Part shown: positions 1-64,000 of the stretch, one piece after another
Layout: each line of letters starts with the position of its first letter
How positions within the stretch are numbered: the first letter of the stretch is position 1
Assembly (NCBI RefSeq): GCF_905475395.1
Contig: NC_058338.1
Span: forward strand, 77,759,435-77,823,434
Origin: Chrysoperla carnea
Taxonomy: Eukaryota; Arthropoda; Insecta; Neuroptera; Chrysopidae
Direction: 5' to 3'
DNA: 64,000 nt
The notes under the pieces: generated by a model
Databases searched by the model: none
Seen by the model: the letters and a program-made list of their open reading frames with translations, nothing else
Told to the model about the DNA's origin: nothing
Translations under genes and position numbers: made by a program

Positions 1-310
1 TTAAATTTTATTATTAGATAGTTTTAACATTTCCGTGATATAAAAATAATTTATAGGACATTTAATAGTATGGCTCCATCCTGGAGTAATAAAACGATAA
101 AGAAATATACATCTTATAAAAAAATTTCAAGGATCAATAATGACAAATTTATATCACATGAAGAAATTTTTGTTTTAATGGACTGCCGAACTGGCTAAAT
201 AATATTTCGACTGCCTCGGCGGGTTATCGCGGGAGTCTTATAAAAATACCAATGAAATTCTAAGTGGGAAAAAAAAGAAAAAATTCATTTAAAAAACTGA
301 AAATACGTAC

Positions 311-434
311 CATTACGTAAAATATTTTGGATATGATTTAAATATTGTAATTCATCGTAATTAATTTCATCTTCATCCCTTATATCTTCGGTTGTTTCTT
401 TATTGATTTGTGGTTGAATTGCAGGATTTGGCAT
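311..434 (-). CDS. Ts: Thymidylate synthase, N-terminal exon (partial gene)
   Basis: Thymidylate synthase methylates dUMP to dTMP using methylene-tetrahydrofolate. On the minus strand an exon runs from an acceptor (pyrimidine tract then AG at 497-496) to a GTACGT donor at 310-305, giving an exon of 495 down to 311. The likely start ATG is at 434-432, giving 41 codons plus one base. The acidic N-terminus ends in DELQYLNHIQNILRNG, which matches the family's first helix (in animals ..GELQYLGQIQHILR.G) just before the conserved K.DRTGTGT block. That block and the catalytic Cys would be in exons beyond the left edge of the window. The frame stays open upstream of the ATG to the acceptor, so an earlier start in a further exon is possible. 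The identification rests on one short exon, so it is good but not certain. Confidence 0.72.
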
Positions 435-495
435 GACGGAAAAATTACATTTTTTATTTTCAAATTGTTGATTATTTGTGTTTACTGCTATAATA

Positions 496-2150
496 CTGTA
501 AAAGAAAAGTTTAAATGGTATAACTTAAAATAAAAGAATGCTTGAATCACAAATTTGTGTACTATTCATAAACCGAATTTTCGTTTATCAAAACGATAAT
601 CATAATATTAATAAGCCTCCTTCCCCATTTTCAAAGTATATTCAGAAGAAACAGTTTTAGAAATGGTAACACGCGGTTTTAGCGGGAGCGCAGTAGAAGA
701 TACTTAAGGGGTAGTTATTTCAGAAACACTAATTATTATACCATAACGGGATAAGTGAGACCTCAGCAGATAAAATCCATATATAGTTTAAAGCGAGATT
801 TCAGCGAAATAACTGACATCAATTAAATTTTACGGGCATGCAAACTTCATTAGATAAATTTGATAGTTTAAATAACTATAGATTTTTGATAAAAAATGAA
901 TTATATTTTATAAAGAAACTGATTTAAATGAAAATATATAAACAAAAATAAATACCTTGCCATTTTTTTTTTTTAGTTAAACGTCTTTTATGTATTTAGG
1001 ATTTAAGTAATAAATGTTTATAATTTTAGAATTAAATGAAATATTTATAGTACTTATAGTTAGTTATACAGCTATGATGAACGTATGATAATCAATGATT
1101 TTGCCGCGCGAATTGGATGGGTCCTTTCAGCGACACGAACTATGCGTGTGTTTCCTAATTTTATCAGTATTCTTGAAAAAAATTAATTTACTTTTTTCAA
1201 TACTAATATTTTCTTCTAATAAAAAATAGCACATTTAATAGCCAGGTCGTAATTTTAGTCAGATTATAATATCTCTTTCAAAGAAAGGTCCAAAACTATT
1301 TCAACCCGTATTAATTCAAGCCATCTGATAAACTTGGAGCAAAGACTATATTTTACCGATATATTCTCTGACTTGGAGTGAGTTATCAATGGAGTTTTAT
1401 ATGGTTTTTAGTAGCTCGTTGATAGTCGGCCTACAAAGTGTTTACAAGATATGGAATGTGTCCAGATGTCCAAAAGATGTTCCGTAAATTACATAGTTCA
1501 TATGCGTTATGCTCAACACAAACACCCTATTTTTTACGTGTCTGCAAATGAATTAAATCAATGAATGCTCCCATCGGCAAATTTTAAAAGTTTTTATGGA
1601 GTTGATTATTTGTCCTATAAGGTCAAGAAGATAATCCTCGTAATTTTTTATGTAATTATTTTTATACAAATCTTTATCCACAATTAAAAAATTTTTGTTT
1701 TATAAATAATTGCTTAAAGCAGGAAATGCAACTAATTTGAACCAGTCATGGACAGGAACATTCAGGATAATGCATTGATGGTAAGTTTTCGATTATTATT
1801 TGCTACTTTAGTAATTTTAGACCATATTAAATTTCTGCAAATAAGAAGAGCCAAGGATAACACGAATTCACAGAATACATTAAATAACTTGGCATAATAC
1901 GAAATATTGTTTAACGATCGTCAATAAAATACGATAAATTATTTATGATGGTAATGGTAGTAATGGTACCACAGACTTACATTAAAAAGCAGCACTTTCT
2001 CTGTGTAAAAAAAGTGTCCCTCAAATAGCATTAAATTAAGATGGCGTTAGTGTTTCAGAGGACCATGCATACAATTACACACATATATTATTTAATGTAT
2101 TATGTAGTCACTTTTGAGCCAAACAGCCATAAGAGATTGTGTACCTTTAC
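496..2150. other. Intergenic/5' region of thymidylate synthase
   Basis: AT-rich sequence with no supportable coding exon. It probably contains the thymidylate synthase promoter and any 5' non-coding exon. Apart from the CpG-rich patch near 1100, a smaller GC-richer patch lies at about 665-700. Confidence 0.4.
1099..1114. promoter_or_regulatory. Candidate E2F-like site upstream of thymidylate synthase
   Basis: TTTTGCCGCGCGAA contains a perfect TTTSSCGC E2F core (TTTGCCGC) and is nearly palindromic. It lies in an unusually CpG-rich patch (about 1100-1160) of very AT-rich DNA, about 600 bp upstream of the minus-strand thymidylate synthase exon. Thymidylate synthase is a classical E2F target in animals. 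The link to this promoter is inference; the transcription start is not visible. Confidence 0.3.
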
Positions 2151-2675
2151 CATTACCCTCCATAAAGGTTAGGTTGGGTTTGAGTGGCTGTTCTGTGGTG
2201 GGACACTTTTAGACCAAAGTTGTTGTGATAGCGAAAAAAAGGGTGGTTTATCTCCGGCCACTACTCCAAGAACCATTTAGAGCTGTTTAAGAACAGCAGA
2301 ATTACTTTGACGTCAACGGTCTTAAGGTCGAAGAGGTCATCAAAGAAAGGCTGGTTCAAGTAAGTCCATCTCCTCATGGCAAGAGCTGGGCAGTGACAGA
2401 GAAGATGAGACATTACCCTCCATAAAGGTTAGGTTGGGTTTGAGTGGCTGTTCTGTGGTGGGACACTTTTAGACCAAAGTTGTTGTGATAACGAAAAAAA
2501 GGATGGTTTATCTCCGGCCACTACTCCAAGAACCATTTAGAGCTGTTTAAGAACAGCAGAATTACTTTGACGTCAACGGTCTTAAGGTCGAAGAGTTCAT
2601 CAAAGAAAGGCTGGTTCAAGTAAGTCCATCTCCTCATGGCAAGAGCTGGGCAGTGACAGAGACATTACCCTCCAT
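2151..2675. repeat. Two-unit tandem duplication, about 260 bp period
   Basis: A unit starting CATTACCCTCCATAAAGG at 2151 is repeated from 2411 with only a few substitutions (for example gcg/acg, aggg/agga, aggtc/agttc). A third start (CATTACCCTCCAT) follows at 2663 after an 8-bp shortening and then diverges. The unit contains AGGTTAGGTTGGGTTTGAG. No open frame covers it. The near identity points to a recent duplication of part of a dispersed repeat. Confidence 0.85.
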
Positions 2676-5145
2676 ATAAAAACACATCAGTTTTGAGAGC
2701 CATTTCAAAATGATGATGGCGCTAACTATAATATTTTTTTTTTTTTGAATTGTTTGGAGAAAACTCTGAGTAAATTCTGCCGCTTTCATATTAGGATTAT
2801 TCATGCCAAATTTCATTACATTTAGACAAATATTTTTTTATTAACAAACTTGCAAAAATAGGGCTATTAATTAAAGTCTTAACATAATGATACGTCTTTG
2901 GATTTGTCGAGGATGTCATATGTCACTCGATTGAGTTACAAATTCTTCTTCCGAGCATTTCTCGTGTTTAAAATACGCCAATAGGGATCATAATAATCTC
3001 TTCAAAATCACGTATATTTTATCGCTAAAAAACGATAAAAACTCCAAAGAATATTTTTGACTTTGGTCTGTATAATATGTGTGTGTCATCTTTTGAAGTT
3101 TTGACTAGGGACATCGTTAATTTTCAAAAATAATACACACAAGAGATATGTATCTATGCACTTTTTTTAAATACGAGAGAATGATGGCGGTGTAGAAATG
3201 TCAATGTCAAAAGAAAGTGTTTTTGGTCATATTTGTCATTGTAGATTTGTAAGAAAAAATGTAAAGTGATACTTGACAAGTATTTTTTTAAGCCAAAAAG
3301 CGAAAAACTTCTGTTTTTTTTTTTTGTGATATGAAAATTTGACATTCAATGTATGTTTTTTTTTTGATAAATGCCCCTATATTCAATGTATTTTTTTTTT
3401 TTTTTTGATAAATGTCCCTAGATGACCCAAGCAATTACCTCAGATTTTGCCTCAGATGTTGTCTATGTACTTAATGGCCTAACGGAAAACCTTATTAAAA
3501 AAATAATAAATAATAAAAATAAAAATAAGCATTTGATCTTTTAAAGTTCAACCGAAAGTGGAGATCAGATAAATTTGTTTTTAAAATTGTACGTTTTATT
3601 TTCAATATTTTCGAAAACGGCACAGCAACTAGAACCTTTTTGAAATGTTACTGCTTATAATTCGATTAGTCTTTTTATTTCCTACATTATAACACCGAAC
3701 ACCCAAAAAAGTCTTTTGAAGTAGAAAAACCAATTTTTTTTCTGTTTTTCCATAACAAACAATTCGTTCGATGTGTCTTTTTGAGACTTGCATTTGATTT
3801 ATAACATTTCTCAGTTTTTTTAAATAAATGTATGAAAAAAAAAATCAAAATTCAACAAAGCTTCCACCAAGGAGATCCTGGGTTCGAGATCCGACTATAC
3901 TGATTAAGTTTTTATTAAAATTAATTTTTTGTTTTTCGCGCAAAAAAAAAACTGTGTGAGTGGGAGCGTAAACGTTATTTTTATGTAGAGGTTGTATGGT
4001 ATTCACAACAAAAATTTTTTTCGAATAACAAAAAATTAGTATTTTTTCTTTTTTACGTTTCAAAATTATAGTTAATTAAAATATTAAGTATTAAATGAAT
4101 CTAAGAACATTTAAGAGAAAATGAAAAATAACTTGTATTTTCCAGGAAAAATTATTTAAAACTAAAGAGATAAAAATGAATTAATCACCTGGTTGCTACA
4201 GGCTGCGATTTCGTATGGATCAATCTATTATCCATACAATTATTAATGAACACATTTAACAATGCACTATTCTGTTTAATAAAATGATTAATTGTATTTT
4301 CAACAATATGTTTAGAACCATTTTGATGGCATATAATATGCCTCAGTGTAAACATATTTTATGTTTCAAATAATTTACTAACTATAATAAGTTTTTCAAA
4401 TGTTATTGTTTTTATTTATATACATACGATGTAGGATTTTAAAAAAAATTACTCTTATTCATGAATTAATGCCGTGAAAATCATATGTACATGTTTAAAT
4501 TCTTTGAATGTCCAATGTTCGACTAAAGAAAATTTTCAATAAACTGATTAATATCCAGCCTTGAACGGTTTATAATTAAAAATTATTAAATTAAGAAAAA
4601 TATGGAAACTCTTTATTATGATTCTACGTACTAGATTTTTGAGTTGCAATCTGACACAAATCTTATTAAGTTTATAAAAAAAAAAAGTTTCAAACAAAAG
4701 TTTATTTTAAAAGAATTGGTCAAATACGAGATAGACACCTGTGAAGAGAATTTTGCCATAAGGACTTTAGATTTTTGTATTTGACGCCCTTAAGATTAAA
4801 AATTCCTGTTTTGCCCTCTTATTGGGTTTAAAGCTTGACACTACTACGATGAGACTATATTTTTCAAAATTTAAGGCTCAGTTGTTTCTGTGAGAAGAGT
4901 TGGAGATATGGTTAATTTTCGTATATATTAAGCCTTTTCCAAACTATGCATTTAAAATGTTCTTGTTGTCTCGGTGTAGTACACTCAAAGCAAATAGAAA
5001 AAGATAGTGTTATTGTTGTGAAATAAGATTATCCCATATCTACTTATACTGATTGTAAAATATAGACATATCAGGGTAGATCGCGCTAGTAGTGGGGCTA
5101 TCGTGTAAGTGGTCATATTCACTCGATTAAAAAAGAACGCTACCT
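2676..5145. other. AT-rich intergenic DNA, no gene seen
   Basis: Only short random ORFs. Near 3340-3420 a poly-T/GATAAATG(C/T)CCCTA motif is repeated twice about 45 bp apart. A tRNA T-arm-like string (GGGTTCGAGATCCG) sits at about 3881 but no complete tRNA fold surrounds it. Confidence 0.5.
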
Positions 5146-5793
5146 TAGTTACAGAGTTTGATGGGGCCAATCATGCTCTGCCATCAGATTGGACCTAACT
5201 CTTCGGGTTTCTTTAATAGTCAATTTATATCCTAATAGGTAAGAGATTGAGAATAAAACTTTAAATTAGAAAGTTGACCCTCATAGAAAAACTAGCAATT
5301 TTGATTTAAAACATTTTTTCGAAAATATTAGCTTCCGGAGGAAATGCGACTTAAAAATATATCATTATTGGATTTGATCGAAGAAAATGGGCTTAAAGTT
5401 TATTGATAATCGTAGTTCAAAGTGATGGACACAGGCGAATGTCCTATATTGCTCTTGGAAACTTTTGGCTAACGCATTTTTCCGTAGTCAGCGTGTTTTC
5501 TTTCGATGAAGTGCAATAATGACATATTTCTAAGTCGCATTTCCTTCGAAAGGTAACGTTTTTCGAAAAAATGTTTTAAACAAAAATTGTTAGTTTTTTA
5601 TGAAGATCAACTTTCTTATGTAAAGTAGTTGTTCTATCTCTTAACGTTTAGGATCTAAATTGGTTATTATTAAAGAAATCCGAAGAACTAGGTTCGATCT
5701 AATACTAGGTATGATGTCCTCCATCAAACTCTGCAACTTTGTTTAAGTTATTTTTTTATGGGTTACTACAAAACGAAATACTTAGGTGTATAA
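5146..5793. mobile_element. MITE family A, left end truncated
   Basis: A foldback non-autonomous element: the sequence from GAGTTTGATGGGG (about 5156) reads back inverted as CCATCAAACTCTGCAAC (about 5721-5737), with internal arms containing AGAGATTGAGAATAAA / CTATCTCTTAACG. The same family appears at 12626-13384, 22539-22828 and 37383-37979; the last copy shows the complete ends. The outer part of the left arm is missing here. It carries no coding sequence. Confidence 0.75.
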
Positions 5794-8327
5794 ATTAAAA
5801 GAAGATAGGATTTGAATATCAAATTTTACCCATTTCTCTTTTTTAAAAGACCGATCACGAACTGAATTGTGAAAATAAATTTAGTCTAATGAGGTGATTT
5901 TTTTATTCTAAATTTGTACGAAGTATATGTAAAGAACAGTAGGGACTGATATTTCAACGAGTTTTCTGTTTCGCGATAATATGAAATTTTGTTTATAAAT
6001 AATGAGCATTTTTTATCCATTAACATTATATTAAAGTTCAAATTGGGGATGATAATACGACAAAAAATTGCGTTTATTTTAATAAAAAATTTTATTATCA
6101 AAATGTGTAGTTGAATCTCTGTAAATCCGTAATTTTGAGAAAAAACGATTTTCACGTAATCGGGTCAAGAAGTAATTTCACTTTGGAAATCACAGATTCT
6201 GATCCTGTCGGGAAAATTTCTTTAAGCTATTTTTTAATTTAATTCTCTATTGAGTTTTGATGTTTTAAAACTATTTATATGTCATTTCCGATGTTTTTTG
6301 ACTCATCCGTTACGATAAAAACCGATAAAACGCATAAAATACGAATTGTGAAAAATTGTACATGTGAATGGTTCTGAAACTTTAAAAAATTTGGTCAAAA
6401 ATCTACATTCCAATTGTTTACATGCAATTGGTATAGTAAATACCAAATAAAATATTATATACTAATTACATGTAAATAATTGAAAAATAGTCTTTTGTGA
6501 GATAACGTGTGATTTATTGCAAATTTCATAAGAGAGCAGGGCTGCAATCGATTCAGTTTTCCCCTCTACTTTTTCTCACAACGAACAGAGGTTCGACTGT
6601 AATATATGCAACGTAATAACTTTACATTCTGTTTATAAATAAAATCTCGTGAAATGAAAATTCCATTACGGAAATATTTTGTATTTTTTCTAAAAATAGA
6701 TTTTCAAGATATTCTAAAAAAATTTGTGAAAATTGGTGATTAATTTCAGGATATAATAAAGTGACCAACTAGTGACCTAAAAGAGGTGAGAGGGGACTTT
6801 AGGGGCGAAGTACAAGTTATTTACGAACACTGCGCATAGGATTTCAAGTTCAAATGTCAAGGACAGCATAAGCATCTTCATTGATTTTACTAATAATGTT
6901 TACAATTTTTATAGATTTACAATTTACAATGTTTGTAAACACATTGAATTAGAAAAATTTAGATTATATCATGAGCGCCCAGGTCACTGAACATTCATTC
7001 TGCATTATGGAATGATAAGATATCAAAGCCGCGTTTGGGACAAATCTGTCTTTTAATTTCTATTTGTGATTGAGACTGAATGTTATTAACCCAGAATTTT
7101 AAAAACTGTTATAGTAATTTTTGAATAAAGCTTAATAATAAGAACATCCAAACTTTTGATTGTTTGTGATGACCTTTGACCTTGAATAAATTTTTTTGCG
7201 TACTTGACAAAAAATTTATCTTAATAGTTTAATATACTTTTTATAAAGATTTAAAATGCCCGTTCCACAGAAGAGGATATAGTTTACACTTTCTAACATC
7301 CTTGCATTGTTAATTTGTAACAATCGACAATCCGATAACTAAAATTTTTGATTTTAGCTAACTGTTTTCAAACTTACCCAGCAATAAAATATACTTTAGT
7401 TCCGAACCTTATCGTCTTGAAGAGTGTGGGGGAGGGGGAGCTTGTGTTAAATTCAATAGTTTTGATTTTATACGGAATTGTTTATCAGGTTTGCCCAATG
7501 AATATTTCAACTTTTTATCAACTTAAGAACTATTTATCTTCAATATTTATTAATTATTATCATTCGAATTCTTAAGTTTTAAACAGACGTTTGTTGTTTT
7601 GTTCAAATTCAATTCTGGCTATTAAAATACAAGCCTTTATTACACTAAAACGTAAAGAAATTCCCTTAAGCCACTCATATTTGATAATTTGTAAAAGCTT
7701 GATAATTAGACTAAATAGATCATATTGAATGTATAATAAATAAAACCACAAATCTAATTTCCTCAAAATTTGTAACTAAGCATCCTCACGCTTTTACATA
7801 CATGAGAGATTGAAGCAAACAAAGATTATTTTTGTGCATAGAAAGCTTGCTTGAACTTCAAAAAGAACTTTTTGTAAAATTTTTTATTGGATAATTTTAG
7901 CTATTTTACGGCACCAAATTTAAATTAAAAATTGGTGAACTTAAAATCACTTACCAGCTTGAATCATGCCAATACGCCATAAAATATAGACTACGATGAT
8001 TGTTTGGAGAGTGACAGATACATATTATTTAGACTTGCTTTGTTTCATTGCAGCTCTACAAGTTGCCTATTATAAATATTGAATTGCATATTGATTGTAA
8101 ACGTATAACAAAGCTTGTATAATAAATTTGTGTTACGATAATTTGTGGTTTTTTCGAGATTATTTTATTTATAACGAATTATTATCTCACCACCGTGAGA
8201 TATAAAAATTTATTTTGAAGATAAAAACAAAAAACAAAATGAGTACCATATCTAGTTGATTATGGAAAATATTTACTTTTATTTTTACCCATAGAAAATT
8301 TTACGACTAAATATTAATTACATATGT
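5794..8327. other. AT-rich intergenic DNA, no gene seen
   Basis: No exon-like open frame with splice signals, RNA gene or clear repeat was recognised. The small ORFs here have no conserved motif and lie in low-complexity sequence. Confidence 0.45.
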
Positions 8328-8402
8328 ATGAATATGGAACAACCTATAATTAGGAATCCAAATACAGAAAAGTGTTCAGCGGATTGTACGGATTCAAGAG
8401 AA
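8328..8402 (+). other. Candidate alternative first exon of fumarase
   Basis: An ATG-initiated 25-codon frame (MNMEQPIIRNPNTEKC..., ending ..DSRE) stops at a GTAAAA donor-like site in phase 0, the same phase in which fumarase exon 2 (8811) begins. Its base composition looks more coding than the surroundings. It could encode an alternative, non-mitochondrial N-terminus, or be chance. Only RNA evidence could decide. Confidence 0.2.
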
Positions 8403-8637
8403 GTAAAATAAATTTTATTTTTCATTTTAGTGTTTAAAAATTTATTTATAATATTAACCACAAGGTTGCGGTATTATACAAAAAATAGTCGATAATACAG
8501 TTATCATACTGCTATCTTACTATTTTCATATGTCAACAGTAGATTCAGGATTACGTTAGGCAGTGGGGTACTTATTTGAAGGTTTTGTGAATAATTGAGG
8601 GGCAGGGTTATCATATATTCATATAAATAAAAAAAAC

Positions 8638-11600
8638 ATGGCTCAAAAGATAATTCAAATCTCACGCTCGGCAAACAGAGTTTTGTCAGCTACAAGTGCT
8701 TTGTATCGCCTGAAAATACCAATCAGAACAATGGTCTGTTTCATATTCAAATTATTATATAAGTTTTTGGATTTGGACCACTAAACTAAACTTTACGTTT
8801 TCTTTTTCAGTCAGATCAAAAAGATTTTCGTATTGAAAAGGATACTTTTGGAGATTTAAAAGTACCGAGTAATAAATATTATGGAGCACAGACAGCACGA
8901 TCAATAATCAATTTTCCAATTGGAGTGGATACTGAACGTATGCCGGTAAATTTTGTTTATCATTTCATTTATCAAAATTTTCCATTCCAACAATAAAAAA
9001 ACTTTACCTTTCACTATTGTTCTACTTAAAATTTAATTATTTTGAATATAATTAATTTTACCTTGAGAATGTTACTTCTATTCATTTAAGATTTATTTAA
9101 AATGTACAGATAAAAATAACTCTTTTAATAGATTATTAAAAGGTAATTGTTTACATCTATTTTTATCAAAATAAACCGGATTTTTTGCAAAAACTATAAA
9201 AAGAGAGTGAGACACAGAACTTTAGACATTGGAAATTTTAAGTCTTTATTTTACATTCAAGAAATTATAATTTTAATGGAAGGATATAAATAGATTTTCA
9301 GTGTAGGTATGCATAACGAAGCGAAAATTTCAAGATTCTTTTTTTACTTGCTTTTTTAATTATTGGTAAAAATAAGAAAATTGTTCCTTTCGACAATTGT
9401 AAACTTCCTGTCATTATTTTTACGTGTTATCACTGACTTCCTTTTAACATATACGCCAAACTAAAAACAAATTATCGAAACACAATAATCAAGAATTATC
9501 GAAACACAATTTTCTTTATTAATAAATTTAGTTTCATTTATCGTTCAAATAGTAGGCAAAAATAATGTTAGAACTTGCATTATGGGCTAATGAAGAATTG
9601 AATGGTTTTTAGTTCTTATTTGTTACTTATTAATTCGAGTTTCCGTTTTAGATTTTTTATTACAATTATATTTTTGAAGAAATAAGGGCGAAAATTTTCC
9701 GAATGAGATTTCAAAAGTTTGATAAAATCTCACCTAGCCACGCGGCTTCACTAAAAACGTAATCGAATTAGCGAAATGTTAGAATTTATTATTTATGTAT
9801 TCGCAAAACGAAATTTTTTTTTTTAATTTCTTCAATGATTTGAAATATTTGTTTTAAATATTGCCAATTGATTTTAATGAGAATATAATTGATTAAATTT
9901 TTTTTCATGGTTTAAAACCTTGAAATAGTTAAAAAAAATAATATTCACAATGGCCAAAATGTCTAGTTAGAATATGGTGTCCTTGAAAATACATTTATAA
10001 AAGTTCTTGTCCGACATTCTACAAAATTTTCGGCATTTTTTTTTTTTCAAATTTGCAGCTTTTGTTAAATTAATTAATTTTTGCATTTGTTACTCAATTA
10101 TCTTCCTATAAGTATAATCAGAAATAAACGGATATTAGTCAATTTTAAGCTTTTGACGAAATCAGAAATGATTTCGTGAAAAAGAAACTTCCACTTACGT
10201 GAATTTTCGTAGAGGTAAAAAGCATGAATTAATCAATTAAGAATTTCTATACGTAAATTTATCTCTGACATAATATGCGATCACTGGGACATGCTTGTTT
10301 CTAATTGATGCACGGGTAATTAATGTCTATAAATAAATTTTTTTAATAAAACTGGTTTTATTTCATACGTGGAAATTAAATTTGACCAATGTTTGTTGTG
10401 TCCGAAAATGGTCATAAATTACGACGATTGTTGGGAGTTACGATTAGATTTTTTTGGTAAAGAATACCAAACTAATGTGACTAAACTGTGACTTTCAGTC
10501 ACACCAAAAAAATGAAATCTACATAAAATATTGTTTACACCTTTAAATGTAAAGAATTGAATAAATTAAGATTAATCATTACCATTGTATTAAACAATTA
10601 AAAGATGATTAATATATGCTATTACATAATAATTTAATTATTCAATTTTGTTTTTGTAATTTAAATACACTTGAACTTGAGTTATTTTTCCATTTGAATA
10701 TATTGAAAAAATTGAATTTATGTAATATATATTAAGGTATACTTCTTTTAGTCCCAAGTATTAGTCTAAGATCCCAATTAGGATCGACCTTCACCCATCT
10801 GTTTACCGGATGAAAGTTATTTTTTATGAAATATAAAATGTTAACAAATATCCCTGCCATGGGTTGCCTATAAAAATGTGGTCCAGACTACTTTTAGTGA
10901 AAATATCAAGAGTAAAATTTTTAGAAATTTTTCACTGACTTGCATATCTTACGAATTTTGATCTACTCGAAAGTAAAAGCCATAAAGAATATGCAGCAGC
11001 TATGTTGTTTGCCTTTTTTCGTTCACTATTATCGCATTTATACAAGTTGAAAATAGTAATTACGTGCATCTGTTAATTCATTGCAGACTCGCATATCTAA
11101 ATAAAGATAATTTTGTTACAATTACGGTGGCATATGATTGGCCACAAAATATTGGTCAAAAATAATGTTTACAAGCTTTCCAAGTTTTGATATTTATATT
11201 AAAAATGGTCTGGACCATATTTTTTAAGGCAACCCGTTACAGGAATATTTGTTAATATTTTACATTTCATAAAAAATAACTTTCATTCGGTAAACAGATG
11301 GGTGAAGGTCGACCCTAATTCGGATCTTGTACTATATGTAACAATTGTGTTTTATTTTGTAGAATTATTTTTGTATTCCATTTTTGCCAAATTTAATAGG
11401 TTTTTGAATAAATTCCTCAAAAAAGTTATTGGTTATTTTATAAAGAAAAACTTTCTAATTTAAACATTACCTCTATCTCTTAAAATTTACGAACATCAGA
11501 TGAATTTTTAACGAACTCAAAAATTTTGGAATAATTTACGATCCTTGTGAGATATGTCCTTCTAAGCAAAACAACTTTTATTGGGGTAATGCGGTAGTCG

Positions 11601-14583
11601 CCTTATGTCGAATTTGCCATATTACACATAAAAATGTAAAACTAGACTTGGTATGATGACAAAATTTGAAAGTGAAATTAAAATTGATTAAAAAATGAAG
11701 AAGTTATAAGCATTCAAAGATTTGTCCATATCCTTTTATCAAAACAAAGTTTTATATCCATTTCTATGTTGATATCGGGCAACGATTTCACTAATCTATA
11801 TCTTTCTTAGTAGATATTGTTCTATGAGTAGATACTTCTAAAGATTTTTACAAGCCAACTTCACTTTTCTGCCCGTGCAGTGAGAATTCTTCACCTGAAG
11901 TAATAAAAAAATTTAGTCAGCAAGCCTATTGCCCCGACAATGCTTTGTTGAAGAAAAATTTAACTGGGGAAATTAAAATGGGATAATCTATTCATTACAT
12001 AATTTAGTACATAATATACATATGTAGACGTGTTTTAACAAAAAAAAAAAAAAAAAAAACAATAAGACAAACAAAACTATGTTAAATTAATGGTAAAATT
12101 TTTGTTTCCGCAGCTACCTGTAATTAAAGCAATGGGTGTGTTAAAAAAAGCAGCTGCTCTTGTAAATAAGGAATATGGATTAGATGCCAAAATTGCAGAT
12201 GCTATTGCAAAAGCAGCCGATGACGTAATATCTGGAAAATTGTATAATGATCATTTCCCGCTTGTTATATGGCAAACTGGATCTGGTACACAAACAAACA
12301 TGAATACGAATGAAGTGATAAGTAACCGTGCAATTGAATTATTGGGTGGTGTACTTGGATCAAAAGATCCTGTACATCCAAATGACCATGTAAATAAAAG
12401 TCAAAGTAGTAATGATACGTATCCAACGGCTATGCACATTGCTGTTGCCGTTGAAATTAATTCGTCATTACTCCCTTCATTAAAATGTCTACACGAAGCG
12501 TTATGTAAAAAAGAAAAAGAATTTGAGAAAATTATTAAGATTGGAAGGTATGTATTTTAATAAAAGCTATTTTGATAATCCTTCTTAACTTGGCGTCATT
12601 GTAGCGACCAAACAGAAGATAGCCGTTATGGCCGGGCCATTTCAATCTATGCATCTGAATATGTCGCCAGAGTCGGCATCTATTAAAAAATGACCTCATC
12701 GAAAATTGTAGAATTTGATGGGGGACATCATGCTCTGGCATCAGATTGGACTTAGTTTTTCGGGTGTCTTTAATAGCGAATTGAACGTTTTTAAACCAAT
12801 GATGGTAGCGAATGTGATGCGTTCAATACGATTAATCTCAGACAGTTCAGTTAGTTTTACCAAAAAATAGCTAGTTTAGATTCTAAACTTTAAGAGATAT
12901 AATAACACTTAAAATTAGACAGTTGATCCTCATAAAAAAACTAACAATTTTTGTTTAAAACATTGGAGAAAAAACGACTTAAAAATATGTATTATTGCAT
13001 TTAATCGAAGATAATACGCTTAAAATTTATCGATAATTGTAGTCATGGAAACATGCGAATATCCTCTATTGTCCTTGACAACTTTTGGCTATAGCATTGT
13101 TACCTAGTTAGCGTGTTTTCTTTCGATTAAATGCAATAATGACATTTATTATTAAGTTGCATTCCTTTCTGAAAGCTGACGATTTTCGAAAAAATGGTTT
13201 AGATGGAAAATGTTAGTTTTTTATGAGGATCAATTTTCTAAGTTAAAATGTTATTCTATCTCTTATCGTTTAGTATCTAAATTGGCTACTAAAGAAACCG
13301 AAAAACTAGGTCAGAAGTCAGAACATGATGTCCCTCATCAATGCATAGATTATTCAGATGCATATATTAAAATGGGTCACCCTGTATATAAATGTTAAGT
13401 GACCATTGTGTCCGGTTATACTTTACCCACGCGATGTCAACAAAATAGCTAATACGCTCAAAGAGGGCAACGACCGCATCTACTGTGAGCGGCAAATAAT
13501 GCGCGTATTTAGTTTTATGCTCAATTGGATATCTCGAAAACCGTGTTAGTTATAAAATAATCCTCGAAATAAAATAAACTTTTACACTTATGTTAGACTA
13601 GGTTTAAGGCTTTACTTTTTTTTTACTCGGAAATCTGTGGTCCCTTTTCTTTATTTTCAGTAAAATTACTGTCAAATACTTCTCTAAATCTACCTGAAGG
13701 CTTTACGAACGTACACTTATTTATTAATAAGGAATTATTTGTTTCAAGAACTCATACTCAAGATGCTGTACCATTAACATTAGGTCAAGAATTCAGCGGT
13801 TATCGGCAACAAATTGCAAATGGAATAAAACGCGTAGAACATACTCTGCCCCATTTATATGAACTTGCATTAGGAGGAACAGCGGTTGGAACAGGTTTAA
13901 ATACAAGAATTGGTTTTGCCGAAAAGTGTGCTGCTAAAATTGGTGAATTAACTGGTTTACCTTTCGTATCAGCGCCAAATAAATTTGAAGCATTAGCTGC
14001 CCATGATACAATGGTGGAAGTATCCGGTGCATTAAACGTACTTGCATGTTCCCTAATGAAAATAGCCAATGATATAAGATTCTTAGGATCTGGACCCCGT
14101 TGTGGTCTTGGTGAATTAATTCTACCAGAAAACGAACCAGGTTCATCCATTATGCCTGGTAAAGTGAACCCAACACAATGTGAAGCTATTACAATGTGTG
14201 CTGCTCAAGTAATAGGAAATCATGTAGCCGTTACTGTTGGTGGTTCAAATGGACATTTCGAATTGAACGTTTTTAAACCAATGATGGTAGCGAATGTGAT
14301 CCGTTCAATACGATTAATCTCAGATAGTTCAGTTAGTTTTACCAAAAATTGTGTAGATGGAATTCAAGCGAACGAACAACGAATTAAAACTATGCTACAT
14401 GAAAGTTTAATGTTGGTAACAGCATTAAATCCACATATTGGTTACGATAAGGCTGCTAAAATCGCTAAAACTGCGCATAAAGAAGGTTCTACATTAAAAG
14501 AGACAGCAATTAAATTAGGATATTTAACTGAACAACAATTTGCAGAATGGGTTCGACCAGAAAATATGTTAGGTCCAAAATAA
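8638..14583 (+). CDS. Fumarate hydratase (class II fumarase), complete, 4 exons
   Basis: Catalyses reversible hydration of fumarate to L-malate in the mitochondrial TCA cycle and in the cytosol. Exons: 8638-8733, 8811-8945, 12114-12547 and 13749-14583, all with GT-AG borders and matching phases (0, 0, 2), giving 499 aa, normal for animal fumarases. Residues 1-31 are Arg/Ser-rich and nearly free of acids, as expected of a mitochondrial presequence. Exon 1 ends exactly on a second ATG (Met32), which would start a cytosolic form [12 protein letters not shown]. Conserved blocks are intact: GSGTQTNMN (133-141), [11 protein letters not shown] (175-185), GRTH with the active-site His (221-224), the catalytic loop [11 protein letters not shown] (353-363) and HIGYDKAA near the C-terminus. 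Intron 2 (3.2 kb) and intron 3 (1.2 kb) carry MITEs. The gene lies divergent from thymidylate synthase and upstream of dos. The identification is very secure. Confidence 0.97.
10763..11335. mobile_element. MITE family G in fumarase intron 2
   Basis: Two arms of about 140 bp face each other: about 10763-10905 (AGGATCGACCTTCACCCATC...) and about 11200-11335 (GATGGGTGAAGGTCGACCC), separated by about 300 bp of AT-rich DNA. The arms match with scattered substitutions. No coding capacity and no clear target duplication. Confidence 0.75.
12626..13384. mobile_element. MITE family A in fumarase intron 3, carrying host exon DNA
   Basis: The left end GGGCCATTTCAATCTATGCATC and the right end GATGCATATATTAAAATGGGTCACCCTG are inverted relatives of the complete copy at 37383-37979; the right end is followed by TA as expected for a Tc1/mariner-type insertion. 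The element is longer than its sisters mainly because a 90-bp piece of fumarase exon 4 interrupts its left arm at 12777-12866. Confidence 0.8.
12777..12866 (+). pseudogene. Captured fragment of fumarase exon 4 inside the MITE
   Basis: These 90 bases match 14259-14348 of the functional last exon with two mismatches (12819 G versus C; 12843 C versus T). The piece has the same orientation as the gene and lies about 1.4 kb upstream of the source. It interrupts the MITE between ..TTTAATAG and CTAGTTTAGATT.., where other copies read ..TTTAATAGTCAATTTAGAT. It has no splice sites and the frame closes at once downstream (AAA AAA TAG), so it is a non-functional copy. Confidence 0.93.
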
Positions 14584-14665
14584 AATGTAAATTAAATGTA
14601 TTGTTGGCATAAAAGATCTTTTTACATGTTTTTAATATGTGTTTGTATATAAAATATATTATGTT

Positions 14666-14671
14666 AATAAA
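14666..14671 (+). terminator. Fumarase poly(A) signal
   Basis: Canonical AATAAA 83 bp after the fumarase stop codon, the first one downstream. Confidence 0.6.
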
Positions 14672-14925
14672 CCTTAAATCTTGGATCGGATGAATTTTTA
14701 TTTTTATTTTAACCCTTATCTATCACTTGAAGTTCCAAGAATAAGAAATATAACAAAATAATATATCAGAACTCGGATTTTGGAATATTAAGTATAAAAG
14801 GTTGACAATTTTTTTCTCATACGGGATAAGTCTTTGTTTTAATGTGCAATTTATTGTCATTGTATATGGCTACGTTTCCTTTGCCGTGCAATTATTTTTG
14901 CATTCATAAGCAGAAGATAATAACA

Positions 14926-15276
14926 AGTAAAATTTACAAAATTTAAAAAACCCTCGACAAATTGTTTTGGGTACGGAACCCTTAACTCGCACTTGAAACA
15001 TACCTAAGAACACTCCATTAAATTACCTTTTTACTTAAAGCCTTTTCCAATCTGAACCGATTTTGAAGATCGTCGCCAGTTTTTTTTCGGGTACGGAACC
15101 CTAAAATTCCTTTTTAAACATGGCCAAGAACACTCTTCATTAAATTATCTTTCGGACGAAACAAAAAAAATCAAAATAGGTTTATCCGTTTAGGCGCTAC
15201 GATGCCACAGACAGACACACACACAGCGGTCAAACTTATAACCTTTTTTTAGTTTGAGGGTTTAAAAACAGGAATT
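14926..15276 (+). repeat. Repeat family D copy
   Basis: Begins near AAGTAAAATTTACAAAATTT, contains two GGGTACGGAACCCT units about 110 bp apart, and ends in a GCTACGATGCCACAGACAGAC microsatellite-like stretch followed by GCGGTCAAACTTATAAC. Other copies: 17113-17672, 28893-29105, 43868-44072 and, reversed, 49013-49252. It resembles the 3' tail of a non-LTR element, but that is inference. Confidence 0.7.
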
Positions 15277-16465
15277 TTTTCTATTTCCCAAATTAACAAA
15301 GGATTATTTTGTTAATTATACATGGGATTAAGAACTTCCAAAGACTTTTCAATTGATAATTTTATTTACAATTTCCGTACGTAATCTAAATACGTTACAA
15401 ACGATGTTGGTAGCAGAGATGGGCGTTATTCGAATAATTTTTTATACAAATTATTCGAATTAACAATAATTCACGATTTTTTTATTCGCGAATAATTATC
15501 CGACCACTTTTCAAATGACTAAGTGATTCCATAGTTTTGTAGGTTCACAGTTCAATGTATAATTTACACTTTAAAAAAATGAATTTACAACATAGAATTT
15601 ACACACATTATTATTAAGTTTTATAATAAAAAGCCGTAGAATAGTATAATTTAATGAAATACCATATAAAATGTAAGTAATTAATATCATACAGTATGTC
15701 AACAAATTTGACAAGCCCGTACTTTTATGTCACGTCCGTATAAAAATTTGAATTTCCATTTTAGAAATTTTTAAATGCCCTCACTAAATTTGTACTTTTA
15801 TTAATTAAAATTAAAGTAATTAAAAAGATATTAATTACTAAAATAATGGTTTAGTTGAAATGTCCAGTCATTAAAGTTACGGAAGAAAAATATTTGAACA
15901 AAATTTAAATTTCTGAATATTCCCTATTAGTGCACTCTTTATATTCACATATTATATAATTCTCAATAGTTATGTAATAGGTAAGTAAAAAAAAATTAAC
16001 AATTATTTTAGATTAATTATAATTCCTATATTTTTCGATTATAACAATACACAAATAAATTAAAATGGTTAGTAATTTTAACCATTATACGTCATTCGGA
16101 AAATAATCGCTTATCGCTGATTCAGTCTGAATGCACCCATAATTTAAAAACAAAAGAATGGTTTAGCTGGAATTATGGACACACCAATAAATGACTCACT
16201 AACCCATAGAATACTAAAGTTGGTTACCCTGTAAAAATATGTCTTGTCTTCAACTGGATGTCTTTTACATACTCAAAAAAAAGAAAATATAATGTAAATT
16301 GTAAATAAATATTTTATTTTTTATTTTAATATAATGATTTTATTGTATTCAGTTCTAAAATAGTATTAAACGTATAACTTAAGTAAAAAACGATAAGTGT
16401 TCAAAACAAGAAAATGTATTAAAAACACAAATATTAAATTTTTTTTAAAAATATTTTTATTATCA
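15277..16465. other. Intergenic DNA between fumarase and dos
   Basis: AT-rich, with no gene seen. It presumably includes the dos promoter and 5' UTR. A short palindrome-like stretch of ATTCGAATAATT motifs lies at 15425-15500. Confidence 0.4.
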
Positions 16466-19400
16466 ATGTCAACTTCATCTAACCAAGAAGTAGTACACGA
16501 AGGGTGGCTCACAAAGTCACCACCTTCGAAAAGAATTTGGCGTGCTGTAAGTTTTAAATTTATTATTTAAGTCATTCATTTCAATGAAGACATTAATTTT
16601 TTTGTGATTTAGCGATGGCGGAGACGATGGTTTGCTCTTCGACAATCTGGCGAATTACCTGGACAGTATGTTTTAGAGTATTATACAGATAGAAATTGTA
16701 GAAAATTAAAAGGACGAATTGATTTGGATCAATGTGAACAGGTAATTTGTACTTCAAAGGGTGTTACCATTTTTTTTTATGAGGTGTCAAATTTCACTAA
16801 TACAATTCTTTTGTTTATTGTGTAATAATATAGGTGGATTCTGGATTAACTTATGAACAACGAAAATTAAAGTATCAATTTATGTTTGATATTAAAACAC
16901 CATCACGTATTTATTATTTAGCAGCTGAAACTGAACAAGATATGAACAGTTGGGTGGAATGTATTTGTCAAGTTTGTTCATTGAAAGTTTATAACAACGA
17001 TTACCCACAGCGTAAGATTTTCTAAAGTTCTTTCTTTTTTTTTTTTGTAACTGTATTTTAATATTTGTGTAAGAGATACTTTTTCATCAATTTTGGACTA
17101 TTTATTATGACTTACAAGTGAAATTTACAAAATTAAAAAAACCACCGAAAAATTTTTCGGGTACGGAACCCTAAACTCGCACTTTAGGCATATCTAAGAA
17201 CATTCTCCATTAAATTACCCCTTTTCTTAGAGCCTTCTCCAAACTGAACCAATTTTGAGCATCATCGTCCATTTTTTAGTTGTTACGGGTACGAAACCCC
17301 AAACTCGCAATTGAAATATAGCTAAGAACACACTCTCCATCAAATTACATTTCAAACGAAACAAAAAAAAAAAAAAAATTAATAAAAATTGGTTCATTCG
17401 TTCAGGCGCGACGATGCTACACAGATAGTGCCGACTTTAAAAAATATTATTTTTAAATCACATTCCGGCTCTTCTGTTCAGCAAAACTATCAATTATGTC
17501 ATTAAAAGGTCACTATTTCATATTTTTAAAAATTTTCTTTCAAATTTTTTCATTTTGTGGGGGCTTATTGGCGCTGCCTTATCCTCCTATATGGTAAATC
17601 CGGCACTGCAGACAGATACACACACATAGCGGTTAAACTTATAACACTCCTTTTTTTGGTTCGGGGGTAAAAATTCAATTATTGTGTAGTAAATTTAACT
17701 GAGACAAAGCGTGTTAGTTACTCAAATTGCCCTCACTGAATATTCTTCAATTTTAAATTTGTCGCTAGAATGGAAATTTCTCGAGTCCTTGATAACAGCC
17801 TCAGCTAGCTAATTCTTTCAAATAAGCGAGAAATATTTGCTTGATAGGCATTGAGATATTTCATCAGCATCTTATAAACTATCGATTTATCGGGATTATA
17901 TCAGAGCCCATTTAAAGCATTTTTCATTAGAAAGAGTTTGATCGGTTCTTTAGATCACCTTGTATAAACCTAGTAGAAAATATTAATGTTACACTTAGAC
18001 AAATTTTACTTTTTCTTCTAGAATTACCAACAAATTTACTTCCAGAAGTTGAGGCAATCGAAATAACAGAAGAATCAAATAATGCATATGAAAGTTTTAG
18101 CGGACCATATATTCCAATATCGCAATGTATAACCGGAAAACCCCTGACGTCACCGACTGGTGCACAAACCTTACCCAGATATAATAATTCAAATAATGAA
18201 GATAATTTCGGTCAAACATCAACAATGCCATTTACACCGGTTAAACAAAATGTAAGGAAAAATTCCCATACTGGAAGTTGTAATGCATCATTAGATTGTA
18301 AATTTTACGATTCACCACGTAAACATGGTATGTTAAATGAATCACAATCGTTGGATTATACAAATGTGAATATACCGAGTGATTCAAGTCCAACATTACA
18401 AAGTCCAACGGATTCTGAAAGTGTGTTTACCGATGAAGAATGGTTGCATTCAATGCCAAAATTACCATTAAAACCACGTCAATCTAGACCATCGGATGCT
18501 TCATCGATTGAATTCGATTCAAATATATTATCAGCTGCACAAAAATTTACTAAAATTAATTTAGCTGAAACGAAATCTGTTCCACCACGACCACCTAAAC
18601 CTTTACATTTACTTGGAAATGGACCATCACATAACTATTTAAATTTAGAAAATTCAAATTCGAAACCCAGTATTGCTGAACGGTAAGTTATATTTAATTT
18701 TATTGTATTTTTGCACGCTACTGTTGCCAAAGACGTTTTTTTACGAAATTTTATGCTAACTAGCTTGATACCCGCCCGCTTCATTGTGTTTAAAAGTAAA
18801 CATTGGTAAAGATCACCGTGTTATAGCCTTCACTTCCCTTGCTCTCACTTATCCCCTTTCCATAACACTCGAAATAGGGATAGTGATTGTTTTATACAGG
18901 TAAAATATATGTACAGTTTTCAATTTATAAAAATTTTAAAATAGTCATAATTCATTGAGTATATCAGAACAGATGGCTATGAATTGTATTTTTACATTTT
19001 AACAGAAATCTTTATGCTCATAGATTGCGCAGTTAAATGTTAAATTGAATTGAATTTATTTATTTTTAAATATATCTTTCTAAATTAAAGTTCATGCATT
19101 ATTCCGATGCATGAACTATATTATTGTACAGTTTCATTCAAATCCATGCATTAGTTTTTGTGTGAAAGCATAACACACAAACAAACAAACATTCTTACTT
19201 TTACATTTATAATAAAAATTATGTAATTTTTAATTTTTTTGTTTTGATAGGCGTGCAATTAAAAATCAAGAAAAGCAATTAGCGAAAGAAGATTCAGATG
19301 CAAGTGGTGTAGAAGCTGCTGCTGTTAGTCCGAATGCTGTCGTTAGTCCGAATGATATGAATTTGGTATGTAAAATAATTTGAATTATAATCATGACATT

Positions 19401-22282
19401 TTTATAAAATGTTTTCCATTAAGCAGTGGCAGATCAAGAAATTATGCACCCGTAGGCGCTTCAAAAATAGCGTACCCCGTAATAAAAATTTATCGATATA
19501 GATCCTATTTTTTGATATCTGCCTTGGTTTTCGAAATATCGAAAGCTAAATAATTAAAAAAAAATTTCAATTTACGATATTTTGAAAATTACTCCAGATA
19601 TCGAAAAATTTTATTCTTACTTTTCATCTTATATTGTCAACTTATAACATAATTCACCATCAAAATTGAAAAAATATATTTTTTTTAAATTTGTGTCTCC
19701 ACTACCGTGCTCATACAGCCTTAATTAGTAGGGCGCAACGGTTTTTCTTTGTTTCCACTAATTTATTAATGTTTTACCTTTAGTTTAAATATTTTTTTTT
19801 TAATTTTCACCGACTACTTTTGCAGAAATCTATGAAACATATCATCCATCTACAGTTTTACAATAAAATCAATGTTAAATATGCCTACTTTTGAAGTCAT
19901 TTGTTTATTTAAAAAATCAATCAACACCCCTTAAAATTTTCAGAATTGATTTAGACTTAGTCGAACTTCATCCAAAAAAAAAAATCAAGCTTTTTAATTA
20001 AAGTTTAACAGGTTAAAATTTTTTTGAGCCAAGAAAATATTTACTTGCTATCATGCTAAGAACATATTTTCTTACAACTAGTATGGTACTAGAGCTAGTA
20101 ACGATTTCGAGAGAAATACGTTTTGTATCTGAGATCGGTACATCCTTAAATGGTACCTCATACTCATCTCTTTTAAGTTACTCTTAATGAAAAACCCTTT
20201 ACATTTTTTTAAATGTTTTTAAACTTTTAACTTTTTTATTGACCTAACAGTGTTCATATAATTTTACTGTTTCATAAAGGTAATTGCTGATGATATGTAC
20301 GATTTTCCACGAACACATCATACATCAGAATTAGATAACAACAACAAAGAAAACCAGAATCAACGGCCTCAGAAGCATTGTTACAATAATGCTGCACCGG
20401 TTGTTGTACCAACAAGTGGTGGCAGCGATACACATGTTTTCCGTTACGACATATCACCATCGGCAGTATCATCAACTGATACTACAGCTGGTGGACCTGA
20501 ATCTCAAATATTTCAGTATGATTTCAATACCGGTGATGAAGCAACTGATGAACCAGCCTCACCATGTTCACAAAGTTCATGTTCCACGACAGCAATGTAT
20601 TCAAATGTTCCATCACCGTTGCTTGCACCAAATCAGGTGAATATTTTACTAAAAGGGTATTTTTTAAATCATAAGAAATATAATAAAATTTGAAAGCAAA
20701 AAATTTGTCTTAAAAAAAAGATAATTTTTTATTTCTATGTGGAAAGGTATATTGATTAAAATGTCCCACCATGTAGTTATTTTCAGTTATCTATATAATA
20801 AAAAATATTTCTGTATTTATAGAATGCAGTTACGCCACCTGCTGTAAATCGTGGTTTAAAACCACGTGGATTATCAAATTCAACATCAATTCATTCGTTA
20901 AATGATACAGCACCAAGTGTTAATCGAAAATTGAAGCCTGTTTTACCTGTTAGAAATGCACAATCGTCATTAGATAATCATTCTCAAGATGGGGGCGAAT
21001 ATGGAAATATACGTAGAATTGAGATGCGTAATACGAATTCTCGAACAAGTAATTGCCATAATGAATTTGAAAATATTTCGGTATGTATTTTTTACTAAAA
21101 TTAAAAATTTGTATACCATGCATATATGTAATATGCAAGGCATACTAAGTTTAGTCTCAAGTTTGTAACGCTTAAAAATATTAATGCTATGGCCAAAATT
21201 TTCATATAGGTGTTTATAAAATCACCTAATTAGGCCACTTTCGGTTGTCTGTCCGTCTATCCGTCTGTCTGCCAACACGATAACTCAAAAACGAAAAAAG
21301 ATATCAAGCTGAAATTTTTAGAGCGTACTCAGGACATAAAAAGTGAGGACGAGTTCGTAAATAAGCAACATAGGTCAATTGGGTCTTAGGTCCGTAGGAC
21401 CCATCTTATAAACCGTTAGAGATAGAACAAAAGTTTAAATGTAAAAAATATTCCTTATAAAAAAATAAACAACTTTTGTTTGAAACATTTTTTCGTAAAT
21501 ATCACTGTTTACCCGTGAGGGCGCAAATTAGGCGTAAATTCTATAGTATGTAATTATGGGAATATCAGTTATGTATGTGTGACATGTATGTATGTGTAAT
21601 GTGACAGAGTCATCAACACTGTCTATGCATGGTATGTCAACAATTAACTCTGTCAATTGTTTGTTTTTACTTGTTTAAATATATATTTTCAATTTTGATG
21701 GTGAATTATGTTATAAGTTGACAATATAAGATGAAAAGTAAGAATAAAATTTTTCGATATCTGGAGTAATTTTCAAAATATCGAAAATTGAAAATTTTTT
21801 TTAATTATTTAGCTTTCGATATTTCGAAAACCAAGGCAGATTTCGAAAATTTGTATTCTTATTTTTCCGTCTACATTCATGAAGTTATAACAAAATTCAT
21901 CATCAAAGTTAAAAATAAGGTACAAATAATTTCAATCCTAAATCTAAAATTGCCTTGGCTCTCGTATTACTTTAAATCAATGAACTCGATTAGTTGTTAT
22001 TTTAATTTGTCAATAATTGTATTTGGTATTAATTTTCAGGTATCACAATCGAATGCAGCAGATTCATTAACAAATTTTGATATATTACAGTATTTGGATT
22101 TAGATTTAGATGTAGATACACGAAGTTGTAGTTTAAATAGCTTACAACAGCAACCACCACGATCAAATAACAATAGTAAGAAAACTGTATATAAAACAGT
22201 TGATTTTGTTAAAACAGAAGCATTCAATCGAACAAAAAAAACATTGGAAGCTGAACGTAAACAACATCCAAGTGATCTTTAA
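16466..22282 (+). CDS. dos: Dos/Gab-family scaffold adaptor, complete, 8 exons
   Basis: Membrane-recruited docking protein of receptor tyrosine kinase signalling (Drosophila Daughter of sevenless, vertebrate Gab). Exons: 16466-16546, 16613-16741, 16834-17011, 18022-18682, 19251-19365, 20280-20636, 20823-21080 and 22040-22282; phases all join, giving 673 aa (fly Dos is longer). Residues about 8-122 form the PH domain: EGWLTKSPPSKRIWRA, RKLKGRIDLDQCEQ, FMFDIKTPSRIYYLAAETE and WVECICQVC. The rest is low-complexity and probably disordered. It has PPRPPKP (317-323), a YLNL motif (Tyr335, pYxN type for Drk/Grb2 SH2) and two PxxxRxxKP motifs (513-521, 538-546), the atypical Grb2/Drk SH3 ligand typical of Gab proteins. 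YGNI (Tyr567) and YLDL (Tyr611, possible Corkscrew/SHP2 SH2 site) follow. The C-terminus has TVYKTVDFVKTEAF. Introns 3, 5 and 7 contain repeats D, C and B. Confidence 0.95.
17113..17672 (+). repeat. Repeat family D copy in dos intron 3, interrupted
   Basis: Same organisation as 14926-15276: GGGTACGGAACCC then GGGTACGAAACCCC, then CGACGATGCTACACAGAT.. and ..CAGACAGATACACACACATAGCGG. It is split by a small element at about 17427-17608. Confidence 0.7.
17427..17608. mobile_element. Small hAT-like MITE nested in repeat D
   Basis: About 180 bp with short inverted ends: left AGTGCCGACTTT, right AAATCCGGCACTG (reverse complement CAGTGCCGGATTT). It splits repeat D exactly within the CACAGACAGA region. 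The ends are of the CAGNG..CCGGATTT hAT type. The flanking 8 bp are similar but not a clean duplication. Confidence 0.5.
19505..20030. repeat. Repeat family C copy in dos intron 5
   Basis: Shares GATATC(T/A)GCCTTGGTTTTCGAAATAT, ACTCCAGATATCGAAAA, CCACTACCGTGCTCATACA(T/G)CCTTAAT and later blocks with 30258-30925 and 49992-50641. The latter copy shows the true ends. A hAT-like end (CAGTGGCAGATCAAG, about 19425) lies just upstream. Confidence 0.7.
20031..20150. repeat. Repeat family I fragment
   Basis: About 120 bp (AAGAAAATATTTACTTGCTA...GTATCTGAGATCGG) that recurs inverted at about 30070-30215 in the lysozyme intron, next to a family C copy in both places. Confidence 0.65.
21104..21675 (+). 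repeat. Repeat family B copy in dos intron 7
   Basis: Starts TATACCATGCATATATG and ends CAATTGTTTGTTTTTACTTG. It contains AAGTTTGTAACGCTTAAAAAT, GTCCGTC(T/C)GTCTG, ACTCAAAAACGAAAA.AGATAT and CATCTTATAAACCGTTAGAGAT. This is the most frequent family in the window (see 23362-23610, 25785-26216, 40750-41265, 46483-47762, 48473-49008, 52325-52879, 59650-59936 and 61155-61692). Confidence 0.8.
21676..21970 (-). repeat. Repeat family C fragment next to dos exon 8
   Basis: Contains TTTTCGATATCTGGAGTAATT, GCTTTCGATATTTCGAAAACC and ends near GCCTTGGCTCTCGTA, the C-family terminal motif. An open frame here runs into dos exon 8 but belongs to the repeat; the exon itself begins after the TTTTCAG acceptor at 22039. 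Confidence 0.65.
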
Positions 22283-22538
22283 ACTTTAAAAAACAAACAC
22301 AAGTGCATTTATTAAAACATTCAATCAATATTATATATTATTATTAATTATAATATAGTCAGTCAGACCTAAAGTGCAATTTTACTTTTTTTAAATGAAC
22401 TTTTTATATTTAAAAAAATTAAAAAACAAAAACAAATTATATTTGTATTATTCAATAATGTTATTATTTTGTATTAATTAAAAATGCTATTATATTTAAA
22501 AACTGTTGTTTCTTTATTTATTTGTTCCAATCTAATTA

Positions 22539-22828
22539 GGGGTGGGTCATTTTAATATATAAAACTAAATATCTCGTTTTGTAGTAAATTAATCAAAAAG
22601 TAACTTAAACTTAAAAGTTGCAGAGTTTGATGGGGGACATCATGTTCTAACATCATATTGGACCTAGTTCTTCGGGTTTCTTTAATAGTCAATTTAGATC
22701 CTAAACGGCAAGAGATTGAATAACACCGTAAATTAGACAGTTGATCCCCTAAAAAATCTAATAATTTTTGATTAAAAAGTTTTTTCGAAAAACGTTAGTT
22801 TTTGGAAGAAATGCGACTTTTTTTTAAA
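22539..22828. mobile_element. MITE family A, left half only
   Basis: GGTGGGTCATTTTAATATAT at the outer end, then GCAGAGTTTGATGGGGGACA and TTTAATAGTCAATTTAGATCC, ending near GGAAGAAATGCGACTT. It lacks the opposite arm. It serves as a useful intact reference for the point where the fumarase copy is interrupted. Confidence 0.75.
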
Positions 22829-23361
22829 AGTGTGGAGTGACTATTGTCACCGCCACGGATGATATCCGTGTTTTTAATTTCAGACACCATTAATTAAAGT
22901 CACGGATGAAGAATTTTCTTTAGCAAATGCCACCCTGTGATTCACGAACTGGCCATGCCTTTAATGGGATCGATTTAGTACGAGTTTGCATAATTTGTAA
23001 TTAATTTTTATTATATGTACTTGTAGTTCAGATATGTTTTATGTTTATCATTTAAAAATTTTTATCTCCTATTTTTACCATCGCTGGTTTTATAAAAACA
23101 CTTTAAATTGTCTTATAAACAAATACCTGCCATTGATACAGACTGTAAAGAGGATGATGGATGATGTTCAATCCCAACTCCCTATGCCTCTTGTGTGTAC
23201 CCAAAGAAATATCCGTTTAAAGAAATTTTTTTGTAAATTTTGATATAAATACAAGTGATTTTTATGTTCTATAACCTTCATGATTTTTATCTTGAATAAT
23301 TTTTGGTTATAAGAATTATTATTATATGATGTATGTATGATGTACTAATAATAATATTATA

Positions 23362-23610
23362 CAAGTGAAAACAAACAATTGACTGAGTTAATTGTTGAAA
23401 TACCATGCATAAACAGTGTTGATTACTCTATCTCTTTTCGTTTTTGAGTTATCGTGTTGACAGACAGACGGACAGACAACCGGAAATTGACTAATTAGGT
23501 GAGTCTATTAACACCTATACCAAAATATTTTTCGTAGCATCAATATTTTTAAGCGTTACAAACTTTGAACTAAACTTAGTATACCTTGCATATTACATAT
23601 ATGCATGGTA
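23362..23610 (-). mobile_element. Short family B insertion with filled/empty site proof
   Basis: About 250 bp from CAAGTGAAAACAAACAATTG to TATATGCATGGTA, lying between ATTATA and TATAAAAACACC. The uninterrupted counterpart in the other arm (about 27803-27822, reversed) reads ATTATATAACACC. The insertion therefore postdates the inverted duplication, and TATA or TA was duplicated at the target. Confidence 0.85.
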
Positions 23611-23775
23611 TAAAAACACCTTGACCTATTATTATGTGTTTATATTATGTACGATGCCAATATATATTACATATCCCCGTTTAATTGGAAAACCTTAAAT
23701 GAGTAGTGTGATTTTTCATCTATCAATTAAGAGAACAAATTTCCTGAATGTATATAATTTTTATTTTTTTAAATA

Positions 23776-23962
23776 GGGCCGATCCCTGTGGTACTGCTAT
23801 ACCGGGTCAACCCGCGGTAGAAGAGGAGCAAGCTCCTAACATTCTACCATGTTCCAAAAAGAAGTTTAATATACTGGTCTCGCAATGCGAGACGTACCAG
23901 ATATTAAGCTGATAAGAACAGACACTACACTTTGATCTTAGCTCATTGAGCCGAGAAGCGAT
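23776..23962 (-). ncRNA. U2 snRNA variant, copy 1
   Basis: The 187-nt U2-like RNA reads from ATCGCTTCTCGG at 23962 down to about 23776. U2 landmarks are present: 5' end, GATCAAAGTGTAG, CTGTTCTTATCAGC, AGGAGCTTGCTCCT and GGTATAGCAGTACC. Non-canonical positions are GTAGTG for GTAGTA in the branch-site pairing segment, CTTTTTGG for ATTTTTGG at the Sm site, and TAGCAG for TTGCAG in loop IV. Stem I (GCTC/GAGC) and stem IIb (GTCTCGC/GCGAGAC) pair perfectly. A putative PSEA lies at 24002-24023, at the same distance as for copy 2. It may be an expressed variant or a structured pseudogene. Confidence 0.88.
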
Positions 23963-25197
23963 AACAAATATCGGGTAAAAATATGATTATATACCTCCTA
24001 AAAGAACAACTCACTTGCGAGAGTTTAAAAATAAATAATAATTTTGCGAAAAGGATGTACACTGTAAGAAAGAAAAAGACGAATATATGGTAAGCGTACC
24101 CTATTGAAGTAGTACGATACCGTGTAGACTGTAGGTGAATAGGTGTAGAGTGTGATACAGGTAGGTTGGTACCTGTCGCTAATATAAATACCTTAAGTAA
24201 TAAATAGGTACAATATATCTAAATACAGAGTCAAATTGTTTTATATCGTACTTGTAGGATATATGAAATTCTGAGGACTCCAATTTGTTTGAATATAAAT
24301 CAATCATTTTCTAAAATGATTTTTCTGAAAATTCTGAGATATCAACTAAAATCGGTTTACGAGGAATTATATTAGTTAAAATATTCAGTCGGAAAATCAA
24401 CCACATTTTAGTGGCTATGGATTATTGTAAGTAATTATCGCTCTAAAATAAAAACTTTTCGTTTAGAATTTTAGGCGATATCTATAAAACTAGACATTTC
24501 CTTCTCTCCCCTCAGATTATTTTTGCCCTCTTAAAGCTCTCTGATTTCTCAGTCTGAACATTTCCTTTTCTTCCCTCAGATTATTTGAGCCCTCTGAAAG
24601 CTTTCTGATTTTAAATAATATAAAAATCTAGAAACACTTCTTTTTTTAAATCATCAAAATCGAAGCTGTTATTGAGGACTTACATTCAGTTTGAGGAGAA
24701 AAACATTCATTTATACGACTATTAATACTTCAAATAATTTTATGACTGTGAGGAAATTGTTGAGTTAGAGAATTTCTAGAACATGAAATCTAATCGACAA
24801 ACAATTTTTTATTAATTGAAAATATTAACATTTTTCGATGTGACTGTTTTAATTTAGCAGCTGAAAATTGAATTTTCCGGCCGCTATTTGGAATTTTCAC
24901 ATTTTTATTGCCAGATTCGAATTCTACGATCCCATAAGCCCCCAGGTTGGTATTTTCATCGTCATTTATTTTTTCAAAAAAGTTTCGGGAGTTTTGGGGC
25001 ATATAAGTCGAATTCCCGAAAAAGGGAGTAGGGAAGAGTCACCACCTAATTTTAGGAGCTTTTCTTATGTGCAATTACGAACAAAATGAGCCATGTTAAA
25101 TCAAAATCGGTTAATTATCGAAAAACTTAGATAGTCGACCCTGAATTTACATTCATTAACTGCACTGTTCATCTGCCAGGTTTTAAGCAAATCTGCA

Positions 25198-25496
25198 AAT
25201 CATCTGCCAGGCTTTTAAGCCCCCCCCCCCCCCAAATCATGCCAGGCGATGATAACTCGTTTAATTGAATATAAGACTTTAAAATCGTGTAAGTTTCAAA
25301 GTGCCTCAAGAACATTTTTTTCATAGGAAAAATTGCAAATTAAAATCACCTGCCAGGCTATTTTAGCCCCCACCAAATCATGTTAGGCGATGATATTTCG
25401 TATGAATGAATATTAGACTTTAAAATGGTGTAGGTTTCAAAGTGCCTCAAGAACATTTTTTACATAGGAAAAATTGAAAATTAAAAATTTCATAGC
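25198..25496. repeat. Two-unit tandem repeat with poly-C tract
   Basis: Units of about 150 bp: ATC(A/T)(C/T)CTGCCAGGCT..AGCCCCC..AAATCATG.(C/T)AGGCGATGATA..GTGCCTCAAGAACATTTTT..CATAGGAAAAATTG. The first unit carries a run of about 15 C where the second has five. Composition is unlike its surroundings. Confidence 0.8.
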
Positions 25497-25784
25497 TCAC
25501 TAACGCCCTCCAACCTCCCAGCCAGGTAGTCGATTGCACCATCCACTCATTCGCAAGTTATCAACTTTAATATTTTCAATGTGCCTCAAATATGTACTCA
25601 AAAAAGCCACTCAGCTCTTAGGGTAAAACTACTGCATGCAATACACAGATCTACTACTTTTTTTCGATTAGGTACTGTGATTAGATTAAGCTAAAAACAT
25701 GTTGCTTAATTCAATAGTACCTACTTTTTTTATACATTTGAAGTATTTATTTCACAATACCTTAAATACACTAGTCCAAGCAAA

Positions 25785-26216
25785 TTTGCCAATTGGGTCT
25801 TGGGTCTGAACTACTCATTTTGTAAACCGCAAGAGATTTAACAGTAATAGGCCAAATTCAAATTTATATAAAAATTGTTTCTTATCCAAAAATTAGCAAC
25901 TTTTATCTGAAACAACTTATATCTAAAACGTTTTTTCCTCAATATCGTAAATTGTGGTGTCCATTTTATCCAAAACTATATAAAATCGAGGGTTGAAAAT
26001 TTGTGGGTAGCTTCAACTATGTAGTGAGTTTTGTGAAATATTTTTGAAAAACAAAAAAAAAAGAACAAATAGAGACCGAAAGACCGCCATAAATGTGTTG
26101 GCTTTTTAAAATTTTTTAAGTTATTAAAAATAATGCAAGCACTGATATTCAACATTGTCTATACAGGGTATTTCAACAATTAACTCAGTCAATTGTTTAT
26201 TTTCACTTTTTTTTTC
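25785..26216 (-). repeat. Family B, 3' part only
   Basis: From GCCAATTGGGTCTTGGGTCTG through ACTTTTATCTGAAAC to TCAACAATTAACTCAGTCAA and TTTTCACTT. Diverged from the other copies. Confidence 0.6.
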
Positions 26217-27405
26217 CTAATTAAATTACAACTTTTTGAATGAAAGCTCCTCTATATATACAAAATTTATAGGTCCTGTTGAGGATTTTATTGACATTTT
26301 ATGATAAAATAATACTTATTACATTTTTATATTATTTTCTTTATTAGTTTCATTTTTGTATTCGATATTTAATATATCTAAATTCTAAAAAAGCATTTTG
26401 AAAATGGATACGTATTATGTATATATGTATAAATATATATAATTTGCCAGGTGATGTGAAAGTACGGGTCTCGCAAATTCTTTTTAAAATTAAAAATTTT
26501 AAGTAGGCAAATGTCTTATTCAGTTATTTGCTTGTAGTACACCTATAATGGATACTTGACATTGAAATTGTAATAATAGATACCTACTAAAATTTTTTTA
26601 ATAATATTTTCAATTAATAAAAAATTGTTTGTCGATTAGATTTCATGTTCTAGAAATTCTCTAACTCAACAATTTCCTCACAGTCATAAAATTATTTGAA
26701 GTATTAATAGTCGTATAAATGAATGTTTTTCTCCTCAAACTGAATGTAAGTCCTCAATAACAGCTTCGATTTTAATGATTTAAAAAAAGAAGTGTTTCTA
26801 GATTTTTATATTATTTAAAATCAGAAAGCTTTCAGAGGGCTCAAATAATCTGAGGGAAGAAAAGGAAATGTTCAGACTGGGAAATCAGAGAGCTTTAAGA
26901 GGGCAAAAATAATCTGAGGGGAGAGAAGGAAATGTCTAGTTTTATAGATATCGCCTAAAATTCTAAACGAAAAGTTTTTATTTTAGAGCGATAATTACTT
27001 ACAATAATCCATAGCCACTAAAATGTGGTTGATTTTCCGACTGAATATTTTAACTAATATAATTCCTCGTAAACCGATTTTAGTTGATATCTCAGAATTT
27101 TCAGAAAAATCATTTTAGAAAATGATTGATTTATATTCAAACAAATTGGAGTCCTCAGAATTTCATATATCCTACAAGTACGATATAAAACAATTTGACT
27201 CTGTATTTAGATATATTGTACCTATTTATTACTTAAGGTATTTATATTAGCGACAGGTACCAACCTACCTGTATCACACTCTACACCTATTCACCTACAG
27301 TCTACACGGTATCGTACTACTTCAATAGGGTACGCTTACCATATATTCGTCTTTTTCTTTCTTACAGTGTACATCCTTTTCGCAAAATTATTATTTATTT
27401 TTAAA

Positions 27406-27427
27406 CTCTCGCAAGTGAGTTGTTCTT
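27406..27427 (+). promoter_or_regulatory. Putative snRNA proximal element (PSEA) of U2 copy 2
   Basis: CTCTCGCAAGTGAGTTGTTC lies at about -61 to -40 from the U2 5' end, where insect snRNA genes keep the PSEA. It is identical at the same spacing upstream of copies 1 and 3. Similarity to the fly PSEA is only partial, and identity among copies is also explained by recent duplication. Confidence 0.35.
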
Positions 27428-27466
27428 TTAGGAGGTATATAATCATATTTTTACCCGATATTTGTT

Positions 27467-27653
27467 ATCGCTTCTCGGCTCAATGAGCTAAGATCAAAGT
27501 GTAGTGTCTGTTCTTATCAGCTTAATATCTGGTACGTCTCGCATTGCGAGACCAGTATATTAAACTTCTTTTTGGAACATGGTAGAATGTTAGGAGCTTG
27601 CTCCTCTTCTACCGCGGGTTGACCCGGTATAGCAGTACCACAGGGATCGGCCC
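27467..27653 (+). ncRNA. U2 snRNA variant, copy 2
   Basis: 187 nt from ATCGCTTCTCGG to GGATCGGCCC. Same variant positions as copy 1: GTAGTG, CTTTTTGG and loop-IV TAGCAG. Stem III can form as GGTAGAA/TTCTACC around the conserved AGGAGC/GCTCCT hairpin, and stem IV as GGTA/TACC. The segment CGCGGGTTGACCCGGTAT is close to fly U2, supporting an arthropod origin. It is the only copy on the plus strand and lies upstream of the lysozyme in the same direction. Confidence 0.9.
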
Positions 27654-28330
27654 TATTTAAAAAAATAAAAATTATATACATTCAGGAAATTTGTTCTCTT
27701 AATTGATAGATGAAAAATCACATTACTCATTTAAGGTTTTCCAATTAAACGGGGGATATGTAATATATATTGGCATCGTACATAATATAAACACATAATA
27801 ATAGATCAAGGTGTTATATAATATTATTATTGGTACATCATACATACATCATATAATAATAATACTTATAACCAAAAATTATTGAAGATAAAAATCTTAA
27901 ACGGGTATTCCTTTGGGTACACACAAGAGGCATAGGGAGTTGGGATTGAACATCATCCATCATCCTCTTTACAGTCTGTATCAATGGCAGGTATTTGTTT
28001 ATAAGACAATTTAAAGTGTTTTTATAAAACAAGCGATGGTAAAAATAGGAGATAAAAATTTTTAAATGATAAGCATAAAACATATCTGAACTACAAGTAC
28101 ATATATAATAATAATTAATTAAAAATTATGCGTAAAATCAGATTAAAATTTGTTATAAATATGCTACAAATTATTCAGTTAATTACAATTAATACAATTA
28201 ATTTTTGAAATAATTACACTCATAGGTATGTGACATACTTATAAAGTAAATATAAGTAAATAATTTTAAATATTTATTATTAGTTATATTTATAAATTTT
28301 TCCAGATTGAATTAATTACAATAATTGAAA

Positions 28331-31178
28331 ATGAAACTCTTCGATTTAATTTCATATTGTTTATGTGCTTTGATATTACTAATTTGCATCAATGATTCGG
28401 AAGCGTGGGATCAATGTGAAGTCGCAAGACAACTTTCTAGTCACGGTTTTGGTAGAGACGAATTGGCCGATTGTAAGTAATCTATTCGTAATCTATTCGA
28501 TTGATATAAATTTGATTTATAACGTAATTAAATTAATGTATTCAAATGGATAAAAAAACTGTTTGAAAAAAAAAATTTTGCGGGTGCGTACATAAAAATA
28601 TACAGAGGGGTGCATTATTAAATACACAATAATAAAAAGAAATATTTTCTTTTTTATTAGTTTGATTATTTGTAACGAGAAAATAGTGTATATCGTCGCA
28701 TGGAAGTTTAAAAAAAGAAATGTCTGCAATTCAAACTTACTTCTTTCGAGGCGTGCAATTTTGGTTTTAGTACCTATATTATATTATTAACTATATCTAC
28801 TTATGCACCTCACCGTATAAAATAAATTGGATTTTGGGAATTGAAGAAACTAAAAAAAAAACAGATTTAAATTACATTCATTATCTAAAAAGTGAAATTT
28901 ACAAAATTTAAAGAACCCATGACAAAAAACAGTTTTTTCACAGTAGCTCTCCCCAAACTAAATCAAAATTATCTTTCAATAAAAACAAATTAAATCGGGT
29001 TATTCGTTTAGAAACTACGATGCCACAGACAGATAGATACACAGACACATATTGCGATCAAACTTGTGACACTCTTCTTTTTTTTCTGTTCGGAGGTTTA
29101 AACAACAACAAATTTGGAAGAATATTAAAACCCAATAATTAATATTGTACCTAATTTATTTCACTTCTTTAGGGACATGCTTAGTTATGAGTGAAAGCAG
29201 TGGAGATTTTAGTGTTATTGGAGGTCCAAATACAGATGGTAGCCGTGATTGGGGTTTATTCCAAATTAATGATCGATATTGGTGTGGAGTTGGTTGGGCT
29301 GGTAAAGAATGTAATGCTGATTGTTATGGTAAGTTCTAAATTAAGGTAGTCCGGCTGCTTGAGCAAATGGTGAATGTTAATTTTTTTGTGGTAAATAACA
29401 GTTCAAAGTCCCTTGATCACAATAAACACAGTCCTGGGGGGCCTCTTGAAAATTTTGAAATATTTCATTTTAAAAATGTGATTTTTAACATAGTACCTTA
29501 TGGAAGAACTCACATAATGTTAATTGTACAAAAATTAATCGGCGATTGAGCTTCAAATGTTTTCATCATTTTCAAATTTACCACACATTCTGTTTATGCA
29601 TAAAAACATTAACTTTTATTTGGCGCTTACTAAAAAGAAAAACATAAAAAACTTTTTGACGCTTTTACGATATTTGAGAGCATTTTATTAAATTTAAGTC
29701 ATACAAATTGCCTAGTTGACTAGTTGACTAGTCTCGTGACGGCCGAACCACTTTAAGTAGGTACTAAAAATTCTACCTTTATTCATGTAGGTATTTTTTT
29801 CAGTTTAGAAAGAATTTTAAGAAATTATTAACTTTCAATTCACAGTAAGAACTAGTTTTAAGAAGAGCTACGAAAAAGATGATTTCCACTCGGCTAATTA
29901 TTTTATGCATGGCATCTGAGAGCGGCTACCCACACTGCGTTTACTAGTGTGCATTTCAGTAGAAAGTTTAAAATCATTTTAGGACAATTTTTATCAAATT
30001 ATTTCTCATGATTTTCTAGCAATATAATTTCCAGACAGAAATTTGGTTGCTCTACTAACGCGAATCCATCTTTAACTAACGCAGCCGATCTCAGATACAA
30101 AACGTACTTCTCTCGAATACATTGCCAGCTCTTGTACCATACTTGTTGCAAGAAAATATGTTCTTAGCATGGTAGCAAGTAAATATTTTCTTGACTCAAA
30201 AAAATTGTACCCTGCTCAACTTTAATTTTTAAGCAATCAAATATTTGTTCACTTTAATTAAGGTAGTACGAGCACCAAGGCAATTTTACTTTTAGGGCTG
30301 AAATTATTTGTACCTTATTTTCAACTTTGATGATGAATTTTGCTGTAAATTCATGAATGTAGCCGAAAAATAAGAATACAATTTTTCGATATCAGCCTTG
30401 GTTTTCGAAATATTGAAATCTAAATTAATTAAACTAAATTAACAATTTACGTTTTTTGAAAATTACTCCAGATATCGAAAATTTTATTCTTACTTTTTGT
30501 CTTATATTGTCAAGTAATAACATAATTCACTACCAAAATTGAAATTATATTTTTTTTTTAAATTTGTGTACCCACTACCGTGCTTATACATCCTTAATTA
30601 GTCGGGATCAACGGGTTTTTTTTGTTTTCAATAATTTATTAAGGTTTTTACTTTAATTTAAATAGTTTTTTATTTTTTTATTTTAAATTTCCACCGACTA
30701 GTTTTAGTAAAATCTATAAAAACATATCATCCAGCTACCCTTTTTCCTATAAGACCAATGTTAAATATATTTTTTTGAAGTGATTTATTTAATTAAATAA
30801 TCGGTAAATCCCCCCTAAAATTTTCAGAAATAATTTAAACTTAAACCCACTTAAACTTCATGAAGTTCATTTAAAAAAAAATCAAGTTTTTTATTAAAAA
30901 TTGTCTTGGTTCTCGTACATCCATTAGTATTGAGATAATTCAGTAATTTTATGTATTATGCAATGTGGAAAATTTTCAGAATATTTGCTGTAGGTAAATT
31001 TAAGTAAGGAAATTACCTACTAATAATTGTAAAATTGTTTGTAGCTTTCTTGAATGACGATATCAGTGATGACGTACAATGTGCACGAAAAATTCAGGGA
31101 ATTCATGGCTTGGATGCATGGTATGGTTGGCAAGCGAAATGCAAAGGAGGTCCACCAAGCGTTGATCATTGTTTCTAA
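28331..31178 (+). CDS. C-type lysozyme, complete, 3 exons
   Basis: Secreted muramidase cleaving the beta-1,4 bond between N-acetylmuramic acid and N-acetylglucosamine of bacterial peptidoglycan; antibacterial or digestive in insects. Exons 28331-28472, 29173-29328 and 31045-31178 (phases 1 and 1) give 143 aa, the usual length. Residues 1-25 form a signal peptide (hydrophobic LCALILLICI, cleavage after SEA). Catalytic residues are in place: Glu55 in CLVMSESSGDF and Asp73 in GSRDWGLFQINDRYWC. All eight family cysteines are present (29, 50, 85, 94, 98, 112, 132, 142). Mature ends are WDQCEV and VDHCF. Introns 1 and 2 contain repeats D, I and C. It lies between U2 copies 2 and 3. The C-type call is secure; digestive versus immune use cannot be told. 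Confidence 0.96.
28893..29105 (+). repeat. Family D, shortened copy in lysozyme intron 1
   Basis: GTGAAATTTACAAAATTTAAAG at the start and CTACGATGCCACAGACAGA..GCGATCAAACTTGTGACA at the end. The central GGGTACGGAACCC units are lost. Confidence 0.65.
30070..30215. repeat. Repeat family I fragment in lysozyme intron 2
   Basis: Inverted relative of 20031-20150: CCGATCTCAGATACAAAACG ... ATGGTAGCAAGTAAATATTT. Confidence 0.65.
30258..30925. mobile_element. Repeat family C copy in lysozyme intron 2
   Basis: Starts TTAAGGTAGTACGAGCACCAAGG and ends GTCTTGGTTCTCGTACATCC, imperfect inverted ends as in 49992-50641. The interior is shared with 19505-20030. Non-coding. Confidence 0.75.
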
Positions 31179-31261
31179 AAATATTTTATTGTTAAATGAT
31201 ACGAAGAGCGAACGAAGGTAAGCAATTGATAAACAGGGTGCGATCGAACTTATTCACTAAA

Positions 31262-31267
31262 AATAAA
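31262..31267 (+). terminator. Lysozyme poly(A) signal
   Basis: AATAAA 84 bp after the lysozyme stop codon. Confidence 0.5.
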
Positions 31268-31437
31268 GTGATATTTTCTGCACATGTATTTAGAATGTTT
31301 AACTGCGTAAACAATTTTTGTATTTTCCAATAATTTAATAAATAATGTGAATTGAAATTATAAATTTTTTTCTCCTTCATTTTCAAATTTGTGATCAAAT
31401 CTATCTCTAATAGGATTTAAGAATGCGGAGTCCATCA

Positions 31438-32645
31438 TATTATTATATGATGTACTGATATTTTAATATTATATAAAACATTGTACCCCTCACCCTCCTC
31501 CCCCCATTACCAATTATGTGTTTATATTTTGAAATATATATTACATTTCCGTTTAATTGGATAACCTTAATTGAGTAAAGAGAATTTTCATCTATCAATT
31601 AAGAGAACGAATTCCCTGAATGTATATAATTTTTGATTTTTTGTAATAGGGCCGATCCCTGTGGTACTGCTATACCGGGTCAACCCGCGGTAGACGAGGA
31701 GCAAGCTCCTAACACTCTACCATGTTCCAAAAAGAAGTTTAATATACTGGTCTCGCAATGCGAGACGTACCAGATATTAAGCTGATAAGAACAGACACTA
31801 CACTTTGATCTTAGCTCATTGAGCCGAGAAGCGATAACAAATAGCGGGTAAAAATATGATTATATACATCCTAAAAGAACAACTCACTTGCGAGAGTTTA
31901 AAAATAAATAATAATTTTGCGAAAAGGATGTACACTGTAAGAAAGAAAGAGACGAATATATGGTAAGCGTACCCTATTGAAGTAGTACGATACCGTGTAG
32001 ACTGTAGGTGAATAGGTGTAGAGTGTGATACAGGTAGATAGGTACCTGTCGCTAATATAAATACCTTAAGCAATAAATAGGTACAATATATCTAAATACA
32101 GAGTCAAATTGTTTTATATCGTACTTGTAGGATATATGAAATTCTGAGGACTCCAATTTGTTTGAATATAAATCAATCATTTTCTAAAATGATTTTTCTG
32201 AAAATTCTGAGATATCAATTAAAATCGGTTTACGAGGAATTATATTAGTTAAAATATTCAGTCGGAAAATCAACCACATTTTAGTGGCTATGGATTATTG
32301 TAAGTAATTATCGCTCTAAAATAAAAACTTTTCGTTTAGAATTTTAGGCGATATCTATAAAACTAGACATTTCCTTCTCTCCACTCAAATTATTTTTGCC
32401 CTCTGAAAGCTTTCTGATTTTAAATAATATAAAAATAGAAACACTTTTTTTTTTTTTAAATCATCAAAATCGGAGCTGTTATTGAGAACTTCCGAGTCAA
32501 AACATTCATTGATGCGACTATTAATACTTCAAATAATAGCTTTATGACTGTGAAGCAATTGTTCAGCTAGAGAATTTCTAGAAAATGAAATCTAATCGAC
32601 AAACAATTTTTTATTAATTGAAATTATTATAAAAAAATTTTAATG
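31438..32645. repeat. Third, partial copy of the U2 duplication unit
   Basis: Same orientation as 22987-24829, from TATTATTATATGATGTACT to TATAAAAAAATTTTAAT. It is more diverged than the two arms are from each other and lacks their internal CCCTC..GAAAGC duplication, so it split off first or lost that unit. Confidence 0.88.
31649..31835 (-). ncRNA. U2 snRNA variant, copy 3
   Basis: Reads from ATCGCTTCTCGG at 31835 down to about 31649 (187 nt). It has the same branch-pairing, Sm-site and loop-IV variants as the other two copies. Differences from them fall in stem III (GGTAGAG with GTCTACC instead of GGTAGAA with TTCTACC), removing one pair, so this copy looks less constrained. Putative PSEA at 31875-31896. 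The RNA gene points toward the 3' end of the lysozyme gene. Confidence 0.85.
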
Positions 32646-34899
32646 GGTAGAAATGAATTAAGCAGAAATGAATGAAACAAAATTAGTGGGTTTCAAAAAA
32701 ATTCCAATAAGGTCGGATCAAATTTGCCTGTGTTTACAAATTTAATTTTGCTCTATCACATCCAAATTTTATCCAATTTTGATAAAGCAAATATAGGATT
32801 CTACTAAATTTTGGGTCAAACTTTTCAAATTTGTCACCAAAATTACCCTAGCTCTAATAGGTTTCTAGAATGTGGAGTCTTGGTTCCGAAATTTTGCACA
32901 TAAGTGATAGCTAGCGAAAAATTAATATCACAGCTGTAAAGAATTTCTTATTTTATGACGTCATCAGATTATATAGTTTCAATCGAACTAGAAACTTAAT
33001 CAATGAAACTAGGAATTAAAAATTCAGTTCAGTAGTCAAGAAATACTAGCATGTTTATTGTGTAAAATTAATTTAATTAATATACATAAATGACATAAAG
33101 CCTTAAATTTCACAACTTTTGTCTTAATACTTCAAAACGAAAAAGTATCAATTTAAAAAAAAACAACTTGGCCGGATAATTAATATTCTACTACATTAGG
33201 TTTCCTTGATGTTTACTCTTATAGAAGCTTTTGAGATTTGAGATTATAATTACGTAATATTCTTACGTAATTTTAGTGAATTTAATTTATTTATATAATT
33301 AGAAAGCAATTAATTTGAACTTAAAATAACAGAAATTAATATTTTTGATTTTATGTTTGTGCAAACACTAGCAATTTACAAGCGGATGTGACATACACGT
33401 TGCCTATGCTTTACTAAAACTTTTATAGAGTCTATATTGCGTATTCGAGTGGGTCGTTTTTATATGTAAATAATTCTTAAGAATTAAATTTTAATTGAAT
33501 TAAAATGAAGGATTACGTTGAGTTAAAAATGAAACTAAAAAAAAAAAAACGTTATTTAATTGTATTAAACTCCAGACACATTTATTTTAATCACAACGTC
33601 ATAATTATTACATACACCACATACATATTAGTACATCATGTATTGTATACATCAGAGATGGTGGTAATATACACAAAAGGATTATAAATTTTTCCGGTCT
33701 ATGTTTTCCGGTCAAAAAATTGGGTCTAAACTATGTATACTTTGATATATTTCATATAATTTTTGAACAATGATTACAAATGTTCAACAGAGATAATTTG
33801 AAAAAATTGATGGAATTTATTTCTTTTTACAACGTTTTCAAAATCGCACCCTACCCCACCATGCCTGTATGTTCCCACGTGGTTACCTGTGTGCAATTAC
33901 ACTTTAGGGGTCATTTATTAATTACGTATGCATGATTGAGCGATTTTTGAGCCCCGTTTCCCCCACGTAAGCATACATAAGATTTCTCGAAATCCTCTTC
34001 CCCCTTCTTACATAAGATTCAATCTCGTTTTGCCGAATAATAAAACGTTGTTAGAAAGGATCAGTTACACTAAAACCGACAACTTTAACATTAATCGTTT
34101 TATTGATTTCATAATTTATTATTTATTAACGAATAGAAACATTTGCTCCACTAACTGATTCCTTACCTAATGACAAATGTAATGCTTATCGATTATCCGG
34201 AAGTGAAGCAATTTTTTTTTTCATGTGTTTTTATCAAAATGCAAACGGGTGATTCTTTTTTCTTAATTTTTAACATCTTTAATTGTACTGAAAGATGTAG
34301 CTCGATTGAAAAACGATAGTACACTCAATTATAAGAAGGATTAGCTATAAATGACACAAATTGAGATACAGAACAGTCAGAACAATGAAGTTATTAGAAG
34401 TATTTTTAAACATTGAAAATCATATAAATTTACATATGATACATAAATTTTCTTAATTTCTACCATGAAGTAATGGTCATATTGAATAAATAATGGTAAT
34501 AAGTAGTACATTAAATGTAAATTCATAAATCAGAAGTTAAGAAGTATATATTTATGTCATATATTTATAGCCGTTATCTAATGGCACGTGCGATCTATGT
34601 GTTTTAAGCCAACGATTAGTTTAATATGATAGGATATTAAAGTATCTTTTTACATGACTTACGATCATATCAATCATAACAAATAGCTTATTTGTTTTGT
34701 ATCTTATGTAGCTTATGAAGTAGTAATCTGTAGACGCATAAGTTATGATAATAAATCCTACTAATATTACATAAATGTGAAAGTTTGCATGTTTGTTATT
34801 CAATCACGCTAAAAAGTTGACGGATTTGGATGAAATTTGGTACACAAATAGTTTATTACATTTTAATCCCAGAAAATTTTTAGGTTCAATTATGGCTAA
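32646..34899. other. Intergenic DNA, no gene seen
   Basis: AT-rich. A TE-like fragment at about 33905-34030 has GGGGTCATTTATTAATTACG and CCCCCACGTAAG. At about 34759-34880 lies a TTACATAAATGTGAAAGTTTG / GATGAAATTTGGTACACA motif set common in insect dispersed repeats. Confidence 0.4.
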
Positions 34900-36321
34900 T
34901 AAAGGAAAATGAAAGAAACCACTCGCATTTTGCTAAAACCTCATAGAATGTGTTTCTTAGGTGTCAGATATCATTAGTAAGACATGAGGTAGTGGTGCAA
35001 ATGTTTCTATTTGTTCAATGTTAAAGTCCACTTAAAAAATTAGTCAATAGGCAACTTGTATGACGTAAATGTTAAGTGTTTGTCGAATAATTGAAAACTA
35101 TTATACATGTGCTAGCATTCAAACCCGGCGTGGCTTGGGTTAAAATACATCGCATGTTAAATGGTTTAAATAATATTTAAGGATCCATTTTTAACGTAAA
35201 TATTATAGATTTCTATACTTAGATAATGAGAGACCTTTTCGAGAAAACTCTAGAATATTCAAATAGTTCGTTCTTTTTCACTTGTCAAAATCACTTGAAT
35301 TTGTTACTCATTACTGTCCACTCTTAAATTCAATTAATTTTCTCTCGACTGTAAACACGATCAGACTGACTGAAAGTCACTGGATTTTGGTTTATATATC
35401 GTCGAATATCGAAATTTCTAGTACCAGAACACTCTAAAATATTTAGTTGTATATCACTTTCAAAGTTAGAAACATTTTCAAAAATTTGATTAATATGTTT
35501 TCCATTTATTCTCGCTTTGGTTTCTTTTTAGATCCGCGAACTTTGGGGTTTCTTAAGAAAGAGTTGTTCTAGTGGCTTCTGGTTACAAGAATGTTCGAGA
35601 GAAGGGTTTTTATTTTATTCTATTATCTTCTATTTTCCTTTTTCTTGTTAGACAATCGTTTAATTTAATAAAATTTATATCCAGACATAATATTTTAATA
35701 TAAATAACTTACTTTTAACAATAAAACCCTTGAAAAAACACTAAACTTGGTTGAAATAAAAAGATTTAAATTTCGGAAGAAGGCTCAGAAAGTTCGTGTC
35801 CGGTTCTTTCTTGATAGTTCTACTGGTCACCAAGAGATGGCGCTAACAGCTGTCGACGGTAAGTTTAAAGTTGATCATGATTATAGTAGTCGGTTTAAAC
35901 AACATTTTCACATGAGTAAGAAAAGGACAGATATATATTTTTTCACATTTTTGTCACCCACCGCAACCAAACTCCCTTACTTTCACCAGGAGACCAAGGG
36001 TTATTTACCGCCCCAACGGGAAGTTGATTGTAGTTGGTGGTAATAGTGAAGACAGAGTTTTCACTATTAGTAGTAGCATTATATGTGCTAGTTAGTAGTA
36101 GCATTATATATACGTATAAGCAATTCAAGTTGCCTATTTATTAATTTTGTAAAGCAACTTCAACATTGATCCTTTCTTTGAATTAACAATTTATTGTTTA
36201 TTAACAAATAGAAACATTTGTACCACTAACTCATATGCCTTACTAATGATATATAACATGTTAGAAACAAATTCTATGAGGTTTTAGCAAAATGCGAGTG
36301 GTTTCTTTCATTTTCCTTTAT
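34900..36321. mobile_element. Palindromic element family H, about 1.4 kb
   Basis: Arms of about 160-195 bp in inverted orientation: 34900-35058 (AAAGGAAAATGAAAGAAACC ... CAATAGGCAACTTG) and 36126-36321 (CAAGTTGCCTATT ... GTTTCTTTCATTTTCCTTT). A related but broken palindrome lies at 61035-62012. A 98-codon ORF inside (35747-36043) has no recognisable domain and is probably chance or transposase residue. Confidence 0.75.
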
Positions 36322-37382
36322 TTGTAATTGCAAAATATTTTACTGTGCTAATAGTATTATACCTTACATAGGCAGGATTAATTAAATCAACATTATCGCC
36401 AGCGCATCCACGGGTAAATGCCAGTATTTAAATATTAATATATAGTTGGGTAGGATTAATTTGCCCTACTATAATTGCGAGACTTCCATTTTTTATTTCG
36501 TTGTTGCTATGTTTTTGACATACTAAAATTCTAAGAAAATCTAAAAAGGTTTAAGTATGCGTAAAACATTTTTCGTGAATATATCTCTATTCGTCACTCT
36601 TACTTAAAAAACGGCAAAGATCAATTTTGAAACTTTTAAATTTCCTACAAAAAAAGTCGCTTTACTTTTCCCTAAATGCAGTGTCACTTTCGAAAAAATC
36701 CAATTGAAAGAGTTAAGATCTTCGTTATTTTTATTTAACGCGTACTTCCTTGCACATCATTTTCGAAGCTCAATATAAGGTGTTTTCTTTGCTTGGTATC
36801 CACAATAGATAGAATCGAACCACCAGGTTTTATTTTAAGCTGGCCCTTCGCTTTATCCGTTTTATTCTAATACCTCTTGCCATAAATGTATAAACAGTTT
36901 ATAAAATTTTTATTATTATTAAATGAATTACATTGTTTAATAGTTTAGCCGCTTATAATTTCTTTAATATTATCATTAATTTCTTTAATAGAGTTTATTA
37001 TTACAATCACAGTTTTGTATTGCAATTATAAAGTTGGTTTATTAGATTTTAGATAGAAAATTTTAAAGCTGTGTCAACCTAGGTGAAATATAAATAAAGA
37101 AAATAACTAATAAATTCAGTTATCATGATTATATATTTTATAAGATATTAGGTACACGGTGTTTCAAAATTATTTGGCACAGCAAATGTCCGTTATCTTT
37201 ATGATTTTGGTTTCTAAATATGTATATGTATATAAACACTTTTTTTGCTGAGAAAATGTTTGTTGGTGTTGGCGCAGGTCCGTACACAATGTTTTTTTTC
37301 TCTATGCCCGTGAAATTAAGCTATAGCTATAAAATAATAATTTTTAAGAAACAAGAATATTTTTTTTGTTTGGTTTAACTTA
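36322..37382. other. Intergenic DNA, no gene seen
   Basis: AT-rich sequence without convincing ORFs or repeats. Confidence 0.4.
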
Positions 37383-37979
37383 CAGGGTGGGCCATTTTAA
37401 CCTATACACTTAAATATGTCGTTTTGTAGTTAACCAATCAAAAAATAACTCAAACAAAAATTGTATAGTTTGATGGGGGGACATCATGTTCTGACATCAA
37501 ATTGGACCTAGTTATTCGGGTTTCTTTAATAGTCAATAGAGATCGTTCACGGTAAGAGATAGAATAACACTTTAAATTAAAAAATTAATCCTCATAAAAA
37601 AACTAACATTTTTTACCTAAATCATACGCTAACTATGGAAAAATGCTTTAACAAGTCTTGTTTAAAACATGTTCTCAAACAACATTAACTATCGGAGGAA
37701 ATAAAAAAATAATGAAAATACGCATTTTTCCATAGTTAGCGTATGATTTAGGTAAAAAATGTTAGTTTTTTTATGAGGATCAACTTTCTAATTTAAAGTG
37801 TCATTCTATCTCTTACTGTTTAGGATTTAAAATGGCTATTAAAGAAACTCGAAGAACTAAATCCAACCTGATGTCAGGACATGATGTCCCCCATCAAACT
37901 CTGCAACTTTTGTTTACTTTTTGATTGGTTAACTGCAAAACGAGATATTTAGGTGTATAGATTAAAATGACCCACTCTG
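37383..37979. mobile_element. MITE family A, complete copy
   Basis: 597-bp foldback element: left CAGGGTGGGCCATTTTAACC, right AATGACCCACTCTG, arms of about 260 bp and a short centre. It is flanked by TA on both sides (37381-37382 and 37980-37981), as for Tc1/mariner insertions. Non-coding. It defines the ends of the family. Confidence 0.85.
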
Positions 37980-38060
37980 TATATGTTAGTATTTAGGAGT
38001 TGATTAGAAATGGGAATCAACTAAAATGGATGTAGACCAGAGTAGATAATTTTTGAAACC

Positions 38061-40463
38061 AAAAAAAATTACAGTAGGATGAAACCCATTAGAAAAGCAG
38101 GGGAATATGATCAAAATGAGAGGAAACATAAATTACGGTCGATCCGAGTTCGGGAAGTGGGAGGGGGTGAGCTTTTAAGGGTAAAAAATGGTTTATCTTG
38201 ATTTCCGGCAAAACTACAAGTCCTATGGAAAAAAGTTAAATGGCAAAGTTGTAGGCAATAAAAAGATCTACAACTTTTGTATTTGCAATTTTTTCACATA
38301 ACCTCAAAATTTAGGTGAAAAATTCAAAAAACCAAGTTTTTGGTTTTTTATTTATATCTTTGTCAAAAAAATTTTTTTTTCTACGAAATTTTGTGAAAAC
38401 TTACCTTATTATGTCCCAAATACACTGTAATTTATTTGATTAAAAATATTTATTTTTTCGCTTCATTTTAACTTAATATCAAAAAAGCACCCTAATTTTC
38501 AATCGAAAATTCTGACGTCAAAATATCAGCTTTTTTCAAAAAGTTTGGGGGCTTTTTGTTCCTTGAAATATCTACTTTCTGATGGTGTAAAAAAAATATA
38601 CATTACTATAGGAAATATTCTTAAAAAATGCAAAAAATTGAAAAAACAAATTCGAAATTTTTTTTTTAATTACTATGTACAATTTCATCAAAAAATGTGA
38701 TTGCTGCAATTTTTTTAGTTAAAAAGTTTATTTATTTTACTCGAATTACATTCATGTCATAGAAAATCTCATACAAAATAAATATACATGTAAATCGTAC
38801 TATTGAATTTAGAAACTTAATTCTGATTACGTTAATCATTAAATTTTTTTTTAAAAACGTTAAATTTGTTATTTATAAATACCTTATCTGAAATTCTAAT
38901 CAGTTATTCATTAGTTTTTGTCTCTTTGGAGGCATTTCTTCATCGTCAGATTCGACAAATCTTTCCAACTCTAGTTGATCGTCGAAATCTTCAAGACCAT
39001 CCTCTTCGTCTCCAATGTTATTTCCAGTCTGCATTGGTTCTTCATCCATAATTTCCTCTGAATCATTTACTTCCTCGTAGATTCTTTCTTCCATATTGGA
39101 GCAATTTTCAGAACCATGACAATTAGTGCATAAATTTGTGCATTTTAAACCATGTTTTCGGCAGCCACATTTTAAACTGTTACATCCAGTTTCACAGCTG
39201 CAGCAAATAGTTTTGAGCAATACTTCCGGAATTAAATCCTTTTCTGTAAATTTGGGCATAATGCCACGCTGATGTTGCTTCCAGCCCCAATCTGTTGCTG
39301 TCAATTCGTTACCCAACCAAGTTTGAAGCTGATAATATGCTCTGTAATAATGTTGTTCTGCTGCTCCTTCTGTGGGTGGGAGGTTTGCCAAAATGAAGAA
39401 TGATTTAATTTTTACCAATTGATATTTTTGAAACCTTAATTGATTCAGTGTTATTTTTTATTTTTTACATTTATAAATAGATTTGATTAATTGTAATCCA
39501 TTTTTTTTATATTTTCTTTACTTTCATCTCTTTTGTAAAAAACATTGGCCAAATTTGACAAATTTTTCGCGTCTAATATAGAATTAACGATACTTTTCTT
39601 TCCTTTTCCGGCAATTATCTTGAAACAGCAATAAATAGGCATCTACAAATATTATTTAAAGAAGATTCTACAACTTTTTCAAAATATTGTAGATGTCTTA
39701 TTAAATATTAACTTTATTAACTTTTTTGTTTGTTAATTATAGAAGTATATTTTAATTTGCAATTTTTTCGTTTATCAATTAAACATGAAATCTTACGTTT
39801 TTTGAGTAATTAAAGTGTAAATTTTAATAAATACCTCAAAATTGTACATAATGATTTTAAAAAAATTTTCGAATTTGTTTTTTCAATTTTTTGCATTTTC
39901 TAAGAATATTTCGTATAGTAATGTATATTTTTTTTTACACCGTCAGAAAGTAGATATTTCAAGGAACAAAAAACCCCCAAACTTTTTGAAAAAAACTGAT
40001 ATTTTGACGTCAGAATTTTCGATTGAAAATTAGGGTGCTTTTTTGATATTAAGTTAAAATGAAGCGAAAAAATAAATATTTTTAATCAAATAAATTACAG
40101 TGTATTTGGGACATAATAAGGTAAGTTTTCACAAAATTTCGTAGAAAAAAAATTTTTTTGACAAAGATATAAATAAAAAACCAAAAACTTGGTTTTTTGA
40201 ATTTTTCACCTAAATTTTGAGGTTATGTGAAAAAATTGCAAATACAAAAGTTGTAGATCTTTTTATTGCCTACAACTTTGCCATTTAACTTTTTTCCATA
40301 GGACTTGTAGTTTTGCCGGAAATCAAGATAAACCATTTTTTACCCTTAAAAGCTCACCCCCTCCCACTTCCCGAACTCGGATCGACCGTAATTTATGTTT
40401 CCTCTCATTTTGATCATATTCCCCTGCTTTTCTAATGGGTTTCATCCTACTGTAATTTTTTTT
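38061..40463. mobile_element. 2.4-kb DNA transposon with about 630-bp terminal inverted repeats
   Basis: Left TIR about 38061-38690 and right TIR about 39838-40463 are near-perfect inverted copies, from AAAAAAAATTACAGTAGGATG at the tips to AATTACTATGTACAATTT inside. The middle 1.1 kb holds a minus-strand cysteine-rich ORF. The tips may start at ACAGTAGG with AATT on both sides. Arm identity is high, so insertion was recent. No transposase catalytic domain was recognised, so it is probably non-autonomous; the superfamily is not assigned. Confidence 0.88.
38900..39418 (-). CDS. Transposon-borne cysteine-rich (CXC-like) protein, probably 5'-truncated
   Basis: A 172-codon frame between the long TIRs. 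From about residue 13 it reads LPPTEGAAEQHYYRAYYQLQ then WLGN..DWGW, followed by a cysteine cluster CCSCETGCNSLKCGCRKHG and CTNLCTNCHGSENC (about 72-107) that recalls tesmin/TSO1-type CXC zinc-binding motifs. The C-terminal half is highly acidic and ends in basic PPKRQK. I recall similar LPPT..AAEQH/CxCKxGC proteins as multicopy unnamed proteins in insect genomes. The real N-terminus may be missing or spliced: CACCCACAG just before GAAGGAGC could be an acceptor. Function unknown; plausibly a DNA-binding remnant of a larger transposon protein. Confidence 0.6.
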   Translation of the reverse strand: MVKIKSFFILANLPPTEGAAEQHYYRAYYQLQTWLGNELTATDWGWKQHQRGIMPKFTEKDLIPEVLLKTICCSCETGCNSLKCGCRKHGLKCTNLCTNCHGSENCSNMEERIYEEVNDSEEIMDEEPMQTGNNIGDEEDGLEDFDDQLELERFVESDDEEMPPKRQKLMNN

Positions 40464-40749
40464 CATTTTCTACTATCTTTGAATGCTTCGGCACTGGTCT
40501 AATGATAATATAAGCATATATGTATTCAGCGTTCAAAAAACAACTAGATCCCGATTTTCAGTAATTCTTATGTTTTTGTCCAGCCTCCTAAATATATCTA
40601 GTCTACAAAATTAAAGATTGGAGTTTGGTTGAAATATTTAAGAAATATCATACGGATCATTTAAAACAGTTACATCGGAGTTGTGAGTTCATTTTTCCAG
40701 GTATTCCAGTCCAGTCCAGATAAAATTTAATTTTTTTTGCCCCATGGTG

Positions 40750-41265
40750 ATATTTTTATACCCTGTATATATGAAATATTTATCAAAGTTTATTAAATTT
40801 AGACCCAAGTTTGTAACGCTAAAAAATATATGCTACAAACAAACTTTTGGTATAGGTGTTCATAAAATTCCCTAACTATTCCATGTTTGCCTGTCTGTCA
40901 AAATGATAACTCAAAAACGAAAAGAGATATCAAGCTAAAATTTTTATAGCGTACTCAGGACCAACAAAATAAAAATGAGATTGAGTTGGTAAATGAGCAA
41001 TATAGGTCAATTGGGTCCTCCGTAGGCCCATCTTGTAAGCCCTTAGAGATAGAACTTTAGTTTGAAACATTTTCTCCAAAACTATAAAAGGTAGAGAGTT
41101 GAAAATTTGCAAGTAGCTTCAACTAGTGATTTTGTAAAATAATTGACCATAATTGTGTTGGTTTCTTAAGCTCTTCTAATTTATAAAAAATGCTGCAAAC
41201 ATTACAGAGTCTTTGGACAATTAACTCGGTTAATTGTTTGTTTTCACCTGTTCTTGCTTATTGTT
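40750..41265 (+). repeat. Family B copy
   Basis: TATACCCTGTATATATGAAAT at the start, GACCCAAGTTTGTAACGCT, and TTAACTCGGTTAATTGTTTG with TTTTCACCTG at the end. Internally shortened and diverged. Confidence 0.75.
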
Positions 41266-43867
41266 GTTAAATTGTTATATTATAACCATATGGTTACAAT
41301 TATAATATGGGAATTTTCAAGGTTTATTGTGCTCATAAGTCTTTTAATTTTTAAAAGCAGTAAAATTTTTGTATTTTGTGTATAATTAAAAATTAAAACT
41401 AAACTAAGTATTTTTGAACATATTATATTTGTTGTGTATATATTTTTTGTATGTATAATATCTACAATACAATATATACACTGGTTGCATCCCGGATAAA
41501 GATCATTTTACTAGTTAATATAATAATTACATAATAATAAATCTTAGTAGAGCAAGACACGATGCCTTTTGTTATAATAATAATAAAATACACACTATAT
41601 AGTTAGTATAGTACAAGCCGTTGTTGTCATCCACCAGCATCTTTATCTGTCGTATTCACAACCAACGCAATTAATCAGTGGTGGAGTGAAGCATGCAACA
41701 AATAAATGAAAAGAAAAAAATATACTATTATCAAATAGCAAATAGCAAATAACAGATTGACTATACGAATTGTAAGTACGCGTTGTTTGCTAAAATTTAT
41801 TTGTTTTCAATACGTATAGATACTTATACAAGTTACATATAGAACATTATTATATACTAGCCATTACTAGTCCGCCTTTCACCAAGACCACGGACATGGA
41901 GAATGGATTAAGCTGTAGTGGGCTTAACGTAATCAAATTTGTGTAATGAAAAATGAACTGTCTATATTCAAGTATTTACTATACGAATTTTATTGTTAAG
42001 TTATTATTTACTACATACTAAAACAATATAGTTCACCATAATTTTATTTTATTTGTTTGTTTTTTTTTTTTTTTTTAATTGTTACCGTACACTCTAGCAA
42101 ATTCTAGAACTGTCACGTATGTTATATTGCATATATTTTACTTGTATATCTTTTCTATCTCTGTTTAAGTAATATAAAACGATATTGTTTGTTTCTTTTT
42201 AGAATTGTCTAGAGATTATTTATATTGTCGGATTAATTCTCAACATCACAAAACAATATCTACAAGAAATCATCCACTCTCTAGAAAGAGAGAATGCGAT
42301 CGCAATACCTACCTCTTCTGTAAGCCTGTAGCATAGACATAGAGAAAAATTAAATGGCCACACGATAGTTTTACCTCTGTTATAAATTTCTGCTTTTATT
42401 TACTGTACAATTAGATGGGAACGTTCAGTCCATTCTATATGTCTGTGACCAAGACTCGATCTTATAACATCAATCAGAGAGGAGAAATAAACATGGCGGT
42501 AGTTGCCTTAAAATTGAAATACCGTAGATATTTTTTCATCAAGGCTGCATCGGAAATATGGATGAGTAGAACAAATTTTGTCCAAATTTCAACAATCGGA
42601 ATAAATTTCTACCCACTGATTGGGTTTACGAGATTGAGTCTCAGTGAAAAATGGGAATTAGAACGGTATGCCAGGCTGGTATTAAAAGCTCGCCGCGATT
42701 TCGTACGGATTTTTCTTACGAATATCTTCATAAAGAATCATTGAGTACACAAAATCACCCTTAAATATTTGTTTTCTATATATGACATCCTGAAGAAAGA
42801 ACGCCCTTCTTCACTCTTAATTTTATTTATTTTTTAGGCAGGGTACTTTTTTTATCCACGCGACCTTGGGCTGCAGTCCAAATGGCCTTTAAGTAGATCC
42901 ACCCCTGGGTATGCCATAAAAAAAATTATCGAAAATATACATGTAAGGTATTCAATTTCATTTATTTCAATCTTAATTCTGAATGATGATCCAAATTGAG
43001 TCTCCTAACTTCAATTTAAAAAAAAGGCACACAAAATGTAATATAATGTTAGATATATTTTTATTAATCGAATAATAAGTGTACTACATGATGTCAGTCA
43101 AATGGCCGGCTCTGAACCCAGGTACTGCAGCATTTTAGACGTTTTAGGTCTCAATTTCAGCGTTGAGCATTGTTGAGGGTTAATTAAGCAATTCAAATCG
43201 TAAATGGAATGTTTCAAACCAACATTTGGCGTTTGAAGCAAGCAAAAGTATTTACAACATTCTAATTCACAAAGTTTAAATCTTAGGAAACTGAAATTGA
43301 ATCAACCTTTATAATTTCATTTTTACCTTTACCCCTATGTTTGATTTTCAGAAAACATAGCAGTCACAACAGTTAAATAGTAGTTTCAATAAAATCGGTT
43401 CACCCTTTTAGCCAAGAAGACAAACATGCAAACAGACATAATTACTTTCGCATTTGTAATATTAAGTAAGGATATGTAAGATAAAATATACTTTCAAGTA
43501 TTATTGATTTACTTTTATTTTGTGTGAATTATTGTTACTAACTTTTAAATAAATGATGTATTTTCATTCAATTGTGTTTGAAACTGAAGAGTTTGGTATT
43601 CTATAGGGGTTTATTTATTTTTTTTACAAGGTGTCTCATTCGAATAATAGTCTTAAGTACATTAACACTTTTCTAACAATTGCAAGTGGCATTGTGGCGC
43701 CAATGCTGCTCCTATTGTTAAGAGACAAGAAGTGCTGCTTGGCTAGTGCGGTTTTGAATCTCGTTGGATAAGAAAAGAAAGAACACATCCTTTGTTTTAA
43801 AATTTGAAGAGAATAAATTTTAACCGTGGCTTATAAATAAACGAAAATTCGATGATTAGTTTTAACT
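41266..43867. other. Intergenic DNA, no gene recognised
   Basis: AT-rich with somewhat more complex patches near 41630-41710, 41870-41945 and 42235-42745. The last includes a 109-codon ORF (42415-42744) with no familiar motif. The end of a dispersed repeat (GCATTTGTAATATTAAGTAAGG) is at about 43450. Confidence 0.35.
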
Positions 43868-44072
43868 GCCTAGGATTCGGGTATGGAATCCTAAACTCGT
43901 ATCTAAGAACAGTTTCTATTAAATTAACTCTTATCTTAGAGCCTTCTCCAAAGTGAACCGATTTTGAGAATCATCGCCTATTTAAGCTGTTTCGGGTACA
44001 GATGCCTAAACTCACACTTAAATTATAGCTAAGAACACTCCCCATTAAATTGCCTTTCAAACGTTCGGGGGA
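43868..44072 (+). repeat. Family D fragment
   Basis: CGGGTATGGAATCCTAAACTCG and CGGGTACAGATGCCTAAACTC units with TTAGAGCCTTCTCCAAAGTG between them. Both ends are eroded. Confidence 0.6.
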
Positions 44073-46482
44073 TAATAAAACAAATTGAGAGGTTTTAACT
44101 TATATCAAAAGTCGTTGTTTTGCAAAAAAGATTAAAATTATTTAATTGCTCTTTCATGTTTATCAATCGATTTAAATTTAATTTTTGATCTTGTTTGAAA
44201 TCGACATTAGAACAAAGGCATAATACTCCTGTTTGTTTATGTATCTGTCAACGTAATACAAAATACGGGTTACAAAAAACCACCCTAACTAGCGCTAATT
44301 CAATCTCTGTTAACGAAAATCAATTCATTGCATTATGTTTCATTGGTCTGGATCGAGATACCATGGATTGGATTGGTTTTTGGAAGATTAAACAATTTTA
44401 TATACTGTTACAAGTTCTTGAAAAACAATTCTAGCCTCAATTTCACCTCAAAGCAGATTCAGAGTAGTTAAACAATTAACCCAAGCTATGATCTTAATTT
44501 GATTGTAAACTATAATAATGATCAAAACGCTACCACTGACAATTGTCGCGCGACTCTATATAGCGTGCATAATCCATAAATTAACAATATAGATACAGAT
44601 TGTTGCAGGTAACACAGAATTCGTTATTATATCTAATTCTGGCATTAAGAGTATTTAGGCATAAAGCTTAATTATTTTTTGATCTGTTTGAAATAAATTT
44701 GATATTATCAAAACAGGCTATTGATTATGTCGTATTTAGGAAAAAATAGAAAAAAATTTTTGTTATAGTGTCTCATTTTTAATGCAAGGGCTAAAAGCTT
44801 CAGAACCCAACTAACTAAATCCTCTATATTCGATAAACTCAACCCAAAAAATCCGTAATTACAATAATACTTGGGGCCATTAAATTTTCGATCTATTTTT
44901 TTGGTCTATTATGTCCGGGTTTATTTTTTCCGATTACCGATTATGTCATATAGAAAAAAACTGCGGCGTTCATGGGTTTCTATTGCAAGAATCGTTCAAT
45001 GGCTTATTAAAGAAAAAAAAACCGCGGAGTGCTGTTAAATGAGAGGATGGAAATTGAAGATAGGGATGAAAAAGCAGCACTTTTGGTTTTTTTCCAAATT
45101 TCTCGTAAGCTAAACAAAATTTCAAGAAATTTTCTATTAAATTTTACATCAGATTGGTATTTTTGAAAATTAATAAAAATTTGTTTCATACCAAAACAGT
45201 TGGCAAAATGGCAAAATTTCGTTGTTTGTGGTTTTTTGCTTTTTTGCCTGTATCTTTTTTTAGGTCAGAGGTAGGTATAGGAATTGAATTGAATTGATAG
45301 ATATAGAAACAAAAAAAAGTAGATTGAATTTCCTTTTAAACAGAATACTGAAAATTTTTTTTGGTTAACAATTGACCGAGATATAGCCATTTCCACCTGG
45401 TTTTTTTCGGATTTCATTCCTCGTACACATTTTATTGTAAAAATTCTTGTTTTATTCAATGTAAAGGGTTTTTTAACCCCTGAACCAACGAAAGGGTGTT
45501 ATGAGTTTGATCGCTATGTGTGTCTATCTGTGCATTGCTGCAGTTTATTCGTTCGAGATAATTTTCTATAACTTTTCACAAGTTTCGGGGGTTTTACCAA
45601 GATAAGAGCTGTAATTTTTAAATTTGAATAATAAAGATTGCTGTAGCACTCACTGCACTGTGATAGGGCTGGGAAGAGTACGAACTTGTATAGTTTTAAT
45701 GGTAATGATGGCTGGAGTAGTTTTATTGGGGAAGTCTAGAAAAAAAGAAACATTGGAATTCAGGAGACGAAAGCACTAGTTTGTATAAACTGAATAATAT
45801 TAGTACTCATTTAAAGCCTTTTTGTCTTTTACCCTGACATAATTTGTAATAACAGAATTTTCTTAATACCTACTACATAAAATACAAGATGATGTTTTAT
45901 CATAGTCAAAGTATTGAGTAGAACGTGCCGGAATGTCATTTGTATTTATAATCTGAATCACAATCATATTTCTGGTTAAATATATTTTATATTATAATTA
46001 AATTTGATTAGAAAATGTTGCTGGACGGTTTTTTTGTGATACTGAATGTTTTTTTTTTTTAAATTTTTATAATTGGATTAAAAACACATTAGAGTGAAGA
46101 AATATAGTTCTAATTCGAGTCTGAGAGTATCTCTGTTTGACTAGAAACGAATGCAGTTTGCATACAAAAAATGAGGATCAAAGTTTACTGCTAATAATTG
46201 TCAGAATCCATTTTTTATACCACTTTTCGAAGAAATATATAGGTGCTTTTCGCCCAAATATCTAAAGCTTACACAAGATTTAGCTGCTATTAATTAAAAA
46301 CTAAAAATTTTATGAAATTGATCCCAATTAAATGAAAATTTATTCAATTTTCAAATTCAATGAATCACTTTCAAAATTTTAGTTTTTAATTTATTCGAAT
46401 AAAAAATATGGGAATAAAAAATCAACTTTGAAACAGAAATTACACTAATCGAATAAAAAAAAGTTTTAATTTCCAAAAATTG
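44073..46482. other. Intergenic DNA, no gene seen
   Basis: AT-rich. A short D-family tail, reversed (AGGGTGTTATGAGTTTGATCGC), lies at about 45492. The small ORFs here are not supported. Confidence 0.4.
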
Positions 46483-46856
46483 AGTGAAAACAAACAATTG
46501 ACTGAGTTAATTGTTGAAATACTATGCATAGACACATTATATATACATACATGTCACACATACATAACTGATATCCCCATATAATAGGTACATACTATTC
46601 AATTTACGTCTAATTTGCGCCCTCACGGGTAAACAGTGATGTTTACGAAAAAATGTTTCAAACAAAAGTTAGTTTTTTTTTTTTTAATAAAGAATATTTA
46701 TATATTTAAACTTTTGTTATATCTGTAACGGTTTACAAGATGGGTCCTAAAGCTTAATATCTTTTTTCAAACAGGCGGACAGGCGGACAGACGGACAGAC
46801 GGACAGACAAACGAAAATGGACTACTTGGGTGATTTTATAAACACCTATACCAAAA

Positions 46857-47673
46857 AGTGTGGAATATCTTTGTATACAGAAAGCTATAAATTATCGTTA
46901 CAGAGTACAAACCAGCGACAAAAATCTGCAAATAAACTGTATGAATGAAGAATCAATGGGTAAGCTGGATGAATTATTGGATGAACGAGGGCTGAATGAG
47001 TTGCACGAATGTAATAAATTATTAACAAAAAAAATAATTAAACAACTTGCTCTTAGTGAGTACCTGAGTGATATCAGCGTAAAGGAATCCTTGCAAATAT
47101 TCACTATGTTACACCACTACGAGCAAGGAGCAAGGTATCTGAGTATAAGTGAGAGGAGTGAAAGGTATGTGATTGCAAGTTTTCGTATGTATGGGTTTAA
47201 ATGGAACAGCAAGAAAGAAGAGGGTGTTAGAGTGTGTGCCATGTGTGACGCGGTTGAAAGTATAAAACACTTGATAGAAGATTGTCCTGGAACTGCAGGT
47301 GTAGAAAGAGATGAGCTTATTCGCCTAAACATATACTCTGCCACAGATATTTTGAATGTGTCCGAACAGGCTAAAATAAAACCCGTGGTAGCCTACCTTA
47401 AACACATCTTAAAAAAAAGGGAGTCGTACATCAAATGAAGCCGTCTATGTTTCCATTTTTATATTAGAATGATTATTTTCATTAATTTTTTTATTTTTTT
47501 TTTTTTTCTGTCCGTCTTTGTATAATTTCTATTGCAATTAATGTTTTATTTCTATTATTAATATTATTTTTGTTATTTATTTTATTTTTAAGTTTTCATT
47601 TTGATTGATACAAGTTTATTTTCTTTTATTTATTGTATAAATTGATTTTTTACGTCAAATAAAGTTAAATATA
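46857..47673 (+). mobile_element. 5'-truncated non-LTR retrotransposon (LINE)
   Basis: Bounded by the 10-bp direct repeat TATACCAAAA (46847-46856 and 47674-47683) within a family B repeat. It consists of the last 192 codons of an ORF and about 235 bp of AT-rich 3' UTR ending AATAAAGTTAAATATA. The 5' truncation and target duplication are the hallmark of target-primed reverse transcription. Confidence 0.8.
46860..47438 (+). CDS. C-terminal part of a LINE ORF2-like protein
   Basis: 192 codons, open to the stop, without frameshifts. Around residues 120-143 lies VCAMCDAVESIKHLIEDCPG, the C-x2-C...H-x4-C zinc-binding motif found after the reverse transcriptase/RNase H region in Jockey/R1-like elements, preceded by an Arg-rich YVIASFRMYGFKW segment. 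The reverse transcriptase itself is absent through 5' truncation, so it cannot move by itself. The intact frame suggests a young copy. Clade assignment is tentative. Confidence 0.65.
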   Translation: MEYLCIQKAINYRYRVQTSDKNLQINCMNEESMGKLDELLDERGLNELHECNKLLTKKIIKQLALSEYLSDISVKESLQIFTMLHHYEQGARYLSISERSERYVIASFRMYGFKWNSKKEEGVRVCAMCDAVESIKHLIEDCPGTAGVERDELIRLNIYSATDILNVSEQAKIKPVVAYLKHILKKRESYIK

Positions 47674-47762
47674 TATACCAAAATTTTGTTAATAGCATCA
47701 ACATTTTTAAGCGTTACAAACTTGGGACTAGACTTGTATACCTTGCATATTACATATAAGCC

Positions 47763-48472
47763 CTGCACTAACACCAATAGATTATTTCTGTATAATTTGG
47801 AATTAATTGTTTTATAAATATATTAGTCCGATTATCTTGAAGATGATTTCTATTCAGACGAATCAAGAGAAATTCGTCAAAAATCGGTGGGAACTTTCAA
47901 TATGTTACACTCACATATTGACCAATTGGCGGCAAAGATTTAGTTTTCGCAAATTTTCGAATAATAATCTATATACATAGTATAAAAGAAAGTCGCTATC
48001 TGCACCTGATCGAATTTTGAAACGGTTTTCACAATCGCGAAGATAATTTTTTCGGAATGCACCTAACTGAATTTTGAAAATGTGTTCTCATCGTTATGTA
48101 CAGTAAATTAAATATCGTAAATTGTGTAAATAATAAGTTTCAAACGTACATACAAATTTCTAGATGTAAAAAACTGCCTGCATAAACCGGGTGCATGCTT
48201 AGGGATGCGTAAATTTTGCAAAAGTCATCCATATACCCGTGTAAGTCAAATCGGGTCGTTACTAGTTTATATTTTCAGTATTTGAAAATAATATCATTGA
48301 TTTCAAAAGTCAATTCAGATCTTGAATAACTAACTAGATAGAATATGCAACGTTCTTTTTCCAAAATCAGTGACTAACAACTTGAATGAGCGAAAGCTAC
48401 GAAATTTCCAGTATTCTACCCTCGAACCAAAAAAATTCCTAAACTAGTGAACCAATTTAGATTTTTATACCA
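47763..48472. other. Intergenic DNA, no gene seen
   Basis: AT-rich sequence; short dispersed-repeat look at 47975-48270 but no second copy in the window. Confidence 0.35.
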
Positions 48473-49008
48473 TGTATATATGAAATATACCAAGGTTTAT
48501 TAAGTTTAGTCCCAAGTTTGTAACGCTTAAGAATATAGATGCTACGAAAAAAATTTTGGTATAGGTGTTCATAGAATCATCTAATTAGTCCATTTCCAGT
48601 TGTCCGTCCGTATGTCTGTGAACACGATAACTCAAAAACGAAAAAAGATATCAAGTTGAAATTTTTACAGCGCACTCAAGAGGTAAAAAGTGAGGTCGAG
48701 TTCAAAAATGTACAACATAGGTCAATTGGGTCTTGGGTCCGTAGGACCCATCTTGTAAACTGTTAGAGATAGAACAAAATTTTAAATGTACAAAATGTTC
48801 CTTCATTAAAAAATAAACAACTTCTGTTTGAAAGTTTTTTTTGTAAACATCACTGTTTACTCACGAGGGCACACATTAGATGCAAATTGTATAGTATGTA
48901 TTATTATGGGATTATCATTTATGTATGTGTGACATGTATGGATGTGTAATGAGTAATCAACACTGTCATATACATGGTAACTCAGTCAATTGTTTTTTCT
49001 CACTTGTT
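48473..49008 (+). repeat. Family B copy, near full length
   Basis: TATACCATGTATATGAAATAT ... GTCCCAAGTTTGTAACGCTT ... GTCCGTCCGTATGTCTGTG ... AACTCAGTCAATTGTTTTTT. A good reference copy. Confidence 0.8.
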
Positions 49009-49012
49009 TTTA

Positions 49013-49252
49013 TTTCGTTTGAAAAGTAATTTAATGGAGAGTGTTCTTTGCTATGTTTCAACTTCGAGTTTAGAGTTCCGTACCCGAACCAACTAAAAAA
49101 TTAGCGATGATCTTCAAAGTCGGTTCAGTTGGGAGTAGGCACTAAGGAAAAATGTAATTGATTGAGAGTGTTCTTAAATATGTTTCTAGCGCGACTTTAA
49201 GGTTCCGTACCCGAAAAATTTGTCGGGGGTTTTTAAAATTTTATAAATTTAA
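49013..49252 (-). repeat. Family D copy, reversed
   Basis: Two AGTTCCGTACCCG / GGTTCCGTACCCG units 110 bp apart, with GGAGAGTGTTCTT and GAGAGTGTTCTTAAATATG between them. It abuts the B copy. Confidence 0.7.
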
Positions 49253-49991
49253 TTGTTTAAATTACTAGCTTCAATTTCTCTTATATTTGAGAAATGTAAC
49301 TAAAAGAGAAATTGGATATCTATTTCGAATTAAAAACAATTTCAATAAAAAAAGTATTATTTGTAAATACTATTCACATTTTTCTACGTGATCTACATTC
49401 AAAAATATATAATGTGTTTTCAGTATTGTAAAAACATTTAAATGGTGGTGTTTCTAAGAACGTTCACAAACGTAGAATTACATAGAAATAGCACGTTAAT
49501 GTGAACGGCGACTTTTATTTTTAATCTAGGCTGTACCGGTAGCCCTTTGTTTAGTACAACTTTCTGTTTTATCATAATTTTTTTCATAAAATAATTCTTC
49601 CAACATTTTTCTAATTAATTTTTCTGGCACTAAATTGAATTTCCAAATTTTCTGATTTTGGTTTGGATTTGAAACTCTTATGTGCAGATTTATCTTCTTA
49701 TTTGTCTGTCACGAAATACAAAATATTAGCATTTAGTTTACCCTGAATAAATTTTTTTTTGAGTTAATTAGTGTGCTTATTAAATTATTTGATGTTATTC
49801 TTACATTTCGTCTCATTTTACTTTTTTCGAATTTGATTCGAATTTAAGTCGAATTTCTTTCAATGTCCTATTGAACCAAATTAAATAAAAGAAACATATT
49901 ACAAATACTTCATAAGTTTGGGTATAGAAACTTCGCATTACAAATCAATTATTTTGTCATTTTTTGTTATTGAATCGTGTAGGTACTTAGT

Positions 49992-50641
49992 TAAGGTAGT
50001 ACGAGCGCCAAGGTAAGTTTAAACTTGTGGTTGAAATCACTTGTACCATAGGATTCAACTTTTATGATGAATTTTGTTATAACTTCATGAATGTAAACGA
50101 AAAATATGAAGACAATTTTTCGATATCGGCCTTGGTTTTCGAAATATCGAAAGCTAAATAATTAAACATAGTTTTCAATTTTCGATATTTTGAAAATTAC
50201 TCGAAAAATAATCGTCTCCAGATATCGAAAAAAAATCGTCTTATGTTGTCAAGTTGTAACATAATTCACCATAAAAATTAAAAAATTTTTTTTTTTTTAA
50301 ATTTGTGACCCCACTACCGTGCTCATACATCCTTAATAAGTCGGGCGCAACGGTTTTATTTTTCATTTCAATAATTTATTAAGGTTTTAACTATAATTTA
50401 AATAGTTTTTTTAATTTCCACCTACGAGTTTTGGAGAAATCTATGAAAACATATCATTCATCTTCCGTTTTCCCATAATATCAATGTTAAATATGCCTAC
50501 TATTTGAAGTTACTAATTTATTTAAATAATCGGGGAACCCCCCCCCCCCCTCTAAACTTGATGTACACTTCCTGTCCAACTTCATATAAAAAAACGTCAA
50601 GGCTATTATAAAAAATTGCCCTGGCGCTCGTACATCCTTAA
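49992..50641. mobile_element. Family C, complete copy
   Basis: 650 bp with inverted ends: left TTAAGGTAGTACGAGCGCCAAGG, right CCTGGCGCTCGTACATCCTTAA. TTAA occurs at both tips and may be part of the target. The interior is AT-rich with GATATCG..GAAATATCGAAAG segments. Non-coding MITE. Confidence 0.78.
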
Positions 50642-51872
50642 TGCTAGGCTGTGTGCACTCACCCAAAGTGCCTAGTGGAAAAGAGAGGTCTATTTCTCCG
50701 AAATGAGAGGTACATTGGCCAAATTTGGAGGTGTCAAAAATGGCTAACAATACGAACTAAAGATAATGGTAATTTTTGGTGTGGTACGGAAATAATATGT
50801 AAATGTTATGTTCTCTTCCTATTGGAAGTTTTTGGGTTATTTTAAGGACTTCCGAACGAATAAATTTGTATAAAACTTTGAAATTTTTAACTTTAGTATA
50901 AGAGAATACCTATGTATAACCTATTTTAGTTTGATTGCATTTAAGACATTCTTACACAAATCCACTTCTTCCCCATCTCAAAATTGAATGGATTAAAAGT
51001 ATTCAGTGTTCGTTTTCGTATACTTACTTACAGGGGAAATTATTACGTTTGCCAATACGTCCTAGACTATGAAAAATATACCCAGAAATTGTTGAAACAG
51101 GTGTAGTGTACGTTGGTCTGGCTATTTAAATTGTATGAGAATTTTGTGTAGAAAATATCGTTTTTCCCAATACATATATGGGTATTATTAGAGTATTTAT
51201 TGAAATATCTTCTATACAGACTTACAATACATGCACCTCATTCGATATTTACGAGCATATTATCATGACTGGAATTTACAGGGTTGTTCAATTATATTGA
51301 GACAACTTATAACGTGATTCTATTTAACAGAGTGAAATTTAGTTAAGTTTTTACAAAAAATATGTCTAAATAACCTTTGAACAGTATTAAACCATTTTAA
51401 AGAGGTATGAACGTATATTACGAAGTAGTGATTCATATTTTGGTGGAAGCGATGGAAAAAAATTTACTTACGACCTACAATTCGGAGTTTTTGTTTCTTA
51501 AAAAATTCAGATCTTCTAATTTACAATTTATCTCTTGTGACAAACATTGCAGTTTTAAGAATTGAGACTATGTACTATTATTAAAATATTTACGAAAAAT
51601 ACACACAATTTTAAATGACAGTTTACTTACCAGACTCAAAGAGCAAATATGAAAGGGGGGCTAACTTATTTATTATTTTGGAGTAAAATTAAAAACAAAT
51701 TTTTAGTCAAAAAAAGAAATAAATTTTGGTTTTACTGTTTAATTACTTTCAAGTTGATTTGATTTTTAAATCACATTCCACCTGAATCACTGCTTATTGG
51801 TAGGTAATTTATTACTTCATATTTCAGTTAGTAAAGAAAAATGTTGAGTAGGTAAAGTTTGAAAACAATGAG
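50642..51872. other. Intergenic DNA, no gene seen
   Basis: No supportable ORF or repeat. Confidence 0.4.
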
Positions 51873-52052
51873 TGGAACGCTTATAAAGCGAGCTTGAACA
51901 CTTACAAAAAATCATTGAAGCTTGCGAAAAGAACCTCTTGGGCAGAATTCTGCGAGAAAATAGAGGAAAATAGTACTAGGATATCTGGAAGACCCTATCA
52001 CTGGCCAATGGGCAGAATCAAGCTTGGGTACTCTGGAGTTTCTGGTCAATAA
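51873..52052 (+). pseudogene. Degenerate LINE fragment (pre-reverse-transcriptase region)
   Basis: The frame WNAYKASLNTYKKSLKLAKR TSWAEFCEKIEE resembles the K-R-x-S-W-x-x-F-C linker between endonuclease and reverse transcriptase of Jockey/R1-like LINEs. The similarity fades after about 35 residues and a stop follows at 52050-52052. It is a short, dead fragment. Confidence 0.6.
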
Positions 52053-52324
52053 CCATTTCCCTGGCTAAGAGCAATGGGAATATAATGGCTTAGAAGCTAC
52101 AGCTGGTGCAGTTGCAATTATTGAATATTTAAATTTTCAAAAAATACATAGTTAATAGGAATAATGGTGAATAAAATCTTTTATGTAAACGGGAAAATTT
52201 TGGACGTGAAACGATCTACTAAACACTTTTTTTGAAGTACGGTATAAACAGTGTGGAACAGAGAAGTGTGAGATTTTGAAAACTCATCTCTGTACAACCT
52301 TAAACTGCATAACAAATTTTTAAG

Positions 52325-52879
52325 AATGCATAGTATATTAATTTTAGTCCCAAGTTTGTAACGCTTAAAAATATTGATGCTACGAAAAAAATTTTGGTAT
52401 AGGTGTTCAAAGAATCACCTAATTAGCCGGTTTTCGGTTGTCTAAGCACGATAACTCAACAATGAAAAGAGATATCAAGCTGAATTTTATAGCGTACTTA
52501 AGACGTAAAAAGTGAGGTCGAGTTCGTAAATGAGCAACATAGGTCAATTGGGTTTTGGGTTAGTAGGACCCATCTTGTAAATCGTTTGAGATAGAACACA
52601 AGTTTATATATAAAAAATGCTCCTTATAAAAAAAACAACTTTTGTTTGAAACATTTTTTTGAAAACATCACTGTTAACCCACGAGGGCGCTTATTAGATG
52701 CAAATTTTATAGTGTGTATTAAAATGGGAATCTCAGTTATGTGTGTGTGGCTATTTAAGAGTAGATAATATCTTTCGTTATTTACGTGACGTCTAAAAAC
52801 AAACGATTGCGTCATCAACACTGTCTATACATGGTATTTCAACAGTTAACTCAATCAATTGCTTGTTTTCAATTGTTTT
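52325..52879 (+). repeat. Family B copy
   Basis: GTCCCAAGTTTGTAACGCTT at the start, CATCTTGTAAATCGTTTGAG in the middle, ATTTCAACAGTTAACTCAAT at the end. The GTCCGTCTGTCTGTC tract is deleted. Confidence 0.75.
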
Positions 52880-53609
52880 CTTATAAGTTTTAACTCTTAT
52901 GAACGGACATCCGTTTAGGTGTCGAGAATTTTGTAGGTGAATCTTGAAGTTATTCATTATATATGCTGCAGTATTGGCATTGTGACTAAATTCAGGATAA
53001 GAGAAAAGTGATAGATAAGAAGAAAACATTACCTACTGATTTAACTTAATTTACTTAAAAACACGTTATAATTTCTTCAAAAACACAATAAATTTTCTAA
53101 AATCCTCTTTTTTTGTAGTTTAAAGTGATAAATAGATTGATATTTTTTCTTTATACAGATTTTTCAAAACCGCATACTTCTCCTCCTCAGCTTTGAATAA
53201 TCATTGTAGATATTTGAAATTCATTTCAAATACTTCAATAAAAACCAAAATAAAAATTTCGAAATCGAACATAAAATCGAATGGTAGGTATTTGATGTTT
53301 TGTATTTTGAAATTTATGCAAAAACTATATGTGTATCATTTTATTGTTGTACACACATTTGTATAATATTTACAAAACGAAAACAAAACAAAATAAAAAA
53401 AAATAAAAAAACCTGTGCAGAACACAATTGAAAACAATAATATTCTCTTCAACAAGTTCACTCGATCGATTGTTGTTTCAATCCATTTTCAGAATTCTGT
53501 ATAGGTATACTTCAGTATTCGAAGAGACAAGAAGAAAACCAAATATGGCTGAATTATCTGTTACATGTCTGTATCATCAATATTATTTTTACTCTGGTTG
53601 GCAAATAAA

Positions 53610-53739
<130 letters not shown>

Positions 53740-54104
53740 AATCGACACAAATATGGTTAAATAATTTTTATATCGTTTTTATATTTATAATTTATGTATC
53801 GAAAAAATATGTATTCTTATTTTAAAAAGTATAGGTTGATCCAGTTATTTTGATTGATTCATCATTAAGAATACGAAATTATACAACCCTATTCATAGTA
53901 TCCAAGTCATAATAACATGGTATCAGATAGAAATCAGACATCCCGGGAACTAACCCGAAAACTGAGTCGGGATTCTAATCTATTCGGCAATTATATTGTA
54001 ACGTTCTGTCCCTTGTATATGCTTGATGAATTGTTTGAATAAAATGTATTGAATAATCGAATGATTGAATTTGCTTTTTAATTTGCCGCAATCTTAATAT
54101 TAAT

Positions 54105-55045
54105 CTTAAGGATGTATTATGAGTGGAGGCACAAATTAAAAAAATTAATATTTTCGAAATATAAGACGAAATATAAGAATACAATTTTTCGATATCTGGC
54201 GTATTTTTCAAAAGATCGAAAATGGAAAATTTTATTAAATTATTCAGCATTCAATATTTGGTAAACCAAGACAGTTATCAAAAAATTTTAATCTTATTTT
54301 TCGTCTACATTCATAAAGATATACTAAAATTCATAATCAAAGTTGAAAATAAGATAAAAATAATTTCAGGATGTTATTATGCTACCTCTAGGTCCACCAT
54401 TCCAACTGAGCTTATAGAATTGTCCTTAAATTTTATGAATGATTCACGATAAATTGTTTAACTTTTCTTGTTTTAAGACTTGAGAAATCTCTACTATCTC
54501 TATATATTATAAATGCGAAAGTAAGCATGTTTGTTTGTTTGCTACGCTTCGCTAAAACTAGTGAATATTTTTTAATAAAACTGTACAGCAATATAGCTCA
54601 TACTTCAGAATAACACATGAGATATAATTTATAGAGATATATTAATAAGAAAAAAAAATTTAATTAATTTAATTTGAAAATAAGATAAAAATAATTTCAA
54701 TCCTAAACCTACACTGCTCGTACATCCCTTATATGGATGGAGACTCTTGGTTTTTTATTTTCTAATACGTTTACTTTCTATTAAAAAGTTTTTTTTTAAA
54801 TTTGTTTTCATTCGTTCCAAGTGAAAACTATCAAAAACTTTCAAAATATGTCGTTTTTGAAATTTCTTCCTCAGGGCAATGTATTTTTTATCGATTTTCA
54901 ATGATATTTTTCTTAAAAATTTGTATGGATAGCTAAGCTGAAATTTTAACCACAAATTCTTTCGATTAGAAGAAGTTTATCTATAAAAAAATTTTGAGCG
55001 TTTTAATTAAATTTTTGTTGCCATGCTCATACATCCTTAATCGAT
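54105..55045. repeat. Family C-related fragments split by element E
   Basis: C-like blocks TTTTTCGATATCTGGCGTA, CTACATTCATAAAGATATAC and later GCTCGTACATCCCTTA and CATGCTCATACATCCTTAAT surround a 305-bp insertion at 54369-54673. Confidence 0.55.
54369..54673 (+). mobile_element. Element E, short retroposon with 26-bp target duplication
   Basis: Starts GGATGTTATTATGCTACC and ends TTAATTAATTTAAT. It is flanked by identical 26-bp copies (54343-54368 and 54674-54699, beginning TTGAAAATAAGATAAAAA). A second copy at 58630-58940 stops at the same bases. No ORF. Duplication length suggests LINE-mobilised insertion. Confidence 0.8.
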
Positions 55046-55185
55046 AAATATTATGGATTATTTAAACAAAATAATGATGAATTTTCTGAACACATTTATA
55101 CTCCTCAATGTTTTTTAATATTTGTATTTTCAGTAAAATTAATTTCATTATACATTAACTTTAATTTTTTTTGATAATTTATCTG

Positions 55186-55549
55186 AAGTTGATACAAATG
55201 ACTTGAAATACCGAGCAAATGAACTTGTCAGGAAGTATCCTGGAGACTGATAAGAAACATTGGGGAATGAATGTATTCATTAACATTATCAACTTAAAGA
55301 CACCTTAGCAAATTTTGAAGATGGACATTTGGCACAAAACATATATAATGTCTTGCATTCACGAAATTTTCAAGCAATATTGCTCTACGTATTTTTTTTA
55401 GCATTCCAACTACAAATATTTCAGGAGAAAGAATTTTTTCCACCCTGAAAATGGTAAAAAATTACATACGTGCAAGCATGGACCAAGATACATATAATCG
55501 ATGTTATTTCGCGCAAACCAAAGCCAGGAAGAAGAAAGGGATTCTATAA
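55186..55549 (+). pseudogene. hAT-family transposase remnant, C-terminal
   Basis: A frame with LKYRANELVRKYPGD, then stops and a frameshift, then TTNISGERIFSTLKMVKNYI and RASMDQ, which matches the hAT C-terminal dimerisation motif (..S.ER.FS.LK.IK...R..M.Q). It ends at a stop at 55547-55549. It is interrupted and non-functional. Confidence 0.7.
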
Positions 55550-55746
55550 GTGATTATTTAAATAAAAAGTTAATTATTTATTTTTGATTAATTATATTCA
55601 AGTTTATAATTTATACTTGAAATTATATTTAATTTAATAAAATTTTATCCATAAAAATTAAATACATAATATTTGAAAATTAGATTTTTAATTTCAATAA
55701 TCACTTCTTTAGGAACTGATAATCACTACTTTAGGAACATCATTCA

Positions 55747-56345
55747 CAGGGCCGGATTTAAATTTCTGCCGCCCTGGGGCACTTTAGAAAATGCCGCCCT
55801 ATGACTGAAATTTTATTTTAATAGTTTTGATATCTTATTTTTTAAAAATTAGAATAACTAATTAATTGCAGAAAATTTATTATGTATTACATATTATTTA
55901 TTACTGTTCTTTGAAATTAAAATTAATTAGTGTTATTGGATAATTCTCCAATTTTAGGAAAAATCATAGATCAATTAAAGTTTCTGTTATCAAAAAGACA
56001 TACATAATTTGAAAATATTTTTAATTCTTCAAAAAAACTATATTAATTTATCAATTACAGGAAATAAAAATATCAAATTTTATTTTTGCAAACCTTTATG
56101 GAAATAAATTAATTAAACTATTTTAATAGTTTTTACTTAAATTTCCTATATTATAATATATAAAATTTTGATTTGATACATAATGCATAAATTATATTTC
56201 TTGAAAAATAAAATGTTTATTTAAAAGAATTATTTAATTATATATTGTATAGAAAATATTTTCTCACATTCCAAATTTTGCCGCCCTAGAAAATTTGCCG
56301 GCCTGGGCACTAGCCCCGACCGCCCCTAGTGTAAATCCACCACTG
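55747..56345. mobile_element. hAT-type MITE with exact 8-bp target duplication
   Basis: 599 bp. Left end CAGGGCCGGATTTAAATTTC, right end GTGTAAATCCACCACTG (reverse CAGTGGTGGATTTACAC). It is flanked by ATCATTCA on both sides (55739-55746 and 56346-56353), the duplication length typical of hAT. CCGCCCT motifs recur near both ends. Non-coding interior. Confidence 0.88.
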
Positions 56346-56404
56346 ATCATTCAATAAATAATCACGTAATCAAACTATTTTTAATTAGCTAAGTGTATTA
56401 ACAA

Positions 56405-56991
56405 CAAGGCCGGATTAACCCTCAACGGGTCCCTAGGCAACCATCAATTTGGGGGCCCTTTTCTTCCACGTCCATTCCCTTCTTTTTTCGACATGTCGTT
56501 TTCTACATTTGTTTTCGGCAAATTCATCAATTATATTATCAATATCGATTTTGTTCAATAAATCTGACTCAATGCAAAGTATACCTAACATCTCGAGTCG
56601 CTCTTGTAGCGTTGTAGCTCTTTCAGCAGATTTGATTCTTTTTGAAGGATCGTTCGGCAGAACAATTTGTGATCATTTATGTTAAAAAAATCCGAAGAGC
56701 TATTTCTGTGTTAGGAAATACATCGGCTAATTGATTTTCCATTAGAATCTTATACAAATGACTATGAGTTTTTTGTGCATCGGTGTATCTGGAGTTCACG
56801 TAACTTTGGAATTGTTTCATTTCAATGAAAAATTCTTTCGATTCTTCGTGGAGATCTCCATCACTCAGAGAAAAGTTGATGATTTTATGTTTGTAAGAAA
56901 ATTTTAGAAGTCTTTTTCATTTTTCGGGGGCCCCCTAAAATCGGGGGCCCCAGGCAAGTGCCTATTCTGCCTACTTGTTAATCCGGCCCTG
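56405..56991. mobile_element. Internally deleted hAT transposon with exact 8-bp target duplication
   Basis: 587 bp. Left CAAGGCCGGATTAACCC, right GTTAATCCGGCCCTG, flanked by ATTAACAA (56397-56404 and 56992-56999). GGGGGCCC motifs occur near both ends. It retains a minus-strand transposase C-terminus, so it is a deletion derivative of an autonomous element rather than an unrelated MITE. Confidence 0.9.
56488..56910 (-). pseudogene. hAT transposase C-terminal domain (dead)
   Basis: Read from 56910: KFSYKHKIINFSLSDGDLHE .. YVNSRYTDAQKTHSHLYKIL .. then a stop, then TNCSAERSF, the signature of the hAT dimerisation domain. After further frame damage it continues MLGILCIESDLLNKIDIDNI. At least one stop and frameshifts break it. 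The N-terminal zinc finger and catalytic core are absent. It resembles the zf-TTF/MYM-type hAT proteins common in insects. Confidence 0.75.
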
Positions 56992-56999
56992 ATTAACAA

Positions 57000-58629
57000 A
57001 TACATTTATATAAAATTATGTAAAGCTTATGATTGACAAAGTTAAAGAATATTTAACAAGCGAAACATTTGATGCATTTGCAGAACACGTGAGCAAATCT
57101 CTCGATTAAAGATTACTGAACGGTTGACGCGTTAAACTATTTAAAAATTTGAATTCCTTCAAATTAAGTATTTAATGAAAATCATTTTGGTTAGATTTTT
57201 TTACTTTTTTATATTATAAATATAATAAAGTATTGCTATCGAAAAAAAATCGATATCAGAGTTTCAACGGAAATACACGTTTTGAGGAACAATGATTCCA
57301 AAAAAGTTGTTTTTAAAAAATGTTGCGTCCGTCGATATGTCGGTATGTCGGTATGTCAGTATATGTCTGTTACCAAGCCTTCAATTTTCAACTGATTTTT
57401 CTCAAACTCGGTCCATAGGTTCAGTTTGGTCATAATTATAAATAATTTTTTCATTTTTCCCCAGGGCTTTTTTAAGGGTACTTTCCTCTAGACCAAAACA
57501 GGATTTTTGGGGTTTTCTCAAAAACGGCTCTAACGATTTCGATGAAATTTGGCACAAGGCTAGACCTTAAGGTGTTCCTAGTATTGGTATAAGCCACATA
57601 ACCGGGAAAATTCGTGAAGGCCCACACCCTAGGGAAAACCTCTCCAAATACAGGAAAATGGCATTTTCTAGGGAGAGGTTGAGGAGACAGCAGTGAAACT
57701 TCGTATCAGGGTTTATATCAACAAGGTCCTAGGTTTGATATAACTCCCCTCTGTTACCCCTCCCCCTGGAGCAGTGAAGCTGGAGGGGATGAAATCTTCA
57801 AAAGTGGTCAAATCAATCCTATCCAAAATTGATCAAATATTATGTAAAATGTCTTTCTAAGTAACTTTTGTAACTTAGTAATCTTTGCTTAGCCGCACCC
57901 TTACCAAACTACATACTTCTATATTATATTAAATCCAATAAATACCTAAGCCTGTTCCTAAATTATTTGTTTTTAAATAATTCTTACAATTGGCTGCTTT
58001 CAATAAAAACATTACAAGAATAATACATCAATTTGATAATATAATAAAGTCTTGTCCGATGTTTCGAAGCGTTTATTTACTTACCAGGTAATCGAGAATG
58101 TTATGGGTGAATGTAAGTTTTTTATTTCTCAGGACTCTTAAGAGAAGTGTCTGCTATTGCCTTCAGAGATTATAAAAGAATTGTTACAAAAATTTTCACT
58201 GTTTCTCAAATATCTATCTTTAAAGGCTTAACAGCTCTTACAAGACTATTCTTGCTGGATTAAATTATATATATATATGTATAATAATTGCATTCATAAA
58301 AAACACACACATTCGCTTGCATTGTTCCCTAAATCTGGAAGCCATATAATTGTTGTATGAAATATAAATATTATACATACAAAACAACGACTCAACAAAT
58401 TATTTTCGAAAAAAATTATTTTGTCTACCATTTCGACCTTGAGTTAATCTCACCGTCATTATATTTAATAAATAAAATTATCGTTAAGTGAACATATTAC
58501 AATTCAGTAGTTCAGTTATGGACAATATTTTATTTATAACAGATAAAAGTAATATGTATATAACTTATTTCTGATATGATAAATCAAAAGGTGATCATAT
58601 TAATCGATCGAAAATGAATCTTTTCTGTA
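57000..58629. other. Intergenic DNA with an unclassified repeat-like block (F)
   Basis: At about 57290-57840, GC-richer sequence with TCGGTATGTCGGTATGTC, CTCAAACTCGGTCCATAGG and AAACGGCTCTAACGATTTCG / GATGAAATTTGGCACAAGG resembles non-LTR or Penelope-type 3' tails. No second copy lies in the window and there is no ORF. The rest is AT-rich. Confidence 0.4.
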
Positions 58630-58940
58630 GGATGTTATTATGCTACCTCTAAGTCCACCAATCCGACTGAGCTTATAGAATTGTCCTCTTAAATTTTATG
58701 AATGATTCACGATAAATTGTTTAACTTTTCTTGTTTTAAGACTTGAGAAATCTATACTATCTCTATATATTATAAATGCGAAAGTAAGCATGTTTGTTTG
58801 TTCGTTACGCTTTCACGCTAAAACTAGTGAATGGTTTTTAATAAAACTGTACAGCAATATAGCTCATACTTCAGAATAACACATGAGATATAATTTATAA
58901 AGATATAGTAATAAAAAAATTTTTTTTTAATTAATTTAAT
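58630..58940 (+). mobile_element. Element E, second copy
   Basis: About 95% similar to 54369-54673 over its whole length, with the same start GGATGTTATTATGCTACC and end TTAATTAATTTAAT. It carries TACGCTTTCACGCTAAAACT where the first copy has a deletion. No clear target duplication. Confidence 0.8.
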
Positions 58941-59649
58941 TTGATATTACCATAAATTATAGATTTCTGTAAAAAAGCAGTCATTTGGCATTACCATAGA
59001 CTACTGATTTCTATAAAAATAGTCAATATAAAATATTTCACGGCCATCTTTTCTGATATATTCACTGTGTGAGATTTTTCTTTTAAAAATTTTACACAGC
59101 TCAATTTGAAGGTATTTTCAAGCACTACAATAAAGATTCTGCTTATAAAGCTATAAAATTTCATTTTTCCTCGTTTTTAAACGTCAAACACCAAAAAAAT
59201 AATAATAATGAATAAAAAAAAGATTTTTTGATACGGTATTACTTACTGATCGTTGTATTTAATAAATCGATTAAGCAATCATTCTCTTTGTTTTTTTATT
59301 GGCTACAATTTTATTCCTACAACTATGCTAAAAAAACGCCAAGTTTTTGAGTAATTCACGTAAAACCAACTGTAAACATGCTTTTTTTTTGTCAAATCTG
59401 CGCGCTTTCTATTGCAAATAGCTCAAAAAGTATTTGGTTAATAAATAAGTGTATATGACATTTTTTGCACAAAATTGGTCACTCTATCGATTCCAGGGGT
59501 TATTTTGACCAAAAATATTTTCACCCCCAAGAAGGAAGCGCCCTTCGGCGTGATTTTAAATAGGGTGGTAAGTAGAGCATATTCCCAAAATTTCATAAAA
59601 AAAATCAGTTACTTGGATTTCGGAGGTCAAAACCTTAATTCCCTGTAGT

Positions 59650-59936
59650 ATTCATAGATGCCACACATATATAACTGATATTCCCATATAATACATACTA
59701 TACAATTTGCGCATAATTTTCGCTCTGACGCGTAAACATGATGACAGAGGGACAGTCGACAGATAGACGACAGACAGACAGACAGACAAATAACCGTAAA
59801 TAGACTAATTAGGTGATTTTATGCACACCCATACCCAAATTTTGTTCATAGCATCAATATTTTCAAGCGTTACAAACTTGGGATTAAACTTAGTATACCT
59901 TGGTATATTTCATATACATGGTATAATAAATATGGT
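59650..59936 (-). repeat. Family B, internally deleted copy
   Basis: TAACTGATATTCCCATATAA and GACAGACAGACAGAC..GACTAATTAGGTGATTTTAT through AGCGTTACAAACTTGGGATT to ATATACATGGTATA. Confidence 0.75.
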
Positions 59937-61034
59937 AAAAACTCGAAAAATTTCAAAATAATAATTTGTCAATCTAATCGATATTAGATGATAATTGACA
60001 TTGTGACTTTTTTTCAAAAATAAAGACAGATATGGCAAAAACTAAAAATTTTCAATTAACGAATTTGTACTTGTTTTGACATAGTGCCCTTGTCACATAA
60101 ATAAGAGTAAATATAGTAAAAACTCGCAAAATTTAGAAATTAATAATTTGTAATTGATATTAGTGGATAATTGATATTGATACCATGTACATTTTTCAAA
60201 AATAATGGTAAATATATATGGTAAAAACTCTTATTTGGCATATTAAATAATCCAGGAACCGCTGACTAATGATTGATTACTTAATATTAATTATATTCAT
60301 AAAACGTTTTCACAAATCAGTTTCCACGATTCTGAAAACTCAAAAAAACTATTTGATCCATCGACTAATACTTTGTGAAACTTGTTGAAAATAGCTAAAA
60401 CAAGTCCCCAAATATCCAAAATTTGTTATAAATAATTTTATAATATTACCATTTTTATATCAATGACCAAAACATCAATTTTTCTGTTTTGATTCCCTTT
60501 TTTTTTCAAAAACATGAGCAATTTTTTTCGTTTTTTAAGTATGTCTAAGTTTAAGCTATCATCGTGTTGTAAACATGTGTTTTTAATCGAAAAAATAATA
60601 ATAGTTTTGTTGTCTTAAAAACTGAAAAGACCTCTTTACTGAATAAGTTACGGAACTCTAAAAAGTTCATATTATATGTATATTAATATTCAGGAATTTT
60701 ATATAAAAAAACTCGAATAACAGCAGTTTAAATATATTTTTGAAGTGTTGAAAAAATAACAACCACCTTTTTTTTTGAATAAAAATCAAATGGCATACTA
60801 GGCATTCAAGTCATTGATAGATGAATTTCTTATTTTTTTTAATGAATAGGCTTAACAACAGCTATTCTCCATATGGCTATAGGCCTTAAATACAACATTT
60901 ATATATGATTTTATCTCAAAATTATAATATTTTTATATTTATGTCAATAAAATTCTATATAAAGGGGATGCACAATAAGTCTGTTACTGTATAAAGAGTA
61001 CTGTATCTAGTATAGTCAAAGATGTAAACAGATT

Positions 61035-62012
61035 AAGGACAATGGAAAAAATCGCTAACTTTTTGCTAAAACCTGATGGAGTTGTAGCAATAATACTTAA
61101 ATGTCAAATATCATTCGTAAAACATGAGTTAGTTGCGCAAACTTATTGATAAACAAGGGAAAACAAACAATTGACTGAGTTAATTGTTGAAATACCATGT
61201 ATAGACAGTATTGATTACTCTGTCACATTAAAAACACATACATGTCACACATATATATAACTGATATTCCCATATAATACATACTATACAATTTGCGCAT
61301 AATTTGGACTCCCACTGGTAAGCAGGGATGTTTACGACAAAATATTTCAAACAAAAGTTGTTTATATTTGTATAAGGAACATTTTTTACATTTAAACTTT
61401 TGTTCTATCTCCAACGGTTTACAAGATAGACCCAATTGACCTATGTTGCTCATTTACGAACTTGACCTTAATTTTTACGTTCTCAGCACGCTATAACAAT
61501 TTCAGCTTGAAATCTCTTTTTATTTTTGAGTTATCGTGTAGACAGACAGACGGACGGATGTACAGACAACCGAATATGGACTAATTAGGTGATTTTATAA
61601 ACACCTATACCAAAATTTTGTTCGTAGCACAAAAGCGTTACAAACTTGGAACTAAACTTAATATAGTATGATATATTTCATATACATGGTATAACAATAT
61701 ATATTTAATTAAATATTACATTCCATATTAAGATGACCTAACAAATTAATAAATAGGCAACTTGTTTTACGTATATGTGAGTATTTGTCAAATAATCGCA
61801 AAACTGTTATACTTGTAATAACATATACGTAATACAAGCTGCCTAATTTTTTATGTCCTTTACATAAATCGTTTCATTCAATTAACAATTTATTAATAAG
61901 TAGAGACATTTGCGCAACTAACTCATGATTTACGAATGATATTTGACACCTTAGAAACACGTTCCACCAGGTTTTAGCAAAAAGTGAGCGGTTTATTTCA
62001 TTTTACTTAATC
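61035..62012. mobile_element. Palindromic element H, second copy, interrupted by family B
   Basis: Left arm 61035-61154 (ACAATGGAAAAAATCGC .. GTTAGTTGCGCAAAC), right arm about 61855-62012 (GTAGAGACATTTGCGCAACT .. GGTTTTAGCAAAAAGTGAGC). GGCAACTTG at about 61757 and AAGCTGCC at about 61828 match the inner parts of 34900-36321. A B element is nested at 61155-61692. Confidence 0.65.
61155..61692 (-). mobile_element. Family B copy nested in element H
   Basis: From CAAGGGAAAACAAACAATTG to CATATACATGGTATA. Near full length, with GACAGACAGACGGACGG and CGGTTTACAAGATAGACCC internally. The boundaries coincide with the break in the palindrome. Confidence 0.78.
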
Positions 62013-64000
62013 AGCCGAAGTTACTGAACTAATCAGGAAAAAGTAAAAAATTTATTATGATCAGAAACTTTTCTGTCAATATACAGAACGAAAGTTTTTT
62101 TGAGGAAACAATATAAGCTCTATATGGGATAACCTTTCAGTAATAAATAAATTTAGGTATAATTTTCTTTTCCTGATTATTTCTTATTTCTTATTCTTAT
62201 TATGTTCCATTGACTACTGCTCTGACACTGGAATTTTTTCCCTTATTCCGGGATATCACAGTGTACGATTTTGGGTGACATTTCACAAACTATACGTCCT
62301 ATCGCCATTATAATCCCGATTTTTGTATTTTTTGAGTCAAAATTTCTCTTGAAAATGATTTGTAGCCAGAAAGCAGATCAGAAAATTTTCCCGATTTTAG
62401 CAATTTTTGTGAAGGGGGAGGAAAAATCCAAAAAAATTACAGAATACTTTTTCTTTCGGAATATATAACTTTGTTATAACTTGGTTTATTGGGTAATTTT
62501 GACCCAAAAAATTGAGTGTGTATTTTTCAAGATATCACTAAAAATCTTGTACGAAATCTAATATTTCGGTGTGATTCTTGAGATATCTGGAAAAATCTTC
62601 ATCTAATCGTCAAATGAGCTGAATTTTTATATCTTTGGGACCTATTTACATGATATTAGCAATCTATGAAAAAAATAATCTAGATTTTGAGAAGTTTTTG
62701 AATGAGAAGTCGCATATGATTTTAGACGAAATTCTCTGAAACAAATCGTGTAATAATCACAGATCCGATTTTTGTCTTTCTTTGGTCAAAATTAGTAATT
62801 ACTCTTGAAAATGATTTCTATTTAGATTGAAAACATGAAAATGATTTCCATTTTTTGAAATTTTTTTAAGGAATGTCTTTTTGAAAAAAAAAACGAGAAA
62901 AGCGCACAATAAAATTTGTTTCGGAATTTATAACTTGGTATACTCAACAATTTTGATTCGCAAAATAAAAAAATTGGGTTTATTTAATGATTGAGTGAGT
63001 AACTGTTGTGGGTTCACCAAAAATTCTGCACGAAAATACATATTTCGGAACTATTTTAAATATCTAGAAAAATAGAGTCAATTTTTATGTTTTTTTCGGT
63101 CTGAAGGATGTATAAGCATGCCAACAATGTATGAGTTAAAGACTATTTTTAGAAGAAAATCAAAATTCCTTTAAGGTAGGCTTTTACTCAAAGATTATGT
63201 GGTTATAATTTCAGCTTAGGAGAAAAAAACTCTTTGAAAATCGATATAAAATTGTGCACTCTTCAAAAATGGAGAAATCTCAAAAAACGACATATTTTGA
63301 AGGTATTTTCTTTTTATTTACGTTTTTTAAAAAGATTTTCATAAGGCTCACTAAGCTACCTACAAATCTTCATTTATCTTTCTTTTATAGTTTTGGAGAA
63401 AAGGTACACCAAAGTTTTGCCCTTTTCTTACTTATTCGATGATGATATAAGAAAGTCGATTATACGGTTCAAAAAGTATAGGGAAGGATCTGAATCTCTT
63501 GTGAATCCTTTCAATCTTTTGCTAGCGACCTGAGTAACTGCACGTTATAAAAAAATCTGATTGTCTCGGGTTGTTCTTGTTTTATGCCTGTACCCTCCAT
63601 TTATGATTTCATAATAAATAATCACAAAATCAGCGCATATTGTATCAAGGTATTGCTGTTTTTTTTTATTAAGAGTGTATCGTATAAGTTTAGCCAGTCA
63701 GCCACATATACTTTCTTAGTTGCATTATACACAGTAGAACTTATTTACGTTCCAGTAAATAACAAACATTCGATTACCGTAATATTATACACGTTTGATA
63801 TTCTCCATGGGAAATATTATACACTTTTTAATATACATACTGACTTTCATATTCATAAGTTCAGTATGAACAAAACCGTCTTACGGTTAAGTTCATTTAT
63901 ATTGAATAGTGTGAAATAATACAACTTTGTTTACAATTTGATTAAAACGATAATTCCGCTTTAAATAATAATAAACAATTTTTTTTGTTGTGCTCTCAAA
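62013..64000. other. Intergenic DNA, no gene seen
   Basis: AT-rich. The stretch 62260-63200 has internally similar short phrases (ATTTTGA(C/T)(C/T)(C/A)AAA, CTTGAAAATGATTT, ATATTTCGG.GTGATT) that suggest an old diverged repeat. The ORF at 63584-63919 (111 codons) has no recognisable domain. Confidence 0.35.

Follow-up and report, generated by a model that had tools for sequence, protein, structure and literature searches.

How does a piece of a coding exon come to lie, almost unchanged, within a transposable element that resides in an intron of the same gene? This question is raised by the fumarase gene in the window, i.e., the whole stretch of 64,000 nucleotides of Chrysoperla carnea DNA that was analysed. 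A first-pass annotation had described the piece and its donor and had proposed a local template switch or repair event, possibly in the course of excision or insertion of the element. Here, we have examined the donor, the recipient element, the junctions, the relative age of the insert and its occurrence in the assembly, and weighed the mechanisms that might have produced it.

The copied exon piece and its donor

Comparison of the window with itself by blastn aligns positions 12777-12866 with positions 14259-14348 of the forward strand (E 5.8e-40), ungapped and with 88 of 90 bases identical. The two segments have the same orientation and are separated by 1,392 bases. The mismatches are found at 12819 (G, against C at exon position 14301) and at 12843 (C, against T at 14325). 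Read in the exon frame, the codon GAT of the exon corresponds to GAC in the copy, a silent difference, and the second mismatch would replace the exon's Ile by Met in the copy; the four PDB alignments shown have Leu at this position and therefore do not polarise the latter change. When the copy is read in the exon frame, a stop codon is met just past its right end. The first base of the copied piece (C) and its last base (A) are common to the recipient site.

The donor segment (14259-14348) belongs to the last fumarase coding exon, which spans 13749-14583 on the forward strand including the stop codon, as judged from the reading frame and the PDB alignment. All 277 residues taken from this exon can be aligned with PDB chains of mitochondrial fumarate hydratase, and the exon's frame is intact both as a whole and across the donor segment. 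Since the exonic copy lies in an intact and conserved fumarase frame and the other copy in an intronic element, the exon is the donor and the element the recipient. The measurements agree with the first-pass annotation that the ninety bases equal 14259-14348 bar two positions, and that the donor is the element's own host gene, about 1.4 kb away in the same orientation.

The intron that holds the element extends over 12548-13748 (forward strand, 1,201 bp, GT...AG), with limits set by the splice bounds and the reading frame. It is preceded by the exon at 12114-12547 (forward strand), the start of which was placed from a CAG acceptor and the reading frame, and the next upstream fumarase exon was found at about 8.84-8.95 kb. 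The location of the element in a fumarase intron is as annotated, and the ordinal given to that intron, the third, fits if one further 5′ exon exists. A second fold-back structure, with inverted arms at 10768-10909 and 11187-11328 that are 88% identical, is present in the intron upstream of the preceding exon.

A search of the entire assembly (559,487,470 bases) detected the exon piece at two places only, namely the copy and the donor. A longer query of 932 bases, comprising the last exon and downstream sequence, matched only itself and the patch, and the preceding exon (query 12113-12547) had no match in the whole assembly but itself, i.e., it occurs at one place. This search skips simple repeats and very common words, but it recovered both of the two candidates, giving no hint of such an effect here. 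Spreading of the piece along with the element, which had been considered, is rejected by its restriction to two places, a single element carrying it in the assembly-wide search. The opposite scenario raised at the outset, that many elements contain the segment and that the exon took it from them, is contradicted by the same count and by the exon being the donor.

The recipient element and its family

The recipient is a fold-back MITE at 12629-13386 (no strand assigned, ends approximate) with long, imperfect inverted-repeat arms. The right end reads CAGGGTGACCCATT inward, the left end is diverged, and TA adjoins both ends. With its arms, right tip, neighbouring TA and high copy number, but a diverged left tip, the element is a candidate TA-duplicating and putatively non-coding MITE. 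The family is large: two probes returned 4,180 and 4,151 first-look candidates, 40 of which were scored for each probe. With one probe, the best rows of the 39 other scored places gave 76-82% identity to the host copy (at most 475 of 510 bases). Individual short parts of the host arms find better matches than the whole element does, with identities of up to 92% over 62 bases in the left arm.

The insertion site is spanned by 46 alignments of other copies (5 in the window and 41 in loci L005-L033), only one of which is ragged there, and by 53 further alignments in 29 loci (L035-L063), again with one ragged case. Both lists hold spanning alignments alone and an interrupted copy would drop out of them, so a scan for split alignments was also run. 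None of the 58 other family loci had an alignment split at the site, the host copy being the sole split one, and at least one spanning alignment was present in all 58. These loci (L005-L033 and L035-L063) represent 56 distinct places, as L020 overlaps L042 and L031 overlaps L037; L004 was left out as the window's own copy. The earlier statement that other family copies are uninterrupted at this site is confirmed by these scans.

Insertion footprint and junctions

Near the site, other family copies mostly read TTTAATAG(C/T)CAATTTAGAT, whereas the host reads TTTAATAGC, followed by the exon piece and then (A)ATAGCTAGTTTAGAT. The bases (A)ATAGC occur once in the other copies and twice in the host, where they flank the insert. 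The left AATAGC occupies 12772-12777 (core ATAGC at 12773-12777) and the right one 12866-12871 (core at 12867-12871), both on the forward strand. On the family sequence, the host alignments to the left and to the right of the insert share 6 positions, and the target duplication amounts to 4-6 bp, depending on how the shared bases are assigned. The junctions have a microhomology of approximately 1 bp each, C on the left and A on the right, assignable to donor or recipient. The net insertion is 94 bp, relative to the uninterrupted site as read in other copies of the family.

This target duplication is a footprint that was absent from the earlier annotation, and it argues for a real insertion rather than a misassembly. 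A chimeric join or a misplaced read is the least probable of all the explanations considered here: neither the two substitutions in the copy nor the duplication at its ends would be expected of a misjoin, and the contig of 100.7 Mb suggests a long-read, chromosome-scale assembly.

The same junctions may recall insertions templated by RNA, in which a nascent or mature fumarase transcript would have been reverse-transcribed into a nick or break, a route that has been proposed for templated sequence insertions of class 1 and class 2. In the available text on such events, those of class 1 are accompanied by a duplication of at least 5 bp and as a rule use a TTTT/A target (PMC5110952). Here, the donor is wholly exonic and in sense orientation, the duplication is about 5 bp, a T-run/A target is present (TTT|AATAGC) and an A-run lies at the 3′ end of the patch. 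However, that run of 6 consists of 5 donor A and 1 recipient A, with no added poly(A), neither AATAAA nor ATTAAA occurs within the 90 bases, and no splice junction is crossed. Moreover, no retrocopy of the last or the preceding fumarase exon was found in the whole assembly, and a free RNA pool would not explain the nearness of the donor, so that a nascent transcript acting in cis would be needed. An RNA template is considered unlikely on these grounds.

Relative age of the insert and the element

Compared with a family majority defined by a 50% rule, the host element has 53 differences in 602 sites (8.8%); with a 70% rule, it has 31 in 554 (5.6%). Between patch and exon, 2 of 90 positions differ (2.2%). 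Across six settings, the one-sided Fisher test of element versus patch divergence gave p values of 0.017-0.134; a first version of the test, with 40 of 543 sites, gave a two-sided p of 0.07. The biases of this test run both ways, as unclear sites were dropped and both arms as well as different subfamilies enter the majority. These borderline values suggest that the patch is younger than the arrival of the element, and gene conversion with the exon could make the insert appear younger than its true age.

The age and the position of the insert both bear on capture of the piece during the element's own excision or insertion, in a Pack-TYPE-like manner. The piece does lie inside an element with TIRs, and capture of gene fragments by plant TIR elements is known, according to the part of PMC8903248 that deals with it. 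On the other hand, the insertion is located approximately 143 bp inside the element and not at its tip, the duplicated bases are 4-6 bp of element sequence and not the TA that adjoins the element ends, and the piece is found at one place only in the assembly, in an insert that is probably younger than the element. Such a capture is very unlikely, and the suggestion that the event took place during excision or insertion of the element is not supported, in view of the same position and, with borderline support, the same age.

Hairpin potential of the recipient site

Modelled as single-stranded DNA, element and insert together are predicted to form one long hairpin of -148.2 kcal/mol. The mean of 20 shuffled sequences was -67.3 (z -22.8), and none of the 20 was as stable. 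In the predicted fold, 40 of the 90 insert positions pair internally and 18 externally (10 with the left flank next to the insert, 7 across to the opposite arm and 1 with the right flank), the rest being unpaired. The patch would thus branch off raggedly from a stem that is paired elsewhere. As it is not purely a side branch, the hairpin argument rests on the arms and not on the insert. The stem of a hairpin or cruciform is a plausible spot for a break or a stalled fork.

A probable staggered break with a local patch

Taken together, the insert is probably a one-off, locally templated repair insertion at a filled staggered break. The element would by then have resided in the intron for a long time, with arms able to pair into an extended hairpin or cruciform. 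Breakage of this stem at staggered positions may have left a 5′ overhang of 4-6 bases, the fill-in of which would have doubled (A)ATAGC. One end would then have used the last exon, 1.4 kb away, as the template for about 89 bases before being joined to the other end with approximately 1 bp of shared sequence per junction. The exon would have remained intact, and the two copies would later have diverged at two positions. Either polymerase-theta-type end joining or aborted synthesis-dependent repair might have supplied the polymerase. The break, its fill-in and the polymerase used are what we infer from the scar. For a donor picked at random from 559 Mb, simple arithmetic puts the probability of its lying no more than 1.5 kb to either side at about 5e-6, and the nearness of the donor is hardly a coincidence. 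The length of the patch counts against this explanation: approximately 90 bases exceed the insertions of fly end joining, for which the available data give a wild-type mean of 7.6 bp, some being longer than 20 bp (PMC2895639).

The scar expected from a replication template switch, or from an RNA template, would be almost identical. The former is the main rival, the RNA template comes next, and capture during transposition and an assembly artefact are both unlikely. In a replication template switch of the FoSTeS/MMBIR type, a fork would stall in the hairpin arm and the nascent strand would jump about 1.5 kb, copy approximately 90 bases and return 4-6 bases behind its departure point, a double-strand break being unnecessary. 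Such a course is possible but rather doubtful. It would agree with the local donor, the same orientation, the 1 bp microhomologies and the hairpin-prone site, and a return slightly upstream would yield a small duplication. Nevertheless, a filled staggered break is the more natural source of the duplication, and the scar alone cannot separate the two.

Of the original proposal of a local template switch or repair event, the local copying from exon to element is retained, in view of the intact coding donor, the lack of any other source in the assembly, and the duplication and two substitutions that speak against a chimera.

Recurrence, base rate and implications

Recurrence was examined in the 58 family loci by scanning for pairs that are 25 bases or longer, at least 88% identical and not made up of family sequence in both members. 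The scan reaches approximately 1.5 kb on each side, so that the host's donor falls just inside and farther donors are missed. Besides one row for the host itself (L001), it returned 29 rows in 19 loci, which by their coordinates include inverted or self-inverted pairs and tandem or near-tandem direct pairs (L018, L028, L050, L052 and L053). Two dispersed direct pairs had both members outside the family match: one in L024 (28 bases, 89%, about 0.3 kb apart) and one in L061 (347-389 and 3424-3466; 43 bases, 93%, 3 kb apart), the latter possibly being another dispersed copy or a repeat. Judged from coordinates, none of the 29 rows from the 58 loci is a direct patch inside the element like that of the host. 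The view of this locus as a glimpse of how a non-autonomous element acquires host sequence is not upheld: no other place has the piece, and the 58 loci (56 distinct) are without a comparable patch from donors within about 1.5 kb.

For a base rate, a search of 104 kb, the window extended by 20 kb in both directions, retained pairs of 40-400 bases that lie within 10 kb and are at least 93% identical. Seven pairs were found: two are tandem, two lie in one inverted structure, two have 5-11 further matches and one, the exon/patch pair, is a lone dispersed pair. A single such pair in 104 kb gives no firm rate.

Several other repeats are present in the window. An inverted repeat with 1.2 kb arms at 23615-24827 and 26602-27815 (99.6% identical, 1.8 kb apart) is accompanied by further inverted arms at 22988-23364 and 27814-28131 (95-97%) and by a 96% copy at 31513-32420; together they make up a large inverted structure, or a pair of elements, of recent origin. 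A second inverted repeat, at 38061-38685 and 39839-40463, has arms of about 625 bp that are 98% identical and 1.15 kb apart. In addition, there is a tandem duplication at 2151-2662 with a 260-base unit (approximately 98% identical) and a perfect TA repeat of 123 bases at 53615-53737.

A broader idea, which we regard as quite improbable, is that fold-back MITEs in introns are recurrent break sites at which repair copies host exons in cis, perhaps from the nascent transcript. If this were true, an intron would gradually gather sense exon pieces flanked by short duplications of the recipient. The present locus is a clean natural case in which the donor, the recipient, the empty site of the family and both junctions are readable, and cases of this kind help to separate staggered-break patching from replication switching. 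They also indicate that short gene fragments can arise in introns without transposition. As a possibility only, recombination between the two copies of the 90-base direct repeat could remove the 5′ portion of the last exon.

Comparison with known systems

Among the 10 of 189 papers listed by a literature search, none dealt, by title, with insect MITEs that carry exon pieces, which does not prove their absence. Several known types of insertion share individual features with this locus. In Daphnia, new introns are flanked by direct repeats of 4-12 bp that have been ascribed to staggered breaks, according to the available portion of PMC4202315. The short direct repeat of the recipient around the insertion, 4-6 bp here, is alike in both cases, whereas here the donor is identified and the recipient is an element inside an intron that was already present. 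In fly end joining, templated insertions from adjacent sequence are frequent and mostly much shorter, and mutants of Pol theta have fewer large insertions, as reported in the accessible part of PMC2895639. A patch from nearby sequence and tiny microhomologies are common to these Drosophila insertions and to our case, but the patch described here is much longer than their mean of 7.6 bp.

Templated patches from intact donors are also known in human cells and populations, as described in the available sections of PMC5110952. The patch from an intact donor resembles these TSI and TSIP at double-strand breaks; in that account, their donors are distant, while the donor here is 1.4 kb off in the same gene (PMC5110952). 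Junction microhomology is shared with class 2 TSIP, which in the text available lack the target duplication present here, and class 1 TSIP, which are LINE-mediated, have a duplication of at least 5 bp, against 4-6 bp here. Unlike class 1, the present insert has neither a non-templated tail of 10-40 A nor a polyadenylation signal (PMC5110952). The missing tail places it outside class 1, as its duplication places it outside class 2. Pack-TYPE transposons likewise contain host coding sequence inside a TIR element; in the portion of PMC8903248 concerned, their acquisition is modelled as the fusion of neighbouring insertions, and here there is no second element copy with the piece.

The inserted sequence reproduces an intact donor almost exactly, and bases of the recipient are doubled around it. 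In these respects, the patch conforms to templated repair insertions. It is an isolated event that belongs to a known kind, the locally templated insertion, and it is set apart from the insertions compared above by a donor in the same gene and by a patch of approximately 90 bases.
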